Assembly: GCA_018646625.1 (NCBI GenBank)
Contig: JABGUJ010000002.1
Span: forward strand, 288,843 to 352,842
DNA from: Candidatus Woesearchaeota archaeon
Lineage (GTDB): Archaea; Nanobdellota; Nanobdellia; Woesearchaeales; JABGUJ01
Length of the DNA stretch: 64,000 bases
Direction: 5' to 3'
Position 1 is the stretch's first letter, and each line of letters starts with the position of its first letter. Below, in pieces: positions 1 through 64,000 of the stretch. Under the pieces are notes generated by a model that worked only from the letters and a program-made list of their open reading frames with translations, had not been told where the DNA came from and made no database searches. The translations under genes and the position numbers were made by a program.

Positions 1-1
1 T

Positions 2-583
2 GCCAAGTTTTTCTTTCCAGAGAGAAATAAACATAATAGGTCTAGTAAATTTTATGCTAAGAAGTTGCATAAGTTGAGAAATTGCGATATTGTTATTCAG
101 TATTATACTCAAGAGGAAATTCATTTACAAGATGGTTTTGTCACTTATTTGGTTTCCGAGTTTATTGATGGAGAGTTGTTGAGCGAGTTTTTGAAAAGAC
201 AACCTGGTAGGCGGTTACACCCGTTCATTGCGTTGCATTTGCTCTATTCTTTAGCAAAAGGTATGGAAGAAGTGCACAGAGTAGGCGAGTATCACGGTGA
301 TTTGCATACAGAGAATATCATTGTACAAAGACACGGTTTAGGATTTGAGTTGAAGATATTAGATTTCTATAAATGGGGTTCGCCAAGTGCGGAACATAGA
401 AGAGATGATGTCATCGATATGATTAAGATATTCTATGATGTTCTTGGTGGGGCGAAGCATTACGCTGGCTTGCCAGATGAAATTAAGGATATTTGTTGCG
501 GATTGAAAAAATCGCTAATTCTGCAGAAATTTAAGACAGCAGGCCAACTAAGAGGGTATTTGGAAAGTTTTGAATGGGAATAG
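2..583 (+). CDS. Protein kinase-like protein, 5' end outside window
   Basis: The frame is open to the window edge, so this is the C-terminal 193 residues of a longer protein. It resembles a eukaryotic-like Ser/Thr kinase or related lipopolysaccharide/ABC1-type kinase: a catalytic loop HGDLHTEN is encoded at 293-316 (equivalent to HRDxxxxN) and ILDFY at about 356-370 takes the place of the DFG motif. The DFG glycine is replaced by tyrosine, so activity may be altered or absent. An internal TTG at 65 exists, but the coding frame and similarity run upstream of it. It lies just upstream of dinD with a separate promoter between them. The substrate is unknown. Confidence 0.6.
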   Translation, partial: AKFFFPERNKHNRSSKFYAKKLHKLRNCDIVIQYYTQEEIHLQDGFVTYLVSEFIDGELLSEFLKRQPGRRLHPFIALHLLYSLAKGMEEVHRVGEYHGDLHTENIIVQRHGLGFELKILDFYKWGSPSAEHRRDDVIDMIKIFYDVLGGAKHYAGLPDEIKDICCGLKKSLILQKFKTAGQLRGYLESFEWE

Positions 584-649
584 AATCTCCACTGGTCACT
601 GGACATTTTTACGCAGGTTATTTAAACCATATTAGGGATGATCTTATAA

Positions 650-1486
650 ATGGAAAATCAAACAATCAGCAGACTTACTAAACACTTTGAAGACTACGCA
701 TATGAAGAAGATAGCATTGAATTTTGGTTTGCAAGGGATTTGAAGAATCTTCTAGGATATGAACAATGGCGAAACTTCCTCAAAGTAGTAGAGAAAGCAA
801 AAGAATCCTGTAAAACTTCAGGAAACAAAGTTTTAGACCATTTTGCTGACGCCAGCAAGATGGTTAAATTGGGGTCTGGTTCAGAAAGGGAAATAAAGGA
901 TATTATGCTTACAAGATACGCTTGTTATCTTATTGCTCAGAATGGCGATCCCAGAAAAGAAGATATTGCATTTGCTCAGAGTTATTTTGCAGTTAAAACT
1001 CGAAAACAAGAGTTAATTGAAGAAAGAATTGCATTGAAAGAACGTTTTGATGCAAGGGAGAAACTTGCAAAGTCGGAAACTGAATTGTCAAAGTTGATTT
1101 ATGAACGTGGTGTCGATGATAATGGTTTTGCAAGGATAAGAAGCAAGGGAGATGCCGCACTCTTTGGTGGGAAAACTACTCTTCAAATGAAGAAAAAACT
1201 TAGTATTCCAAAAAACCGAGCGATGGCAGACTTCTTACCTACAGTCACAATCGCTGCAAAGAATTTTGCTACAGAGATTACAAATTTCAATGTTAAAAAG
1301 AATGAGTTGCAAGGTGAACAAAGAATAACTGGCGAACATGTAAGAAATAATAAAAGAGTTAGGACTGTGCTATTAGAGGATGAAATTGTTCCCGAAGATC
1401 TGCCTCCTGAAGAGGACATAAAAAAATTAGAAAGACGATTAAATAAAAGCGATGCCGAGTTAGCATTAGATTCAAAGATAAAGTGA
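650..1486 (+). CDS. dinD: DNA-damage-inducible protein D (DinD) homologue
   Basis: The 278-residue protein matches DinD, whose N-terminal BRO-N-like domain is followed by a helical region; the E. coli protein is LOS-regulated by SOS and inhibits RecA filaments in vitro. Visible hallmarks are the N-terminal stretch with FWFARDLKNLLGY and the segment DNGFARIRSKGDAALFGG near residues 150-170, followed by MKKKLSIPKNRAMADFLPT. A TATA-like element TTATTTAAA (618-626) lies about 27 nt before the ATG, so the mRNA is probably leaderless; a weak GGATGATC is also present. The family is mainly bacterial, so transfer is likely. Its target in an archaeon (RadA?) is inference. Confidence 0.85.
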   Translation: MENQTISRLTKHFEDYAYEEDSIEFWFARDLKNLLGYEQWRNFLKVVEKAKESCKTSGNKVLDHFADASKMVKLGSGSEREIKDIMLTRYACYLIAQNGDPRKEDIAFAQSYFAVKTRKQELIEERIALKERFDAREKLAKSETELSKLIYERGVDDNGFARIRSKGDAALFGGKTTLQMKKKLSIPKNRAMADFLPTVTIAAKNFATEITNFNVKKNELQGEQRITGEHVRNNKRVRTVLLEDEIVPEDLPPEEDIKKLERRLNKSDAELALDSKIK

Positions 1487-1502
1487 TTTAATTATATTTT
1501 AG

Positions 1503-2258
1503 TTAATCTTCTGCCTGCGACCAAAGAAGGTCAAAGAATGTTTTGTATGTGCTTGCAAAGTTTTTGTCTTTTATCATTAATCCGTATGGATTAGAGGAGT
1601 AGTTTATTAGTAGCAAAAGATCACCTGAAATAATGTATTCTGTGTTTGTGTTTATGTTAAGAAATTTTACTTTCGTTCGCAGTTCTTTTCTTCTTCTTAG
1701 GCCGTACTCTTTACTGTCATTATTAACGAGAATCTTTAGACTTACTTTGTCTGCCTTTTTCTTCTTAAAAACTACATCAATGAAAAAGCCTTCTAATTTT
1801 TTGAAAGCTTCTGCGGGTGCGGATGCAACATAGTACTCGCCACCGTTCTCCCAAGAGTTAATCAACTCTAAGAACATAGATTTTATTCCTCTTATTCCAT
1901 AGAAATATTTGAAATCACTTAACTTTTGTAATTCAGATGGCGATGCTTTAAGTTGGGATATAAAGTTGATTAACTGTTTCTTTTCGTTTTTTATTTGAAG
2001 TTCTTTTTCTTCAAACAGATGTGCAATTGCATCTGGTTCAGATGCAGAATATACTCTTATGTTGTTGATTATTTTGTAGCTTACTAATCCTTTTTCTAAG
2101 AGATTGGTAAGTATGGCATAAATGTGGGAACTGGGTATATTTGTTCTGTTGCATATTTTTCCAGTTTGGCTTTCCCCGTGTTCTCTTAAGTCTAGATAAG
2201 TTTGTGATTCTGTTTCGGATAGGCCTACAGATTTTAATGCAGTTGTTCTGTCAATCAC
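1503..2258 (-). CDS. TrmB-family transcriptional regulator (pair 1)
   Basis: A 251-residue regulator with an N-terminal winged helix (about residues 5-75, starting LKSVGLSETESQTYLDL) typical of TrmB, a helical linker, and a C-terminal effector region (about 115-250) containing the GIRGIKSMFLEL motif common to archaeal TrmB-like proteins with a phospholipase-D-like sensory domain. Start is GTG at 2258; a TATA-like element at 2281-2290 sits about 27 nt upstream, so the transcript is probably leaderless. It is divergent from a substrate-binding lipoprotein (2332) across a 73-nt gap holding a perfect inverted repeat. It probably controls that gene and itself; the ligand is unknown. Confidence 0.85.
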   Translation of the reverse strand: MIDRTTALKSVGLSETESQTYLDLREHGESQTGKICNRTNIPSSHIYAILTNLLEKGLVSYKIINNIRVYSASEPDAIAHLFEEKELQIKNEKKQLINFISQLKASPSELQKLSDFKYFYGIRGIKSMFLELINSWENGGEYYVASAPAEAFKKLEGFFIDVVFKKKKADKVSLKILVNNDSKEYGLRRRKELRTKVKFLNINTNTEYIISGDLLLLINYSSNPYGLMIKDKNFASTYKTFFDLLWSQAED

Positions 2259-2259
2259 G

Positions 2260-2278
2260 CTACTACATCAAGTAGTAG
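2260..2278. promoter_or_regulatory. Inverted-repeat operator between TrmB and lipoprotein, pair 1
   Basis: CTACTAC and GTAGTAG form a perfect 7-bp inverted repeat separated by ATCAA. It lies 2 nt upstream of AATATTTAAG (2281-2290), which reads as a TATA element in both directions, and immediately before the GTG of the TrmB gene. For the lipoprotein this is the position expected of an activator next to BRE; for the TrmB gene it lies between TATA and start, which suits autorepression. Function is inferred from placement. Confidence 0.6.
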
Positions 2279-2331
2279 TGAATATTTAAGTATGTGTTGT
2301 CTTTACTCAGTAGCGAAGGAGGTTGGCTAAA

Positions 2332-3393
2332 ATGAAACAAATTATTGGAATTATGTTGTTAATTGTTGTTTTAACGGGCTGTGGAAGTAATATTAATGGC
2401 CATGTTGTTCAAAGCGATAAGATAAAGGTGGGAGTTATTGCCCCATTAACTGGGCAGCTAGCAGAGTATGGAATAGCGTTTGTTAATGGACTTAATCTCG
2501 CCAGGGAAGAGTTGGGAGCAGAAGCTTTAGGATTTGAGTTTATAATTGAAGACAGCGCTTACGATCCAAAGTTGGCTGTGAGTGCGTTTAGAAAACTTAC
2601 ATCAGTAGATAAAGTTGATTTGGTTATGGATTGGGGTGCTGCAACTTCAGAAGCAATTGCCCCAATAAGCGATGAAGTTGATGTTCCATTCATTGCATTT
2701 TCTTACGATGATACTGTTCCAATAGTCAGTAGCAACGCCATTCGTGCATGGAACCCAACAACAAAATTCGGAAAGGTTATTGTTGATCATATTTCCAGTG
2801 AGAAAATTGGCATTGTTAAGACAGAGTTAACTTACCTTAACAAAATGTTGGAAGGTTTGGAGAAAGTTAGTGATGCTGACGTAATTGTGATTGATAATTA
2901 TAATTTTGGTGATAATGACTTTAGAACTTCATTGCTTAAGATTAGAAAAGAAAATATTAGCGTCGTTGGTGTTTTCTTAGCTAGCGGACAAATAAGTCAA
3001 TTTTATAAGCAAGCAAAAGAGTTGGGGATTGAGTTGGTTACGTTTGGAACTGACTTTTTTGAAAGTCAATCAGAGATTGATGCGTCTAATGGATTAATAG
3101 ACGGAGTTGTATTTCCAAACATGAAGGTTTCTGATGAGTTTAGAGAAACATATAGACTAAAGTACGGTGATGTAAGTCAAATAACATTCGCAGGTAATGC
3201 GTACGATATGACCCACATAGTTGTTCGCGAGATTAATTATAATAGCACTGCAAGTGTATTGAGTTCTCTGAAAGAAGTTAAAGAATTCAGTGGAGTGCTG
3301 GGAGAATATAACTATGCAGAAGATGATGGTGATAGATATCTTAGCCAGCCAGTTTATTTAAGACGGATCGAGAATGGCGTGGTTGTTAGTTAA
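2332..3393 (+). CDS. Type I periplasmic-binding (Leu/Ile/Val-BP-like) lipoprotein, pair 1
   Basis: A 353-residue secreted lipoprotein: short charged start, hydrophobic segment and lipobox LTGC with lipid-carrying Cys17, then the tag INGHVV, then a type I solute-binding fold (KVGVIAPLTGQLAEYG at the start of the domain; SAFRKLTSVDKVDLV). This family binds amino acids, amides or other small ligands for ABC import or sensing. The ATG at 2332 is chosen over an in-frame TTG at 2323 because the ribosome site GGAGG (2318-2322) has proper spacing only to the ATG. No permease or ATPase gene is nearby. The ligand cannot be read from the sequence. Confidence 0.85.
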   Translation: MKQIIGIMLLIVVLTGCGSNINGHVVQSDKIKVGVIAPLTGQLAEYGIAFVNGLNLAREELGAEALGFEFIIEDSAYDPKLAVSAFRKLTSVDKVDLVMDWGAATSEAIAPISDEVDVPFIAFSYDDTVPIVSSNAIRAWNPTTKFGKVIVDHISSEKIGIVKTELTYLNKMLEGLEKVSDADVIVIDNYNFGDNDFRTSLLKIRKENISVVGVFLASGQISQFYKQAKELGIELVTFGTDFFESQSEIDASNGLIDGVVFPNMKVSDEFRETYRLKYGDVSQITFAGNAYDMTHIVVREINYNSTASVLSSLKEVKEFSGVLGEYNYAEDDGDRYLSQPVYLRRIENGVVVS

Positions 3394-3481
3394 GATTCCG
3401 ATAGGTTTAAAAAAGAAGCGTTGGTTTTTGAACTTGATTAGGCCCCGATGGTGTAGTCCGGCCAATCATCTTGCCCTCTCG

Positions 3482-3529
3482 AGACAGCGAAAATCAAGAA
3501 TTTTCTTTGCCTTTCGCTTGGTCAGAGAA
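3482..3529 (+). other. tRNA-Glu intron 1, position 37/38
   Basis: A 48-nt intron with a textbook bulge-helix-bulge: exon CTCT (3476-3479) pairs with intron AGAG (3524-3527), the 3-nt bulges are CG^A and AA^A, and the intron body forms GACAGCGAAA against TTTCGCT-tg-GTC. Splicing joins G37 to A38. Confidence 0.9.
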
Positions 3530-3550
3530 AGGCAAGGACTCGGGTTCGAA

Positions 3551-3626
3551 AGAACGTGTGGGTTGATGTTATAAAAACTGGTCAGTTGATCCTTCGCGGG
3601 ATTGTCAAACCCACTGTTATCGAAAG
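3551..3626 (+). other. tRNA-Glu intron 2, T-loop position 59/60, homologous to the tRNA-Lys intron
   Basis: A 76-nt intron splitting the T-loop. Exon TTCG (3545-3548) pairs with intron CGAA (3621-3624), giving bulges AA^A and AG^T directly above the T-stem, so removal creates TTCGAAT. The body closes with AAC/GTT and GTGGGTT/AACCCAC (3558-3564 with 3608-3614), then a small hairpin ATCC/GGAT. It aligns without gaps to the intron at 4293-4368 with 56 of 76 identical; the most conserved stretch contains ACTGGTCAGTTG. Confidence 0.88.
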
Positions 3627-3788
3627 TCCCGATCGGGGCATTTTCTTATTAAAAGATATACACATAATAATGGTTCAACCGTGTTGGATTCGATACGATT
3701 ATATTGAAATTAGGAATTAAGTCATTTACAATATCTCATCTCAAATGGACCAATGCAACGACTAACTCAGCTAAAAAAGGATTCACAG

Positions 3789-4166
3789 TTATTTCTTCTT
3801 AGATCTTTTTTTCTTTGAATTACTCGCAAAACACTTAAAGAAATCGAAATCTCTAGAGCCATCTGAGTTTTTACGAAAAGTAGCCATATTTAGTTTTCTT
3901 TCAATAAGTGGGCGTTTGCATTCTAAGTTTTTGATTCTTTTATCATATGACTTTACTTGTTTCAAATATCCAGATCTCGATAACTTATTTTTATTGTTAT
4001 GATCTTTTCTTGCTTTTATTTTGAGGCAAACCAAATCTTTGTGCTGATTTCCTAATCTACACATTTCAGCCTTTAGCGCTCTTACATATAGTCTCCAACA
4101 AATAACTATAAACACAAAAATCACCAAAACAAGCATCAGAACTGAAATTTTCACACCTCTTGACAT
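3789..4166 (-). CDS. Small membrane-anchored basic protein, unknown function
   Basis: I do not recognise this 125-residue protein. It has one N-terminal membrane segment (about residues 8-28), then a Lys/Arg/Cys-rich helical region likely to form a coiled coil in the cytoplasm or outside (residues 30-95), and a very basic tail SKKKRSKKK. It lies alone between the two intron-bearing tRNA genes. The ATG at 4166 has no strong ribosome site. It could be a real lineage-specific gene; composition is coding-like but support is modest. Confidence 0.5.
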   Translation of the reverse strand: MSRGVKISVLMLVLVIFVFIVICWRLYVRALKAEMCRLGNQHKDLVCLKIKARKDHNNKNKLSRSGYLKQVKSYDKRIKNLECKRPLIERKLNMATFRKNSDGSRDFDFFKCFASNSKKKRSKKK

Positions 4167-4278
4167 TTAACAATGTCTCACCAAGATAATTACGTTATAT
4201 CCTTTATATGTTTTACTGAATGGTTATTAGAATGCTACAAAAACTCTCCCGACAATGTTTACGGGGAATATACAGTCA

Positions 4279-4429
4279 TGGGCCCGAAGGGACTTTCGAA
4301 GAGTGTAGGTTTAACAGTCCCGCTAGGAACCAACTGACCAGTTTTTACAATGTAAACCCACTTCTCTTTTCGAACCCTCGACCCTCCGGTTAAGAGCCGG
4401 ATGCTCTAACCAGACTGAGCCACGGGCCC
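4279..4429 (-). tRNA. tRNA-Lys(CTT) with T-loop intron
   Basis: On the minus strand GGGCCCG pairs with CGGGCCC, discriminator A, no encoded CCA. D-arm GCTCAGTCTGGTTAGAGC, anticodon stem TCCGG/CCGGA, loop CTCTTAA with anticodon CTT (Lys). There is no anticodon intron; instead a 76-nt intron splits the T-loop between positions 59 and 60. After removal the tRNA is 75 nt with T-stem GAGGG/CCCTT and loop TTCGAAT. Standard tRNA search tools may miss or mis-fold it. The surrounding stretch 4167-4278 and 4430-4519 shows no further gene. Confidence 0.93.
4293..4368 (-). other. tRNA-Lys intron, T-loop position 59/60
   Basis: A 76-nt intron with exon TTCG pairing to intron CGAA, bulges AA^A and AG^T, exactly as in tRNA-Glu. 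The body forms GAG/CTC and GTGGGTTTA/TAAACCTAC stems, with a bulged nucleotide at the same place as in the Glu intron, and a hairpin GTTCC/GGGAC. Same length as the Glu intron, 56 of 76 positions identical, and stem positions change in a compensatory manner. Confidence 0.88.
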
Positions 4430-4519
4430 ATGATAGCTTTGAAAGATTCAGGTTCTTTTTTTAAACTTTTTGCTATTTCGACCGAAAACTTAATAATCAC
4501 ACAAAAAAGGTAAAGATCC

Positions 4520-5332
4520 ATGGTCAGATTCACACCATATGAGATTTCTCTCTGTCTGTATGACAAAGAAAGGACAAAAAGATTTGCTAAAGCGATAGAA
4601 AAGACGGTTAGTAAAGGAGATATAGTAATTGATGCTGGAAGTGGTACAGGCATTTTGGGATTATTGGCTGCAAAGGCAGGAGCAAAGAAAGTTTATTGCA
4701 TTGAAATTCATCCCAGATTTGCAGAGATTATAAAGAAGAACGCAGAGATAAACAAACTTCAAGACAAAATCATTGTAATAAAAGGGGATGCTAGTAGAGT
4801 TAAAATCCCTCAAAAGGCAGATGTTCTTTTATGTGAACTGCTTAGTACAGGACTGTTCTTTGAACCAGAGACAAAGGTCATTAATCATTTGAAAAAATAT
4901 CTAAAGAAAGATGCAAAAATTATTCCGGAGAAATGCGTTTCATGGGTTCAACTAGTGGATGCACAGAAAGATCTGTATGGTTTGCATCTTAATTATGATA
5001 GTAGGTCTGAACGTTTGAGAGACAAAGGACTAACTACAAAAACACAGTTTGATGAACTTAATTTTCAAGAAAAGGATGAGCCACTATGCATTAATTCAAA
5101 AATTGTTGTTGAAGGAAAAACCAACGGTTCAGCTAATGCAATACGAGTAACTAGTCGAGCGAAGCTTAGTGATAGTGTGTATACAAAGCAAAGCAGGTTT
5201 CTTTTTAATCCTACGATAGTATATTTAAAGAAGAAGATTAAGATATTAAAAGGCAAAAGTTATCTAGTGCATATCTCGTATAAGCACGGCGGAGATACGT
5301 TGGGAACAAAAGTTACAGTTAAGAGGTGTTAA
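4520..5332 (+). CDS. PRMT-like class I SAM methyltransferase
   Basis: A 270-residue protein with an N-terminal SAM-binding fold: VIDAGSGTGILGLLAA (motif I, about residues 36-51), acidic CIEIH after the second strand, and CELLSTGLFFEPE where protein arginine methyltransferases have the double-E loop. The C-terminal half is beta-rich as in the PRMT barrel. It probably methylates a protein, possibly arginine; the substrate is unknown. Ribosome site AAAGG precedes ATG 4520. Its end is joined to the next gene (radical SAM, ATG 5335, 2 nt apart), so the two are translationally coupled and likely share a pathway. Confidence 0.7.
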   Translation: MVRFTPYEISLCLYDKERTKRFAKAIEKTVSKGDIVIDAGSGTGILGLLAAKAGAKKVYCIEIHPRFAEIIKKNAEINKLQDKIIVIKGDASRVKIPQKADVLLCELLSTGLFFEPETKVINHLKKYLKKDAKIIPEKCVSWVQLVDAQKDLYGLHLNYDSRSERLRDKGLTTKTQFDELNFQEKDEPLCINSKIVVEGKTNGSANAIRVTSRAKLSDSVYTKQSRFLFNPTIVYLKKKIKILKGKSYLVHISYKHGGDTLGTKVTVKRC

Positions 5333-5334
5333 GT

Positions 5335-7653
5335 ATGGTTAGGTTGAGACAAGAGATTAGGTATGATTTTCTATGGGAAAGAAGACCGTTTCACAATAAA
5401 TATCTTAACATATTTGATACGTCAAAAATATTCTCAGAATACTATAATCGTATTGGCCCAAACTCGAAAAGAACTAGACATGATAATACTGTTGACTTTT
5501 ATTATGAAATTGCCAAAGCGTGTGGCTTGAAAAAAAGCCAACTTCCGTTTTTACACAGATTTTTAGAAATAATAACAAAAGAGTTGAGTGACTGGGACAT
5601 GTTTGTACGTAAAAAGAAATTAACTCCGGATGAGTCTCGTAAGTTGGTCTGGGCTTCAGATGGTATGACACTTGAAGAGGAACTTTTGTTAACAGATAGG
5701 ATCGAATGTGATTATAATCTTGTTAAACGTTTGATAACTAAAGGTCTTAGCAAAACTGAATCTGAGAAGATTAAAAGTAGATTGCATCTTGATAATAAAT
5801 CTTTTGCGGTGTTGCGAAGTAAAACGTTGAATACAGTTAGAAAGGAGTTTAAACTAACTACAAAACTGGGTTTGAGCTTTAAGCGATATATTGAAGTTGC
5901 AGAAACAGATCTTTGTAATGTAGAAGACTATTACGGCTGGAAAAAGAAACCAAAGGGAAAGCCTAACAAGAGTCTTGAGCTTGAGATTATCAATAAAGGA
6001 AAAAGTCATTTCTACTATTACAACCACATACTATATCACCTCATAATGAATTCAGGGATTCGTGGAGATATAAAGCTGATACATTATCTCGATAATTATC
6101 TCAAACATTATCTTGAGTTGTTGTTTGTGTGTCAAGAGTTGTTGGATCTGAAGCAAGACATAAAAGAAAATAATTTTAATCTTATTGTATGGTTGTATAA
6201 ATGCATACATAAAAAAGAAAAATTGAATCTTAAGAATTATCATAAAATACTCTTGGAGAGTAAAGTGTATGATTTGCTTCTGAGTGTTGTAGATGAGAGT
6301 GCTCAGAAAACATCTATAGCATTGCTAGAGATTGAGAAACATAACAAAAAACTGTATAAGCTGCTTAGTTTATATTTTGATGGTATCGTCGAAGGACTAG
6401 ATGTGTTTTTAAGACATAGGTTCTTGAGAAATCAGAAATTAGAGAAGGCGGAAAAAATAAAAGAGCTTGTTTTGAATCCGCATCCTTGGGAAGAAACTCG
6501 CTTTAACAGAACTTTTCCAGATGATCTTAAGGTGAAGAAAAAAGCAATCAAACTTATTGCAGATGTTAGAGATGAGTTGAAAAGAATAACTAAATGTAAA
6601 GATCCTCACTACAAGCCAGGCCAGTATAACTCAATATCTTCTGCAGCTTCAAGATTGCTTAATGTTCCAACTTATCGTTGTATAATTCCATTAAGATCTA
6701 GAGGATGTAGTTTTGCTTTTATTAAAGGAGGTCCTTGCCATATTTGTGGCGTAAGAGGAGATAATTTATGGAAAAGAAGTATAACTCCTAAGCAAATTGT
6801 TGATCAATTCAAAAAAGATTTTGCAAAAATAGATTTTAAAAAGCATTCAATACTTGGAGTATATTGTAATGGCTCGTTTCTTGATGACGCTGAAGTCGAT
6901 CCTAAAGCGAGAGATACAATTCTTAAGATAATAGCAAAAGAAAAAGGGGTTTTGGAAGTTGACTTTGAGTCCCGTCCAGAGTATGTTACTCTTGCTAAAG
7001 TTAAACGTGTTAAAAAGATTCTTGGAAAGAAATTACTCACACCCTCTACAGGTTTTGATGCAATTGATGAGGATGTTAGAAACATAATAGTAAATAAAGG
7101 AATGACCCGAGAAGGGATGGAAAAAGCGACAAGTGCATTTGTAAGAGCCCATGTTAGCTCATTAGTGTACGTTGGTATTAAACCTCCATTCTTAACAGAA
7201 CGCGAAGCAATTCAGGAAGCTGTTGATACAATCGAATACTTGTTTAGAATAGGTATTGAACAGATTTCTTTAGAGCCAGTGACTGTTCAAGATTATACTT
7301 TAACTAAATATTTGTACGATCGGAAATTGTTTAGGCCAACCTGGTTGTGGAGCATAATTGAAATTCTTAAAGCAACACATACGAAGATGAACATACCATT
7401 AGTGGGTCCTGAAGTAGTGGGGGGTTTTGTATTCTTTCCATTACCTAAAGTTGTTGCGCATAATTGTCCTAAATGCGACAAAAAAGTTGTTGCCGCCCTT
7501 AATAAGTTCTCAGAAACACAAGATATTCGTGTTTTTGATAAGTTGAAATGTTCTTGTAAAAAGCAATGGGAAAAAGAAGTTGAGAAGGATGCTCCACCTC
7601 TGTATGAGAGAATTGTTTCTACATTGGAGAAAGCTAAAAAGATAAAGAAGTAG
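5335..7653 (+). CDS. Large radical SAM protein with unusual CX9CX2C cluster motif
   Basis: 772 residues. The first ~440 residues form a helix-rich region that I do not recognise. The radical SAM core follows, with Cys458, Cys468 and Cys471 (CX9CX2C, context RGCSFAF...GGPCHIC) as probable 4Fe-4S ligands; downstream sequences such as GVYCNGSFLDD, LEVDFESRPEYV and QISLEPV suit the Elp3/RaSEA-like radical SAM class. Near the C-terminus CPKC (711-714) and CSC (739-741) may bind zinc, suggesting nucleic acid or tRNA contact. ATG 5335 is preferred to GTG 5326 because AAGAGGTG lies just before it. It is cotranscribed with the PRMT-like methyltransferase. It may be a divergent RaSEA-type tRNA enzyme or a protein modifier; not resolved. 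Confidence 0.7.
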   Translation: MVRLRQEIRYDFLWERRPFHNKYLNIFDTSKIFSEYYNRIGPNSKRTRHDNTVDFYYEIAKACGLKKSQLPFLHRFLEIITKELSDWDMFVRKKKLTPDESRKLVWASDGMTLEEELLLTDRIECDYNLVKRLITKGLSKTESEKIKSRLHLDNKSFAVLRSKTLNTVRKEFKLTTKLGLSFKRYIEVAETDLCNVEDYYGWKKKPKGKPNKSLELEIINKGKSHFYYYNHILYHLIMNSGIRGDIKLIHYLDNYLKHYLELLFVCQELLDLKQDIKENNFNLIVWLYKCIHKKEKLNLKNYHKILLESKVYDLLLSVVDESAQKTSIALLEIEKHNKKLYKLLSLYFDGIVEGLDVFLRHRFLRNQKLEKAEKIKELVLNPHPWEETRFNRTFPDDLKVKKKAIKLIADVRDELKRITKCKDPHYKPGQYNSISSAASRLLNVPTYRCIIPLRSRGCSFAFIKGGPCHICGVRGDNLWKRSITPKQIVDQFKKDFAKIDFKKHSILGVYCNGSFLDDAEVDPKARDTILKIIAKEKGVLEVDFESRPEYVTLAKVKRVKKILGKKLLTPSTGFDAIDEDVRNIIVNKGMTREGMEKATSAFVRAHVSSLVYVGIKPPFLTEREAIQEAVDTIEYLFRIGIEQISLEPVTVQDYTLTKYLYDRKLFRPTWLWSIIEILKATHTKMNIPLVGPEVVGGFVFFPLPKVVAHNCPKCDKKVVAALNKFSETQDIRVFDKLKCSCKKQWEKEVEKDAPPLYERIVSTLEKAKKIKK

Positions 7654-8733
7654 TTAGGTGTACACAACCGAATTGTCTTTTGCATCTGCTATAACTAGAG
7701 GCATTCGTACTTCTCCGTGTTTGTTGAAAGTCATCTGACCGTTCATACCCTCAAAATCTAAAGCAAATATTGTTTCTTTCAAATTCTTTGGTTCTTTGGA
7801 TAATTCATCTAAGATGAGCATCACATCATGACCAAAGGGTGCAAGAAAGTCAGGTTCAACATCGAATGTTGTTCTGTATCGATCAAAAAAGTTATCTTGG
7901 TTGTTATTGATGAATGCTATTGGAACAACAGCAAAAACGTCTTCAAACAAATCTAGTCCTGCTTCTTGTTTAACGAAATCGCTTTGGATATGGATTGTAG
8001 ATACTACAGGAATGTGCGTCATCCCTAACTCTTTTCGTTGACGTAGAATATTAATTAAGTGCGGAGGATAACCTATCACATACAATACATCAGGATTGAG
8101 TTCTCTTATTTTCATTAGACTTGTTCTATAATCTAGTTCTGCAATTTCAAAAACTTCTTCTTGTATTATTTCCCCATCGAAATATGATTCTAACATCGTC
8201 GCCATGGTGTTACCAAACTCGTCAAACACAGTTAGTGTTGCGGCGGTCGTATAGTTTCGGGCTTTCATAAACTGCGCAGTTTTTTCTAGTTGATCTTCAG
8301 GTATAGGCCATACTAAGAATGCATTATCGCTTCTTCTAGAGAACTCGCTCGCAGGTAGTGTGGTTAATGTGGAAAGTAAAGGTATGTCGTATTGATCTGC
8401 AACAGCTAGTAGTGGCATTGAAACTTGTGCTTGTAAAGCTACAATAAGATCTATATCTTGAGTGTCAAGAATTCTTCGAGTTATTGTTATGGCCTCAGCA
8501 GGAATGGTGCGCGTGTCATCAATATGTAAAACCACGGTTGAGTTTAGTTCTTTATGTTTTAATTCTACAGCTCTCAAGAAGTCATGACCAACTTGAGCAG
8601 CTTTTCCTGTTAACGGAAGAACTAGTGCAACATCAAAACTGTCAGATGCAACCACAGATCCTGTAAGGGATTGTTGCCCACCACAAGCAGTTAGTAGGAG
8701 AATTCCCATTAGCACGAAAATTATTTTGTTCAT
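7654..8733 (-). CDS. Type I periplasmic-binding lipoprotein, pair 2
   Basis: 359 residues: lipobox LTAC with Cys17, tag LTGSVV, then a type I solute-binding domain (ALVLPLTGKAAQVGHDFLRAVE). Residues RTSLMKIRELNPDVLYVIGY and the C-terminal MNGQMTFNKHGE are typical of the Leu/Ile/Val-binding class. TATATA at 8755-8763 lies about 27 nt upstream of ATG 8733, so the mRNA is probably leaderless, unlike the other four paralogues, which have ribosome sites. It is divergent from a TrmB gene (8829) and abuts the end of the radical SAM gene. No transporter genes nearby. Confidence 0.85.
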   Translation of the reverse strand: MNKIIFVLMGILLLTACGGQQSLTGSVVASDSFDVALVLPLTGKAAQVGHDFLRAVELKHKELNSTVVLHIDDTRTIPAEAITITRRILDTQDIDLIVALQAQVSMPLLAVADQYDIPLLSTLTTLPASEFSRRSDNAFLVWPIPEDQLEKTAQFMKARNYTTAATLTVFDEFGNTMATMLESYFDGEIIQEEVFEIAELDYRTSLMKIRELNPDVLYVIGYPPHLINILRQRKELGMTHIPVVSTIHIQSDFVKQEAGLDLFEDVFAVVPIAFINNNQDNFFDRYRTTFDVEPDFLAPFGHDVMLILDELSKEPKNLKETIFALDFEGMNGQMTFNKHGEVRMPLVIADAKDNSVVYT

Positions 8734-8770
8734 AGATAAAGGATTAGTTCATAGAATATATATCTTAGTC

Positions 8771-8784
8771 CACCTCAAGGGGTG
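8771..8784. promoter_or_regulatory. Inverted-repeat operator, pair 2
   Basis: CACC and GGTG arms around TCAAGG form an imperfect palindrome between two TATA elements: 8755-8763 for the lipoprotein (minus) and TTTTAATA 8798-8805 for the TrmB gene (plus). It sits about 7 nt upstream of the lipoprotein TATA. Regulatory role inferred from position shared with the other four pairs. Confidence 0.45.
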
Positions 8785-8828
8785 AACAATCGATAGATTT
8801 TAATAGAAAAGGCGTCTACCTACATAAT

Positions 8829-9584
8829 ATGAACATCACAATGCTTGAGAAACTAGGATTTACTAATGGTGAGATACGCGTGTACAGCGCACTCTTAAGA
8901 TTAGGAGAAAGCTCATCAGGTTCAATAATAGTTAAATCAAAAGTTTCTAGATCTAAAGTTTATGAGATCTTGGAAAGATTGAAAGAAAAAGGATTGGTAA
9001 GTGAATGCACTAGATCTGGTGTGAAGCATTTCCAGCCATTATCTCCAAAAAGAATTCTTGATTATATTCATAGAAAAGAGAAAACATTGATGAAACAAAA
9101 AGAAGATTTCAAAGAAGTCTTACCAACACTTATGCAATTACAGAAAGAGAATGAAGAAGAACAAGAGTTGAAAGCGTATGTTGGAATTGAAGGCATTAAA
9201 ACATATTTTGAAGATACACTAAACAATCTAGATGAAAACAATGAATATCTTGCTATGACCTTCTCTGAAAAGTCTTGGCAAAGTAAATCTCTCTCGCTTT
9301 TATTTAAGAAATTTCACCAACAAAGAGCAGAGAAAGGAATCAAAGCAAAAGTTATTACTAATGATAAGAACTTAGAATCTCAAAAACATGTGAATCTTTC
9401 GGAAACGGGATTGTATGAGTTTAAAACAGTTGATGTTGTTCTACCAACAGGGATTGCGATTTCTGGAGATTGTGTTGCAACATTTGTATGGGGAAAAAGC
9501 CCTAGAATCTTCTCAATCCTTTGTAAGAATAATGCAGAACAATATAGAAAATTCTTTTATGATTTATGGAATAAGGGGAATTAG
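8829..9584 (+). CDS. TrmB-family transcriptional regulator (pair 2)
   Basis: 251 residues. N-terminal winged helix (LEKLGFTNGEIRVYSALLRLGESSSGSI... through residue ~75), coiled linker around 80-110 (HRKEKTLMKQKEDFKEV), and a C-terminal sensor region starting GIEGIKTYFEDTL with HQQRAEKGIKAKVI, the form found in archaeal TrmB proteins with a phospholipase-D-like domain. TTTTAATA lies about 27 nt before ATG 8829, so it is probably leaderless. Overlaps the tail of the convergent gene at 9581 by 4 nt. Likely regulates the divergent lipoprotein. Confidence 0.85.
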   Translation: MNITMLEKLGFTNGEIRVYSALLRLGESSSGSIIVKSKVSRSKVYEILERLKEKGLVSECTRSGVKHFQPLSPKRILDYIHRKEKTLMKQKEDFKEVLPTLMQLQKENEEEQELKAYVGIEGIKTYFEDTLNNLDENNEYLAMTFSEKSWQSKSLSLLFKKFHQQRAEKGIKAKVITNDKNLESQKHVNLSETGLYEFKTVDVVLPTGIAISGDCVATFVWGKSPRIFSILCKNNAEQYRKFFYDLWNKGN

Positions 9585-10027
9585 TGTAAAGTTCTTGAAG
9601 GTTGAGGATGTAGGTGTGCAGTGATGCGCGGTTCTTCAGCTGCTGCGCCATCATATTTGAATACTTTTGCAGCAACCCCCTTGATTTCGGTCATACTTTG
9701 TTCTCTAGAGGGTTCGTCTTTATGATGTATTAAATTCCCAAGACTTCCTGCGTAAGCAACCAGTATTTTAAACACAGGAACTGCTAAGTGGTTGAACTGA
9801 GGAGGCATTGCTGTTTCAGTGAAGAAATAGTATATATTGTCTGTGACTCCTTTAGTTAAATCTTCTAGCGTACCAGTGAATGCTTGGTAGAAGCACCGGT
9901 CTAGTTGGACTCTTGCTCTTGGAACTACACGGGCCAAAAGAAATTCTAGTTTTGACTCAACTACATCCGGAGCAAGGTCTACACTTTCATCAAGAGTTAT
10001 GTAATCATGTGGAACTCGATACGCCAT
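9581..10027 (-). CDS. Conserved-looking hypothetical protein, 148 aa
   Basis: I do not recognise this protein. It is predicted soluble and mostly helical in residues 20-115 with no signal peptide, no membrane segment and no obvious catalytic motif; the tail is His/Pro-containing. A TATA-like TATTAAATAA lies about 27 nt before ATG 10027, supporting a leaderless transcript and a real gene. It shares the style of two other unassigned helical proteins in the window (35907 and 61875) but I see no clear sequence similarity between them. Confidence 0.5.
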   Translation of the reverse strand: MAYRVPHDYITLDESVDLAPDVVESKLEFLLARVVPRARVQLDRCFYQAFTGTLEDLTKGVTDNIYYFFTETAMPPQFNHLAVPVFKILVAYAGSLGNLIHHKDEPSREQSMTEIKGVAAKVFKYDGAAAEEPRITAHLHPQPSRTLH

Positions 10028-10161
10028 CAGGCACCACTACTATGTAGTTATTTAATAACATTTCGTTTTGCAAAAACTAGAATTTTTTCAAACTTCTGAC
10101 ACCAATACAGATCCAAACACTTTATAAATATGCAAAAATGGGTTGATGTGGGTGATAAAAT

Positions 10162-10323
10162 ATGGCAGCAACTCCAAAAGCTCCAAAGAAAATGAAAATT
10201 GATTATAACATCGATAGAGGTATTTATGACGATTTTGTCAAAACATGTTCACGTAAAGGATATGCACCAAATATTATAGTTGAAAGAATTATGAAAAAAT
10301 ATGCAGAAACAGGACAAATGTAA
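10162..10323 (+). CDS. Small ribbon-helix-helix-like protein, 53 aa
   Basis: A 53-residue ORF in the 309-nt gap between two larger genes. After a short basic lead (MAATPKAPKKM), the sequence KIDYNIDRGIYDDFVKTCSRK has the beta strand plus helix A pattern of an RHH DNA-binding domain, followed by a turn at GYAPNI and a second helix IVERIMKKYAETG. Ribosome site GGTGAT lies a few bases before ATG 10162, and AT-rich TATA-like TTTATAAATATG lies upstream at about 10120. Probably a small DNA-binding regulator; no toxin partner is adjacent. Confidence 0.65.
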   Translation: MAATPKAPKKMKIDYNIDRGIYDDFVKTCSRKGYAPNIIVERIMKKYAETGQM

Positions 10324-10336
10324 TATTTGTGTTTTT

Positions 10337-11104
10337 TTATTTTGCAAGAACTAGAATAAAACAGTAAGGCACAGAAAGAGGTTCTGTAAAAGAGTTAGAT
10401 AATTCATTTAAGTCTTTGATTAGATTGGTTCTTTTATCGTCTGGAAGTTTTTGAACCCAGCCGTAAGAAGTTACAAGATCAATATAGTTTTGTAATGTGT
10501 AATCAAAGTTAACTTCATAAGTTTTAATGTCTACAGAAGCGAATAGATCAGACTTTTTTAGATCATTGTAATCTTTGTCGGCAGTTTCTTTTACTAAAGA
10601 TCCAGCCGGGCCTCGGTTAACTCCATCGTATTTATCTAGGATTTTACTAACGGCCATGACAAACTCAGACTTTTCTTTTTGTTGATAAGACCAGAATAAA
10701 GCGAGAGTTCCATTCTCTTTTAAGATCCTGTGAACTTTATTGTAGCGATTTTTAGAAGAAACCCAATGCCACGCCATTCCAGAAACAATAAGGTCAAAAG
10801 TGTTTTCTGCCAACTCGGCGTCTTCAAAAGTTCCAACCTTGAAATCAGCGTTAGGACACTTTTCTTTTGCAACATCAATCATTTGTTGACTAATGTCCAG
10901 TCCGGTTACTTTGAATTGTTTTTGTACTAAAGGCAGAGTAGCTTGACCTGTGCCACAGCCTATGTCGAGTATTGTCCCCTTCGGTTTAATATTTGAGAAA
11001 TCAATAATATCAGCAATAAGTTGTTCAGGATAAGTTATCCTTGCAGCATCATATAGCACGCTAATGTTCCCAAAAGCTTTGCCTTCTTCAGGATTTAGTG
11101 TCAT
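10337..11104 (-). CDS. Class I SAM-dependent methyltransferase
   Basis: 255 residues of the UbiE/trans-aconitate-methyltransferase-like type. Motif I ILDIGCGTGQATLPL (about 45-59), acidic residue at GLDIS, and GTFEDAELAENTFDLIVSGMAWHWV covering motifs for the adenine pocket and post-strand 4 are clear. The AWHWV segment is common to small-molecule methyltransferases of this group. The C-terminal third is helical. The gene ends next to tRNA-Met and starts just 13 nt from it on the same strand; both are on the minus strand. The substrate is not identifiable. Confidence 0.8.
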   Translation of the reverse strand: MTLNPEEGKAFGNISVLYDAARITYPEQLIADIIDFSNIKPKGTILDIGCGTGQATLPLVQKQFKVTGLDISQQMIDVAKEKCPNADFKVGTFEDAELAENTFDLIVSGMAWHWVSSKNRYNKVHRILKENGTLALFWSYQQKEKSEFVMAVSKILDKYDGVNRGPAGSLVKETADKDYNDLKKSDLFASVDIKTYEVNFDYTLQNYIDLVTSYGWVQKLPDDKRTNLIKDLNELSNSFTEPLSVPYCFILVLAK

Positions 11105-11116
11105 TTTAAGAAAAGG

Positions 11117-11235
11117 TGCCGCCGGGGAGACTTGAACTCCCGACTTCCGGATTGCTCAAATACTTAGTCATTGCCCGAAGGCTCCTCACTCATATTTTAT
11201 GAGTCCGGTGCTCTAACCAATTAAACTACGGCGGC
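11117..11235 (-). tRNA. tRNA-Met(CAT), probably elongator, with intron
   Basis: On the minus strand GCCGCCG pairs with CGGCGGC; D-arm GTTTAATTGGTTAGAGC; anticodon stem CCGGA/TCCGG with loop CTCATAA (CAT); T-arm GGGAG/CTCCC with loop TTCAAGT; discriminator A. Without its 45-nt intron the tRNA is 74 nt. The 5' end lacks initiator features, so elongator Met is preferred, though tRNA-Ile2 with a modified CAT anticodon is possible. Confidence 0.92.
11153..11197 (-). other. tRNA-Met intron, position 37/38
   Basis: A 45-nt canonical intron. Exon CTCA pairs with intron TGAG, bulges are TA^A and CA^A, and the intron stem begins AATA/TATT. This is the ordinary anticodon-loop location, in contrast with the T-loop introns at 3551 and 4293. 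Confidence 0.88.
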
Positions 11236-11339
11236 ATTAAGCTCTGGTGAGAAGCGGGTAATTTATAAAGGTTTTTATAGGCGTTCTTCGCCACTGTGAC
11301 GTAACAAACTATTTAAATGAGATGGTTCATACTTTTCAA

Positions 11340-12779
11340 ATGAAACTTCAATTAGTGCTTCCACAAGAGGAAAATTATCAACCGCTAAACGAAGGTTGGT
11401 GGCTGCCTTTAGGTCTGACTAGCATAGGTACGTCAGTTAAAGCATCGCATCCAGATGTGGAGGTCGAGATTCTAGATGGGAGACATGTTCCAAATGATGA
11501 GATTTCTAATAGACTTGATGGCGATATTGTAGGGTTTGGTCCTTCAGTAACTAGTTACGTACCTGCATTAAGAATGGCTAAAGAATTGAAAGAAAAATCT
11601 CCAAGTTCTCTTGTTGTTTTTGGAGGTCCGTATGTAACGCCCATGTCTGGAACAATACTTATGAGACGTTCGTTCATAGATGGAATTGTTGCGATGGATG
11701 GTGAAGAGTCTTTAGAGAAGATTGTGGCTGGAGGACTTTCCGGAGAAGTTCCAAATCTTACTTTTGGTGGAGAATTAATTTCAGAAGATCTTCAAGCTCA
11801 TGCCAGAGAACGAGGACTTGATATTGTAAGAGGCCCGGTGAGAAAAACTCCACGTCGAATGATAAGAGTAAAAGATGCACCATTTCCAGATATCTCATTA
11901 CTTCCCGATCTAGAAAAATATTGGCAAGATTTTTGGAGAACATATCCTCAACATGATGGAAAAGGAATAATTGCGACTGCTGCACAGAGAGGATGTACAT
12001 ATAGAGCAAGAAAAGGTGGAGGTTGTTTCTTTTGTAGTAGAGTTGATAATAAGTACAGAGTAACAGATCCTAAAGAGTACGCAGAATATGTTAAGTTACT
12101 TGAGGGGAAATTTGGTGCTAATATTATTGAGGAAAGTTCAGATGATCTAGTTGCAAATAAGAATTGGTTAAGGAGATTTGCAGATGCTTATGAAGAGTTA
12201 GGATTGACTGTTGAATATAGACTATTTGGACGGGCAGATAAAATAGATGAAGAAACAATTTCATTATTAAAACGCATCAGAGCGCAAAGCGTATTTGTAG
12301 GATATGAATCGGGAGATGAAGATATGCTGAAAGTATGTAATAAGAGTTTGTCCCTTGATAGAGCCAGGCATTCTACAAAGCTTCTTGTTAATGCAGGAAT
12401 AGAAGTTGTTGGTGCATTTATCTTGGGTTTTCCCGGAGAGAGTGAAAGAAGTGTGGATAATACAGTTGGCTTTGCTCAAGAGATGTATGAAATGGGTGTT
12501 GGTACAATAAGTTATGCAATTCTTACACCTTTGCCCCCGTCTCCTGCATGGCAATTTATGCGAGCGCAACCATTAGCCGTATTGCAATCTCGTTTAAGAC
12601 GTGGAGTAACTCTCGGCACAGATTATGGTAATAGTGATGTGCTTGATCCAGTTGAACTTCAACAGGACTTTGTTGGAGCGTTTTGCGAAGTAGAATATGA
12701 TTACTTAACAGATAGATTGAGAGAACTATCAGAAATAAGCGAAGTTGATACAGGAGATTTCGTTCCTTCAGCTAATTAG
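11340..12779 (+). CDS. B12-binding-type radical SAM protein with CX9CX2C motif
   Basis: 479 residues. The N-terminal third (to about residue 130) looks like a cobalamin-binding Rossmann domain (GFGPSVTSYVPALRMAKEL, VVFGGPYVTPMSG), followed by a radical SAM domain with Cys219, Cys229 and Cys232 (context RGCTYRAR...GGGCFFC). Downstream VFVGYESGDEDML and GAFILGFPGE are typical of the B12/radical SAM class. The spacing CX9CX2C departs from CX3CX2C. ATG 11340 is chosen over ATG 11322 because TATTTAAA (11309-11316) lies about 27 nt upstream, giving a leaderless start. The substrate is unknown; it might modify a lipid, cofactor or protein. Confidence 0.75.
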   Translation: MKLQLVLPQEENYQPLNEGWWLPLGLTSIGTSVKASHPDVEVEILDGRHVPNDEISNRLDGDIVGFGPSVTSYVPALRMAKELKEKSPSSLVVFGGPYVTPMSGTILMRRSFIDGIVAMDGEESLEKIVAGGLSGEVPNLTFGGELISEDLQAHARERGLDIVRGPVRKTPRRMIRVKDAPFPDISLLPDLEKYWQDFWRTYPQHDGKGIIATAAQRGCTYRARKGGGCFFCSRVDNKYRVTDPKEYAEYVKLLEGKFGANIIEESSDDLVANKNWLRRFADAYEELGLTVEYRLFGRADKIDEETISLLKRIRAQSVFVGYESGDEDMLKVCNKSLSLDRARHSTKLLVNAGIEVVGAFILGFPGESERSVDNTVGFAQEMYEMGVGTISYAILTPLPPSPAWQFMRAQPLAVLQSRLRRGVTLGTDYGNSDVLDPVELQQDFVGAFCEVEYDYLTDRLRELSEISEVDTGDFVPSAN

Positions 12780-13168
12780 AGATTACTTGCTATCTTCTCT
12801 TTGAATTCATTCATTTCGCCTTCTTTATAATCATGTTGTGGCCAGAATTCTAAACCATCATCTTTGTGCCTAGGTATTAGATGTATATGTGCGTGATCGA
12901 TATCCACACCCATAACAGTAACATTAACATAATGACAGTTGGTTGCCTCCTTAACAGCAGAACCAACTTTTTGTACTGCACCCATCATTTCACCAAGAAG
13001 TTCAGGAGGCATAACCCAAATGTTTTTGTGATGGTCTTTAGGAATAACAAGAACATGTCCATTGTTAACTGGCCTTATTTCTAGAAAAGCAAGAAACTTA
13101 TCATCTTCATATACTTTTGCGGAGGGTATTTCTCCGTTAATTATTTTACAAAAAATACAATCATCCAT
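12776..13168 (-). CDS. HIT-family nucleotide hydrolase (Hint-like)
   Basis: 130 residues, the full length expected for a HIT protein. Starts with the zinc-site CIFCKII (Cys4, Cys7), followed by IPKDHHKNI and the histidine triad HAHIHLIPR (His92, His94, His96), where the middle His is the nucleophile on nucleoside phosphoramidates or dinucleotides. It is the last gene of a minus-strand run pgk - hydrolase - HIT with 6 nt to the preceding stop. Its tail overlaps the convergent radical SAM gene by 4 nt. Confidence 0.92.
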   Translation of the reverse strand: MDDCIFCKIINGEIPSAKVYEDDKFLAFLEIRPVNNGHVLVIPKDHHKNIWVMPPELLGEMMGAVQKVGSAVKEATNCHYVNVTVMGVDIDHAHIHLIPRHKDDGLEFWPQHDYKEGEMNEFKEKIASNL

Positions 13169-13174
13169 TTTGTT

Positions 13175-13942
13175 TCACCTCATAAATCGATTGAACCAAG
13201 AGAAAGTTAAAGATATAATTTCTTCTCGGTTTTGTTCAGCAGTAAAGTCATGATTAGCACCTTCAATAAGTTTCAAGTCTTTTGGAAGGTTTGAATCGCG
13301 CAACAGTTCTCGGGCACTAAGCGGAGGAACGCGCCTGTCAGATGCTCCATGAACAATAAGTAAAGGGCAGTTTAATTGTTTAGCATATTCTAAAACTTCA
13401 TACTTCTCCGCATCATCTAAAAAATGTTTGTTAAGTTTATTACCGTTAATGAACGTCGAACCGGTTTTTCTCCATTGCAACATTTCCGTATCAGATAAAT
13501 ATGAATCAATTAGTTGATTAATGTGTGCGGTGGCGTTTAATGTAACTATCGCTCTCACGTTTTGGTTGTCAATACAAGACATGATTGCAACAGAACCGCC
13601 TAAGCTGTGACCTAAGACCCCAATTTTCGATGAGTCTACAGATCCTTCATCTAACATAAACTTAATTGCAGACTTTAAGTCATCAATTTGTTTTGTTACC
13701 GTTGCGTCCTCTGTATCTCCTTCACTAGTTCCGTGATGAGAGAAGTCAAACCTTAAAGTTACAAATCCTTTTTTTGTTAAGGTTGTTGCTAAATAATTAA
13801 TCAAGATATGATCTTTATGATTCATGAAACCGTGACAGATGATTATTGCAGGTAAGTTCTGTGCATTTTCGTAAGGAAAACGCAATACGCCATGCAACCT
13901 CATTCCTTTGCTGTTATCGAAGAAAACTTCTTCTTGTATCAT
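13175..13942 (-). CDS. Alpha/beta-hydrolase (esterase/peptidase-like)
   Basis: 255 residues, cytoplasmic. HGFMNHK gives the oxyanion loop, GHSLGG the nucleophile elbow (Ser113), and HGASDRRVPP and ANHD supply the likely Asp202 and His231, completing a catalytic triad. Closest in style to the dienelactone hydrolase/prolyl oligopeptidase-like esterase group. It starts 2 nt after the pgk stop, so it is coupled to that operon; a metabolic link to glycolysis is not evident. The substrate is unknown. Confidence 0.85.
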   Translation of the reverse strand: MIQEEVFFDNSKGMRLHGVLRFPYENAQNLPAIIICHGFMNHKDHILINYLATTLTKKGFVTLRFDFSHHGTSEGDTEDATVTKQIDDLKSAIKFMLDEGSVDSSKIGVLGHSLGGSVAIMSCIDNQNVRAIVTLNATAHINQLIDSYLSDTEMLQWRKTGSTFINGNKLNKHFLDDAEKYEVLEYAKQLNCPLLIVHGASDRRVPPLSARELLRDSNLPKDLKLIEGANHDFTAEQNREEIISLTFSWFNRFMR

Positions 13943-13944
13943 TG

Positions 13945-15129
13945 TTAATCAAAGAAAAGTTCTGCATTTTTTTCTAATGCAGCAATCGCAGGTAGAGTTT
14001 TTCCTTCTAACATTGTGATGGATGCCCCGCCTGCAGTGGATACGAATGAAATCTTATCTTTTACTCCTGCGTTGTCAATTACAGCAGCAGTATCACCACC
14101 GCCCGCAATCGTTTTTGCATTTATTTCAGCAAGTTTTTTTGCTATCGCCATAGAGCTACGGTCAAAAGGAGTTTTTTCAAATAATCCTAGTGGTCCGTTC
14201 CAGATAACTGTTTTCGCATCGTTTAATATTGATTCAAAGTATGCCGTAGACTCATGTCCAATGTCCAATCCAATTTTATCAGGAGGCATAGAGTATATTG
14301 AAACATCAGTGTTGGGAGAATTTTCTTCAGGTGCGTCTGCGACAACAACATCAGAGGGTAAAACAAGTTTATCTCCTCCTTCTTCAAGTAACCGTTTTGC
14401 TTCTTCTACAAAAGTATCATCACAAAGGGATTTTCCAATCTCAAATTCTTGTGCTTTGTAAAATGTAAAGATCATTGCCCCGCCAAGTAAAACTTTGTCG
14501 GCAGTTTGTAAAAAGTGTTTTATCAAAGGAAGTTTAGTTTCTAATTTAACTCCGCCAAGTACAACCATAAGTGGTTTTTTGGGGTTGTCCAGTTGTAGAT
14601 TAGTTACTTCGTTTTCTACAATCAGCCCTACACAACCAGGAATGTGTTTTGGTATGCCAGTCATTGATGCATGGTTCCTATGAGAGTTGGAGAATGCGTC
14701 GTTAACGTAGAAGTCGGCAAGACCTGCAAGTTCTTTTGCAAAGTAATCATCAGCTTCTTCTTCGCGTTTATCAAAGCGTAAATTTTCTAGCATAAGTATC
14801 TGTCCAGGTTGTAAATTAGAAGCAGCTTCCCTAACTTCATGACCAACAACGTGTTCTAAGTAAAGTACTTCTTTATCCAGAAGTTCAGATAATTTTGTTG
14901 AGACGTTTTTGTTTCGTAACTTTTCAACAACTTGACCTTTAGGTCTGTGATTATGAGAAATAATTATTATTGCAGCTTGTTGCTCAAGCAAATATTTTAT
15001 CGTTGGTAGGCCAGCTAATATTCTAGTATCATCGGTAATGTTTCCATCATCATCTAACGGTACATCAAAGCCAGCTCTAAGAATTACCTTCTTTTCTTTA
15101 ACATTTAGATCTTTTAACGTTTTAAACAC
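13945..15129 (-). CDS. pgk: Phosphoglycerate kinase
   Basis: 394 residues. Converts 1,3-bisphosphoglycerate and ADP to 3-phosphoglycerate and ATP (or the reverse in gluconeogenesis). Recognisable segments: RAGFDVPLDDDGNITDDTRI near the N-terminus, ISHNHRPKG, MLENLRF, VNDAFSNSHRNHASM, VVLGGVKLETKLPLI, and GGGDTAAVI near the C-terminus. A GTG start at 15129 with AAGAGGTGATCCT in front is preferred to an upstream frame extension of 33 codons, which is not conserved and crosses the promoter. First gene of the pgk-hydrolase-HIT run; the GAPDH gene lies 2.3 kb away on the same strand. Confidence 0.95.
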   Translation of the reverse strand: MFKTLKDLNVKEKKVILRAGFDVPLDDDGNITDDTRILAGLPTIKYLLEQQAAIIIISHNHRPKGQVVEKLRNKNVSTKLSELLDKEVLYLEHVVGHEVREAASNLQPGQILMLENLRFDKREEEADDYFAKELAGLADFYVNDAFSNSHRNHASMTGIPKHIPGCVGLIVENEVTNLQLDNPKKPLMVVLGGVKLETKLPLIKHFLQTADKVLLGGAMIFTFYKAQEFEIGKSLCDDTFVEEAKRLLEEGGDKLVLPSDVVVADAPEENSPNTDVSIYSMPPDKIGLDIGHESTAYFESILNDAKTVIWNGPLGLFEKTPFDRSSMAIAKKLAEINAKTIAGGGDTAAVIDNAGVKDKISFVSTAGGASITMLEGKTLPAIAALEKNAELFFD

Positions 15130-15248
15130 AGGATCACCTCTTGAGAACCCTGAAAACTGTAGAATGAGGTGTTTTAAATAGCTTTGGATTACACCAAAAC
15201 CTTTATAAATATAGTTTGGGTTTAACAACTCAGTAGGGGGTAATAATC

Positions 15249-16382
15249 ATGAAAAGGGCATTGACTCTGTTTATAGTTCTTGCATTAGCATTATTTGTAA
15301 TTTCAGGATGTGGTGATTCTTGCGAAAAGCCATACATTCAAGTTGGAGATTCTTGTTGTTTAGACATGAATGATAATTCTATCTGTGATGATGAAGAAGA
15401 GATTCCAGAAGAGGAAGAAATAGTTCCTATAGAAGAACCTGAAGTAGAAGAAGAAGAAGAAGTTGTGGAAGAACAAGTAATAGAAGAACCTGAAGTGGAA
15501 GAAGAAGATGACGTAGTGATTATTACTGAGCCAGAAGAGATTAACGAAACTGAAGAAGAAGTTGAAGAAGGGCCTGAAGTAGTGGAAGAAGCAGAGGAAG
15601 AAGAAACTGAAGATCTTAGTGCAATGGGCAAACACCCTATGTATGTTACTGTTTTCGATATTAAAGATGGTAATGCAGCTTTGATTATAACTCCAAACGA
15701 TAAAGTTGTTATGATTAATGTAGGACCAAAAGGCATTGCAGATTTACTTGGCTATAACTTAAGACATGAGAAAAAGTTAAGTAAAATTGATCATGTGCTA
15801 TTTACAGATTTAGAAGATGATAATGCAGGAGCAATCCAAGAATTGTCTGAAAAGTTTGAGATAGGCCATACATATGATAATGGTGTTACAGGTACTTCAT
15901 CTACAATAAGGATGTATACAGAAACTGTGGCTAATAAAGGCATTCAAAGAGAAGTATTGAACGCAGATAAAGAAATCTATGTTGATCCCTCAATTAAAGT
16001 TGAGTCATTCGTTGTTTATGATTCGGCCAAGAAGATAAAGGGTAAAACAGATAAAATTCTGTATAAGATTACGTTTAGAGATTTTTCAATGTTGTTTACA
16101 GGAGATTGTAAGACAGACACATGTGAGAACTATGTTTTAGAAGCAGACTTAGATTCAGATGTAGTTACTATTCCTGCACACGGTTCAACTAAAGCAAGTT
16201 CTGCAGAGTTTATTAGTGCAGTAGATGCACAAGTAGCGGTTTTGCAAAACGGAGCAGATGCTGGATTGGGTGTGGTAAACGCTTACAAAGATTCCGGAGC
16301 AACAGTATACGATACGTATAAAGAAAAAGAGAACATAGAGCTTACTAGTACAGGAAGTACCTTTACATTTAATGTAAAGTAA
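15249..16382 (+). CDS. Lipoprotein with acidic linker and degenerate MBL (ComEC-C-like) domain
   Basis: 377 residues. Lipobox ISGC (Cys21), then a Cys-rich patch resembling the bacterial 'DSC..PY..VGDSCCLDMNDNSICDDDE' style, a 80-residue Glu-rich linker (about 50-125), and a C-terminal domain like the competence protein ComEC hydrolase: VTVFDIKDGNAALIITPNDKV, MINVGP, VLFTDLEDDNAGAI, MLFTGDC. The metal-binding HxHxDH is replaced by TDLEDDNAG, so zinc hydrolase activity is unlikely. Ribosome site GTAGGGGGT precedes the ATG. Followed by a paralogous gene at 16407, 24 nt away, probably cotranscribed. An exposed binding or scaffold role is inference. Confidence 0.7.
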   Translation: MKRALTLFIVLALALFVISGCGDSCEKPYIQVGDSCCLDMNDNSICDDEEEIPEEEEIVPIEEPEVEEEEEVVEEQVIEEPEVEEEDDVVIITEPEEINETEEEVEEGPEVVEEAEEEETEDLSAMGKHPMYVTVFDIKDGNAALIITPNDKVVMINVGPKGIADLLGYNLRHEKKLSKIDHVLFTDLEDDNAGAIQELSEKFEIGHTYDNGVTGTSSTIRMYTETVANKGIQREVLNADKEIYVDPSIKVESFVVYDSAKKIKGKTDKILYKITFRDFSMLFTGDCKTDTCENYVLEADLDSDVVTIPAHGSTKASSAEFISAVDAQVAVLQNGADAGLGVVNAYKDSGATVYDTYKEKENIELTSTGSTFTFNVK

Positions 16383-16406
16383 GAAAATTTGATTAGGTGG
16401 AAAGAA

Positions 16407-17417
16407 GTGAGACTTGGTTATACCTTGGTGCTATGGTTGGTGGCTTTGTTAGTAGTCGCTAGCGGATGCACTAATGTTGATTCTTCACTTAATTCTACAG
16501 AAGTTAATGATGATAGTATTCTTACACCTCAAAGACTACCTAGTGATTATTTAGTTGTTAAAGTAAAAGATAAGGTTGTAGAGGATGTACAAGAAGAGAC
16601 TGAGGACGAATTTGAATCAGAGTATGAGTATGAGACGTTTGAAAGATATTCTAGACCTCAGTTGATTATTCATATTTTAGATATTGATTCTGGTTCGGCT
16701 ATATTCATTAGAACTCCTGACGAGAAGGCAATTCTTGTTAATACCGCAGGAGAGTTTGCAGGGGAAAAGGTTGCTAGATTGATAAAAGAGTACGGTTATG
16801 ATAAGTTAGATGCTGTTATCTTATCCGATCATAATGTTGAGAATGTTGGAGGATATCCCGCTTTAGTTGAAGAGATTAAGGTTGAGAGAACGTTCTATAA
16901 TGGTAATTATTACAATACAAAATACTTTAGAAACTTTGTAGATGCTGCTAAAGGGCATAGCTTGAATATGGTTGATAAAGATTTTAGCCTTGAACTTGAT
17001 AGCTTTGTAGATATTGATATTATTATTCCATATGATACAATCCCTTTGAAAACAAGTAAGGTTGATAACATTCTAGTTAGAGTTCGTTATGAGAATTTCT
17101 CTATGTTGATAGCAGGACATTGCTTAGAAGCTTGTGAAAATGTGTTTGTAGAAGAAGGAACTGATGTTAAAGCAAAAGTGATTAGAGTTGCAGAAAGCGG
17201 AAGTAAATATGGTAATACTCCTGCGTTCCTTAACATGGTAGATCCAGAGTACGCAATCATAGAACAAGGAGTGCATGCAAGCATTGATCTTCTTGATTTC
17301 TTAAGAGAAAATGATGTTACTGTTTATGACACAGACAAGAAAAGGGGAGATATTGTGATAACTAGTGATGGTTTAAAGTTTGATTTTAGCTTTCCAGAAT
17401 TTAAAAAAGAAAGATAA
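16407..17417 (+). CDS. Second lipoprotein with degenerate MBL-like domain
   Basis: 336 residues. Hydrophobic segment with lipobox ASGC (Cys21), a shorter acidic linker (EDEFESEYEYETFE), then the same fold as its upstream neighbour: IHILDIDSGSAIFIRTPDEK, ILVNTAG, AVILSDHNVENVGGYP, MLIAGHC. The usual HxHADH is here SDHNVENVG, retaining one His only. GTG 16407 is chosen over TTG 16389 since AGGTGG lies 6 nt before it and the signal peptide then begins at once. It and the preceding gene look like an old tandem duplication. It converges with gap. Confidence 0.7.
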   Translation: MRLGYTLVLWLVALLVVASGCTNVDSSLNSTEVNDDSILTPQRLPSDYLVVKVKDKVVEDVQEETEDEFESEYEYETFERYSRPQLIIHILDIDSGSAIFIRTPDEKAILVNTAGEFAGEKVARLIKEYGYDKLDAVILSDHNVENVGGYPALVEEIKVERTFYNGNYYNTKYFRNFVDAAKGHSLNMVDKDFSLELDSFVDIDIIIPYDTIPLKTSKVDNILVRVRYENFSMLIAGHCLEACENVFVEEGTDVKAKVIRVAESGSKYGNTPAFLNMVDPEYAIIEQGVHASIDLLDFLRENDVTVYDTDKKRGDIVITSDGLKFDFSFPEFKKER

Positions 17418-17420
17418 AAA

Positions 17421-18428
17421 TTAAAACATCTTCTTCAAGACGTCTATCATTCTATATGAGTATCCAAACTCGTTGTCGTACCAGCCAATTACTTTGACGA
17501 ATGTTTTATCCAGGACTTTTGTTAATGCCGAGTCAAAGATGCATGAGTGTGGATTGCTTAAAATATCATGCGAAACAATCGGATCTTCTGTGTATTCCAA
17601 GATTCCATTAAGATGGTGTTCTGCAACGTTTTTGAAAAGAGCATTAATCTGTTCAGGTGTTGCTTCTTTTTTAAGTTCACAAGTTAAGTCTGTAATGGAA
17701 CCATCAACTACGGGAACTCTCATAGCCATGCCATCAAGTTTACCTTTTAGTTCAGGAATAACTTGAGTTACTGCAATAGCTGCGCCAGTTGTTGTTGGTA
17801 CAATGTTTATGGCAGCAGATCTTCCTCTTCTAGGATCTTTATGAGAAGCGTCAACTAATCTTTGATCAGCAGTGTACGCATGAACTGTTGTCATAAGTCC
17901 TCGCTTTACTCCAAAGTTGTCATTCAGTACTTTAATCATTGGAGCTAAACAGTTAGTTGTACAGGATGCATTAGATAGAATAACGTCATGATCTTTGTCA
18001 ATGTCGTGTTCATTTACACCAATCACAATTGTTTTAACTGGTTCTTCGCCTTTTTCACATTTGCAAGGAGCAGAAACAAGAACTTTTTTTGCACCGCCTT
18101 TAAGATGTAGGCTAGCCTTTGCTCTAGTTCTAAAGAAACCAGTACTTTCGACTACTACATCCACGCCGTGTTCTCCCCAAGGTATGTTGGATGGATCTTT
18201 TTCAGAGTAAACTCGTACTTTTTTATCTCCAATAATTATATGATTATCATCATAGCTCACATCACCGTTGAATCTACCATGAGCGCTATCGTACTTTAGC
18301 AAGTATGCTAACTCTTTTGTAGGAGAAAGATCATTTACAGCTACAAAATCAGTATCAGGATCATTTAATCCTGCTTTTAAAACCATTCTTCCAATTCTTC
18401 CAAATCCATTTATTCCAACTTTAATCAT
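17421..18428 (-). CDS. gap: Glyceraldehyde-3-phosphate dehydrogenase, bacterial (class I) type
   Basis: 335 residues, phosphorylating NAD(P)-GAPDH. GINGFGRIGR at the N-terminus binds the dinucleotide; SNASCTTNCLAP carries catalytic Cys156 and TTVHAYTADQ the general-base His. The full class I pattern (SYDNEFGYS-like WYDNEFGYS at the C-terminus) is present; archaea usually have the unrelated class II enzyme, so this was probably gained from bacteria. Start ATG 18428 follows AGGTGAT. With pgk it catalyses the energy-conserving part of glycolysis or gluconeogenesis. Confidence 0.95.
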   Translation of the reverse strand: MIKVGINGFGRIGRMVLKAGLNDPDTDFVAVNDLSPTKELAYLLKYDSAHGRFNGDVSYDDNHIIIGDKKVRVYSEKDPSNIPWGEHGVDVVVESTGFFRTRAKASLHLKGGAKKVLVSAPCKCEKGEEPVKTIVIGVNEHDIDKDHDVILSNASCTTNCLAPMIKVLNDNFGVKRGLMTTVHAYTADQRLVDASHKDPRRGRSAAINIVPTTTGAAIAVTQVIPELKGKLDGMAMRVPVVDGSITDLTCELKKEATPEQINALFKNVAEHHLNGILEYTEDPIVSHDILSNPHSCIFDSALTKVLDKTFVKVIGWYDNEFGYSYRMIDVLKKMF

Positions 18429-18583
18429 GAGATCACCTATAATGTTCGTTTAAAAGTGCGTATAAAAACATTTGTCACTACTTTTGGGAAAATTATAAAT
18501 ACTAGGATATTTCAGTTGTATTGGGTGAGTTAACTGGGTTTACATAGAGTTTACAGAAAATGGAGAGTTGGTGGTGATTATCA

Positions 18584-18916
18584 GTGAATGTAGGAACACT
18601 TGATGCTTTACTTGCTACCGTGGTAGTTGCTGGTTTAGTAGTTAGTTGTGGTGCGAATTCTGATGAACCTGCAAAGCCGAAAGCCGGTATACATACTCCT
18701 GCAATTCAAATGCATGTGGCAGCAGCCATGATGGGAGATCTACAAACTTGTCTCCCATATGCTATTCAGAAGGTTGTACCAGGTTATAAACCAGGCCCAG
18801 GATCTTTTTCAAGATTGTCAAGAGAACAGATGCATAGGATTAGAGAAGAATCTAGAAATTGTCAACACCCTCCAAGGTATGCACAACAACAAAGAAGATA
18901 CGATCGAAATCGTTAA
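18584..18916 (+). CDS. Small lipoprotein, unknown function
   Basis: A 110-residue protein with a hydrophobic N-terminus and lipobox VVSC (Cys22), so probably membrane-anchored outside the cell. The rest is Pro/Arg/Gln-rich, with two short Met/His segments and a basic tail QQQRRYDRNR; I recognise no domain. GTG 18584 is supported by GGTGGTGATT just upstream, and an ATTATAAATAC TATA element lies near 18491. The tail overlaps ppsA by 4 nt on the opposite strand. Confidence 0.55.
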   Translation: MNVGTLDALLATVVVAGLVVSCGANSDEPAKPKAGIHTPAIQMHVAAAMMGDLQTCLPYAIQKVVPGYKPGPGSFSRLSREQMHRIREESRNCQHPPRYAQQQRRYDRNR

Positions 18917-21333
18917 TTAGGATTAACTCCCAATTTCTTTTCAGTTTCTGCAATTGCTAAAGTTGTTCTTACAACTGTGTCAGGATTAAGACTCATAGAT
19001 TGTATGCCAGCTTCAACTAAGAATTCAGCAAAGTCAATATGGTCAGAAGGACCTTGACCGCAGATTCCTATGTACTTGCCTTTCTCGTTCGCAACATCAA
19101 TCACTTGTTTGATTAATCTCTTGACTGCGTCGTTTCGTTCATCGTAGATGTCAGCAATTATTTCAGAATCTCTATCGCAAGCTAAAGTGAATTGCGTTAA
19201 ATCATTTGAGCCAATACTAAATCCGTCAAAAATTTCTAAGAATTGATCTGCTAAGATAACATTTGAAGGAACTTCACACATGCCAATAACTCGCAAACCA
19301 TTTTCATGATGCTTTAGTCCATGCTGTGCCATGACGTCAATAACTTTCTTCGCTTCATCTACAGTTCTGCAGATAGGAATCATAACTTCAAGGTTGGTTA
19401 GGCCAAATTCTTCTCTAACTTTCTTTATTGCTTTACACTCTAGGCCAAACGCGTCTTTGTAACCTTCTTTGTAGTATCGAGATGCGCCCCTCCAACCAAT
19501 CATTGGATTGTCTTCAACAGGTTCGTAAGCTTTTCCTCCAAGAAGATTTGCATACTCATTGGATTTAAAGTCTGAGAATCTTAAGATGACAGTCTTGGGA
19601 TAGAATGAAGCAGCAATCATGGCCACACCTTGTGCTAGTTTGTCTACAAAGAATTCTGTTTTGTCTTCATATCCAGGACTTAGTGCTTCAATTTGTGATT
19701 TTAACTCTTCATCTTCAAGTTTATTAAAATCCATAAGTGCTCTTGGATGAACTTTAATGTAGGAGTTGATAATGAATTCTTCTCGAGCTAAACCAACACC
19801 TTGATTAGGTAAAAAACTAGCTTCAAAAGCTTGTTCAGGATTACCAAGGTTCATCATAATGTGTGTTTTTGTTTCGGGTAGAACTTTTAGATCAACCGTG
19901 TTAATTTCAAACTTAAGTTTGCCTTTGTAAACAAAACCAGTTTCTCCTTCAGCACAAGAAACAGTTATTTCATCACCGTCTTTAATATGCTGCGTACCTT
20001 GACCAGTACCAACAACACAAGGAATGCCTAACTCTCGAGAAATAATTGCAGCGTGACATGTTCGTCCGCCTCTGTTAGTTACAATGGCACCAGCAATTTT
20101 CATTATTGGTTCCCAATCAGGATCAGTCATGTCAGTAACAAGAACTTCGCCTTTTTTGAAATGGCCAATGTCTTTAACGTCTTTGATTATGTGTGCCTTA
20201 CCTTGGCCAATCTTTCGACCAACGGAATGACCTCGTATAAGAACGTCTCCTTTTTCTAATAATTTGAAATCTTCAAGTTTAGTATAATCTTTTTGACTCA
20301 TAACAGTTTCAGGACGAGCTTGCACGATGAAAAGTTCGTTTGTTTCTCCATCTTTTGCCCATTCCATATCCATAGGTTTAAAGTGACCAGCTTTGTTAGA
20401 ATAATGATCTTCAATAATACATGCCCACTTGGCTAACGTAAGAATTTCATCATCAGTTACAACAAACTTTCTTCTGTCTTCTTCAGGAACAGGAATGTTC
20501 TTTGTTGTTGCTTTACTGCCTTGAGTGTCATAAATCATCTTTATGGCTTTTTCGCCAACTTTTTTTTGCAATATTGGTCTAAAACCTTCCTTCAATTTTG
20601 GTTTGTAGACATAGTATTCATCAGGATTAACTGCTCCTTGAACTACATTTTCTCCTAAACCATATGCGCCAGTAATGAATGCAGCGTCTTTGAATCCTGA
20701 CTCAGTATCAATAGAGAACATAACACCGGAGCAAGCCAAGTCGCTTCTAACCATTTTCTGCACACCTATAGAGAGAGCGATTGAGAAGTGATCAAAGTTT
20801 TTGTCAACTCTGTATGAGATTGCTCGATTAGTAAATAATGATGCGAAACAATTTTTGCAAGCTTCAATTAATTGTTCAGGACCTTTAATGTTTAGATAAG
20901 TTTCTTGTTGACCTGCAAAGCTAGCATCAGGTAGATCCTCAGCAGTGGCAGAACTTCTTACAGCAACATCAGTGTGTTCTCCGTATTGTTTACACATGTG
21001 GCCATAAGCTTCAACGATTGCATCCTTTAGTTCTTTAGGAAAGTCTGCGTTTCGGATAACTTGCCTTACTTTATGTCCACGTTCTGCTAAGTTTGCCATA
21101 TCAGTAGTATCTAAATCTGATAATACCTCTTTGATATGTTCCCGGACTTCAGCTTTATCAAGAAGATAGCGGTATGCATAAGCGGTGACTGCAAATCCAT
21201 TTGGCACTTTAACTCCTTTACTGGATAATTCTTGGTACATCTCTCCAAGTGATGCATTCTTTCCACCCACTAGCGGAACGTCCTCTATACCAAGTTGATC
21301 AAACCATAGAATGAAATCTGTTTCTTTGTCCAA
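18913..21333 (-). CDS. ppsA: Phosphoenolpyruvate synthase
   Basis: 806 residues, the normal size. Makes PEP from pyruvate with ATP, giving AMP and phosphate; key gluconeogenic step that feeds pgk and gap. N-terminal ATP-grasp region (GGKNASLGEMY, VRSSATAEDLPDASFAGQQET), central phospho-His domain (TNRGGRTCHAAIISRELG) and C-terminal PEP/pyruvate barrel with IGICGQGPSD. A TTG start at 21333 is preferred: AGAGGTG precedes it at correct distance, while an upstream ATG at 21372 adds 13 unconserved residues and lies near the TATA element TTTAAATA. Confidence 0.95.
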   Translation of the reverse strand: MDKETDFILWFDQLGIEDVPLVGGKNASLGEMYQELSSKGVKVPNGFAVTAYAYRYLLDKAEVREHIKEVLSDLDTTDMANLAERGHKVRQVIRNADFPKELKDAIVEAYGHMCKQYGEHTDVAVRSSATAEDLPDASFAGQQETYLNIKGPEQLIEACKNCFASLFTNRAISYRVDKNFDHFSIALSIGVQKMVRSDLACSGVMFSIDTESGFKDAAFITGAYGLGENVVQGAVNPDEYYVYKPKLKEGFRPILQKKVGEKAIKMIYDTQGSKATTKNIPVPEEDRRKFVVTDDEILTLAKWACIIEDHYSNKAGHFKPMDMEWAKDGETNELFIVQARPETVMSQKDYTKLEDFKLLEKGDVLIRGHSVGRKIGQGKAHIIKDVKDIGHFKKGEVLVTDMTDPDWEPIMKIAGAIVTNRGGRTCHAAIISRELGIPCVVGTGQGTQHIKDGDEITVSCAEGETGFVYKGKLKFEINTVDLKVLPETKTHIMMNLGNPEQAFEASFLPNQGVGLAREEFIINSYIKVHPRALMDFNKLEDEELKSQIEALSPGYEDKTEFFVDKLAQGVAMIAASFYPKTVILRFSDFKSNEYANLLGGKAYEPVEDNPMIGWRGASRYYKEGYKDAFGLECKAIKKVREEFGLTNLEVMIPICRTVDEAKKVIDVMAQHGLKHHENGLRVIGMCEVPSNVILADQFLEIFDGFSIGSNDLTQFTLACDRDSEIIADIYDERNDAVKRLIKQVIDVANEKGKYIGICGQGPSDHIDFAEFLVEAGIQSMSLNPDTVVRTTLAIAETEKKLGVNPN

Positions 21334-21468
21334 AATCGTCACCTCTTTTATAAACGGGAATAGTTTAATCATGCTAAAGAGCGTATTTAAAGGTTTTTTA
21401 CTATTCGCGGATGGTTTTTTAAAAGATTTTGGTTAAAATTATATAGTTTGTTGATAGGTAAATGAAGC

Positions 21469-22281
21469 ATGAGCGAGTTGTTATGGATATCAGGGTTAAT
21501 TCTCGTTGTATTTATTGCAGTATTAGTGCTTTTGGGCTTTAAGCGCATGTTTAAAGTGTTGGCACTGTTGGTACTTTTGTTCATAATAATTGTTGGTGTA
21601 GGTGCTTTTGTGATTGGTAGTGACTTAATTGAAGTTAAGACATATATGGATCATGGTAAGAAGGTGTTTATCTATAATGATGGTGGTTTCTTATTAGGTG
21701 TTGACCCGGATGAATTGGGCAGCGAGAATGTTGAGGATAAACTTGAAGGAATATTTGATGCTGAAAAGTTATCTAAGTTAGAGAAGATATATAGAAATAA
21801 AAGAGATAGTACTGTTGCAGGCCAGAGATACCTTATGATAATTATGCATCGTTCATTCTTAGAAGAAAATCTTCCAGAGAATATTGAATTAGAGTTGTTT
21901 AACAGCGAAATGGGGGGAATGGGAAACATGATTGAGCTAAAGGTTGAATATTCAAAAGACTTCATATTGGATTTACTGAAATCAGATGAGTGCATGGATT
22001 TATTGATGAAAGAGAATTTTGGCGATAATATCCCTATGATGGCGAGAGGGGTTATCAAGTCCATTGTTCCAAGTTGTGAGACGCTAAGGCCTGGAATCTT
22101 TATGATGGCTATGCAAAGTATGGCTGAAGACGAAGATTCTTATGTTGATTTAATACTGTCAAATATAGAGTCCGGCAGAGTTAGTTTGTATCCTGAATTT
22201 ATGACATTTAAGCTACTAAAGATGTTACCTTTAGTTGATCTAAAGAATTTCATAGTGGAGCAAGGTGAGCAAAGAGCTTAA
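21469..22281 (+). CDS. Membrane-anchored protein with two N-terminal TM segments, unknown
   Basis: 270 residues. Two hydrophobic helices at about 4-22 and 28-50, then a soluble domain of about 210 residues that should lie on one face of the membrane; methionine-rich in its middle (FNSEMGGMGNMIE). No family recognised. ATTATATAG (about 21436-21444) lies about 27 nt before ATG 21469, so the mRNA is leaderless. It precedes the acyl-CoA synthetase operon by 50 nt on the same strand. Confidence 0.6.
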   Translation: MSELLWISGLILVVFIAVLVLLGFKRMFKVLALLVLLFIIIVGVGAFVIGSDLIEVKTYMDHGKKVFIYNDGGFLLGVDPDELGSENVEDKLEGIFDAEKLSKLEKIYRNKRDSTVAGQRYLMIIMHRSFLEENLPENIELELFNSEMGGMGNMIELKVEYSKDFILDLLKSDECMDLLMKENFGDNIPMMARGVIKSIVPSCETLRPGIFMMAMQSMAEDEDSYVDLILSNIESGRVSLYPEFMTFKLLKMLPLVDLKNFIVEQGEQRA

Positions 22282-22331
22282 GAATAATTTTAAATATGTA
22301 ATGACCAAGTAGATTGAAAAAGAGGTGTAAT

Positions 22332-22970
22332 GTGAAGCTATTACCGGTAAAGGATGCTGAGAAATTGTTGAGGAAGTATAAGATTCCTTTTTCTGAGTCT
22401 ATTTTGTACATCCCAGGTAAGAGTCACAAGAATAAAATAAAAACGCCCGCGGTTGTTAAGATTGATTCTCCAGATGTAGTACATAAAAGCGATGTAGGTG
22501 GAGTGGTTTGCGGTGTTGATTCTATTAGTGCCTTGAAAAAAGCATGTGCGGAGATAACTTCTAATGTTAAAAGAAAATATCCTGATGCTAAGATTAATGG
22601 ATTTCAAATTCAGACTACTGAAAAAGGTCATGAATTGATAATTGGAATGAAGAAAGATCCTCAGTTTGGTCCTGTGTTGTTGTTTGGGTTGGGAGGAATA
22701 TTTGTAGAGTTGATGAAAGATTATGCTTTGAGAATTTGTCCAGTGGATAAGAAAGAAGCTTTGAGAATGATTGAGGATACCAAGGCCCATAAATTAATGC
22801 AAGGTTTGCGAGGCCAGAAACCTAGTAACTTTGAAGCTGTTGTTGACATTATAATTAAATTATCAAAGATGGTTATGAAAGAAAAGAATATTGAACAGAT
22901 TGACTTTAATCCTGTGATTGTTAATGAACATGTTGCAAAAGTAGTAGATGCAAGGATATTAGTAAAATGA
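22332..22970 (+). CDS. acdB: ADP-forming acetyl/acyl-CoA synthetase, beta subunit
   Basis: 212 residues. ATP-grasp subunit of the archaeal ADP-forming acetyl-CoA synthetase, which makes ATP from acyl-CoA in fermentation. Visible: PAVVKIDSPDVVHKSDVGGVV, ELIIGMKKDPQFGPVLLFGLGGIFVEL and IDFNPV, all conserved in this family. GTG 22332 is chosen with AGAGGTG 4 nt upstream; an extra six codons from TTG 22314 are unlikely. Overlaps acdA by 4 nt (ATGA), so the subunits are cotranslated. Confidence 0.93.
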   Translation: MKLLPVKDAEKLLRKYKIPFSESILYIPGKSHKNKIKTPAVVKIDSPDVVHKSDVGGVVCGVDSISALKKACAEITSNVKRKYPDAKINGFQIQTTEKGHELIIGMKKDPQFGPVLLFGLGGIFVELMKDYALRICPVDKKEALRMIEDTKAHKLMQGLRGQKPSNFEAVVDIIIKLSKMVMKEKNIEQIDFNPVIVNEHVAKVVDARILVK

Positions 22971-24361
22971 TAAAAGATGTTTTTTATCCAAGAAGTGTTG
23001 CTGTAATAGGCGCATCCAGAAAAGAAAAATCTGTGGGTTATGATGTTCTTAAAAGTTTATTGAAAGGTGGAGTGTTTAATAGTAAATACAATAAGCCATT
23101 TACAGGTGCTGTTTATCCTGTTAATCCAAAAGCAAAAGCAATATTGGGAAAACAATGTTATAGTTCTGTAAGAGAAATCCCTGGTAGAGTTGACTTGGCA
23201 ATCATTTGTGTTCCTGCTTCTTTAGTGCCGTTAATTGTCAAAGAGTGTTGTGATAAAAAAGTTGGAGCGAGTGTAATAATTTCTGCAGGCTTTGGCGAAT
23301 TGGGTAAAGAAGGTAAGGAAGTTCAAGAAAGAATGACCCGAATGGCACGCAAGGCAGGGATGCGTTTAGTTGGGCCAAATTGTTTAGGTGTTATTAATAC
23401 AGATAATAATATGAGCGCAAGTTTTGCTCCTGCAATGCCTCCCAAAGGTAATGTTGCACTAGTTAGTCAGTCAGGTGCTTTAATTGATAGTATTGTTGAC
23501 TGGTCTATACAAAATGATTATGGGTTTAGTAAGATTGTTAGTGTAGGTAACTCTGCAGATTTAGATGTTAGTGATTATATTGAATATCTCGGGGGAGATA
23601 AACATACGAAGAGTATTGCACTTTACTTAGAAGGTCTTACCGATGGTCAGAGATTTATGAAGGTATGTAAAAAGGTTGGTAAGAAAAAACCTATTGTGGT
23701 ATTGAAGGCGGGAAGAACGCAGAAAGGAATACATGCAGTTAGTTCTCATACAGGAAGTTTAGCTGGAGGGTATGACGTGTTCAAGGCGGCTTGCGCACAG
23801 TCAGGTGTAACGGTTGCCAACTCAGTTGATGGATTGTTTAATTGTGCATATAGTTTGGCCCATCTTACTCCTGCGAAAAATCGAAATATTGGAATAATAA
23901 CTAATGGTGGCGGAGCTGGTGTATTGTGTGCAGATTATTGTACGGAGAGAGGATTAGATGTTGTTGATTTAGATGAGTCTACGATGAAGAAATTAGATGC
24001 TACAGGAAAGATGCATCCGGCGTATTCAAGAGCTAATCCATTGGACATAGTAGGAGACGCATTACCTGAGAGATATAATGCGGCGATAAATGTTTTAATG
24101 AAAGAAAAGTATATTTCAGGATTAATAATTATACAAACTCTGCAAGCGATGTCAGATCCATTAGAAGATGCAAAGATTGTTGTTAAAGCGCACAAGAAAT
24201 ATCCTAATAAGCCAATCGTTTGTTGTTTTATGGGTGGGGTGTTTTCATATGAAGGCATTGCATATTTGAGGGAGCACGGAATTCCTAACTTTAATGATCC
24301 TATTAATGCGGCAAGAGCTATGAGGGCTTTAGTAGATAGGAAAGAGTATCTGGAAAGATGA
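22967..24361 (+). CDS. acdA: ADP-forming acetyl/acyl-CoA synthetase, alpha subunit
   Basis: 464 residues. CoA-binding N-terminal domain (PRSVAVIGASRKEKSVGY, VYPVNPKAK), succinyl-CoA-ligase-like middle domain with SQSGALIDSIVDW, and SSHTGSLAGG with His261 that is phosphorylated during catalysis. Works with AcdB to convert acyl-CoA, ADP and phosphate to acid, CoA and ATP. Overlaps acdB at the start and the cyclase-like gene at the end by 4 nt each. In the cytosol; end product acetate or a branched acid is typical for the family. Confidence 0.95.
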   Translation: MIKDVFYPRSVAVIGASRKEKSVGYDVLKSLLKGGVFNSKYNKPFTGAVYPVNPKAKAILGKQCYSSVREIPGRVDLAIICVPASLVPLIVKECCDKKVGASVIISAGFGELGKEGKEVQERMTRMARKAGMRLVGPNCLGVINTDNNMSASFAPAMPPKGNVALVSQSGALIDSIVDWSIQNDYGFSKIVSVGNSADLDVSDYIEYLGGDKHTKSIALYLEGLTDGQRFMKVCKKVGKKKPIVVLKAGRTQKGIHAVSSHTGSLAGGYDVFKAACAQSGVTVANSVDGLFNCAYSLAHLTPAKNRNIGIITNGGGAGVLCADYCTERGLDVVDLDESTMKKLDATGKMHPAYSRANPLDIVGDALPERYNAAINVLMKEKYISGLIIIQTLQAMSDPLEDAKIVVKAHKKYPNKPIVCCFMGGVFSYEGIAYLREHGIPNFNDPINAARAMRALVDRKEYLER

Positions 24362-25461
24362 AAGAGTTAAAATTCAAGCACAAGGAAAGGATTGAACGTA
24401 GTTATCATGTTGTTGTTGGTCGAGATTTAAAAGAACATATTGCTTCTGAGTTTATTGAATTGAAGTGCAAATATTTTATTGTAACAGATAATGTTGTTAA
24501 GAAGATTTGTGCAGAGAGATTGTATAACTATCTTAAGGAAAAGAATGTTTCCGTTGAGATGATTGTTTTAGATAATGGTGAAAAGACTAAGTCGGTTGAG
24601 TCGTTCGGTAAATTGAGTGAGGAATTATATTCTAAGGGCGCAGATAATAGTAGCTGCATTGTTGCAATTGGTGGAGGCGTGATAGGAGATTTAGCAGGTT
24701 TTGTCGCATCATCTTATCTTGGAGGAGTGAAGTTGGTTCATGTCCCTACGACTTTATTAGCTTGCGTAGATAGTGCATTAAGTCCAAAGAATACAATCAA
24801 TCTGTCTTCAGCTAAAAACTACATTTATTCAGAGAAGCATGCAGATAGAATTTATATTGATCTGGATCATCTTGAAACTCTACCACGTACAGAAGTGTCT
24901 AGCGGCGTAGCGGAGATAATTAAATTTGGTTTAATCTGGGATAAAGGTTTGTTTAAGTATTTGGAGAAGAATTCTGAAGATATCTTATTCATGGACGAAA
25001 AGCACATTATTAAGTTAATTGAATGGGCAGTAAATGTAAATGATAAGGTTCATTCTAGTCACGATAAAAGAATTCTTTTAGCTTTGGGTCATACGGTTGG
25101 TCATGCGTTGGAAAGTTTAACTGGTTTTAAGAAATTACGTCATGGTGAAGCCGTTGCTATTGGTATTGTTGCATGTGCTTATTTGTGTCGACATGTGCGT
25201 TATTTGTTTAAAGGTGAATTGGATAGGATTGTTAATGTTGTTAAGGCGTATAAGTTACCTTACAAGTTACCTTCAGGTGTTAAAGCAAAAGATGTAGTTG
25301 CTGCAATGCGTAAGGATTCTAAGTGTTGTGATAACCGATTAGAAATGGTTTTGTTGAAGTCAATTGGAAGTGCAAAGCATAAAGGTGGTTATTTGATTGA
25401 AATTTCTGAAGAAGCCTTGTTGCAAGCTTTTACCGACATGGAGAAAGAAGATATTAAGTGA
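24358..25461 (+). CDS. 3-dehydroquinate synthase-like sugar phosphate cyclase
   Basis: 367 residues, third gene of the acd operon (4-nt overlap). NAD-binding GGGVIGDLAGFVASSYLGG and metal ligands AEIIKFG (Glu), GHTVGHALE (His) and HGEAVAIG (His) are all present. Two diagnostic segments differ from true DHQ synthase: GGKTG reads SPKNT (Lys kept), and the usual Asn before the first GHT is Ala (ILLALGHT). No other shikimate gene is in the window. It is a sugar phosphate cyclase of the DHQS/EEVS/DOIS group with uncertain substrate. Confidence 0.75.
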   Translation: MKELKFKHKERIERSYHVVVGRDLKEHIASEFIELKCKYFIVTDNVVKKICAERLYNYLKEKNVSVEMIVLDNGEKTKSVESFGKLSEELYSKGADNSSCIVAIGGGVIGDLAGFVASSYLGGVKLVHVPTTLLACVDSALSPKNTINLSSAKNYIYSEKHADRIYIDLDHLETLPRTEVSSGVAEIIKFGLIWDKGLFKYLEKNSEDILFMDEKHIIKLIEWAVNVNDKVHSSHDKRILLALGHTVGHALESLTGFKKLRHGEAVAIGIVACAYLCRHVRYLFKGELDRIVNVVKAYKLPYKLPSGVKAKDVVAAMRKDSKCCDNRLEMVLLKSIGSAKHKGGYLIEISEEALLQAFTDMEKEDIK

Positions 25462-26193
25462 TTATTTCTTAGCTTTTTTCCAGAGAATTTCAAAGTTTTT
25501 CTTGTAACTTTCTACAACTGCTTTGTTTTCTATTAGCAAAGCGTAAGGATCTTCTGTGAAAATAACAATTGCAACGTGGTTTCCACAAATTACTGTCTCT
25601 GTTAATTGTTCAAATTCTTGTGAAAGGAATCTTACTTCTGATCTGGGTCTTTTTCTTAATGTTTCTCCAAAGTCTCTTATAGATTCGTCAAAAACTTGTC
25701 TTGAAGGAAGTTTCTTTGCGATTCTTTTTGTGTGTAGGTTTTTCCACCAATGTTCACCCATGACTTCATAACAAACTTGTTTACCTCCACCGTATGTGAG
25801 ATATTCATTTCCTTTAGAACTTAGAAGTTTGGTGTATACTTCATTGATACCTCTGATTCCCTTGTAGATTGTTGCGGCATTGCTTTCTTGTGCAAAACTT
25901 TGTTTTTGTTTTAGCTCAGGTAAAAGTTGATGGAAACGTTTTCTTTTATCATCAATAAAGTCATCAAAATTTTCCGGATCGGTTGCTTGGTATACTTTGT
26001 GCTTGCCATGCATTATGTAACTAACAAGTCCTTTCTCAATTAGACTGTTGAGCGCTCTGTGAACAACAGAATTCTGAAGTTTTGATTTGTCTAAGATAGA
26101 ACCTGCAGTAGTTGAGCCAAGTTCTAATAGTGCAACGTAAATTGATATTTCGGCCCTTGTTAAGCCTAAATCTTCTAAAATCGATGTATCCAT
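25462..26193 (-). CDS. TrmB-family transcriptional regulator (pair 3)
   Basis: 243 residues. Winged helix ILEDLGLTRAEISIYVALLELGSTTAGSILDKSKLQ, linker, and sensor domain beginning YKGIRGINEVYTKLL with HWWKNLHTKRIAKK. ATG 26193 is chosen over ATG 26232: CTTAAATACT (26214-26223) lies about 27 nt upstream of it, so it is leaderless, and the extra 13 codons are not in its paralogues. Highly similar in layout to the regulator at 32188 (both have NSVVH in helix 3). Divergent from the lipoprotein at 26319. Confidence 0.85.
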   Translation of the reverse strand: MDTSILEDLGLTRAEISIYVALLELGSTTAGSILDKSKLQNSVVHRALNSLIEKGLVSYIMHGKHKVYQATDPENFDDFIDDKRKRFHQLLPELKQKQSFAQESNAATIYKGIRGINEVYTKLLSSKGNEYLTYGGGKQVCYEVMGEHWWKNLHTKRIAKKLPSRQVFDESIRDFGETLRKRPRSEVRFLSQEFEQLTETVICGNHVAIVIFTEDPYALLIENKAVVESYKKNFEILWKKAKK

Positions 26194-26237
26194 GACTTGT
26201 AAAGGGATAATGGAGTATTTAAGTCTTGTCATTGTAG

Positions 26238-26249
26238 TCTCAATTGAGA
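26238..26249. promoter_or_regulatory. Palindromic operator, pair 3
   Basis: TCTCAATTGAGA is a perfect 12-bp palindrome. It lies 2-3 nt upstream of the lipoprotein TATA element GATAAATATT (26251-26260) and about 15 nt upstream of the TrmB TATA (26214-26223), so it is positioned as an activator site for the lipoprotein. Confidence 0.6.
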
Positions 26250-26318
26250 GGATAAATATTGATATACTCAGCTTAGACCACTAACTTGTAACGAACTACC
26301 ATGTTGGAGGTGGATAGA

Positions 26319-27428
26319 ATGAATAAATTAATGATAGTAGTTTTAACTCTCACGATTATATTATTAGTTGGATGCGGAGGGGAAACTATAACTGGAAATG
26401 TTGTAAATGAACCAATTAAGATTGGTGTTATGACTATGACAACAGGAGATGTTGCATTTCTTGGACAGAACATTGTGAAGAGTGCAGAGTTGGCGGTAGA
26501 AGAATTAGAGTATGATAATGTTGAATTGATTATTGCAGATGTTGGTAATCTAGGAGAAGGGCGAAATACTGTAGCAGCATACAGAAAGTTAGTTGATGTT
26601 GATAAGGTCGAGATAATCATCGATGGAATGTTATCTGATGGAACGATGGCTGTTGCCCCATTATTGGATCAAGATGAAGTGGTTATGATTACTCCGTTAA
26701 CAGGTGGAGAGAATATTGATAATGCCGCAGAGTATTTGTTTCGAAACGGACCTTCGGATATTATTGCAGGAACAAAACCAGCCAAACAATTGTTAGAATT
26801 TGGCTTTGAGAATGTTGCACTATATACAGACAATGCAGAGTATACTCTAGATATCAGAAAACATTTTGTTTCAAGCTTTAGAGGAAAGATTGTTGTAGAT
26901 GAAGTAATTATTCCAGATAAATCAGATTATCGAGGAGAATTGAGTAAGATCACAAACGAAGTGGATGCGATTGTTATTAATACAGCCACAGGAATGTCTG
27001 CGCCTCATATGATAAAACAACTTTATGAACTAGGTAATGAGAAACCAATTTTTGTTAATTTCTTAGCGTTTAATGATAATGCGTTAGAGATTGCAGGTAA
27101 TGCTCTTGAAAATGTTTATGTATATGATCCTGAGTTTGATGAGACATCCAGTCTTACTACTATGTTTTTCTCCCAATATGAGAAGAAATATGGTGTTAAG
27201 TCAAACATACCGTTTCATGCAACAGGAACATATGATGCAATAAGAATGAGTGTTGAGGCTGTTGAGAAAGTAGGATATGATGGCAAGAAAGTGCACGACT
27301 ATCTGCTTGAGAATGTACAAGGTTGGCAAGGAATGAACGGAGTAGTGACTTTTGATGAAAAAGGAAATACTCAGACTGGCTTTGTGTTAAAACAGGTACG
27401 AAATGGTGAATTAGTTATGGCTGAATAA
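26319..27428 (+). CDS. Type I periplasmic-binding lipoprotein, pair 3
   Basis: 369 residues. Lipobox LVGC (Cys19), tag ITGNVV, then a type I binding domain (KIGVMTMTTGDVAFLGQNIVKSAE; AAYRKLVDVDKVEIII). ATG 26319 is chosen because GGAGGTGG lies 5 nt before it; an in-frame ATG at 26301 precedes that ribosome site. The ligand pocket cannot be read. The domain order and the segment ...GMNGVVTFDEKGNTQTGFVLKQVRNG match the other four paralogues. No transport partner nearby. Confidence 0.85.
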   Translation: MNKLMIVVLTLTIILLVGCGGETITGNVVNEPIKIGVMTMTTGDVAFLGQNIVKSAELAVEELEYDNVELIIADVGNLGEGRNTVAAYRKLVDVDKVEIIIDGMLSDGTMAVAPLLDQDEVVMITPLTGGENIDNAAEYLFRNGPSDIIAGTKPAKQLLEFGFENVALYTDNAEYTLDIRKHFVSSFRGKIVVDEVIIPDKSDYRGELSKITNEVDAIVINTATGMSAPHMIKQLYELGNEKPIFVNFLAFNDNALEIAGNALENVYVYDPEFDETSSLTTMFFSQYEKKYGVKSNIPFHATGTYDAIRMSVEAVEKVGYDGKKVHDYLLENVQGWQGMNGVVTFDEKGNTQTGFVLKQVRNGELVMAE

Positions 27429-27483
27429 GCCATTTCTTCTTATTTTCAAAGATTTTAAAAATGAGGTGGTGCTTCTTTAGATT

Positions 27484-28101
27484 ATGAGTGTGATATATTT
27501 TGCTACAGGAAATAAAGCGAAGCTTGAGCAATTGAAATATATATGTAGAAAATACTCTCCCAAGTCTGAGGTTGTTTCTTTAAAACATCTACATGGCGAG
27601 GAAGCAGAGTATGAAGAAATTGGTGAGAGTGCAGAAGAAATTGCAGTACAAGGTGCAGAATATCTCTTTTCTAAATTTAAAGTTCCTTTAGTTACTGAAG
27701 ATTCTATTATTGAAGTAGACTCGCTAGGCGGCAGACCTGGGTTGAGATCTCACAAGTATCTTAAGGATAATGGCAGAGCAGGTTTAATTAAAGAACTAAA
27801 GGATGAAGAAAATCGAACTGCGAGAATCACATCAGTTGTTGTGTATAAAGATGAAAATAATCTTAAAGTTTTCAAGAATGTTGTAGAAGGCAAAATAGCA
27901 AAAGAAGAAAGTTGGAGAGAAGATGCAACACTGTGGATTGGTCCAGTAGAACACGAGTTTGGAGGGGGCTTTAATTCGCATTTTATCGCAAATAGTTGTC
28001 CTGACAAAACTTTAGCAGACATGACTCCTGAAGAAGGTATAGAGTATGGTTATAGAGAGAAGAATTTTATTGAGTTGTTAGAATTTCTTAAGAATCAATA
28101 G
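27484..28101 (+). CDS. rdgB: RdgB/HAM1-type non-canonical purine NTP pyrophosphatase
   Basis: 205 residues. Hydrolyses ITP, dITP and XTP to monophosphates, keeping inosine and xanthine out of nucleic acids. Hallmarks: FATGNKAKL at the N-terminus, EDSIIEVDSLGGRPGLRSHKY in the middle and a Ser/Cys rich S-C-P-D-K-T-L-A-D-M segment near the end. AGGTGGTG precedes the ATG. Tail overlaps the M50 protease gene on the opposite strand by 7 nt. Confidence 0.9.
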   Translation: MSVIYFATGNKAKLEQLKYICRKYSPKSEVVSLKHLHGEEAEYEEIGESAEEIAVQGAEYLFSKFKVPLVTEDSIIEVDSLGGRPGLRSHKYLKDNGRAGLIKELKDEENRTARITSVVVYKDENNLKVFKNVVEGKIAKEESWREDATLWIGPVEHEFGGGFNSHFIANSCPDKTLADMTPEEGIEYGYREKNFIELLEFLKNQ

Positions 28102-28711
28102 GTCATTGCAGACTGTGTGAAGAGCAACAATATTATTCCTATTGCAACCATAACACCATAGATTATTTTATTCCAGCGCAATATTTTCTTACCGTCAAAC
28201 ATTCCAAAGGGGATCATGTTAAACAAAGCTAACCAAGTGTTAATAGTTGCGCCGTAGACAGAAGCGATCTTTAAGAATGGCATAGGCACTAAGAAGAACA
28301 AAGCTATGAATACTAGAGTTAATATTAAATTTGCAATAGGCCGGCTGCAGAGATAATGCCGTTCTGTTTCTTGTTAATGTGTCCATGAATAAGAACCGCG
28401 CCAGGTGCTGCAAATATGAAACCAGTGAAGGCAAGAACTATTGCAAGAATTAACATTTTGTCGTCGGAACGAAACTCTGCCGCGCATTTGTACTTTTGTG
28501 CTACTACTTTGTGCGCCAGCTCATGTAATAAGAAACCCAGACCGACGGTTATTGCAGCCATTAGAAAGATTATTATGAATCCTAATGAGAACTTTAAACC
28601 AGCTAAAGCAATTGAGAAAGCCAATGAAATGGCCGCCCATGATTTTAGTAATGCAATTAACTCGATGTTCGATGTGTTAATTCCCGCAAACCAATATGTC
28701 TTATAACGCAT
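28095..28711 (-). pseudogene. M50 site-2 protease-like gene with a single frameshift
   Basis: A multi-pass intramembrane metalloprotease. The first reading frame (28325-28711) holds HELAHK, the zinc and catalytic residues in membrane segment 2-3, and ends early at AAGLLQI. The rest (28095-28301 and joining sequence) continues in another frame with NTWLALFNMIPFGMFDGKKIL, the family's second motif carrying the third metal ligand Asp. Adding one C at GGCC (28339-28342, minus-strand GGCC) restores a continuous 205-residue protein with AAGPIANLIL. So this is either a mutation, a frameshift product or a sequencing error in a C run. It lies after the radical SAM gene in a minus-strand operon. Confidence 0.8.
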
Positions 28712-28712
28712 T

Positions 28713-30107
28713 TTATTTATCAGAGTTGTACAAATATTTCATATAATCTGAGTTTTGAGAGCACCATCTGTTTAAAATACCTTTGCCAGCAAGTTTGATT
28801 AAAGGATGGCCAGGAACGTAGTTCGATACATCGGAGAATAATGAACGCATTGCGTTTGATCCTGTCTCGAACACAATATTAACGGCATCAGTTAATGCTT
28901 TCGTGCAAGAGTAGAAGTCTCTGAAGCTATCTATCATTCCTTGTTGAAGTTCGAAAGGAGTCATAAGTTTTGGTTCGAAAACTGCATGCATTCCATCATA
29001 GTACTGCCACATTCTATGTAAAAGTCTTTTTGAAGATTCCATATCAGCAAAAACTTCTGTACCAACTAACGGGGTTAATACCATGTATTGTACTGTGTCA
29101 ATATTAAAGTCATGACAAAAGTCAGAAGTGTATGAAAATACGCTTTTATCGTCTTTATCGCTACCGAACATAAACATACCATGAATATCAATGCCGTGGT
29201 CGTGAAAGATTTTGATTGACTGTTTAATATTATCTACATTCTGTGCTTTGTTTAGATGTTTCAAGGTCTCAGGATTTACAGACTCGAAACCCACATAAAC
29301 TTGATCACATCCTTGATCTGCCATCTTCGCAACAAGTTTTGGATCGTTGGTCACGTCAGTTCGCACTTGTGATGACCATTTGAAATCCAAACCTTGTTGT
29401 TTCATTTTTCTCAACAATTCGTATGTTCTGGTTTTATTTGCTGTAAAATTATCGTCATAGAAGAATACTTTCTTAGGATCGTGTGCTTCTAGTGTCTGCA
29501 CAACTCGGTCTGTGCTTAAGGTTCTGTATCCTCTTCCAAACATTTTAGTTACGGAACAGAATGTACAACCAAATGGACAACCACGTGATGTGATAACTGG
29601 TGTGCTCAATAGCTTTTTGTTGTTGGCCAACAATGAAAAGTCTGGAATAGGGACTTCATCTAATTTTTCTAATAAAGATGTTTTGACTATTTTGTCTTTG
29701 ATTTTTCCTTCAATAACATCCACAATAACTTTCTCTCCTTCTCCAACAATAATCTGATCTGCAAATTTAAGCGCCTCTTGATTCATAAACGTAACATGTA
29801 TTCCACCCATAATCACTTTTCGATTTGGATGCTTTGCTTTGAACATCATCGCAAGTTCATATGCTCGAGGAATTGTAGATGATAATCCAGTGAGACAAAG
29901 GATGTCCGCATCAAGATCATTAAGTGCAAGTTGTCGACCTAACATATGTTCATTAATAACTTGAACATCGTGTCCTCTTTCTTTCAGAATTGTCGCAAGA
30001 TATATTGGACCCATTAATGGAAGATTCATAGATCTACTAAATACATTTGTTTTTCCTAAAGCTTCTACAAAAAGTACTTTTTTTCTCTGTAATTGTTTTG
30101 TTTTCAT
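28713..30107 (-). CDS. B12-binding radical SAM protein
   Basis: 464 residues. Cobalamin-binding-like N-terminal domain (GPIYLATILKERGHDVQVINE, GGIHVTFMNQEALKF, VGEGE), then radical SAM with SRGCPFGCTFCS (classic CX3CX2C), VFFYDDNFTANK and YVGFESVNPETLKHLNKAQ. C-terminal ~110 residues are a family-specific helical tail. Follows the membrane protein at 30104 with a 4-nt overlap and is followed 1 nt later by the M50 gene. Such proteins modify lipids, cofactors or tRNAs; the substrate is unknown. Confidence 0.85.
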   Translation of the reverse strand: MKTKQLQRKKVLFVEALGKTNVFSRSMNLPLMGPIYLATILKERGHDVQVINEHMLGRQLALNDLDADILCLTGLSSTIPRAYELAMMFKAKHPNRKVIMGGIHVTFMNQEALKFADQIIVGEGEKVIVDVIEGKIKDKIVKTSLLEKLDEVPIPDFSLLANNKKLLSTPVITSRGCPFGCTFCSVTKMFGRGYRTLSTDRVVQTLEAHDPKKVFFYDDNFTANKTRTYELLRKMKQQGLDFKWSSQVRTDVTNDPKLVAKMADQGCDQVYVGFESVNPETLKHLNKAQNVDNIKQSIKIFHDHGIDIHGMFMFGSDKDDKSVFSYTSDFCHDFNIDTVQYMVLTPLVGTEVFADMESSKRLLHRMWQYYDGMHAVFEPKLMTPFELQQGMIDSFRDFYSCTKALTDAVNIVFETGSNAMRSLFSDVSNYVPGHPLIKLAGKGILNRWCSQNSDYMKYLYNSDK

Positions 30108-30580
30108 TTACTGTCATACCTCTTTAATGTGAAAAGACTGGCACCAAAAAGTATCAATGATACTGGCCATAGTTTTGATGAAAGTGAAAATACTAACATG
30201 AATGTTGCACAAAGAATCGCCAACATTAGTCCTACAAATAATATTACTCGGTGTCTCTTAAAAAAATATGAGACTAGTAAAGAAGATCCACCAAAGCCAA
30301 TGAATAGTGGCCACAAGTATGCTAAAGAATACCAACTTGTGAAATTACAATAGAAAAATAATATGCTAGCTTGCATTATGTAAGATCCAATTGCAATAAA
30401 TGCAATATTCTTTCTCCTTCTGTTGTTATACAACATAAGAAAGCCACCACCAAGAAATAATGGAAGAAATGGCCAGAATTTGTATACTCCAGGAATCACT
30501 CCGAAATTATCTAGTAAAAGTAATAATCCTAAGAAGATAACCAGAATTGAGAATGGATAAATGCTGTTACGCGTTGTCAT
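30104..30580 (-). CDS. Small polytopic membrane protein, LiaI/LiaF-like TM region
   Basis: 158 residues with about five membrane segments and almost no soluble part. The first pair (LVIFLGLLLLLDNFGVIPG) plus FWPFLPLFLGGGFLML and later LWPVSLILFGASLFTLKR give the WP(x)(L/I)..G pattern of the LiaI-LiaF-like/DUF5668 transmembrane domain, a family linked to envelope stress. It opens an operon with the B12 radical SAM protein (overlap 4 nt) and the M50 protease, which would fit a membrane-maintenance role (inference). Confidence 0.55.
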   Translation of the reverse strand: MTTRNSIYPFSILVIFLGLLLLLDNFGVIPGVYKFWPFLPLFLGGGFLMLYNNRRRKNIAFIAIGSYIMQASILFFYCNFTSWYSLAYLWPLFIGFGGSSLLVSYFFKRHRVILFVGLMLAILCATFMLVFSLSSKLWPVSLILFGASLFTLKRYDSK

Positions 30581-30624
30581 GATGTATTTGTCCTGGGCGT
30601 ATTTAAAAAGCTGTTGGTATGTGG

Positions 30625-30660
30625 TCGAGAAATGAGAAGAAAAAGAAAAAAAGAAAAAAA
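30625..30660 (-). terminator. T-rich terminator after the pair 4 lipoprotein
   Basis: On the minus strand the stop codon of the lipoprotein is followed by TTTTTTTCTTTTTTTCTTTTTC, an uninterrupted pyrimidine/T tract with no hairpin. Archaeal RNA polymerase terminates at such oligo-T runs. Confidence 0.6.
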
Positions 30661-31776
30661 TTAAATTGTCACCATAGCTCCATGTTGAACTGTTTTAGCA
30701 ACATATTCTTTGATGAATCCACCTTTGCCATCGCTAACAAGAGTTCCAGACACACCTTCGAAAACCGTTACTTCGCTTAGATACTTTTGAAGTACTTTAG
30801 TATCTGTGCTTCCTGTTTCTCTCATCGCTTTAGCAAGTAGCATCACAGCATCGTATGCAGAGTCACCACCAATTTGTACAGGTGTTTTGAATTTCTCAAC
30901 ATATTTTGCTTCAAAGTCCTCGCTCGGAGTTAGGAATGTTAAGAATTCCATTCCTTCGTATGCGCCTTGTGCTGCTCCTAAAGTATCATCATCTACACTT
31001 AATGAATACATCGGAACATCGATCTCAAGTTCTCTTACTTGTTTACCTACTAGAGCACCAACCATCATACATCCACCAGATGTAGATACAATTGCATCTA
31101 AATCTTTTTGAGCTTTGATCTTAACTGCGTCAGCGTATGGATCTTTGTCTGCAGGATCAGGTTCTACATTTAGTACAACTTCCCCTCCAAGTTCTTCAAA
31201 ACGATCTTGGAAAGCAGATGTTTGATCTTTAACCCAAACGTTTTGCGCTCCTATGATGGCTACCTTTCTATGACCTTTTTTAAACACATAGTCTGCAAGA
31301 TCTTTTGAAAGATATGAATCATGAGGCCATGTGTTAAAAATAAATTCACTGGCTTCGTTAAAGTCCTTCACTCCTAATGATGGAGATATCATAAGAACTT
31401 CTTTTTCATCAGCAAGATCAACTAATGGTAATCCTGTGTGGGACCAAGTTGTTCCAATGATGATGTCAACTTTGTTAACGTCAGTTAACTTTCGAAATGC
31501 GCTCAATGCTTTTTTTGGATCGCTTTGATCATCTTCATGAATCACTTCCAAAAGTTTTCCGTTAATTCCACCTTGTGTGTTTATTTCTTCTACAGCCATG
31601 TCAATACTGTTTCTTGAAGCGATACCCCAAGATGCACCATCACCAGTTAGTATGAGAATACTTCCTATTCTGATGGATTCTGGCTCAACGACTTTGCCGC
31701 TGATATTTTGTGTGCTACATCCAGCTATAATGACTAGCATGAATATAGCTACTGCTACTTTGTATACTTGTTTCAT
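30661..31776 (-). CDS. Type I periplasmic-binding lipoprotein, pair 4
   Basis: 371 residues. Lipobox IAGC (Cys20), tag ISGKVV, then the binding domain (RIGSILILTGDGASWGIASRNSIDMAVEEINTQGGINGK). Very close in design to the pair 5 lipoprotein (shared WG...AV.EIN..GGINGK..., NLWPHD/NTWPHD, SGA/VSGTLVSDGKGG). ATG 31776 is preferred over a frame starting TTG nine bases upstream; AGGAGGTTGG precedes it, exactly as in pair 1. The upstream small membrane gene (31798) is 21 nt away. A T-rich terminator follows. Confidence 0.88.
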   Translation of the reverse strand: MKQVYKVAVAIFMLVIIAGCSTQNISGKVVEPESIRIGSILILTGDGASWGIASRNSIDMAVEEINTQGGINGKLLEVIHEDDQSDPKKALSAFRKLTDVNKVDIIIGTTWSHTGLPLVDLADEKEVLMISPSLGVKDFNEASEFIFNTWPHDSYLSKDLADYVFKKGHRKVAIIGAQNVWVKDQTSAFQDRFEELGGEVVLNVEPDPADKDPYADAVKIKAQKDLDAIVSTSGGCMMVGALVGKQVRELEIDVPMYSLSVDDDTLGAAQGAYEGMEFLTFLTPSEDFEAKYVEKFKTPVQIGGDSAYDAVMLLAKAMRETGSTDTKVLQKYLSEVTVFEGVSGTLVSDGKGGFIKEYVAKTVQHGAMVTI

Positions 31777-31797
31777 TTTTGCCAACCTCCTTTTTAA

Positions 31798-32070
31798 TTA
31801 CTTAAAAAATTCATCCAATGTTTTAGGATCGCTACATCTTTGTGGAGAACAGCTTGTTACTGTTTTATCGTCCCCATCAATGATATGAGTTATGCCACCG
31901 CTAAGTCTTATTGTTGCAGTGTTTTTATTTTGGTAATTATCTTTACATTGCTGTAATTGTGTTTGCGCTTCAGCAATTTTTGTTTCGTAATGTTTGTTTA
32001 GGAAGTAACCGCCAATTCCTAAAACAACCGTGAAAACGGGAATTGTAATTTTGTTCAAATAATTCTTCAT
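31798..32070 (-). CDS. Small bitopic membrane protein in the pair 4 lipoprotein operon
   Basis: 90 residues. One membrane segment at about 8-27 (ITIPVFTVVLGIGGYFL), then a coiled-coil stretch and an outside-facing domain with three cysteines (CK..., CSPQRC). ATG 32070 is chosen, with GGTTGGGTG shortly before it. It precedes the lipoprotein by 21 nt on the same strand and lies behind the operator that this pair shares, so its expression is probably tied to the lipoprotein's. I do not recognise a family; partner or anchor of the lipoprotein is inference. Confidence 0.6.
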   Translation of the reverse strand: MKNYLNKITIPVFTVVLGIGGYFLNKHYETKIAEAQTQLQQCKDNYQNKNTATIRLSGGITHIIDGDDKTVTSCSPQRCSDPKTLDEFFK

Positions 32071-32128
32071 CTTAGCACCCAACCTTTTTGTTATTATCAA
32101 TAAGTGGCAACAAGTATATAAACATTAG

Positions 32129-32146
32129 TTCTCCATTTTCGGAGGA
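32129..32146. promoter_or_regulatory. Inverted-repeat operator, pair 4
   Basis: TTCTCC and GGAGGA arms flank ATTTTC, a near-perfect inverted repeat. TATATAAA (32115-32122) for the minus-strand genes lies 6 nt away; the TrmB TATA element TTAATATA (32158-32165) is 11 nt on the other side and 27 nt from its ATG. Confidence 0.5.
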
Positions 32147-32187
32147 TAAACGGAAGATTAATATAGTTCAAAGCATTTAACAAGAGC

Positions 32188-32910
32188 ATGAATGTGAAGA
32201 TACTCGAGGATATAGGCCTTACAAATGCCGAAATCAAGATATATTTGGCTTTATTAGAGCTCGGCACAAGCACCGCAGGGCCCATCCTAGACAAGACGGG
32301 GTTGCAAAATTCAGTAGTCCATATGACCTTGAATAAGCTCATAGAGAAAGGGCTGGTTTCTTTTGTCAAAGAAGGTCAAAGAAGACATTATCAAGCAGCA
32401 AACCCAAATCATATTATTGAATTCATTAATGAAAAAAAGGAAAGGTTTCAAAGTATTCTCCCAGAGTTATTGGTAAAACAACAAACAGCTAAAGCAAAAC
32501 CTGAAGTTGTAACGTTCAGAGGAATAAAAGGAGTAAAAGAATTGTTGTTAGAGTTGTTAGAAGCAGGAGGTAAGGACCATCATACATTCGGTTCAACAGA
32601 AAGATCATTAATGTTGGGAGAAGAATGGTGGATAAACTATCATAAAAAAAGAGCAGAGAAAGGGATCTTTGCAAGATTGATGTTTAACGAATCTCTTTCA
32701 TCTTGGAAAGCAGAAGTAAAGTATCCTAAAGCAGAAGTGCGTTATACTAAAGCAGGATTTGAACCACTGACAGAAACAATAATTAGAAATGACAAGATAG
32801 GAATGATAATTTGGTTAGATAAACCAATTGGTGTATTGATACATAATATCTCAGCAGCAGAAAGTTATGATAGTTTCTTTAACATGATGTGGAAGAATTC
32901 ATTTAGTTAA
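32188..32910 (+). CDS. TrmB-family transcriptional regulator (pair 4)
   Basis: 240 residues. Winged helix KILEDIGLTNAEIKIYLALLELGTSTAGPILDKTGLQ, then FRGIKGVKELLLELLEAGGKDHHTFG and WWINYHKKRAEKGIFARLM in the sensor domain. TTAATATA lies 27 nt before ATG 32188, so leaderless. Its last 12 nt overlap the convergent TrmB of pair 5, so two regulators sit tail to tail between two lipoprotein genes that point outward. Paralogous to the regulator at 25462. Confidence 0.85.
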   Translation: MNVKILEDIGLTNAEIKIYLALLELGTSTAGPILDKTGLQNSVVHMTLNKLIEKGLVSFVKEGQRRHYQAANPNHIIEFINEKKERFQSILPELLVKQQTAKAKPEVVTFRGIKGVKELLLELLEAGGKDHHTFGSTERSLMLGEEWWINYHKKRAEKGIFARLMFNESLSSWKAEVKYPKAEVRYTKAGFEPLTETIIRNDKIGMIIWLDKPIGVLIHNISAAESYDSFFNMMWKNSFS

Positions 32911-33663
32911 TTTCTTACTTAGTTTCCAGAATTCGTCGAAGTATTCTCTAAACGATCGCGTTATGTCATCGCTGACGATCTCTACCGCAATAGGATTAAT
33001 TGATTGAATCATTATTAAGGTTGCATTTTTGTACATAAAGAAAAGTGCCGGCGTGACAACATCTATCGGCATGTATCTTGAATCGCAACCTTCAAACGAA
33101 TTTCGGTTCTTTAAAATTTTGATATCAGTATCTTTATTGAAAAGAAGTTTACACTTCAAACCTTCTTCAATTCGTCTCAAATGATCTTTTTGCCAGTATA
33201 TGTGTTGCTCATCTGGTTGTTCTGCAGGTATGCCCAGACAGTAATATTCGTCTCCGCGTTTTAAAGACAAATATAGATGCTCATGCGCAGTTCTAATACC
33301 TTTGAACCCTTGATATACTTTCACGCTTTGAACCTCACTCGATTCATTATGAAAGGATTCTAGTTGAGGTAAGAAGTTTTCAAAATCTCTTTTTAATTCC
33401 TTCAAATTGTTTTCTTTAGCAGTAATGTAATCTTTTATTCTTGAAGGCTCAACAGCTTGAAAATAAGTCACACCGTTTTGTTTAACATGAGATGCTAAAC
33501 CTTTTTTTTCAAGCTTGTCTAAGATGCTGTACAGTTTTGATCTAGACACTTGCGACTCTTTTGCAATTGGACCGGTGGAGCTTGAGCCAAGTCTTAGAAG
33601 TGCTAAATATGCTTTGATTTCTCCTGGCGTTAATCCGAGCTCTTCCAATATCTTCGTGTTCAT
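32899..33663 (-). CDS. TrmB-family transcriptional regulator (pair 5)
   Basis: 254 residues. Winged helix ILEELGLTPGEIKAYLALLRLGSSSTGPIAKESQVSRSK, linker rich in Lys/Glu, sensor domain from YQGFKGIRTAHEHL onward. CTTAAATAGA (about 33684-33693) lies 27 nt before ATG 33663, leaderless. Closest in helix 3 to the pair 2 regulator (VSRSKLY/VSRSKVY). Probably controls the lipoprotein at 33796. Confidence 0.85.
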   Translation of the reverse strand: MNTKILEELGLTPGEIKAYLALLRLGSSSTGPIAKESQVSRSKLYSILDKLEKKGLASHVKQNGVTYFQAVEPSRIKDYITAKENNLKELKRDFENFLPQLESFHNESSEVQSVKVYQGFKGIRTAHEHLYLSLKRGDEYYCLGIPAEQPDEQHIYWQKDHLRRIEEGLKCKLLFNKDTDIKILKNRNSFEGCDSRYMPIDVVTPALFFMYKNATLIMIQSINPIAVEIVSDDITRSFREYFDEFWKLSKKLTK

Positions 33664-33704
33664 AATTATAGTGATAGAGGGGTTCTATTTAAGTATTTGT
33701 ATTT

Positions 33705-33727
33705 TGTGTCCCACAAAGGGGAACACA
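33705..33727. promoter_or_regulatory. Imperfect palindromic operator, pair 5
   Basis: A 23-bp imperfect palindrome with outer arms TGTGT and ACACA and inner CCC/GGG bases. It ends 3 nt before the lipoprotein TATA element TTTATATATT (33731-33740); the TrmB TATA lies 12 nt on the other side. Same layout as pairs 1-4. Confidence 0.5.
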
Positions 33728-33795
33728 GGATTTATATATTGTTCGTCACTCATTTGTTGTAACAAATAAACTAGATTTGTTGGAGAGGTTGAAAA

Positions 33796-34911
33796 ATGAG
33801 TGATGAATTCAAGATAGCGGTAGCCACGTTACTTTGTTTGATGGTTGTGTTTGCGGGTTGTAGCGAACAAACAATAACGGGTGAAGCGGTAAAAGAAGAA
33901 ACTATCAAAATCGGTGCGATCCTCATGTTAACTGGGCCAGTTGGCACTAGTTGGGGAGAATATTCACTGAAAGGAATAGAGTTAGCAATAAAAGAGATTA
34001 ATGCAAACGGAGGTATTAATGGAAAACAAGTTGAGCTAATAGTTGAAGATAACAGAGGCGATAATCCCAAGGTTGCGATAAGTGCATTTCATAAGTTAGT
34101 GAATGAGGATAAAGTTTCATTAATAATCGGACCAAATTGGTCGCCGTCCGGATTAGCATTAGCACCATTAGCTGATGAGACGAAAATTGTGATGGTTTCC
34201 CCATCATTAGGTGTTGCTGATTTCAACGAACATAGCGATTACATATTCAACCTTTGGCCTCATGACGTTAGCATAACCGATGAGCTCGCCAGACACGTTT
34301 ATGATAAAGGTTATAGAAGAGTTGCAGTTCTTGGTTCCTTACAAGTATGGGAGATGCAACAGGCGGAAAGATTTAAGAAAACTTTTGAAGAGATTGGGGG
34401 CGAAGTTGTAAGTTTTCAACTACCTAATCCAGAAGACAGAGAGTTGAGAGCGGAAGCTGCCAAGATAAAAGCAAGTGACGCAGAAGCAGTTGTGTTTACC
34501 AATATGGGAAAAGAAGGTCTGAGTGCCAAAAGAATAAGAGAATCGGATGTTAAGATTCCATTCTTTTCTATACTTTTAGATGATGAACAGCTAAGAGCTT
34601 CCGAAGGTGCATTGGAAGATACGGTGATAGTTACTTCATTTACCCCCATAGATAGTTTTGTTCGAAAATTTAAGGAAGAGTATAGCAAAGAGCCGTTGAC
34701 TACTGCAGACACTTCGTACGACTCAGTTGTGTTACTGTCAGAAGCAATCAAAGCAGTAGGTTCCGATGACGCCACACTCATAGCAGAGCATATTAATTCA
34801 CTAAGAACCTACAGCGGTGCTTCTGGCGATCTTATTTTTGATGGAAAGGGCGGAGTTAACAAACCGTTTTCATTAAGGCAAGTACAGAATGGAGTCGTAA
34901 CGGATATTTAA
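33796..34911 (+). CDS. Type I periplasmic-binding lipoprotein, pair 5
   Basis: 371 residues. Lipobox FAGC (Cys22), tag ITGEAV, binding domain KIGAILMLTGPVGTSWGEYSLKGIELAIKEINANGGINGK. GGAGAGGT precedes ATG 33796. The domain body (VSAFHKLV-type AISAFHKLVNEDKVSLIIG, SPSLGVADFNEHSDYIF, NLWPHD) is the closest match to pair 4, so these two are recent duplicates. Convergent with the NSUN gene, with a T-rich tract at the junction. Ligand unknown. Confidence 0.88.
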   Translation: MSDEFKIAVATLLCLMVVFAGCSEQTITGEAVKEETIKIGAILMLTGPVGTSWGEYSLKGIELAIKEINANGGINGKQVELIVEDNRGDNPKVAISAFHKLVNEDKVSLIIGPNWSPSGLALAPLADETKIVMVSPSLGVADFNEHSDYIFNLWPHDVSITDELARHVYDKGYRRVAVLGSLQVWEMQQAERFKKTFEEIGGEVVSFQLPNPEDRELRAEAAKIKASDAEAVVFTNMGKEGLSAKRIRESDVKIPFFSILLDDEQLRASEGALEDTVIVTSFTPIDSFVRKFKEEYSKEPLTTADTSYDSVVLLSEAIKAVGSDDATLIAEHINSLRTYSGASGDLIFDGKGGVNKPFSLRQVQNGVVTDI

Positions 34912-34913
34912 TT

Positions 34914-35852
34914 TTATTTTTTCTTTTTAATTTTAGAAACAAAAAAACCTTCAGTGTCATTATCTTGAGGCCAAATTCTTAAACACTTTTTGACGTCAGG
35001 ATGATAAGTGTCTTTTCCAAATTCTGTTACACAAGGACTACGATTAATATTTAGTTTAATATCTTCAAGTTTTGCATTATCGTTATTGTTTAGAAGAAAA
35101 GAAACAGTTCCTTCGTTCTCTATAGGTTCTAGAGTACAAGTAGAGTATACCATTGTCCCTCCAGGTTTAAGAATGTCGAAAGCAGTTTGTATTAATTGAC
35201 GCTGCGTACCTGCAATACGTTTAACCATATTAAGATTCCACATGTTAATGGTCTTAATGGATTTTCTGATAGTTCCAATTCCGGAACAAGGAGCATCAAC
35301 TAGAATTCTATCAAATTCTTGATCTTTAAAGAAACGTCCTGCGGTCTTTGATACTACAACATTAGATGCACCCATACGTTGTACATTAACGTTTAATGAT
35401 TTTAGCCTCCCACCTTCAACATCGTTTCCGACAACCACGCCAGTGTTGTTCATGTATTGTGCAATCTGTGTAGTTTTAGAACCAGGGGCTGCACACATGT
35501 CAAGCACAGTTTCATGTTCTTGAGGTGCGAGAACAACGGGAGGAATCATAGATGCAGATTCTTGAACATAAATATAACCAAGAACATGTTCTGCAAGATT
35601 ACCTATGTCTCTTCTCTCGCCAGAGATCCAAAAACCTTCTTTACACCAAGGTACTTGGGTAAGAGTCCATTTATCTTCTAATCGTTTTTTAAGTTCAGGA
35701 ATAGATATCTTTAGAGTGTTAACTCGAATACTTTTTCTTAAAAATGCTAGAGAGTATTTTTTGAATTCATCAAAGTCGGTTAATTTAGAATAGTGTTCTA
35801 CAAACTTTGGTTTGAACTTAATATCGCCCGCATTAGGCATGATTTCTAACAT
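34914..35852 (-). CDS. NOL1/NOP2/Sun-type RNA m5C methyltransferase
   Basis: 312 residues. SAM-dependent cytosine-5 methyltransferase of tRNA or rRNA. VLDMCAAPGSKTTQIAQ (motif I), DAPCSGIG with catalytic Cys (motif IV) and YSTCTLEPIENE (motif VI, second Cys) are intact. A short N-terminal extension without a PUA domain is present. TTATTAAT near 35873-35880 lies about 27 nt before ATG 35852, so leaderless. It lies next to other RNA-modification genes (Elp3 at 37394). Position specificity not identifiable. Confidence 0.92.
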   Translation of the reverse strand: MLEIMPNAGDIKFKPKFVEHYSKLTDFDEFKKYSLAFLRKSIRVNTLKISIPELKKRLEDKWTLTQVPWCKEGFWISGERRDIGNLAEHVLGYIYVQESASMIPPVVLAPQEHETVLDMCAAPGSKTTQIAQYMNNTGVVVGNDVEGGRLKSLNVNVQRMGASNVVVSKTAGRFFKDQEFDRILVDAPCSGIGTIRKSIKTINMWNLNMVKRIAGTQRQLIQTAFDILKPGGTMVYSTCTLEPIENEGTVSFLLNNNDNAKLEDIKLNINRSPCVTEFGKDTYHPDVKKCLRIWPQDNDTEGFFVSKIKKKK

Positions 35853-35906
35853 AGATTGTGATTAGAAGTGATCATTAATAAATTCTTTTGAGAAATGACG
35901 ATTAAA

Positions 35907-36788
35907 TTACCGTTCTGCGGCCAACAAAGCGCCTGCACCAAGTGTACAAATAATACTACTGTCTCCTTGAGATCCACCACGATGCCTCATAGTTCGTTCG
36001 TGCTTACTAGCTCTACTAACATAGCCAACTCTACCTCTCACCGCATCTAAGTGTCTCGGTAAGGCTTCGATTGCATCTTCCAAGAATGAATCAGCTAACT
36101 TGAGACCACTGCCGTCCTGGTGAATTTCACCTAATCTTCTAAATAAGTCAACTGCGGCTTCAGCCCTAGGTTGAGCTTGCGAGGTTGCAAGTGAATAAAG
36201 AGTTCGAGACACAGTTAATAATTCGTCAGCAGTCGGAGCATAATCGTCCCCGGGTCTGTGATATACTCTATAGAATATTCTTGCTTTCATTTCTTCAGGT
36301 CTGTTTGGTTTAACAGGTTCAGATAAAAAAGAGTCCATATCAGAACTACATCTTGCGGCCTCTGCAGCAGCTTCAACAAGATAAGGAACAACATTCACTC
36401 CGTGTTCGAACATATCTCCTGCCAGTTCATAAAAAGGAATTATACGAGAACCAAATAAATCAAACAATTCTCTAGTTTCAGTAGCAGAACGTATGCCACC
36501 TGCGATTAGTCCGCTATTTCTTAATTCTAATTCAAGTTTAGAAAAATCATCAGGATCATAAAGAACTCTTTTTGCCTGAGTTTGAAACTCTCCAATATCA
36601 AAAGAAATGGCCCTTCTTAGTCTACATAGTACTCCTGCAAGATATGAGTTATTCAAACCTACAGGCTCAATCGCATCAGCGATTTCTCCAGTGATTTCAA
36701 GAATCCGCGGTTTCAGGCCTTTGGCTTCTAACTCTGCCAGCCTTCCAGCCCTAACAATATATCTACCTAGTCCATCTTCCCCTGACAT
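35907..36788 (-). CDS. Hypothetical soluble helical protein, 293 aa
   Basis: I do not recognise a family. No signal peptide or membrane segment; mainly helical, acidic first half and Arg-rich second half, with a small-residue tail IICTLGAGALLAAER. No catalytic motif seen. TTTTTATAT (about 36805-36812) lies about 25 nt before ATG 36788, supporting a real leaderless gene. Lies between NSUN and the DOT1-like methyltransferase, all minus strand, but separated by 55-75 nt gaps. Confidence 0.5.
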   Translation of the reverse strand: MSGEDGLGRYIVRAGRLAELEAKGLKPRILEITGEIADAIEPVGLNNSYLAGVLCRLRRAISFDIGEFQTQAKRVLYDPDDFSKLELELRNSGLIAGGIRSATETRELFDLFGSRIIPFYELAGDMFEHGVNVVPYLVEAAAEAARCSSDMDSFLSEPVKPNRPEEMKARIFYRVYHRPGDDYAPTADELLTVSRTLYSLATSQAQPRAEAAVDLFRRLGEIHQDGSGLKLADSFLEDAIEALPRHLDAVRGRVGYVSRASKHERTMRHRGGSQGDSSIICTLGAGALLAAER

Positions 36789-36863
36789 AATAAGAAAAGT
36801 TCAGTAATCATATAAAAAGCTTGCGAATGTGTGATTGATTGGAATATGTAAACTACAACGCAG

Positions 36864-37397
36864 CTAATTAGTATATTCGACAATTGGGATTTGATTTTGC
36901 CAGAACTTTTGTCCTTTATTAAGAATGGATGGTTGAAAGATCTCATTATGGATGTAAAGTTTGCCGGAAAGTTCATTTTTCAGCTTTGTTTCAAACTCTT
37001 TTGAGAAACTTTGATCAGGGTTAATGAAAATTACATTGTATTTTGATAAATCCATTTCTGTAAAGTCAGAGTTTCCAAAATTGCAGTTTATGTTCAACTC
37101 ATTTTTGACTCTGTTGCTCATCTCAATCAATTCAGGGTCACTTTCAACTCCTAAAGCAGTTGTAAATAATGAAGCAACCATAACAACCCTGCCATCTCCT
37201 GATCCCAAATCTAAAAAAGAATCAGCATCTTGTAAGTTTATCTTCTTAAAGAATTCAAAGACGTTTTTACAGTTTGCAGTACCATATATTCCTTTATTAG
37301 TATCCCAATAAAGTGCACCACGTTCTTTTCTTAACTGTTTATCAAAATCTTCAAAGTAAGAATCAATCTTTTTGAATATATCAACATCGATGATCAT
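36864..37397 (-). CDS. Small class I methyltransferase, DOT1-like fold
   Basis: 177 residues. FLDLGSGDGRVVMVASLF (motif I) and GVESDPELIEMSNRVK (motif II), then a short C-terminal strand region; similar to DOT1-like and other small SAM methyltransferases of archaea. YGTANCKNVFEFF precedes motif I. It overlaps elp3 by 4 nt at its start (ATGA), so it is cotranscribed with that tRNA-modifying gene and may act on tRNA or ribosomal substrates (inference). Confidence 0.7.
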   Translation of the reverse strand: MIIDVDIFKKIDSYFEDFDKQLRKERGALYWDTNKGIYGTANCKNVFEFFKKINLQDADSFLDLGSGDGRVVMVASLFTTALGVESDPELIEMSNRVKNELNINCNFGNSDFTEMDLSKYNVIFINPDQSFSKEFETKLKNELSGKLYIHNEIFQPSILNKGQKFWQNQIPIVEYTN

Positions 37398-39085
37398 TTT
37401 AACAACTTGACCATGTAAGGGCCTTGAAGGTTATACCCTTGTTTTCTATAATAATCTCTAACACCTATGCCAGATATCACAACAACTTTGTTTTTACCGT
37501 GTTGTTTAGTTATTTTCTCAGCAGCATCAAGAAGTTTCTTTCCCAGTCCTCTATGTTGAGATTGATGACTCTTGGCTTTTTTTCCTAAAGCAACAGTTGA
37601 TCCATATACATGCAGTTCTCGTACCAAAGTAGAAGAGCTTGTTATCTCCGAGCGTAATGACTGAGATGGAATACGTAATCTGCAAAATCCAAATATTACA
37701 TCGTTCTTTTTATCTTCAAATGAAATAAAGAACTCCTTTCCGTGATTGGCATCGTATTCTCTAATTACCAACTCAGGTTTTGATGCTATCGCGGCTCTTC
37801 CAACTTCCCTGCATCTTATGCAACGACATTTGTATCCTTTTTCTAAAAGAACTTTGTGAATATATTGACGAAGGTTGGTTCGATCAACACCATCTTCAGT
37901 CATAAAAGTGGGAATGTCTCTTTGCACTCTCATGATTCTACAATAAGGTTCTACAAAACGTTTGAATTCAGCAATTAGATTAGCAGCTTTCTGAGTAGTT
38001 ATAGGGGTGAATTTTCCTTTCTTGTAATGATTAAACAACTTAGTACCTTTAAGAACCATACAAGGATAGAGTTTAAGCATGTCGGGTTTGAAGTTGTTGT
38101 CAGTAAACAGTTGTTTTAATGACGCAAGATCTTCCTTCTCAGAAATTGTTGGCAAGCCAAGCATCATGTGAAAATTCAATTTATATCCTAGATCTCTCAA
38201 AGTTTGTATCGCATGTATGCTGTCTTCAACAGTGTGACCCCGGTTTATTGCCTTTAACGCTTTATCGTATACACTTTGCACACCAAGTTCTACTCTCGTG
38301 CAACCAAGACGAAGCATTTCATTAGCGTGCTTTAATTGAGCATAATCGGGACGTGTTTCAATAGTCATTCCAACACATTTAACTTCTGACTTTTCGTTTC
38401 GTTTTTGTTCCAGTTCTAAAGTAGAAGTTCCTCTTATTTTTTTAAGTTGGGAGAAGATAGTCTTGGCTCGTGTTTCATCTCCAACGTCACCAGGTAGGAA
38501 GAAGAATTTCTTGAATTTAGGTATATTTAATTTCCCGTCTTTAAGAAACAATTTAGAGAAATCATTCATTGCCTTAAGAGAGTAAGTTACAAAATTGTCT
38601 CTGTATTTTTTAGGGAAGCTAATGAACGTGCCACCCATAATGATTAGCTCTATTTTTTCAGGAACATGGCCCGTTACAACGTATTGTTCCAGACGATTAA
38701 ATGTTTGAATGTAAGGATCAAAGTTGGCTCTTAATGCTCTCATCGTGGCCGGTTCTTTACCTGTATAGCTTTGAGGAACATCTCCAAAGTTAGATTCAGG
38801 ACCGCCTGGACAAGTTGTGCATTTTCCGTGAGGACAAGCATACGGTTTGGACATGATTGCAACCATGCTAACTCCGCTAATACTCCTGGTTGGTTTGGTA
38901 AGAAGATATTTTCTGAGTAAAGGAATTTCTTTTTCGTTTGCAGTAAGAAGAACTTGTATATCTGTTGGAACGGTTTTAAGCTTGTGTTTAGAACAAAGTT
39001 TAATCTTTAACTTAACAATCTCCAATTTAGAGAGTTTCTTGCTTTTTATCTCATTAATGAGCTCAGTGTAATATTCCGAAGTCAT
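37394..39085 (-). CDS. elp3: Elp3-type tRNA uridine-34 modification enzyme
   Basis: 563 residues. Makes cm5U at wobble U34 of tRNAs. Radical SAM region with CPHGKCTTCPGG (cysteine cluster), KIELIIMGGTF, GMTIETRPDY, CTRVELGVQSVYDKAL and RIMRVQRDIP, followed by a zinc-binding CRCIRCREVG and a C-terminal GNAT acetyltransferase domain with GLGKKLLDAAEKI. Both domains are complete. The downstream methyltransferase overlaps by 4 nt. Relevant to nearby tRNA-Glu and tRNA-Lys, though those two have C34, not U34. Confidence 0.96.
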   Translation of the reverse strand: MTSEYYTELINEIKSKKLSKLEIVKLKIKLCSKHKLKTVPTDIQVLLTANEKEIPLLRKYLLTKPTRSISGVSMVAIMSKPYACPHGKCTTCPGGPESNFGDVPQSYTGKEPATMRALRANFDPYIQTFNRLEQYVVTGHVPEKIELIIMGGTFISFPKKYRDNFVTYSLKAMNDFSKLFLKDGKLNIPKFKKFFFLPGDVGDETRAKTIFSQLKKIRGTSTLELEQKRNEKSEVKCVGMTIETRPDYAQLKHANEMLRLGCTRVELGVQSVYDKALKAINRGHTVEDSIHAIQTLRDLGYKLNFHMMLGLPTISEKEDLASLKQLFTDNNFKPDMLKLYPCMVLKGTKLFNHYKKGKFTPITTQKAANLIAEFKRFVEPYCRIMRVQRDIPTFMTEDGVDRTNLRQYIHKVLLEKGYKCRCIRCREVGRAAIASKPELVIREYDANHGKEFFISFEDKKNDVIFGFCRLRIPSQSLRSEITSSSTLVRELHVYGSTVALGKKAKSHQSQHRGLGKKLLDAAEKITKQHGKNKVVVISGIGVRDYYRKQGYNLQGPYMVKLLK

Positions 39086-39118
39086 AATAGGGTAATAATA
39101 ATTACCATTTAAATTTGT

Positions 39119-39150
39119 TTAGAAAAGGAAAAAAGAAAAAATAGAGGATT
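39119..39150 (-). terminator. T-rich terminator after the secreted GYxxG protein
   Basis: Minus strand reads TTTTTTCTTTTTTCCTTTTC right after the stop codon of the gene starting at 40041, a T-run terminator without a hairpin. Confidence 0.5.
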
Positions 39151-40041
39151 TTACTCCTCAGCCATAGCTTCTTCAACAGGTTCTTCTACAATTTCAACAA
39201 CAGTTTTTTGCTTCATTGCTGCTGGTTTGTAGACAACTTTTCTTAAGTCTCTTTTTTCTTTAGCTACTCTCTGTAGTTCGTATGGATCATATACTCCAGT
39301 TGAACCTACTACGAAAGATGCTGTTGAAAGTTTTCTTGAAGAATACTCTGCACCTGCCTCGTACTTAGCGGGACGACCCATTGATGCGTGTCTGTATCCC
39401 AAAAGGAACTTTGGCCTATTGATAGATGCAATCTCGGTTTCAGTGAAATCCTTACCTGCAATCATTTTTGGTAAATTACCAAGTGTGTATGCATAAGGTC
39501 GGATCATACCAGTTGCTTTATCCATCATACCAACTTTATAACCTAGAGCATAACTGCTCATCATAGTATTCAGATAAGATCTTGCAAGATCTGACTGAAG
39601 GTTTCTCGTGTGAGGAACGCTTACTTCAGGTGAAAGTTCTCCGGACAAACGTTTGTATGATGTTTGTTCATTTTCTAGAGCTACTCCGTTATTAACGTCA
39701 GCTTTAACGTACTTAGGAGATAGCATTGATTTTGCATCGTTAGCTCCCTCTGTGTAACCTGCTCTAAAGTCACTTGTTGAAATTCTTCCAACAAAGTACA
39801 TGTACTCTCTGCTACCTTTATCGAATGTAGGTAATCCAGCTTTTGTTGCTATTGATTGCCATTTAGCAGGTGAATGAATCACACCTGGCGTTATAAGCAA
39901 ATTGTTTGACACATCATAATGTCCAACTACATATCCAACTTTGTAACTTTTTGGATCTCTAGCTGAAGGTTGCGCCATACTAGCTACAGCCATCATACTT
40001 ACGATCAGAATCGCTAGCACACATAGAAATGTTTTCTTCAT
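39151..40041 (-). CDS. Secreted protein with GYxxG repeats
   Basis: 296 residues. Signal peptide (MKKTFLCVLAILIVSMMAVASMAQ, probable cleavage after the Ala-Gln region at about 23). The mature part contains spaced repeats of the form [FY]xxGYxxGxxD: VGYVVGHYD, AGYTEGAND, LGYKVGMMD, LGYRHASMG, with related GSTGVYD; this suggests small repeating units packing glycine-tyrosine turns. Acidic tail EEPVEEAMAEE. ATG 40041 is chosen since GAGGTGG lies before it. Unknown function; secreted surface protein. Confidence 0.65.
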   Translation of the reverse strand: MKKTFLCVLAILIVSMMAVASMAQPSARDPKSYKVGYVVGHYDVSNNLLITPGVIHSPAKWQSIATKAGLPTFDKGSREYMYFVGRISTSDFRAGYTEGANDAKSMLSPKYVKADVNNGVALENEQTSYKRLSGELSPEVSVPHTRNLQSDLARSYLNTMMSSYALGYKVGMMDKATGMIRPYAYTLGNLPKMIAGKDFTETEIASINRPKFLLGYRHASMGRPAKYEAGAEYSSRKLSTASFVVGSTGVYDPYELQRVAKEKRDLRKVVYKPAAMKQKTVVEIVEEPVEEAMAEE

Positions 40042-40143
40042 CAAATACCACCTCAGACTTGATTATAATTAATAGAGATCAAGTTATCGGCTCTATTTAA
40101 ATCTTTCCATGTTATTTAAGGCCAGAGAGCCTAATAATCTACT

Positions 40144-42807
40144 CTACGCAGATATCTTTCTTAGAATGAGCTTTCTTGCTTCAAGGATGATGTATATAGA
40201 TAAAGCCACCAGCGTGATCAAAACCCAGTCAGATAATCCTAAAGCGGTAGTTTTGAACGCGTTACTTAATGGAGTGTATAGTACAACTATCTGCATTATG
40301 ATTGAGACGACTACTGCCCCAATAAGATATTTGCTGTCTTTAATGTTAATTAAGAAATTCTTAGCTCTATAGGTTAATACATTGAATAATTGAAAGACTA
40401 TAAGCGTTGTGAATGCAATGGATCTTGCTTTTGTTCCTGCAGCACCATAATGATAAAATAATCCTAAAGTACCAATGCACATAACCGTGCCAACAATAAG
40501 AATGTTGTTGATTACTTCTCTAGTTATTATTGGTTCAGAAAGTTTTCTTGGTTTTTTTTCCATGATGTTTTTATCGTAAGGATCAAGGCCAAGAGCTAAT
40601 CCAGGTAGGCCGTCAGTTACTAAATTAACCCACAGTATTTGTATAGCAATCAAAGGTAAAGGTAGGCCAACAAGTATTGCCAGAAATATTACAAGTATTT
40701 CTCCCAGGTTACTAGATAAAGTATATTGTACAAAACTCTTTATGTTGTTGTAGATTCCTCTGCCTTCCTCTACCGCGTTAACTATTGAAACAAAATTATC
40801 ATCTGTAAGAACCATATCTGAAGCTTCTTTGGCTACATCTGTACCAGTTATACCCATCGCCACACCGATGTCTGCTTTTTTTAGTGCAGGAGCATCATTA
40901 ACACCGTCGCCAGTCATTGCTACAACGTGGCCTCTGCTCTTTAATGCCGCAAGAATTCTTGCTTTATGTTCGGGAGAAGTTCTTGCGTATACTACAACAT
41001 CTTCTACAATTTCTTTAAATTCACTATCTGATAAATTATCCAGTTCTTTTCCTGTGAGAACTTTCTCTTTGTTTCTCATCAACCCAACATGTTTAGCAAT
41101 CGCAATAGCGGTGTCTTTAAAATCTCCAGTTATCATTACAGTTTTGATACCTGCAGCATAACATTCATCGATGGCTCCTTTCACTTCTTGCCTTGGAGGA
41201 TCCATCATGCCTTGCAGCCCGACAAAAATAAGATCTTGTTCTATTTTGGACTTAGTATACTTTGTAGGCAGTTCTTTGTAGGCAAAACCTAACACTCTTA
41301 ATGCTTGTTTTGATAGTTCTTGATTTGTTTTTTCAATTAATTGCTTATCTTTAGTAGTTAGTGCTCTGACTTTCCCGTTTATGAGGATTTTGCTACAATC
41401 TTGTAGAATCATATCGGGAGCACCTTTAGAGTATGCGACAAGTTTCAAACCTACTTTGTGTATTGTAGTCATACATTTTCGTTCAGAATCAAAAGGAATA
41501 TCGTCTTTTTGAGGATATTTTTTTAACAATAATTCTCGACCTAGCTTTGCTTTAGATGCGGACACCAATAGTGCAGCTTCAGTAGGATCGCCGTTTACTT
41601 TCCAAGCATTTTTTTCTTTGAATAATGAAGATTCATTACATAGTGCGCCAATTCTTAATAGTAGATCTAGTTTGTTTGATGCAATAGGTTTAGACGTTTT
41701 AAAATCTGTAAATTCTCCAGTTGGTTCATATCCCCTGCCGGAGAGATTGACTAGCTTGTTGTCAAGGAACAATTTAGTAACGGTCATTTCATTTCTGGTG
41801 AGCGTTCCAGTCTTGTCAGTGCAAATGTAACTTGTACTTCCTAATGTTTCCACTGCAGGTAATCTTCGAATTAAAGCGTGGCGTTTTACCATTCTTTGTA
41901 CACCAAGAGCTAAAGAAATAGTTACAATCGCTGGAAGACCTTCAGGTATTGCAGCAACAGCTAAACTGACAGATGCTAAAAACATTGTTACAATAAATTC
42001 TTTAGATAATGTTCCAAAGATCCATTCTCTTCCAATGCCTAACAGAAAAACCAGTACGCAAGTTGCAATAGTGATCCATCCAAGCCATTTTCCAAAATGT
42101 TGTAGTTTAGTTTGAAGAGGTGTTTTCTCTTCATCAGATTGTTGAATGCCTTTGGCAATCTTTCCAATCTCGGTTGACATCCCTGTATTAGTAACAATTG
42201 CTAGTGCTTTTCCTCTAGTAATAATTGTGCTAGAATAGAGCATGTTTTTTCTTTCAGCTAAAATGGCATCTTTGCTTAGCTTAATTGCGTTTTTAGTTAC
42301 AGGAGTGCTTTCTCCTGTTAAAGAAGATTCATTTATTTGCAGATTAGATTGTTCAATTAACCTTGCATCTGCAGGAATTTTATCTCCGGTTCTCAAAACT
42401 AGAATGTCTCCAGGAACTAATTCAGAAGCATCAATCTCAATTTCTTTACCTTCTTTTAGTACCCTTGCTTTTAGTGCAGATAATTTTTTCAACGCTTCAA
42501 TGGCTTTCTCGGCTCTATATTCTTGAGTGAATCCAAAAATACCGTTTACTATGACAATGATTGCGATAACAACTGCGTCAAGTGTTTCTCCAATAAGTAA
42601 AGAGATGATTATTGCCGCGATAAGAATAAGAATTACAAAGCTGGTGAATTGTTGTACGAGAATTTTAAACGGAGAAATTGTATGAGTTTGTATAATTGTG
42701 TTTGAACCAAATCTATTAAGTCTTGCATTAGACTCTTTCGTACTTAGACCATTTTTTCTTGAGTTCAGACTCTCAATGACTTCATTAATCGATTGATCAT
42801 AGTACAT
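40144..42807 (-). CDS. P2A-type Ca2+-transporting ATPase
   Basis: 887 residues, complete. Actuator with LTGESTPV, phosphorylation motif DKTGTLTRNEMTV, nucleotide domain and hinge TGDGVNDAPALKKADIG. Membrane ion-binding motifs SVSLAVAAIPEGLPA (M4) and LWVNLVTDGLPGLALG (M6) correspond to the Ca2+ site of SERCA/PMR1 pumps. Cytosolic N- and C-termini. Preceded on the same strand by the linker protein, with 5 nt between them. Exports Ca2+ (or Mn2+) from the cell; a CaCA exchanger lies at 49977. Confidence 0.93.
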   Translation of the reverse strand: MYYDQSINEVIESLNSRKNGLSTKESNARLNRFGSNTIIQTHTISPFKILVQQFTSFVILILIAAIIISLLIGETLDAVVIAIIVIVNGIFGFTQEYRAEKAIEALKKLSALKARVLKEGKEIEIDASELVPGDILVLRTGDKIPADARLIEQSNLQINESSLTGESTPVTKNAIKLSKDAILAERKNMLYSSTIITRGKALAIVTNTGMSTEIGKIAKGIQQSDEEKTPLQTKLQHFGKWLGWITIATCVLVFLLGIGREWIFGTLSKEFIVTMFLASVSLAVAAIPEGLPAIVTISLALGVQRMVKRHALIRRLPAVETLGSTSYICTDKTGTLTRNEMTVTKLFLDNKLVNLSGRGYEPTGEFTDFKTSKPIASNKLDLLLRIGALCNESSLFKEKNAWKVNGDPTEAALLVSASKAKLGRELLLKKYPQKDDIPFDSERKCMTTIHKVGLKLVAYSKGAPDMILQDCSKILINGKVRALTTKDKQLIEKTNQELSKQALRVLGFAYKELPTKYTKSKIEQDLIFVGLQGMMDPPRQEVKGAIDECYAAGIKTVMITGDFKDTAIAIAKHVGLMRNKEKVLTGKELDNLSDSEFKEIVEDVVVYARTSPEHKARILAALKSRGHVVAMTGDGVNDAPALKKADIGVAMGITGTDVAKEASDMVLTDDNFVSIVNAVEEGRGIYNNIKSFVQYTLSSNLGEILVIFLAILVGLPLPLIAIQILWVNLVTDGLPGLALGLDPYDKNIMEKKPRKLSEPIITREVINNILIVGTVMCIGTLGLFYHYGAAGTKARSIAFTTLIVFQLFNVLTYRAKNFLINIKDSKYLIGAVVVSIIMQIVVLYTPLSNAFKTTALGLSDWVLITLVALSIYIILEARKLILRKISA

Positions 42808-42812
42808 GAAGC

Positions 42813-43568
42813 TTAGTCCTCATAATAAACTTCTTTTAATCTGGCAACAATAGGATCTGTGCTAGTTGTAGCTTCCACTACAGGAGTTTCTTCAACTTGT
42901 TTCGGTTCTTCAACCTTCATATTGTTTGTTTGCACCCTGGTTTCATCATCTGAAAAGATCTGAGAAGGGTCTAGAGTCATTAATGCATCCATAGTAGCAG
43001 TACTTTTGGGAATTTCATTAGTTAGAACAATGCTTTTTGGTGCTTCTTGTTCTTGTTTAGGTTCTTCAACCTTTGGAGGTCTAGGTGTGTTTCTAATTGA
43101 CTCAGAGATCTTCATCTTGGGTTTATCATGACTATCAGATAGCTGCTCTACAACTTGTTGATCTTCATGATCAATCATCTCGTCAAGATTTTTTGTAGGT
43201 TCTCTCGCAATATTTGAACGGCTTTTCTCATGTAATCGATTAATAACACCAAGAAGATGTTCTTCCATACGGTTCTTTAGCTTCTCTTCTTTCTGAGCAG
43301 CAGTAGGCTGAGCCACAGAAGGTTGAGCATTTGCACCTAATCGTTCATTGTATTCACCAGAGAATACTTTGAGCATTACATCACTCATATCTGGCTCCTT
43401 TTCTTTCTGTGCTTCTACCGATTCAGCAACTAGTGCTTCGGGAGACATATCTTCATTTGAAGATGACAGCACCATCGATTCAGATGTTTCTGCACTGTCC
43501 CCCTCAGGAAGAGGAATCACTACTTTGTTCCTGTTAAACAAGTTTGTTAGTCTACTAAACCATCCCAT
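42813..43568 (-). CDS. Soluble low-complexity acidic protein, unknown
   Basis: 251 residues. Begins MGWFSRLTNLFNR (amphipathic or membrane-touching helix), followed by a long stretch rich in Glu, Gln, Pro, Ser and Thr, likely disordered with short helical patches (KEEKLKNRMEEHLLGVINRL). No catalytic motif. ATG 43568 follows AAAGGTGATCAA; an upstream frame start is not supported. Five nt before the P-type ATPase, so probably cotranscribed and possibly a regulatory or adaptor protein for it (inference). Confidence 0.6.
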   Translation of the reverse strand: MGWFSRLTNLFNRNKVVIPLPEGDSAETSESMVLSSSNEDMSPEALVAESVEAQKEKEPDMSDVMLKVFSGEYNERLGANAQPSVAQPTAAQKEEKLKNRMEEHLLGVINRLHEKSRSNIAREPTKNLDEMIDHEDQQVVEQLSDSHDKPKMKISESIRNTPRPPKVEEPKQEQEAPKSIVLTNEIPKSTATMDALMTLDPSQIFSDDETRVQTNNMKVEEPKQVEETPVVEATTSTDPIVARLKEVYYED

Positions 43569-43579
43569 TTGATCACCTT

Positions 43580-44308
43580 TTAAGTTATTACAATTATGAT
43601 TGCTAATATAAAGTATGTTACAAAAACCGCCACACATGAAAACACGTATGATAGTGTTATTATCTTTATAGATTGCAAAAATGATGCTTTATAAAACTCT
43701 CTTAAAATATACAATAAAAACAGGAAAACTATTACGAGTCCGCAATAAAATCCTATGATTGAAATTAATTTCAGGAAAAAAAGTACTAATGCGGCTCCTG
43801 CGGCCATCAAAAACCCATGATTGTAATCTTTGATTGCTAAATTCTGTTTAACGGCGTATTTGTAAGTTACTGATGCTGTTATGAATAATGCAAGTACAAA
43901 GGAATAGGTGGCAGTGTAAAAATTTAGCCAACCGAGAGTTAATGTGTTGTACAATACAACGTTTAAGATTAGAGTGATCAATCCTAGTAGTGCAAAAAAT
44001 ATTGCAAAAATGTTTATTCTAAGATGATTAATTAAAGGACTTTCAGCAGTAAACTTCGATAATGTTTCGGAATGTAAATTGAGTTTATTTAATGATTTAT
44101 CAATATCTATTCTTATTGAACGTTTTAAGAACATAAAGAAATATTCAATTGATTCTATGATTGATGTTGAACGTTTTACATCTTGCATTGCTAACAATAC
44201 ATCACGGTCTTTGTAACCGTACTTCAAAAGAACATGTTGAATTTTGTCTAGAGTGAAGCCTAATGCGAGCTCCCGTTTGATGTATTGTTCAATTTTATGG
44301 TTGTCCAT
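43580..44308 (-). CDS. Polytopic membrane protein with N-terminal UBA-like helix bundle
   Basis: 242 residues. First 45 residues (IEQYIKRELALGFTLDKIQHVLLKYGYKDRDVLLAM) have the three-helix pattern seen at the start of many DPANN membrane proteins; about five membrane segments follow from residue 95 (FAIFFALLGLITLILNVVL, FVLALFITASVTYKYAV, FLMAAGAALVLFFLKL and others). Function unknown. It is 11 nt from the linker protein on the same strand, so may belong to the P-ATPase operon. The upstream gap holds tandem repeats and hairpins. Confidence 0.6.
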   Translation of the reverse strand: MDNHKIEQYIKRELALGFTLDKIQHVLLKYGYKDRDVLLAMQDVKRSTSIIESIEYFFMFLKRSIRIDIDKSLNKLNLHSETLSKFTAESPLINHLRINIFAIFFALLGLITLILNVVLYNTLTLGWLNFYTATYSFVLALFITASVTYKYAVKQNLAIKDYNHGFLMAAGAALVLFFLKLISIIGFYCGLVIVFLFLLYILREFYKASFLQSIKIITLSYVFSCVAVFVTYFILAIIIVIT

Positions 44309-44326
44309 TTTATGAAAATGAAAAGC

Positions 44327-44352
44327 TCAAAGCCCAATCCCTTGGACTTTGA
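44327..44352 (-). terminator. Hairpin 1 in the gap before the UBA-like membrane gene
   Basis: TCAAAG and CTTTGA, with CCAA/TTGG inside and loop TCCC, form a stable stem-loop about 20 nt before the start of the membrane protein gene and after a copy of a 22-bp repeat. It might act in termination or translation of the downstream gene. Confidence 0.45.
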
Positions 44353-44361
44353 TGTTTATTC

Positions 44362-44383
44362 TTGGCGTTTCTATAGAGTATGA
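44362..44383. repeat. 22-bp direct repeat, copy A
   Basis: TTGGCGTTTCTATAGAGTATGA. Copy B at 44426-44447 differs at one base; start-to-start spacing is 64 bp. Each copy is followed (in the minus-strand reading direction) by a hairpin. Confidence 0.85.
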
Positions 44384-44389
44384 AAAAAG

Positions 44390-44419
44390 GCACCAAGTTC
44401 TCCGAAGAGAACGAGGTGC
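44390..44419 (-). terminator. Hairpin 2, followed by TTTTTT on the minus strand
   Basis: GCACC/GGTGC and GTTCTC/GAGAAC arms with a CGAA loop make a strong stem-loop; the minus strand continues CTTTTTT, giving a bacterial-style terminator shape after the beta-CASP nuclease gene. Confidence 0.6.
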
Positions 44420-44425
44420 TTATGG

Positions 44426-44447
44426 TTGGCGTTTCTATAGAGCATGA
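44426..44447. repeat. 22-bp direct repeat, copy B
   Basis: TTGGCGTTTCTATAGAGCATGA, starting 2 nt after the stop codon (minus strand) of the beta-CASP nuclease. One mismatch to copy A. Confidence 0.85.
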
Positions 44448-44448
44448 T

Positions 44449-45738
44449 CTAAAGTTCAAAACTGTCACCTACTTTTGGTGTGTGAACTTCATAGTCAAGG
44501 GCATGTGCCCAAAGTGCTAAATGTTCGATCGCCTTAGGATCTCCGTGATTGATTATGAGATGTTTTGGGTTGACTTTCCTGATTAGTTCTTTTAGCTCGG
44601 CGCATCCAGAATGAGCAGAGAAGTCAAATTTGTTTAAACAACAACGAACGTTGTATTTGTGACCGTCTAAGAAAACATGATTCTCCTCCATCAAGAGTCT
44701 ACCGTTAGTATGCGTTGCTTGATATCCTGTTAAGAAGATGGCACATCTGTCAGTATCATGATATTTTTTGAGGTAAGATATTATTGGCCCACCAGTCAGC
44801 ATACCCGAAGTTGTCAAGAAAATCGCTTGTCGATTATCTTTTAGAATTGCTTCTCGTTGTTTTCTCCCTCTAACTTCTGTGCATCCTCTATAAGTTGATC
44901 TTAATTCCTTAGCATCTTTTATTGCACCAGGATTATCTAGAGAGAATAAAGTTGCATCTCTGGCCATCCCATCAACATAAATGGGTACACCGAGTTTCAT
45001 TTCGGATAAAATAAGCATGACTTCTTGCGCTCTTCCAACTGCAAACACAGGGATAAGAATACTGTTCCCTCTGTTAATGTGTTTTTGAACCTCATCTCTA
45101 AATCTTTTTTCTTCTTTTTTTCTCGCAGGGTGATCTCTGTCACCGTATGTGGCCTCAGTGATCATGACATCCACTCTCTCGTCGAAATCAGTGTCTGCTT
45201 TTTTCAATAAATGAGTTTCAGTGGTGTTAATATCTCCGGTGTATAACACAGATTTCTTTTGCCCTTTATCGTCAAAAGCAAGTAAAATTGAAGCACTACC
45301 AGGAATATGGCCTGCATTGTAGAATTCAAATCCTAAATCATCTAAATCAAGATCTAACTTAGTCTTGACTCTTCGCATGATTCTAAGAACATCTTGTATG
45401 TTTTCCACATCATAAGATAGATGTGCGTTTTTTATTTTCCCAATATGATATGCATCCTTCAGTAATAATCTTGCAAGGGTTTTTGTTTCCGCAGTGCAAA
45501 ATATCGGACACTTCAATCCTTGGAAATCTAGCCAAGGTAATGCGCCCGTGTGATCAAGATGCGCGTGCGAGATGAAAACTGCGTCAATATTAGCAACATC
45601 CATGAGTCCTTTAGGATATTCAGTACCATTAGGAGTGATCTTAAGCCCTGCGTCAAAAAGAATCCTCTTTGTTTCTGTTGCAAGTTCAATGCAACTCCTA
45701 CCAACTTCTTGTGCTCCGCCATGAAATGTAAAAATCAT
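44449..45738 (-). CDS. Beta-CASP metallo-beta-lactamase RNase (CPSF-like)
   Basis: 429 residues. MBL core with HAHLDHTGALP (HxHxDH, two metal ions), a beta-CASP domain with PVFAVGRAQEVMLIL, TTSGMLTGGP and the final HSGCAELKELI and INHGDP. Lacks the N-terminal KH domains of aCPSF1, so it is a aCPSF2-like endo/exonuclease acting on RNA 3' ends or decay. It overlaps the preceding 57-residue gene by 4 nt (ATGA). Two hairpin-repeat units follow its stop. Confidence 0.9.
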   Translation of the reverse strand: MIFTFHGGAQEVGRSCIELATETKRILFDAGLKITPNGTEYPKGLMDVANIDAVFISHAHLDHTGALPWLDFQGLKCPIFCTAETKTLARLLLKDAYHIGKIKNAHLSYDVENIQDVLRIMRRVKTKLDLDLDDLGFEFYNAGHIPGSASILLAFDDKGQKKSVLYTGDINTTETHLLKKADTDFDERVDVMITEATYGDRDHPARKKEEKRFRDEVQKHINRGNSILIPVFAVGRAQEVMLILSEMKLGVPIYVDGMARDATLFSLDNPGAIKDAKELRSTYRGCTEVRGRKQREAILKDNRQAIFLTTSGMLTGGPIISYLKKYHDTDRCAIFLTGYQATHTNGRLLMEENHVFLDGHKYNVRCCLNKFDFSAHSGCAELKELIRKVNPKHLIINHGDPKAIEHLALWAHALDYEVHTPKVGDSFEL

Positions 45739-45908
45739 TTATTGTCACCCCTTTGTTCGATCTCCACATACCACCTTCTAGTCTTGTTGTCAAACTTGAA
45801 GACCACATCGTGTTTTTCTTTGGAATCAATGGAGAATAAGATCGGCATAGGTATGGTTGTTTCGAAGCTGCTTCCCCGTTTGTAGAGTTTTCGTCTGAGT
45901 TCGACCAT
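45735..45908 (-). CDS. Small AbrB/SpoVT-like protein, 57 aa
   Basis: MVELRRKLYKRGSSFETTIP matches the start of SpoVT/AbrB swapped-hairpin proteins (basic strand, GSS, TIP), followed by MPILFSIDSKEKHDVVFKFDN and RRWYVEIE. Too short for the ORF lists but coding-like, with start ATG at 45908 and stop overlapping the beta-CASP start as ATGA. TATA-like TATATAAATAAA lies about 35 nt upstream. It may bind DNA or RNA and work with the nuclease. Confidence 0.65.
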   Translation of the reverse strand: MVELRRKLYKRGSSFETTIPMPILFSIDSKEKHDVVFKFDNKTRRWYVEIEQRGDNK

Positions 45909-46125
45909 TTGAAACCATACTTATTTTTTTAGTTTTATTTATATATGATTATGTTATTATATAAATACTTATATTTAAATGTTTTGTTCTTAAAATTAAT
46001 AATTCAAGCAATATGGCAGTTATCGAATATTTCAAGAAAATAGGTATTTTAATTTTGATGATACTTATAAATATACTTATATTGGGCGCGTAGAAAAATC
46101 TGTTTATTGGAAAAATATTACAGAA

Positions 46126-47106
46126 TTAATTATTTGATCTAAACAGCGCTTCACCCTCAGATTCTAAAAGTTCAGCAATTTCTTCAAAAATAGTAGAAAG
46201 TCGAGTGTCAACAACCATTTGAGGCTCTTTCTTATTTTCTTTTAAGCATCTTAACTCATCTTTTATGTTCTCAAAACTTTTCTTTGCTTTGTGGCCATCA
46301 ACATTGTTGCAGTATGAAGCAAATTTCTCAATTAAGCTAATTGCAATCTTGTCAGCCTCTTCTTGACCCATCGCAGGATTCATTTTTAGTTTATGAGCAC
46401 CCTCCATTAAAGAAGAAAGACTTCCGTTCAATACACCAGAGGCTCTAATGAATGCAAAAATTTCATAGAAAGATAAACCAATGTAATAGTTAGCAACCTC
46501 CAAACCCTTGCCGTCTCGTAAATTCTCAGAAGAAGAATGTAATAGGGAAAGAGATTTCTTAAAGAAACGTTCTGCGACTTCATTCTGACCAGCAAGCATC
46601 GCGTCATTCATATCGTACTTCATCGCACCACTGAAAACATTGTAAATCAATCTAAAGACAATAATTAATCCAAGCACTCCAGAGATTGGCCTTACGTAAG
46701 GTAGAGTAGTACCCCAGTTAGCAATAGGCACAAATATGGACGGTAATAACGAGAACATCGCTAGCAGACCAAGAAGAATAAGAGAAGTTACAAAGCTGTC
46801 AAACATGTTAGTTGTTAGCTCCAAACCAAAGTTTTCAAATTTCTTTTTAACATTAGCGAGAGAGATAGCAAACCAAGCAGTTCCAGCAACCATAGTAATA
46901 GGAATAAGTATCGAGATTAGTACGTTCGTATCTAAGAACAGAATTGCAGGGATAGTAAACAACCCAGAGAGTAGTGCACCTCTTAATGCCACTAAATATT
47001 TGTTCTTAATAGAATCTATTGCAATTTCGCTCTCATTATTGCTAAGATCTATTTTGAAGAAACTTTTTAAAATCGATTTCTCGATTAAGTACTTGAATAC
47101 ACCCAT
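46126..47106 (-). CDS. Polytopic membrane protein with cytosolic C-terminal domain
   Basis: 326 residues from ATG 47106 (19 codons inside the annotated frame). Several membrane segments between residues 40 and 165 (AILFLDTNVLISILIPITMVAGTAWFAIS, LILLGLLAMFSLLPSIFVPI), then a helical domain of ~130 residues that is probably cytosolic. TATTTAAAT (47130-47137) lies about 27 nt before ATG 47106, leaderless. Promoter overlaps the tail of the Lrp gene. I do not recognise a family. Confidence 0.55.
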   Translation of the reverse strand: MGVFKYLIEKSILKSFFKIDLSNNESEIAIDSIKNKYLVALRGALLSGLFTIPAILFLDTNVLISILIPITMVAGTAWFAISLANVKKKFENFGLELTTNMFDSFVTSLILLGLLAMFSLLPSIFVPIANWGTTLPYVRPISGVLGLIIVFRLIYNVFSGAMKYDMNDAMLAGQNEVAERFFKKSLSLLHSSSENLRDGKGLEVANYYIGLSFYEIFAFIRASGVLNGSLSSLMEGAHKLKMNPAMGQEEADKIAISLIEKFASYCNNVDGHKAKKSFENIKDELRCLKENKKEPQMVVDTRLSTIFEEIAELLESEGEALFRSNN

Positions 47107-47143
47107 AATACACGAAGCAGCATCTAGATTTAAATAATTTACG

Positions 47144-47605
47144 TTATACTTGCTGCAGAACAATCATCGTCTGAGTTTTATCAACACAAGGGATGTTTCT
47201 TAATCTGTTTGTAACCAAGTCATTTAAGTCATCAATGTCCTTCGCGAGAACTTTTACTAAGATGTCAGTACCGCCCGCCATAATACTTACCTCACTCACA
47301 CCATCAATCGCCTTGATCTTTTTTGCAATATCATACTGGCTTATCTTTTTACCCTCGATCTTATAGTCAATCGATACACCGATGTTTGCGAGAATTGGCC
47401 TCCCTAACTTTTTGTAGTTTAAGTTCACAGTGTAATTTAGAATTATTCCTGAACTTTCCAACTTCTTTATCCTGTTATGGATGGTCGTTACCGGCAGTAG
47501 AAGCTTTTTGCTAAGCCTTCCAGTAGTTAGCTTGCTATTGGCGATAAGTTCTTGAATTATCGTACGATCCTTATCATCCAATTTTATTGGTTTTTCTTCT
47601 CGCAT
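47144..47605 (-). CDS. Lrp/AsnC-family transcriptional regulator
   Basis: 153 residues. DNA-binding helix-turn-helix DDKDRTIIQELIANSKLTTGRLSKKL..TTIHNRIKKLESSGII, then an RAM/ligand domain (ILANIGVSIDYK, VSEVSIMAGGTDILVKVLAKDIDDL). ATG 47605 is preferred to 47671 and 47626 because AAATTTAAA (47631-47640) is about 27 nt upstream, a leaderless start. Neighbours suggest amino-acid sensing: the asparaginase-like gene is divergent, 270 nt away. Confidence 0.85.
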   Translation of the reverse strand: MREEKPIKLDDKDRTIIQELIANSKLTTGRLSKKLLLPVTTIHNRIKKLESSGIILNYTVNLNYKKLGRPILANIGVSIDYKIEGKKISQYDIAKKIKAIDGVSEVSIMAGGTDILVKVLAKDIDDLNDLVTNRLRNIPCVDKTQTMIVLQQV

Positions 47606-47936
47606 AAATACGGAAAAAGATGCCATCTTTTTTAAATTTAACGCATTTTTTGGAATAAAATCCCTGTTCATTTAAATACTAATGCAACAGAGTTCTAAAA
47701 ACCACAATTAGTAAATGCCATAATTGTGCAGTAGTTTGGAAATATTTTCCAAATAGGTCTAAAAAAGCCAAATCTATTGAAAATTATGCCTCTTTATACG
47801 AGATATCTTCTTATTCTACTTTCCACCCCATAATTGGTATAATATTTCATCAAGGGGGCTAAGATGTAGAAAAGTAATCAAAACAAGAATGTCAAAAAAA
47901 GAGAAAAAACTAATGAAAACTTGGAGGTAAGTTAGA

Positions 47937-49151
47937 ATGGCAGATCCATTACTACAATCATTAAGCGCACACAGAGAGAGAACAGGAGAACCAATGAAAG
48001 TTCTCATGGTGAACACAGGAGGAACATTTACTTGTTTACCTAATAAAAAAGGGTTACTCGAACCAATACAATCAGAGAAAGAACTTAACAAATTGATTAC
48101 AGATGGACTCAATCTGAAAACATTCGTTAACAAGGGGTTACTTAAGATTAGAATAATCCATTTGTTTAATGTCGATAGTAGTCAGATGACTGAGAAGCAA
48201 AGAGACCAAATTGTTAATGCAATACAAGCAGACTACACCGAAATAGATGGCGTAGTGATCATACATGGAACAGACACAGGTGCAGATACGGCAAAGTTTT
48301 TGCATTTAGCCCTCCCATACTATGATCCAAGAACAATTTGGAAAGATGAAATAAGAAATTTTAATTGGGGTAAACCAGTTCTTGTTCTATCATCGCAAGT
48401 TCCTGCAGTTGATTCCGTAGACGATGAATTGACATATCGAATAGATAGTGACGGGCCAATGAATCTTTCTTTAGCATTGATGATAATTGCCGATGAAAAT
48501 GTTGGCGAAGCAGGAATAATAACAAACAACGGAGAAGGACTAAGAGGAACAGCTTGCGAAAAAGGAGCGGAAGTAGACATTCCACCGTACAGAACAGATC
48601 CCGGAGTTCCGGCGTTAGCAAAGTACACAGCATTAGGAATAAGATATTTACCTCAAGGGTTTTTGCAAAGAGCAGGAGAAGGACGAACGTTTGTTCCATT
48701 TGTCATAGGAGGATCATCAGACTACGAGAGTAAAGTGATTACCGTGTATGAATCATCCCACCTAAACATTTTGAAAGCATATACTGCGACCAAAGGAAGC
48801 GCGGCTGAAGCACTGAAAGAAGAATTACCAGAAGTGGCAATATATGTTTCAAAGGGAGCAGGAAATGTAATGGGGAGAGACTATGATCTATTGAAGAAAA
48901 TGGAAACAGAAGGACTGGTTGCATTTCGCGTACCTCTTCCCGGGGGAAGAATACCCGCACATCAAGTGTATGATGTTCCAGGACACGAGATTCCTGCATT
49001 GAACATGCAACCACAGACTGCCAAGTATAAAGCAATGATGACTTTATATCTGGCAGACAAAGTATTCAAAATAAAGAAAGATAAAAGACGCGAATTTATT
49101 AACAAAATGATGACATCTGCGTGGGGAAATGAATTTCTGCCAAGACGTTAA
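47937..49151 (+). CDS. L-asparaginase / GatD-like amidohydrolase
   Basis: 404 residues. NTGGTF (catalytic Thr27) and HGTDTGAD (Thr112, Asp113) are the family's active-site motifs; VPAVDSVDDE and NGEGLRGTAC follow the typical order. The N-terminal 20 residues are extra, and a GatE partner is not next to it, so it may be an asparaginase rather than the amidotransferase subunit. GGAGGT precedes the ATG. A 265-nt gap upstream holds AT-rich sequence with a divergent Lrp gene; a T-rich terminator follows. Confidence 0.8.
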   Translation: MADPLLQSLSAHRERTGEPMKVLMVNTGGTFTCLPNKKGLLEPIQSEKELNKLITDGLNLKTFVNKGLLKIRIIHLFNVDSSQMTEKQRDQIVNAIQADYTEIDGVVIIHGTDTGADTAKFLHLALPYYDPRTIWKDEIRNFNWGKPVLVLSSQVPAVDSVDDELTYRIDSDGPMNLSLALMIIADENVGEAGIITNNGEGLRGTACEKGAEVDIPPYRTDPGVPALAKYTALGIRYLPQGFLQRAGEGRTFVPFVIGGSSDYESKVITVYESSHLNILKAYTATKGSAAEALKEELPEVAIYVSKGAGNVMGRDYDLLKKMETEGLVAFRVPLPGGRIPAHQVYDVPGHEIPALNMQPQTAKYKAMMTLYLADKVFKIKKDKRREFINKMMTSAWGNEFLPRR

Positions 49152-49214
49152 TCATTTATTTTTTTATTTTTATTTTATGTAATAATTAAAAGAAAAATAA
49201 GAAGAAATAAGAAA
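49152..49214. terminator. Bidirectional T-rich terminator region
   Basis: Plus strand TTTTTTTATTTTTATTTTA follows the asparaginase-like gene; the opposite half is A-rich and reads as a T-rich run for the convergent lipoprotein gene. Both genes end here. Confidence 0.55.
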
Positions 49215-49892
49215 TTATTTGCAAGCGTTGTACTCACAACCTCTAGGACAATCGTATTCTACGCTATCAATTAAGTTAGCATCGTCACAGAAGTATTCAA
49301 TCAGAGTTGTTTCATTAAGACAAGTATCATCTTTGTACTCTACATCGCCAACCACTCTTGAACTTTTGTCGTAGTTTAGGCCGTTGTCTTTATCGTAACA
49401 ACTTCCAGGCGTAATGCATTCTCCTTTAGAACAGCTACCTTTGACACCGCAGTCAACTACAACTTCAGCTTCAGGCGCAAGTTTACAAAATGCTTTCTTA
49501 GTTCCCGGATTCTTACAAACACCAATATCATACGTTCGGATAGCAGTATCGAATTGACAGCTCGCAGAAACAAGTTCTCCTTCACCACAATCTTCATCAG
49601 AATAACATTCAACATCTACCGGATCAGGCATAGCCTCAATCACAGGTTCTGATTCAATTATTTCAGTATTGTCAGGTGATTCAACCTCAGCAACAACATC
49701 CACGCCTGGCGTGATGTCTTCAACAACAGTAGTTTCTTTGGGAGCATCCTCAGTTGGAACATACTCCGAACAGAGTGAGAAGTCAGTGACGGCTGTGTCG
49801 TCTTCACAAGTAATGTAATCAACCTTCGAACATGCAGCAAAAAGAAAAATCGTCAGTAAAACTAAAATCCCTAGTAATATTTTCTTAACCAT
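49215..49892 (-). CDS. Cysteine-rich lipoprotein
   Basis: 225 residues. Lipobox FAAC (Cys21), an acidic linker (about 40-90), then a Cys-rich part with at least 11 cysteines (CYSDEDCGEGELVSASC, CSKGEC, CPRGCEYNAC) arranged as small disulfide knots. Such domains are common in exported proteins of DPANN archaea. TTTAAATAGG lies about 27 nt before ATG 49892, leaderless. Function unknown, cell surface. Confidence 0.65.
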   Translation of the reverse strand: MVKKILLGILVLLTIFLFAACSKVDYITCEDDTAVTDFSLCSEYVPTEDAPKETTVVEDITPGVDVVAEVESPDNTEIIESEPVIEAMPDPVDVECYSDEDCGEGELVSASCQFDTAIRTYDIGVCKNPGTKKAFCKLAPEAEVVVDCGVKGSCSKGECITPGSCYDKDNGLNYDKSSRVVGDVEYKDDTCLNETTLIEYFCDDANLIDSVEYDCPRGCEYNACK

Positions 49893-49976
49893 AGTCTAAA
49901 TGTATGAAATCGCCTATTTAAAGTTTTAGGTTATCTGCCAGAAAGATTTAAAAACAAGGCTAGATAGCAGATATGC

Positions 49977-50951
49977 ATGCTAAATGTGATTGATCTAGGC
50001 GTTCTAGTTTTAGGAATGGTTGCTGTATGGTACGGTGCAGGACTTGTTATTGATGCCTCTGTAAGGGTAGCTAAGGCCTTGAAGATCCACGAAGCATTTA
50101 TTGGATTAACAATACTCTCTATCGGTACATCGTTGCCAGAAATATTCACGCATATTATGTCCAGTGTTTATATTCTGAAAGGTGTAGATGCTAGCGGTAT
50201 TTCTGTAGGTACTAATATAGGTTCTAATTTAGTTCAGATCACTTTGATTCTAGGAGTGGTTGCAATTTTCTTGAAAGTAAAAGCCAAACAGAAAGAATTG
50301 TACAGAGATTACATGATTATGATTGCATCTATAGTGATTCTCTGGCTTTTTAGTTTAGGAGGATATATTAGTAGAATTGAAGGTGCCGTGCTTACTATTT
50401 TGTACATAGCATACATGATTTATTTGTTTAAACATGAACACGTGGTTGCGAAAGTAGAAAGTAAAGATCATAAAAATCCACATTATTGGAAAAACGGTGG
50501 AATATTAGCTGTTGGTTTTGTAATACTTCTTTATGGTGCTCATTTAGTTGTTACAAGGGGAGAATCATTGGCAGAAGCATGGGGCATTGCAGACTCTGTA
50601 TTAGGTGCTTTGATTATTGGATTTGGAACTGCACTCCCTGAATTGACGACAGCGGTTCGCGGAGTTATGAAAGGCGCATCAGGAATGTCTTTAGGTACTT
50701 TGATTGGAAGTAACATAACCAACCCATTATTCGCATTAGGTGTCGGTGCGATTATTTCAGGTTATACGGTTGATTGGAACATATTATGGGTAGATTTGCC
50801 AATATGGTTTGGTGTTTCGATTTTAGGTTTTGTATTTTTCAAAGGATGGTTGCCATGGTTTGGTAAAAAGTTAGAAATAAATCATAAAGAGGGGATGGTG
50901 TTGTTGTCACTTTATGTTGCATATATTGCGTTTAAAATCTATTTGTTGTGA
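49977..50951 (+). CDS. CaCA-family Na+/Ca2+ (or K+-dependent) exchanger
   Basis: 324 residues, about ten membrane segments in two inverted halves. The paired alpha-repeats GLTILSIGTSLPEIFTHIMSS and GALIIGFGTALPELTTAVRG contain the ion-binding acidic residues (Glu in PE). Exchanges Ca2+ against Na+ or H+; with the P-ATPase it gives this cell a second Ca2+ extrusion route. TTTAAAAA (49947-49954) lies about 27 nt before ATG 49977, leaderless. Followed by dtdA with 3-4 nt overlap. Confidence 0.9.
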   Translation: MLNVIDLGVLVLGMVAVWYGAGLVIDASVRVAKALKIHEAFIGLTILSIGTSLPEIFTHIMSSVYILKGVDASGISVGTNIGSNLVQITLILGVVAIFLKVKAKQKELYRDYMIMIASIVILWLFSLGGYISRIEGAVLTILYIAYMIYLFKHEHVVAKVESKDHKNPHYWKNGGILAVGFVILLYGAHLVVTRGESLAEAWGIADSVLGALIIGFGTALPELTTAVRGVMKGASGMSLGTLIGSNITNPLFALGVGAIISGYTVDWNILWVDLPIWFGVSILGFVFFKGWLPWFGKKLEINHKEGMVLLSLYVAYIAFKIYLL

Positions 50952-50956
50952 GGCTA

Positions 50957-51757
50957 ATGAAATTTGCAGTAATTGTATCTACAAAAGATGCCGCGGGAAT
51001 GAATATTAAAGAACGACTTCTTGAAAGATTTGATTTTAAGGAGAATGGCGAGAAGTTCGGTCACCCAAGTTATTTCTTTGAGAATATTGAATTGTATACA
51101 ACAGATTTAGAGTCTGTTGATTGTGAAGAGTATGATAAAGAGTTAGATGTTGATGTAGTGGTGTTTGCAACAAAGCATCAAGCAGCTTCGGGAGTACAAT
51201 CATTATCAGTTCATGCACCAGGTAATTGGGGAGACGCAGGATTAGGGGGCAAGGAGAAAACCCTTTGTGTTGCACCTTCTTGTCTTTTGAAGTTTGCTTT
51301 GTTAAAGTTGAAAGAGTTGAATTCTGAGAAAGAATTGGGTTATGAAGTTATTCAAGAATGTACGCATCATGGACCTTATATGGAAAAACCAGTTATGTTT
51401 ATTGAGATTGGAAGTGAAGAAAAGTCATGGGAGAGAAAGGATGCAGCAGAAGTTATCGCAGATACTATCTTGCATTTTTGTCGTTCATTAATACCTTCTT
51501 ACCCAATCGCATTTGGAATTGGAGGGTTGCATCATACACCCCGGTTTACTTCGTTGATGTATAAAACAGATTATTGTTTTGGTCATGTTTGTCCGAAGTA
51601 TCGACTCGAAGATTTGGATTCGGCTTTGGTTAAAGAGGCTATGGAGAAGTCTGGTGCAGAAAAGATATTCTTAGAGTGGAAAGGTTTGGCAGGCTTTAAG
51701 GAGAAAGTTACTACGCTGCTGGATGATATGGGATTAGAGTATGAAAAGGTGAAATAG
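50957..51757 (+). CDS. dtdA: D-aminoacyl-tRNA deacylase, archaeal type
   Basis: 266 residues. Removes D-amino acids mis-charged on tRNA. Hallmarks of the archaeal/plant DTD2 (GEK1) family: ATKHQAASG, SVHAPGNWG, CTHHGPYMEKPVMFIEIGS and FGIGGLHHTPRFT. ATG 50957 is preferred to GTG 50948 because GTGAGG lies 4 nt in front. It follows the exchanger gene in the same operon, with no obvious functional link. Confidence 0.93.
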   Translation: MKFAVIVSTKDAAGMNIKERLLERFDFKENGEKFGHPSYFFENIELYTTDLESVDCEEYDKELDVDVVVFATKHQAASGVQSLSVHAPGNWGDAGLGGKEKTLCVAPSCLLKFALLKLKELNSEKELGYEVIQECTHHGPYMEKPVMFIEIGSEEKSWERKDAAEVIADTILHFCRSLIPSYPIAFGIGGLHHTPRFTSLMYKTDYCFGHVCPKYRLEDLDSALVKEAMEKSGAEKIFLEWKGLAGFKEKVTTLLDDMGLEYEKVK

Positions 51758-51830
51758 CCTTCTAAGAATATGAAAAATATAAAATATATAAATTAAATTA
51801 TATAAATAGTAAAATAATTCTATTCAAAAA

Positions 51831-52949
51831 ATGGCAGATTTGAAGAAAGTTGCGCAAGATATCCTGGATTTAGCAGATGTTAAGATCGGCGGCAGGAGAG
51901 AGTGGGATATTCAAGTTAAAGATGATAGATTTTATTCTAGGGTGTTGTCTCAAGGGTCATTAGGTCTAGGAGAATCCTACATGGAAGGCTGGTGGGAGTG
52001 CAAAAGACTGGATAAGCTAATGGATAAGGTTCTGAGAGCTCAATTAGATAGTAAGGTCGTTAACAAATTACAACTAGTTTCTGGTGTGGTTAAAGCCAAG
52101 GTTATGAATCTTCAAAAGAAGTCAAGGGCTTTCAAAATCGGCGAACATCATTATGATATTGGAAATGATCTATACACCTTAATGTTGGATAAGAGGATGG
52201 CCTATACTTGCGGATACTGGAAAAAAGCGAAAAATCTTAATCAAGCTCAAGACGCAAAATTAAAACTAGTTTGCGATAAAATTGGATTAAAGAAAGGTAT
52301 GAAGGTGTTGGATATCGGTTGTGGCTGGGGAAGTTTTGCTAAGTTTGCTGCAGAAAAATATAAAGTTAAAGTTGTAGGTATAACAGTTTCTAAAGAACAA
52401 GCTTTGTTGGCGAGAGAGAAATGTAAAGGTTTACCTGTTGAGATAAGATTACAAGATTATCGAGATGTGGATGAGAAATTCGATAGGATTGTTTCACTAG
52501 GCATGATTGAGCATGTCGGTCACAAAAATTATAAAACTTATATGAAAGTTGCAGAGAAATGTTTGAGGCCTGAAGGACTGTTTTTGCTACATACCATTGG
52601 AGGATTAAAGTCAGTTAAATCATGTGATCCTTGGATCACAAAATATATTTTTCCTAACTCTATGCTGCCTTCTGTAAAACAAATTGCAGATGCTGCAGAA
52701 GGATTGTTTATAGTTGAAGACCTCCATAACTTCGGACCAGACTATGACAAAACTCTGATGGCTTGGTTCAAAAATTTTGATAAGGGATGGAATAAGATTA
52801 AGAACAATTATACTGAACAATTTTATAGAATGTGGAAATATTATCTTCTTGTTTGCGCTGGTTCTTTTAGGGCGCGTAAGAATCAACTTTGGCAGATTGT
52901 TTTAGCTAAAGAGGATGTTAAAGAAGGATATAAGCACAGAACTCATTGA
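51831..52949 (+). CDS. cfa: Cyclopropane-fatty-acyl-phospholipid synthase-type methyltransferase
   Basis: 372 residues. SAM-dependent enzyme of the CFA/mycolic-acid cyclopropane class: VLDIGCGWGSFAKFAA (SAM site), SKEQALLAREKC, GMIEHVGHKNYKTYMK and HTIGGL. The N-terminal ~90 residues (GESYMEGWWECKRLDKLM) are the family's lipid-facing part. TATATAAATAG (51797-51807) lies about 27 nt before the ATG, leaderless. Bacterial in origin by family; archaeal lipids lack acyl cis double bonds, so its substrate here may be unsaturated isoprenoid chains or host/bacterial lipids. Confidence 0.85.
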   Translation: MADLKKVAQDILDLADVKIGGRREWDIQVKDDRFYSRVLSQGSLGLGESYMEGWWECKRLDKLMDKVLRAQLDSKVVNKLQLVSGVVKAKVMNLQKKSRAFKIGEHHYDIGNDLYTLMLDKRMAYTCGYWKKAKNLNQAQDAKLKLVCDKIGLKKGMKVLDIGCGWGSFAKFAAEKYKVKVVGITVSKEQALLAREKCKGLPVEIRLQDYRDVDEKFDRIVSLGMIEHVGHKNYKTYMKVAEKCLRPEGLFLLHTIGGLKSVKSCDPWITKYIFPNSMLPSVKQIADAAEGLFIVEDLHNFGPDYDKTLMAWFKNFDKGWNKIKNNYTEQFYRMWKYYLLVCAGSFRARKNQLWQIVLAKEDVKEGYKHRTH

Positions 52950-53011
52950 GTACTATTTCTCAGTAGTTAATGCAAGATAGCTTTATATATTGGTTGTAGA
53001 ACCGGCGTTAC

Positions 53012-53722
53012 ATGGATTTAGGAAGTATATTGGACGCGTATGTGGCTTTTCAAGCAGCACACCCTGTGATAGGTTCTATGGCTACAGCGGAAGTTGTGTA
53101 TACAGCATCAGATGCGATTTCTCAATTAGTAACAGATAGAAAAATCAATCCAGCCAAGTTAGGACACACAGCATTATCCGCACCAGTCTATGGCATAGGT
53201 TTAGAAGCATTGATGCAAACAGGTAATGCAGTTGGTGCAACCATATCAGATAATCCAATTGCAATGGCAGCACTTGGTCCAAACTTATGGGGTAATTTGT
53301 TTAACACAGTTTTTTTTACTAATTGCACAATTGCAGAAAGAGTTGGATATAATATTAAAGAAGCGTTCAGATCAAGTGTGTCAGATGACGCAGTAGAATT
53401 AATGAATTATGAACGATCTGAAAGAAATGGTTTTTTAGGATTCTATGATAATGTTAAAAGTTTTTGTGGCAACGTAAGAGATAAATATTTTTCAAATGTT
53501 CCTGGAAGAGAATACATGTATGCTACTGTTGCAACGTTTACGCTGTGGAATGGTTTTCAAGCAGCAAACTATGCATACATACCAGATGAAATGAGAACTC
53601 CAGTAACTTTAGGAGCTGCATTTGTATGGACAATCGTGATGTCATTATGGTCTCTTAAAGGCGGAAGAAAAGTTGTGAGTGAAGAGCTTCAAGAGATTCC
53701 TGAATTAGGGAAGGAAAGTTAA
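53012..53722 (+). CDS. Membrane protein resembling Mpv17/PMP22 family
   Basis: 236 residues with about four membrane segments. Pattern HPVIGSMATAEVVYTASDAISQLV, GHTALSAPVYGIGLEALM, NLWGNLFNTVFFTNCTIAER and a late WNGFQAANYAYIPDEMRTPVTLGAAFVWTIVMSLW recalls Mpv17, where a Gly-Asp/Gln, a Pro-rich turn, and a WP..Q..NF..VP..R......W...LS motif occur. The resemblance is by motif, not certain. Start ATG 53012 follows a TATATATTGG element at ~52986. Its tail overlaps the Lrp gene by 18 nt. Confidence 0.45.
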   Translation: MDLGSILDAYVAFQAAHPVIGSMATAEVVYTASDAISQLVTDRKINPAKLGHTALSAPVYGIGLEALMQTGNAVGATISDNPIAMAALGPNLWGNLFNTVFFTNCTIAERVGYNIKEAFRSSVSDDAVELMNYERSERNGFLGFYDNVKSFCGNVRDKYFSNVPGREYMYATVATFTLWNGFQAANYAYIPDEMRTPVTLGAAFVWTIVMSLWSLKGGRKVVSEELQEIPELGKES

Positions 53723-54643
53723 TTTTTTATATTCTTGTGACCAGAAAACAATCTTACGTATGTTCTTGAAACGTGTTCTGAGTTTATCTAACAGATTTTC
53801 TAGTTCAATTCTATCCTTTACTTCGACCTCAACCTCTATGTCACAGGTGCCAATTATTCGTTGCAGCCAGACGACATTCTTATTTGTATTTGCCCACCCT
53901 TCAATCTCAGATAAATTATGATTATCATCAAGATAGATCTCTAAGAAGTAATTCATGTAACCCAGCTTTAGATAATCTATTTCTGCCCTGTAACCAATAA
54001 TTATGCCTTTCTTTTCCATGTTTTTTATCTTTGCAGATACAGTTGTTTGCGGAATAGTTAATTCTTTAGCAATCTGAGTTGTAGATAGCCTTGCATTTTC
54101 TGATAGTTGTTTTAGAATTAAAAAGTCACTCACATCATGATTAATTTCATCGTCAGGTTTTTGATCAAAACTGTTGGTGTGGTAATCTTTGCCAAAAAGA
54201 TAATCTTTGGGATAAACACTAAATTTACAAAATACAGTGTGATGATATTTCACCAAGTTCCTACCAAGTTTTTGTTTTATCTTAATGAGTGCAGATTCAA
54301 CATCATAGATTGATTTCACCCAAAGCAGTATTCCGTATCTGTAGGGATAATCCATCCTAAAGATTAATCCCGCACCAATCTCTTTGTCAAGAAAAGTTAC
54401 AAGATCTTGTTCCTCTTTAGAATTCATTTCTTCAATGTCAAGGTAAAGTCTGGTAGTATGATATCCAAGTTTGTGCATGTTGAGAACGGGAAAATATCTT
54501 TTGACTATTCCTTGTTCTTCTAATCGTTTTATTCTGTATGCAACAACATCTTTGTTGGACTTTACTTTTTTAGCGATCTGAGTTATTGGCTCTCTACCGC
54601 TCCAATCAAGTATTTGAAGTATTTTCCAATCTAATCTATCCAT
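53705..54643 (-). CDS. Two-domain Lrp/AsnC-family regulator
   Basis: 312 residues built from two Lrp-like units: helix-turn-helix WKILQILDWSGREPITQIAKKV with RAM-like strand domain up to ~150, then a second HTH (DFLILKQLSENARLSTTQIAKEL... TTVSAKIKNMEKKGIIIGYRAEID) and second RAM domain. Such fused Lrp proteins are known in archaea. TATA-like element TTTTTTATAAAAG (about 54663-54675) lies 27 nt before ATG 54643. Convergent with the Mpv17-like gene. Confidence 0.8.
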   Translation of the reverse strand: MDRLDWKILQILDWSGREPITQIAKKVKSNKDVVAYRIKRLEEQGIVKRYFPVLNMHKLGYHTTRLYLDIEEMNSKEEQDLVTFLDKEIGAGLIFRMDYPYRYGILLWVKSIYDVESALIKIKQKLGRNLVKYHHTVFCKFSVYPKDYLFGKDYHTNSFDQKPDDEINHDVSDFLILKQLSENARLSTTQIAKELTIPQTTVSAKIKNMEKKGIIIGYRAEIDYLKLGYMNYFLEIYLDDNHNLSEIEGWANTNKNVVWLQRIIGTCDIEVEVEVKDRIELENLLDKLRTRFKNIRKIVFWSQEYKKLTFLP

Positions 54644-54763
54644 TAGTTAAGATATTTAACTGTTTTTTATAAAAGTATCGCTAATTATCGGAAATTAAGC
54701 ACACAACTTTTATTTATCAGCAACAGTTGTTCTTTACTTACTAGTAACTAATGAGGCAATTGT

Positions 54764-55135
54764 ATGACGATCGAAGAAAAACTTGAATGGAAGAATCTAG
54801 CTCCAAATTTAATCAGACAAAGATTGATAATAGAAGGTACGACTGAACTTTTAGTTGAGCCAGATCAAATAGCAGATTACTTGTTAAAATTAGCAGATGT
54901 AACTCAGATGGAAGTGATGGCAGGACCATATACTTCAAGTGCACACGAATTGGGTTTTAGTGGATGGATTCATTGGAGAACATCAGGATGTCATTTTTAC
55001 AGTTACCCAACCAATCCCCCATTGTTTACGGTTGATACCTATACATGCAAACCATTCTCAGTCGAAGAAGCAGCTCAATTTACAAAAGAATACTTTTCTA
55101 CAAAAGAAATTGTGTGGAAAGAAATTAAAGTTTAA
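54764..55135 (+). CDS. SpeH-like (AdoMet decarboxylase family) protein lacking the ESH site
   Basis: 123 residues. SpeH-type fold signs: AELGF-like HELGFSGWIHWRTSGCHFYSYPT, VDTYTCKPFSVEEAAQFTKEYF near the end (the DVFTCG...A..yL region). The autocatalytic pro-enzyme site (ESHxxIH in SpeH) is not there; Gly-Phe-Ser-Gly-Trp stands in its place, so it probably does not form the pyruvoyl cofactor. Start ATG 54764 follows GAGG. Probably a catalytically different or inactive relative. Confidence 0.55.
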   Translation: MTIEEKLEWKNLAPNLIRQRLIIEGTTELLVEPDQIADYLLKLADVTQMEVMAGPYTSSAHELGFSGWIHWRTSGCHFYSYPTNPPLFTVDTYTCKPFSVEEAAQFTKEYFSTKEIVWKEIKV

Positions 55136-55929
55136 TATCCAAGGTTAAATCCTTGTCTCCAACCAAAGAATCTGTTGATTGTAATGTTTTGCACATGACG
55201 TTTTTCAGTTGTAATATTTTCTAGTGCAGTGAATGTTTTTGTTGTTTTTATTGTCCGAATAACTGTTCGGTTTCTGAACTTAACAACAGGTTTAGATTTC
55301 CTAACATCTTCATAGAATGAATATTCGCAGATCTCTTTTGCAGGAGCGTCTTCAATCATATGAATACAAGTTTTTGGTTTAAATACCCCTTCTTCAAGAT
55401 AGAATATGAAATCTTTCTCGTTGCCAGGCATGATATCAAGTGTTAAAGCTTCACTTTCAGGTCCCAAACCAGTACTTTCGCCAGTAAATTTAGCTCTAAT
55501 GGTCCAGTTGTGGTGTTTATCACCATTATTAGTGATTCTAACTTGGCATTTATAACGCGTAACATCATCTTTGGATTCGTAATATCCTTGGACATCTACG
55601 TCATAATCATACTTTTCACGCCTACACGTCTCTTTCCCAACACCTTCTTTTTCATAATAGAATTCTGTAGCATTATACGGTACACGCTCAACAAATGTTT
55701 TGTTTGTGAACTCAATTTCGTCATAAACATTAGGTACAGTTTCTATAACTCGTATTGTCTTTACAGTTGTGACGGTTTTTGCACTTGTAAATACGTAAAA
55801 AAGAACTGCGAGCACCACGAGAGCGATGATAAACTTGTTACGATAGCTCTTATACCTGGATTTCATTTGAACGTCATGCTCTTCATGATCGTTCACTCCT
55901 GCTATTCTTGCCCTAAATTTCTCTGCCAT
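55132..55929 (-). CDS. Single-pass membrane protein with extracellular domain
   Basis: 265 residues. Cytosolic N-terminus, one membrane helix at about 34-51 (FIIALVVLAVLFYVFT), then an outside part of ~210 residues with four Cys (KETCRREKYDYDVDV, RYKCQVRI, KPKTCIHMI, KEICEYSF) and beta-sheet character. Positions near 100-200 resemble FxLD/immunoglobulin-like secreted domains (RITNNGDKHHNWTIRAKFTGES). Function unknown. Starts 70 nt before the rpl11 stop. Confidence 0.6.
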   Translation of the reverse strand: MAEKFRARIAGVNDHEEHDVQMKSRYKSYRNKFIIALVVLAVLFYVFTSAKTVTTVKTIRVIETVPNVYDEIEFTNKTFVERVPYNATEFYYEKEGVGKETCRREKYDYDVDVQGYYESKDDVTRYKCQVRITNNGDKHHNWTIRAKFTGESTGLGPESEALTLDIMPGNEKDFIFYLEEGVFKPKTCIHMIEDAPAKEICEYSFYEDVRKSKPVVKFRNRTVIRTIKTTKTFTALENITTEKRHVQNITINRFFGWRQGFNLGY

Positions 55930-55999
55930 CGTGGTTCTACTCTAAAGGAAAAACAAACACAAATAAATAATTTTGTATTTTGAAGCCAATTCTCAGCAA

Positions 56000-56710
56000 T
56001 TACTTCTTACCAGCATCATCTGCTGGACAGATTTCATTTATAATTACTTCAGGAATCTTATCTTCAACCATCTTCTTTCTGATTATGGAAGTGGCTTTAT
56101 TAGCCATCTGTGCCATAATATCTTTAGCTTTCGCCTCAAACTTCTTTCTCTTGGAAGCTAATTCTTCTTCCATTTTCTTCTTTTCTTCTTCAAGAGCCTT
56201 CAGTTCTTCATCAGAAAGTTCAGTCTTGCCTGATTCGATCTTTGCTTTGTGAGCACCTTCATTGATGTCTTTGATGGTTTCATCAGCAATTTTACCTTCA
56301 ACCATTATACCCATCGCTCTACAAGTACCGCAAATCTCTTTAACTCTGGAAAAATTATCTTTTCCCAATAATGAGTCGGCTTTCATGTTTGCAACTTTGA
56401 TTATTTGTTCAATTTTAAGATCTGCTACAAAATCAACAGTAGGTCTACCTGATGCTTTCGCAATTCCAGCTTCTTTTTTAATCAAAGCGCTAGCAGGTGG
56501 TGTACCTATCTTAATCTCAAAATCTTTTGTTTCAGTATCAACAGTAACTTTTACAGGAACTTTCATTCCTTTGAAATCACCTGTTTTTTTGTTAATTTCA
56601 GTAACAACTTGACCAATATTCACTCCAAGAGGTCCTAGAGCGGGTCCTAATGGTGGAGCAGCACTTGCTTTTCCTCCTTCTATTAGCGTTTCAACAGTTT
56701 CTTTAGCCAT
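56000..56710 (-). CDS. rpl11: Large ribosomal subunit protein L11 (uL11) with a C-terminal extension
   Basis: 236 residues. Binds the GTPase centre of 23S rRNA. PPLGPALGPLGVNIGQVVTEIN near the N-terminus, TPPASALIKKEAGIA, and VKEICGTCRAMGIMVEGK are canonical. Normal archaeal L11 is about 160 residues; here ~75 more follow, Glu/Lys-rich and helical (EELKALEEEKKKMEEEL). Directly after spt5 (2 nt). Part of the ftsZ-secE-spt5-rpl11 run. Confidence 0.95.
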   Translation of the reverse strand: MAKETVETLIEGGKASAAPPLGPALGPLGVNIGQVVTEINKKTGDFKGMKVPVKVTVDTETKDFEIKIGTPPASALIKKEAGIAKASGRPTVDFVADLKIEQIIKVANMKADSLLGKDNFSRVKEICGTCRAMGIMVEGKIADETIKDINEGAHKAKIESGKTELSDEELKALEEEKKKMEEELASKRKKFEAKAKDIMAQMANKATSIIRKKMVEDKIPEVIINEICPADDAGKK

Positions 56711-56712
56711 TT

Positions 56713-57300
56713 CTATTCACCTTCCTCTTCATCTCCCTCTCTTCGAATGACCTTTACAGAGTCTAGTTTAAGAGTTATTGGAATCGGGACTGCCGCCTCA
56801 AGAAGTTCAACAACGACTTCTTCTTTGCCTTTGTCGATTCTTGTAATCTTGGCTTTCTCCCTTTTGAAAGGTCCAGAGATAATTTCAACAATATCGTTCT
56901 TCATAATGTTAACTTCTTTCTTGACCTGTTCGAGCATGTGTTCAATTTCTTTGTAATCAACAGGTGCAGGCAATATACCTCTAGCGTACGGAACGCCATA
57001 AGATGCTTCTTCTGCTTGTTGTTTAGTATCTGCTTCTAAGAATATGTAACCACGCATACCGTGAGGTCTAATCACAGAAAATACGTTAAATCCTTTTCTT
57101 TCAATGTGACCAATAAGAAAATCCATTACTTGATCTTCTCGATTTGCAGTAGTTCTAAGTGCGAAGATTAAATTTTTGTGAACTATTTCTACAGGAACTT
57201 CTTTTTCTGTAGTCTCTTTAGTTTCTTCAACTTCTTCGTGTTCTTCAGGTACGTTTTCCTGAGCATCTACTGGCCGTTTCGGTTGTTTTATTTCGTCCAT
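56713..57300 (-). CDS. spt5: Transcription elongation factor Spt5/NusG
   Basis: 195 residues. NGN domain (LIFALRTTANREDQVMDFLI, VIRPHGMRGYIFLEA, GVPYARGILP) binds RNA polymerase; the KOW domain (DIVEIISGPFKREKAKI) follows at about 130-160. A disordered acidic N-terminus of ~35 residues precedes. Start ATG 57300. Starts 1 nt after secE ends and is followed by rpl11, the standard archaeal arrangement. Confidence 0.95.
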   Translation of the reverse strand: MDEIKQPKRPVDAQENVPEEHEEVEETKETTEKEVPVEIVHKNLIFALRTTANREDQVMDFLIGHIERKGFNVFSVIRPHGMRGYIFLEADTKQQAEEASYGVPYARGILPAPVDYKEIEHMLEQVKKEVNIMKNDIVEIISGPFKREKAKITRIDKGKEEVVVELLEAAVPIPITLKLDSVKVIRREGDEEEGE

Positions 57301-57301
57301 T

Positions 57302-57493
57302 TTACAAAAGTAACTCCTTCCCCATTGCGAATAAGAATCCTAAAAATCCAATGATGAGTAAACCGAGACCTGAAACCTTAACTATAGTCTTAAACTCGAA
57401 GTTGGTAGGTTTTTTTGTAACTTTAACTACCCTAATGCACTCCTTACAAAATCTCGCGATCTTTTGTTTTTTGCCAGGTTCTTCGTTTTCCAT
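57302..57493 (-). CDS. secE: Preprotein translocase subunit SecE
   Basis: 63 residues, the usual size for archaeal SecE. Amphipathic helix RFCKECIRVVKVTKKPTNFEFKTIVKV and one C-terminal membrane helix GLGLLIIGFLGFLFAMG. ATG 57493 is used; an in-frame TTG at 57532 would overlap ftsZ and is not supported. Between ftsZ and spt5 in the same operon. Confidence 0.92.
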   Translation of the reverse strand: MENEEPGKKQKIARFCKECIRVVKVTKKPTNFEFKTIVKVSGLGLLIIGFLGFLFAMGKELLL

Positions 57494-57515
57494 CTTGAAA
57501 TTCTTACCCTCTTTT

Positions 57516-58691
57516 TTAGTTAACAAATTCAATTCCTAGAGCACTTTCAATGTCCTTTTTCTTTCCGTCCATAGTTGTCCTTGCGGGACCAAATATCTGT
57601 GAGGACTTTACTCCAGTAATGATCAGCATAGTTCTGATTGAGTTTTGAAGGTCTTCGCTTATTTGCGCACCCCAAATAACTCTTGCGTCTTCGTCAAGTT
57701 GTTCTGATACTGCTTCAACAACTTGTCTTGCTTCATCAAGTGTCATGTCACTCCCACCAGCAACGTTGATTAGTGCGCCAGTTGCGCCAGCAATATCAAC
57801 ACTCAATAAAGGATTGTTGACAGCTTTCTCAACAGCTTCTAATGCTCGTTGTCCAGAGTCGGATTCACCAACACCAATTAAAGCAACACCACCATTACCC
57901 ATGATGGCTCTGATGTCTGCAAAGTCTAAGTTTACCAGGCCAGCTTTAGTTACTAGCTCAGCAATTCCTTTGACCGCGTTTGTTAATATCTCATCAGCAA
58001 CCTTAAATGCAGTGTGTAACGGCAAGTTAGGTGCCAATTCGAGTAATTTATCGTTAGGTATTACAATCAATGTGTCAACGATACTTTCCATTTTCTCTAA
58101 ACCAACGACTGCGTTTTCATACCGTCTTTGACCTTCCATAGAGAACGGAAGAGTTACAATGCCAACAGTTAGTGCACCAAGTTTTTTTGCAATATCTGCA
58201 ACAACAGGTGCGGAGCCTGTACCAGTTCCACCACCCAAACCACAGGTGATAAAAACCATGTCGGCGCCTTGTATTGATTGTTTTAATTCTGATTCTTGTT
58301 CGCGAGCTGCTTCTTCACCAATCTTAGGTACGGAACCTGCACCCAAACCTTGAGTTGATTCTTTTCCAATTAAGATTTTTTTTGAAGCAGTTGTATAAAG
58401 TAAATCTTGAGCGTCTGTGTTCAAAGCGATTGTTTCTGTTCCTTCAATTCCAACTTCGCTTATTCTGTTAATAGTATTATTACCGCCACCACCGCAGCCT
58501 ATAACTTTAATCAGTGCTTTTTTCTTTGAAAGCATTGCCTCAAGTTCATCATCCATCTCGTTTTTTATGGATGCGCTTCTTTTTGGTGCTTCTGATTCTT
58601 CGGTTCTGTTTTCAGTTCGAAGCTCAAAGTCCTTTCTTTGTTCATCGATTTCTTGCGCTCTTTCCGTAGCGGCTTGTATGAATGTATCCAT
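57516..58691 (-). CDS. ftsZ: Cell division protein FtsZ
   Basis: 391 residues. Tubulin-like GTPase that forms the division ring. Tubulin signature GGGTGTG (153-159), [16 protein letters not shown] near residue 62, [21 protein letters not shown] and NFADIRAIM-like [17 protein letters not shown] 58691 with GAGGTGGG before it. The N-terminal ~55 residues are a charged tail. First gene of ftsZ-secE-spt5-rpl11. Confidence 0.97.
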
Positions 58692-58754
58692 TATTTCCCA
58701 CCTCAACCCAGTTTGACAGTTGTCAATTTAATTGGCCTATACTTCTATATAAAC

Positions 58755-59432
58755 TTATTTATTCTGGGCTGTAACCTCTAAATTCTTAACTTTCACGACT
58801 TCCTTGATTTTTTCAGAAAGTTGGTCGAAGACCTCTTTTGGTACTTCAGCATCAGTTTTCATAATAACTTTTGCTTCATCTTTCTCTTTGTCGTAAGTTG
58901 TGGTTAAAAGTTCTGCTTTAATGTTAAGAGATATAGAGATAAATGCGTTAATTTGCTCGACTTTGTCTTCTACTTTTCTTATTACTTTGATTTTGTAATA
59001 AAGATCTTGACCAGCCAAGGGGTGATTAAAGTCAACAAGAGTTCTACCACCAGATACATTTTTGATAGTAGCGATTGTACCATCAATGTTAACTTGAAGT
59101 CCTGGAGCAGGCCTAATGCCTTCTTTAGTAAATTTGTTAGTAGGAATTAATTGAATTAATTTGGATTCTTTCTTTCCGAATCCGCCTTCTGGAGCTATCT
59201 TAATAGGAAACTCGACATCAGATCCCTTACCTTCTAATTGCGCATCCATACCTGCAAGAACTTGTTTTTCGCCTACGCAAACTATGACTGGCCCGTAGAT
59301 TGTTTTAGGGTCAAATATGTTGTTTTTCTTAGCGACAGACTCGCTAGTAGTGTCGAATACCAATTCAGGATCTTTAATCGCTCCTGTGTACTCTAGCTCT
59401 ACGAAATCTCCTTTTTTAATAGTATTTGTCAT
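58755..59432 (-). CDS. FKBP-type peptidyl-prolyl isomerase, long archaeal type
   Basis: 225 residues. SlyD-like FKBP: GDFVELEYTGAIKDPELVFDTT at the N-terminus, an inserted-flap chaperone domain in the middle (PAPGLQVNIDGTIATIKNVSGGRTLVDFNHPLAG), and a C-terminal ~70-residue helical extension as in archaeal 26-29 kDa FKBPs. Cytosolic folding helper. Separate promoter; precedes ftsZ. Confidence 0.92.
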   Translation of the reverse strand: MTNTIKKGDFVELEYTGAIKDPELVFDTTSESVAKKNNIFDPKTIYGPVIVCVGEKQVLAGMDAQLEGKGSDVEFPIKIAPEGGFGKKESKLIQLIPTNKFTKEGIRPAPGLQVNIDGTIATIKNVSGGRTLVDFNHPLAGQDLYYKIKVIRKVEDKVEQINAFISISLNIKAELLTTTYDKEKDEAKVIMKTDAEVPKEVFDQLSEKIKEVVKVKNLEVTAQNK

Positions 59433-59556
59433 TTTAGGTCCCTCTATCTCGAATTGAAAACACGAGAAGAATAGTGCAAGGTTGATAGTTTTAGTATATA
59501 AAAGTTTGGGTTTTGAGAATTAGCAGTAGATGGCCCGTATTCATTAAAAATCAACA

Positions 59557-59925
59557 TTACTCAAAATAGTTACAGCCTTCAGAGGTTTCGTTTTCCGTTA
59601 TTAGTTTTTGATAATCAGGCGAATAAATTTTTATTATTTTAAATTTTCCAGATGTTGTTTTCGATTCAGAATGAATTGTTTGTTCAAGCATTAAACAATG
59701 TCCCCAATAAAGCCACTTACCATCAATATTGTGAACAAGAAAAACTCTGCAAGGTGCAGAATGATAAATACGTAGATTCTTTTTGTTTTTGAATTCAAAA
59801 ATCCTTCCTTTAAATTCTTCAGCAGTGATTGGATTTTCTTTGTGCTTCTCTAAATCTAATTCTGCAGGAAAACCTTGTTCAGTAGTTATTTGTAAAGTAT
59901 CGTTTAACTCTATGTAGCTACCCAT
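59557..59925 (-). CDS. Conserved-looking hypothetical protein, 122 aa
   Basis: 122 residues from ATG 59925, starting MGSYIELNDTLQIT. Beta-rich small domain ending in a Glu-rich tail; segments AEEFKGRIFEFKNKKNLRIYHSAPCRVFLVHNIDGKWLYWG. No function recognised. A TTG start at 59964 is possible but lies on the cmk stop and has no ribosome site, while ATG 59925 has TTTATTAA (59946-59953) about 25 nt upstream. Follows cmk. Confidence 0.6.
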   Translation of the reverse strand: MGSYIELNDTLQITTEQGFPAELDLEKHKENPITAEEFKGRIFEFKNKKNLRIYHSAPCRVFLVHNIDGKWLYWGHCLMLEQTIHSESKTTSGKFKIIKIYSPDYQKLITENETSEGCNYFE

Positions 59926-59964
59926 ATGAAGAGTAGAATAATAGAAGTTAATAAAGTTATCCAA

Positions 59965-60525
59965 CTATTGTTTCCATTTGTTGAATGCTTCAAGAATTGC
60001 GTCCACTACTTGAGGAACTGCGTGATCAGAAGTGTCAATTATGAAATCGTAATGTTCGAGATCATAACAATCAAAATTATAATATTTAGTGTATCTCTTT
60101 TTGTCAGATTCAACACGTTTTTTAAGATCGTCCATTGTTTCTTCAACAGTTTCAAAAATCTTCTCATTTCTATGCGCACCAGACTCTTTACGTTTATCTT
60201 TGAAAACTCTTTCCGCGCCAGTTTTAGGATCTACATCAATAAAAACTTTGAATGATTGTGGTATAAAATAAAAAGAAGTTCTGCCTTCAATAACAAAATC
60301 ATCTTCAGTCTTACCAAGTTTCGCTTGATAGTCGTCAACAACCTTATCAGTTGAAATGTCGCCTTCGCCAAATTCATTAAACTCTTCTAAGTTCATTCCT
60401 TTTTCTTTTGCAACTTGACGTCTTATGCCGCCCATGTAGTAATGTTTGTAACTTAATTTTTGAGCAAGAATTCGTGCAACAGTAGATTTGCCTGAACCGG
60501 CTGTGCCACAAATAGATATTATCAT
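59965..60525 (-). CDS. cmk: Cytidylate kinase, archaeal type
   Basis: 186 residues. Phosphorylates CMP/dCMP with ATP. P-loop GTAGSGKST (7-15), YYMGGIRRQVAKEKGM, DFVIEGRTSFYFIPQSF and the lid-type IDVDPKTGAERVFKDKRKE are typical of archaeal CMK. Overlaps aIF2 gamma by 4 nt (ATGA), common in archaea. Confidence 0.95.
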   Translation of the reverse strand: MIISICGTAGSGKSTVARILAQKLSYKHYYMGGIRRQVAKEKGMNLEEFNEFGEGDISTDKVVDDYQAKLGKTEDDFVIEGRTSFYFIPQSFKVFIDVDPKTGAERVFKDKRKESGAHRNEKIFETVEETMDDLKKRVESDKKRYTKYYNFDCYDLEHYDFIIDTSDHAVPQVVDAILEAFNKWKQ

Positions 60526-61781
60526 TTTTCTTTGATTATACCAAAACCAATAAGTCTAAATCGGTTACCAACTCTTCTAGAGATTGTAACTCTTGAACCG
60601 ACAGAAGCGCAAACAGGTATTTTCAAAGCGCACTTAACTTTATTTTTAGAAAGTTCAGAAACAACTCCAACAGTTGCAGCTGCGTTTACGTTAAGCATTA
60701 ATGGTTCGTGTATTTTTATTGGTTCTACGTCCAAATCTTCTTTTGAGCCTACAACTCTTTCAAGAAGATCGGTTTCTAATACTAATTGCTGCCATACGGG
60801 AGGCAATTTTCCTTTTTTACCTACAACCATTCCGGTTAAAGAATCGGATTTTACTAAATAAGGATCAAGATTAGTCATCACTCCAATCGAACCGCCAGGA
60901 ATTACATTCTTAACAGTTGCACCACCAGTTTTTAGTGCAGTGATTGTGGTAGTGATCGGTTCATATACCACTCTACCTTGTTTTTCAATTTTTCTTCCAG
61001 GTTTTAATTCAATTTCATCCCCTGTTTTGAATTCACCTTTAACTAGCGCACCACCAACAACGCCGCCAACAAGTTCTTCAGGCGCCGCTCCAGGTTTGTT
61101 AACGTCGAAACTTCGAGCAACAAACATAAGTGCATCTTTTTTAGGATCTCTATCAGGAGTAGGAATGTATTCTTGAATTGTTTTTATTAAAACATCAATG
61201 TTTATACCTAGTTGTGCAGAAATTGGAATAATTGGAACATCTGCAAATTTAGTATCTTGTAAAAATTTTCTTATTTGTTTATAATTCTTTAATGCTTGAT
61301 CTTCTTTCACTAAATCAATTTTATTTTGAACTATGATTACTTTATCGATACCCATAATTTCAAGAGCCATCAAGTGTTCTCTTGTTTGAGGTTGCGGACA
61401 TCTTTCGTTAGCAGCCACTAAAAGTAAAGCACCATCTATGATAGTTGCACCTGAAAGCATTGTTGCCATTAAACTTTCGTGACCAGGAGCATCAACAAAG
61501 CTAACTTTCCGTATAGGAGTAGTATCACCCATGCAGCCAATACACTTCTTATTTACAGTGAATTCATCGCATTTTTCACAGCGCCTAAATACAGAATCAG
61601 CGTATCCCAATCTTATTGTGATTCCTCGCTTGAGTTCCTCAGAATGTGTATCAGTCCACTTACCAGATAATTTTTCGGTTAATGTGGTTTTACCATGATC
61701 TACGTGACCTACTAAGCCAATATTGATCTCTGGTTGACCCATTTCAATAGGAGATTTCTCTGCAGCTTTCTTTTTAGCCAT
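60522..61781 (-). CDS. Translation initiation factor 2, gamma subunit
   Basis: 419 residues. GTPase that carries initiator tRNA to the small subunit. GHVDHGKT (25-32), zinc knuckle Cys68, Cys71, Cys80, Cys83, DAPGHESLMATMLSGA, NKIDLV and the beta-barrel domains 2 and 3. Complete length. Overlaps cmk by 4 nt. Confidence 0.97.
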   Translation of the reverse strand: MAKKKAAEKSPIEMGQPEINIGLVGHVDHGKTTLTEKLSGKWTDTHSEELKRGITIRLGYADSVFRRCEKCDEFTVNKKCIGCMGDTTPIRKVSFVDAPGHESLMATMLSGATIIDGALLLVAANERCPQPQTREHLMALEIMGIDKVIIVQNKIDLVKEDQALKNYKQIRKFLQDTKFADVPIIPISAQLGINIDVLIKTIQEYIPTPDRDPKKDALMFVARSFDVNKPGAAPEELVGGVVGGALVKGEFKTGDEIELKPGRKIEKQGRVVYEPITTTITALKTGGATVKNVIPGGSIGVMTNLDPYLVKSDSLTGMVVGKKGKLPPVWQQLVLETDLLERVVGSKEDLDVEPIKIHEPLMLNVNAAATVGVVSELSKNKVKCALKIPVCASVGSRVTISRRVGNRFRLIGFGIIKEK

Positions 61782-61874
61782 AAAGAAACCGAAAAGTCGA
61801 TTATTTATAAGCTTATTGGGTCCATAAAGGCCATTCTAGTCAGATTCAAGCTGTAAAAGGTGTTTAATCGAGTA

Positions 61875-62660
61875 TTATTCAAGAAAGTAATCCATCAAAG
61901 TTTTATTGATTTTGTGATATAGCCTCATTAAATGTGAACAGGATGGTGAGTAAGGGACTACACCTTTAACGTTGATTTCAAAAGGAGTTCCGGCAGTTAA
62001 CTGGTCCATGTGTTTTGGCATTTCTTGCGCAACCATATGACCATTCAAAATATTAACTAGCTCTCTTAATTCCCCAGGCAAGTTAGTATCAAAATCATGC
62101 CTCATCGCCATAAGTGAAGCAGAATACAAAGCAGTAGTTTGCAAACCAAGCGTACTTCCATTGGCCGCATGTTCAGTAGCTGAATGTAATGCAGCACCTA
62201 GTTCATCTTTTCTTCTTGCAGTTTGTAAATTTCTTGAAAAGTAGTTTCCCGTTGATGAGTCCCCATAGTGTATCGCAGTATCGCGAACTGAGTCTTCAAT
62301 ACTACCGGCACCTATTCCTGCAACAAGTTGTGATGCAAGTTCATCTAATTCCTCAACAAGTTGTTCAACTCTTTGCAGATTATCATAACCGGGCTTGAGA
62401 GTTTCTTTATGTTCTTCGTATAAAGAATCCATGCGTATGGCAAAAGGAACTAGTCTCACCGTGTCTGCACAAAAAACAAATAAGTTTGCATCTATGTTAG
62501 GATGTTTTTGTTCTCCATCTTTTGCAAATCTTAGAATTCCAGATTCTGTTTGTTCTAAAGAATAGCCTTGATTGGTCATACCAGAGATGATTGGATCTAC
62601 ATCAGCACCTAAAAGTTTCGTAGCGTCAAGCTGTTCTTCGAGACTTACGTTTATGATCAT
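61875..62660 (-). CDS. Hypothetical soluble helical protein, 261 aa
   Basis: 261 residues from ATG 62660. No signal, no membrane part; helical with short acidic and Gly-rich patches (LVAGIGAGSIEDSVRDTAIHYGDSS). I do not recognise a family; similar general look to 9581 and 35907. TTAAATATATT (about 62692-62702) lies 27-35 nt upstream. Stands alone between aIF2 gamma and the thioredoxin gene. Confidence 0.5.
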   Translation of the reverse strand: MIINVSLEEQLDATKLLGADVDPIISGMTNQGYSLEQTESGILRFAKDGEQKHPNIDANLFVFCADTVRLVPFAIRMDSLYEEHKETLKPGYDNLQRVEQLVEELDELASQLVAGIGAGSIEDSVRDTAIHYGDSSTGNYFSRNLQTARRKDELGAALHSATEHAANGSTLGLQTTALYSASLMAMRHDFDTNLPGELRELVNILNGHMVAQEMPKHMDQLTAGTPFEINVKGVVPYSPSCSHLMRLYHKINKTLMDYFLE

Positions 62661-62812
62661 TCTCAACTAAGTAGTAGTTAAGAAGAGGTAATATATTTAA
62701 CCTATAAAATATATAGATATTATATATACTGGCGATAACGTTGTTATTTGAGTTGGAGTTATCAAAAAGTTTATAAGGAAAAATTCATGAGTGTTGATAG
62801 ATGGTGATTTCA

Positions 62813-63385
62813 GTGAAAAAAGTATTAATGATTATTCTAATTTTGTGTATGTCAACAGCAGTTTTTGCGCAGTTTAATCCTGATGAACATATTTTGCCGG
62901 AAGGAGAAACTGTTGAGGTATACATATTTCATGGACAAGGCTGTCCACATTGTGCTAAAGCGCTATCTTGGTTTGAAGAAATTTCTCCAAAGTACCCTCA
63001 TGTAAATATACACGAAAAGGAAGTATATTCTAATGATGAGAACAGAGAGTTATTTGAAAAATTTTGTTATGAAGCTGGAACAAGCGTACAAGGAGTTCCA
63101 ACGATCTTTATCGAGGACAGAATGTTTGTCGGGTTTAGTAATGAAGTAAGAGATCAAATTGAATCAGAGATACAATCTTGCATTGTTGAAAAATGCGAAA
63201 TTCACGGACCAGGTGGGCAAGTTAATGATCCATTACCAAGAGATATTGATCCCGTTGATCCTAAAACTGAGACATATCATTCATTGATTGGAACTTTGTT
63301 TTTGATGCTTGTTGGTTTGACAATCGTGATATATTTTGGCCATAAATATGCTAAGAGAACATTGAGAAGAGGAAAGAAAAAATGA
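62813..63385 (+). CDS. Membrane-anchored thioredoxin-like protein (CPHC)
   Basis: 190 residues. Signal sequence (LMIILILCMSTAVFA), redox motif CPHC (Cys44, Cys47) in a thioredoxin fold (VEVYIFHGQGCPHC; VQGVPTIFIEDRMFVGF), then a C-terminal membrane helix (LIGTLFLMLVGLTIVIYFG) and basic tail. GTG 62813 with GGTGAT in front is preferred; ATG 62801 is possible. Overlaps the next, CcdA-like gene by 4 nt, so they work together in thiol chemistry outside the cell. Confidence 0.8.
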   Translation: MKKVLMIILILCMSTAVFAQFNPDEHILPEGETVEVYIFHGQGCPHCAKALSWFEEISPKYPHVNIHEKEVYSNDENRELFEKFCYEAGTSVQGVPTIFIEDRMFVGFSNEVRDQIESEIQSCIVEKCEIHGPGGQVNDPLPRDIDPVDPKTETYHSLIGTLFLMLVGLTIVIYFGHKYAKRTLRRGKKK

Positions 63386-64000
63386 TTGAACAGCTCACTA
63401 TTCCTGCAGTTGTTGGTGCTGCGTTAGTAGACGCAATTAATCCGTGTGCGTTCGCAGTATTAATATTATTGATGAGCACAGTGTTGGCGTCAGGGGATAG
63501 AAAGAGAGCATTATGGTGTGGTGTTACATTCATTGCAGCCATTTATGTTATGTATTTCTTAATGGGTGTCGGCATATTCACAGTTATCCAAGTATCAGGA
63601 ATTACTCATACATTTTATTGGATAGTATCTATAATTGCTTTGCTGGTTGGATTATTTAATGTTAAAGATTATATTTGGTACGGTAAAGGTTTCTTGATGG
63701 AAGTGCCTTTGAGTTGGCGCCCTACAATGAAAAAGTTATTGAAGAGTGTTGCATCTCCTGGCGGTGCAGGAGTTATTGGAGTTGTAGTTAGTTTCTTTTT
63801 ATTACCGTGCACATCAGGACCGTATATAGTTATCTTAGGTTTGTTAGCTAAAGAAGTTACAAGATCTACAGGAATACTGTATTTATTATTGTACAATCTG
63901 ATATTTGTTTTTCCAATGATTGTTATAACTTGGGTAGTATACCAAGGTTTGGCTACAACAGAAAAATTGGAAAAACTGAGACAATCAAAGTTGAGGCATT
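63382..64000 (+). CDS. CcdA/DsbD-like thiol-transfer membrane protein, 3' end outside window
   Basis: At least 206 residues, cut at the window edge. Membrane segments with the two conserved Cys motifs AINPCAFA and LPCTSGPY of the CcdA/DsbD-beta family, which moves electrons across the membrane to thioredoxin-like proteins. ATG 63382 overlaps the preceding stop (ATGA). With the CPHC protein it forms a compact reducing module. Confidence 0.85.
   Translation, partial: MIEQLTIPAVVGAALVDAINPCAFAVLILLMSTVLASGDRKRALWCGVTFIAAIYVMYFLMGVGIFTVIQVSGITHTFYWIVSIIALLVGLFNVKDYIWYGKGFLMEVPLSWRPTMKKLLKSVASPGGAGVIGVVVSFFLLPCTSGPYIVILGLLAKEVTRSTGILYLLLYNLIFVFPMIVITWVVYQGLATTEKLEKLRQSKLRH

Follow-up and report, generated by a model that had tools for sequence, protein, structure and literature searches.

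The 64,000-nt stretch of woesearchaeal DNA analysed here (the window) holds two tRNA genes of different isotypes, tRNA-Glu(CTC) and tRNA-Lys(CTT), with similar introns in their T-loops, which raises the question of whether an intron moved between tRNA genes, by transposition or gene conversion, or whether the RNA that it encodes is itself under selection. The window belongs to a 1.57 Mb archaeal assembly (G000; 4 contigs, 96% complete) whose host is a woesearchaeon (DPANN; order Woesearchaeales), not a member of the Thermoproteales.

Related T-loop introns in two tRNA genes

The 76-nt introns at site 59/60 described in the first-pass annotation were recovered in both genes, on opposite strands and within the interval given there (Table 1), with each insert lying between A59 and T60. 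They aligned without gaps and with 56 of 76 identical bases, as previously counted, and shared the reported bulge-helix-bulge (BHB) motif, in which the exon TTCG pairs with the intron CGAA between the bulges AA^A and AG^T, giving a canonical 3-4-3 BHB (4-bp central helix, 3-nt bulges) at each junction. The covariation of stem pairs noted between the two introns (AAC/GTT and GAG/CTC) was reproduced and continued in a third copy (AAT/ATT). Splicing out the inserts yielded Glu and Lys tRNAs that were perfect for ARAGORN, with the expected TTCGAAT loop, and intact tRNAs were likewise obtained from the spliced Gly and Ala sequences presented below. Run with default settings on the unspliced window, ARAGORN detected none of its intron-split tRNAs; genes of this sort escape tRNA finders.

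Table 1. Coordinates of the tRNA genes, introns and pairing segments. Positions refer to the window unless a contig is given.
Feature	Coordinates	Strand	Evidence
tRNA-Glu(CTC) gene, with two introns	3442..3640	+	ARAGORN: spliced form is a perfect tRNA-Glu(ctc)
Canonical 37/38 intron of tRNA-Glu(CTC), 48 nt, outside the RNA family	3482..3529	+	ARAGORN on the T-loop-spliced gene: (ctc)i(41,48)
T-loop intron (59/60) of tRNA-Glu(CTC), 76 nt, family copy 1	3551..3626	+	Model R3, 65.7 bits
Pairing segment AACTGGTCAGTT of the Glu copy, exact reverse complement of the Gly-copy segment	3576..3587	+	
tRNA-Lys(CTT) gene	4279..4429	-	ARAGORN: spliced form is a perfect tRNA-Lys(ctt)
T-loop intron (59/60) of tRNA-Lys(CTT), 76 nt, family copy 2	4293..4368	-	Model R3, 65.8 bits
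Pairing segment AACTGGTCAGTT of the Lys copy	4332..4343	-	
Family copy 3 in tRNA-Gly(TCC), 77 nt, same 59/60 site, outside the window	G000:C2:53438-53525	-	Whole-genome search; segment AACTGACCAGTT

Other introns and splicing enzymes of the host genome

When the other tRNAs of the genome were searched for the 76-nt family, a third member was found in tRNA-Gly(TCC). The Glu and Lys copies retrieved each other and this third copy above chance, with E-values of about 1e-10 to 1e-11, and the three copies were 73-78% identical, so that related introns occupy different isotypes of one genome. The scan of the 96% complete assembly turned up no intron-free Glu(CTC) or Lys(CTT) gene that could make the split genes pseudogenes, nor a second Gly(TCC) gene.

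Further inserts were noted in other tRNA genes of this genome. In the 16S-23S spacer on contig C4, tRNA-Ala(TGC) possessed a 33-nt intron (L040, about 437-469), also at 59/60 and with the same TTCG/CGAA BHB, that is not a clear family member. A tRNA-Lys(TTT) gene (L041 273-363; C1:129285-129362), misread as Pro by ARAGORN, had a D-loop insert of about 16 nt, probably a non-canonical intron, and a tRNA-Leu-like gene on contig C3 (L038, about 415-530) had an apparent T-loop insert, with a truncated similar copy just upstream.

The genome possessed two RtcB-like genes and a single EndA gene, a 177-aa ORF that matches the alpha subunit of homotetrameric enzymes in size and is consistent with the strict alpha4 type. 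EndA of the homotetrameric type requires canonical BHBs (type rule, PMC4033280).

Distribution of the RNA family

A covariance model built from the Glu, Lys and Gly introns (R1) detected relatives elsewhere in the order, as the first-pass annotation had suggested checking, and was rebuilt with these relatives as R2 and R3. Searches with R2 and R3 gave convincing members in 40 of 353 genomes, with about 12-14 candidates scored per genome in the large scans, so that absence from a genome is weak evidence. Most carriers (35) belonged to one family (f24), in which 35 of 49 listed genomes had the element, usually in one or two copies. Beyond f24 its occurrence was patchy, with five genomes (G000, G079, G218, G223 and G351) from five other families. 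Weak covariance matches at L063 and L066-L068 and a further one in G041 were judged to be chance, as they had no flanking stem or the wrong core.

Scanning 84,980 species genomes for the pattern returned 26 matches, of which 21 were Woesearchaeota/Nanoarchaeota records, all confirmed by the covariance model; the five bacterial matches scored at most 21 bits with R2 or not at all, and are about the number expected by chance. Outside the order, no member was found in samples drawn across the class and the phylum (about 12-13 candidates scored per genome). Among viral contigs (IMG/VR), 89 pattern matches were obtained and 80 loci were rescanned with the covariance model, none being real (best 22 bits, E 0.063; E-values from covariance searches are approximate). 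In the window and 17 carrier loci, Rfam 15 gave only tRNA at gathering score, leaving the RNA family unmatched, and a literature search of papers available without subscription returned none on such introns in Woesearchaeota. The tRNA-carried element is a predicted structured RNA family of about 62-77 nt, previously unlisted and without Rfam match.

Order-wide pattern matches also brought up other T-loop (59/60) intron families, unrelated by eye and without Rfam match, each recurring either among several tRNAs of a single genome or across related genomes (G056 x3; G083/G084/G082/G086/G202; G131 x3; G142/G152/G155; G160/G161 x2/G173; G065/G189/G220). Since several of these are multi-copy, the spread of T-loop introns appears to be common in the order.

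Two genomic contexts and one RNA structure

Among the 49 distinct copies, 14 were T-loop introns, borne by Gly(TCC), Gly(GCC), Glu(CTC), Lys(CTT), Arg(CCT) and Arg(TCT) tRNAs, and 35 stood alone in no tRNA. One T-loop intron, in a tRNA-Gly of G176 (L102:5324-5456), was enlarged by about 55 nt through an inverted repeat (TGTCAAAAA...TTTTTGACA) inserted directly before the self-complementary segment.

Two classes of copies were distinguished. Class A copies were preceded, at a distance of about 50 nt, by the motif GTGGTAAGAAAnnnTTATATA, a putative promoter: it occurred exactly seven times in 11 genomes, six of them at the element itself, and not at all in the reversed control. The single additional match lay before a protein gene in G151, and a wider regulon was rejected. 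Class B copies had T-arm-like ends and were found either alone or inside tRNAs; both classes occurred together in six genomes (G146, G148, G153, G176, G178 and G181). Stand-alone copies were enclosed by private flanking stems, whose own arms paired with a mean of -13.3 kcal/mol, compared to -6.1 for arms mixed between loci, and the central helix of their BHB varied in sequence while its pairing was kept (TTCG/CGAA, TGCG/CGCA, TACG/CGTA). At L083 (G139 C2) and L092 (G138 C86) there were second copies of unusual form, whose outer stems were weak and which followed a conserved GAGTCGAAAGACRCCTGTTA... stretch.

T-loop and stand-alone copies shared the same RNA core: an outer helix in which GUU/AAC is invariant, the junction strand NNUURKAAAA, the self-complementary segment and a hairpin that varies. 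In an alignment fitted to the model, with related rows and shuffles that ignore this relatedness, both sides changed in 17 of 26 pairs (187 cells, compared to 52.9 in shuffled alignments), and the covariation score was 0.415, compared to 0.165 when shuffled and at most 0.108 with slid partners. The central BHB helix was paired in 94% of cases over 46 rows, with changes at all four pairs. As 35 of the 49 copies lie outside tRNAs and yet keep a covarying BHB, a private stem and often a promoter, the conserved item is the predicted excised RNA and not the tRNA context. The element is accordingly, to judge from its sequences, an independent RNA gene family, and of the possibilities first raised for the two introns, selection for the RNA itself gains support.

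The same data bear on the alternative that a tRNA intron with a functionless RNA has spread in a purely selfish or neutral manner, by transposition or T-arm gene conversion. Three isotypes were hit in one genome, as such spread would predict; other, unrelated T-loop intron families are multi-copy within single genomes of the order; and intron transposition is known in the Thermoproteales (Fujishima 2010, as cited in PMC4090602 and PMC4033280). The prevalence of stand-alone copies, many of which share the promoter motif, the covarying structure and the presence of the element at one or two copies in most listed genomes of one family argue against it, making such spread unlikely as a full account.

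A self-complementary segment

The 8-nt core segment, usually CCANNUGG, was self-complementary in 48 of 49 copies. Its central dinucleotide was Watson-Crick self-complementary in 44 copies and through wobble pairs in four more, compared to a shuffle expectation of 16.0 (sd 3.0), and none of 20000 shuffles reached the observed 44 of 49. All four Watson-Crick centres occurred among the copies, and six of seven centre types (GC, AT, TA, CG, TG, GT) were self-complementary (P = 0.0009). The positions flanking the centre changed in step (CCA/UGG, CUG/CAG, CCG/CGG, CCU/AGG). Within one genus, G182 and G183 differed by two compensating changes (AATT to ATAT) in an otherwise near-identical RNA. The two central bases are direct neighbours, which precludes a base pair between them in a hairpin, and pairing between RNA molecules is the simplest explanation that these sequence patterns suggest.

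The sole copy that was not self-complementary was the Gly intron of the host genome, whose segment AACTGACCAGTT is the exact reverse complement of the Glu and Lys segment AACTGGTCAGTT. The Gly segment would form a 12-bp duplex of -17.4 kcal/mol with either of them, compared to -8.6 kcal/mol for Gly with itself and -11.2 for Glu or Lys with itself. That class A copies generally pair with their class B paralogues was rejected on account of G178 and G153, in which the two paralogues had different, mismatched palindromes (AATT and AGCT).

A palindrome could also act on the DNA level, as a site that a dimeric protein binds or cuts or one that promotes mobility, without RNA-RNA pairing. The 44 copies with a perfect 8-bp DNA palindrome would suit such a site, and inversion of the segment could explain the difference between the Glu/Lys and Gly copies. 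A centre that runs through all four Watson-Crick combinations as well as U-G and G-U, however, fits base pairing better than a fixed recognition site, and the outer positions co-change too, so that a role restricted to DNA is considered quite unlikely.

Gene neighbourhood of the stand-alone copies

Class A copies were often located between tRNA-Gly(TCC)/ZPR1 and smc, and this locus is therefore probably the ancestral home of the family. The gene order there was ZPR1 - tRNA-Gly - element - smc, and in nine f24 genomes (G138, G139, G153, G158, G171, G172, G181, G183 and G185) the A copy lay 5' of smc on the same strand, at distances from 77 to about 1,760 nt. The recurrent neighbours, which we take by eye from their sequences to be DUF2073, Zn-ribbon, ZPR1 and smc, were rejected as functional partners, as they look like shared synteny only.

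Were the stand-alone form a 5' leader acting in cis, on smc for instance, and its tRNA-borne counterpart a side product, same-strand A copies upstream of smc would be expected, and about nine genomes have one at 77-764 nt, most of these at 77-301 nt. Haloferax offers a precedent for BHB introns in the 5' UTR of an mRNA, with a non-tRNA BHB in HVO_1309 that yields a circle (PMC7714728). In several other genomes (G151, G149, G142, G177, G179, G148, G146 and others), however, smc is not adjacent within the DNA examined, and the tRNA-borne form retains the same core without any mRNA, which makes a leader function very unlikely.

Proposed mechanism and spread

The preferred reading, with a probability of about 0.7, is that both introns represent a family of structured small RNAs in the Woesearchaeales, whose functional unit would be the piece released by EndA, predicted to be probably circular, trans-acting and self-pairing. 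EndA would cut both bulges of the BHB, and an RtcB ligase would join the exons and probably circularise the released RNA of about 62-77 nt. Two RNA copies would then pair by the self-complementary segment, through kissing loops or a duplex of 8-12 bp, as homodimers in most genomes; in the host of the window, the Gly-borne RNA would pair most favourably with that borne by Glu or Lys, as a heterodimer. The dimer would most likely be a trans-acting RNA that binds protein or serves in regulation.

Within tRNAs, the TTCGAA universal to T-loops would provide one strand of the BHB and permit excision from almost any tRNA. An insert ending in CGAAAG should be excisable from any T-loop, which would explain the 59/60 site shared by all tRNA-borne copies. 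Other families in the order also have the copy in Gly(TCC), and those in Glu and Lys turned up in the window's genome only, so that the element has likely spread from tRNA-Gly(TCC) to the two other tRNAs within this lineage. It may have done so by reverse splicing and recombination, or by gene conversion through the T-arm. Movement between tRNA genes, the other possibility raised at first, is thus supported as well, by the use of a single site in Gly, Glu, Lys and Arg tRNAs and by the restriction of the Glu and Lys copies to this one genome.

More tentatively, the family may represent a new class of archaeal non-coding RNA, an EndA-excised circular RNA that acts as a dimer through a self-complementary loop and is produced from its own BHB-flanked gene or, parasitically, from T-loops, with the homodimer turned in the window's genome into a heterodimer split among tRNA introns.

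Relation to known RNAs and introns

Archaeal intron-encoded small RNAs, such as the box C/D guide of the tRNA-Trp intron, are released by EndA and often circular. Like that guide and the circular C/D RNAs, the present family would be a useful RNA borne by tRNA introns, with release by EndA presumed; unlike the tRNA-Trp guide, it has no C/D or H/ACA boxes, a different structure, the T-loop site and stand-alone BHB forms. Known-class guide RNAs inside tRNA introns, for which the C/D precedents speak, are thus most improbable, as a C-box-like motif occurred in five of 49 copies, box C (RUGAUGA) followed by box D (CUGA) in just one and an ACA near the 3' end in four, Rfam gave no match, and a single-stranded junction that differs between lineages is a poor fit to a fixed rRNA target.

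The processing stems of rRNA are non-tRNA substrates of EndA. Like these stems and Haloferax HVO_1309, the stand-alone copies place a BHB outside tRNAs, from which a circle would be released, and differ in that their predicted product belongs to a conserved family of structured RNAs that also occurs as tRNA introns. Retroviral DIS elements form RNA homodimers by a short palindromic loop, and guanidine-II riboswitch hairpins form dimers via short palindromic loops (PMC7544219). The short self-complementary segment is comparable to both, in an unrelated sequence and context, and its dimerisation is suggested by covariation.

Introns have also spread among tRNAs in the Thermoproteales (Fujishima et al. 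2010, as described in PMC4090602 and PMC4033280). As in those descriptions, similar introns occupy corresponding sites in different isotypes and the BHB defines the permissible sites; unlike the introns described there, the present ones have a Woesearchaeales host with a single EndA gene of strict type, and also occur as stand-alone BHB-flanked genes with a self-complementary segment, which were not found in the citing descriptions. New with respect to the literature found are the occurrence of one structured RNA both as a tRNA intron and as a stand-alone BHB gene, its self-complementary segment and its woesearchaeal host.

Implications

tRNA introns are usually regarded as passengers. In the present family, conservation lies with the intron, and the tRNA is one among several carriers. 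The gain and spread of archaeal tRNA introns, a long-open question, becomes testable in a natural series that comprises a stand-alone gene, a gene beside tRNA-Gly, an intron in tRNA-Gly and introns in Glu, Lys and Arg tRNAs. The RNA biology of uncultured DPANN archaea is little known, and within this group the present data point to a family of non-coding RNAs that Rfam lacks and in which covariation speaks for intermolecular RNA pairing.
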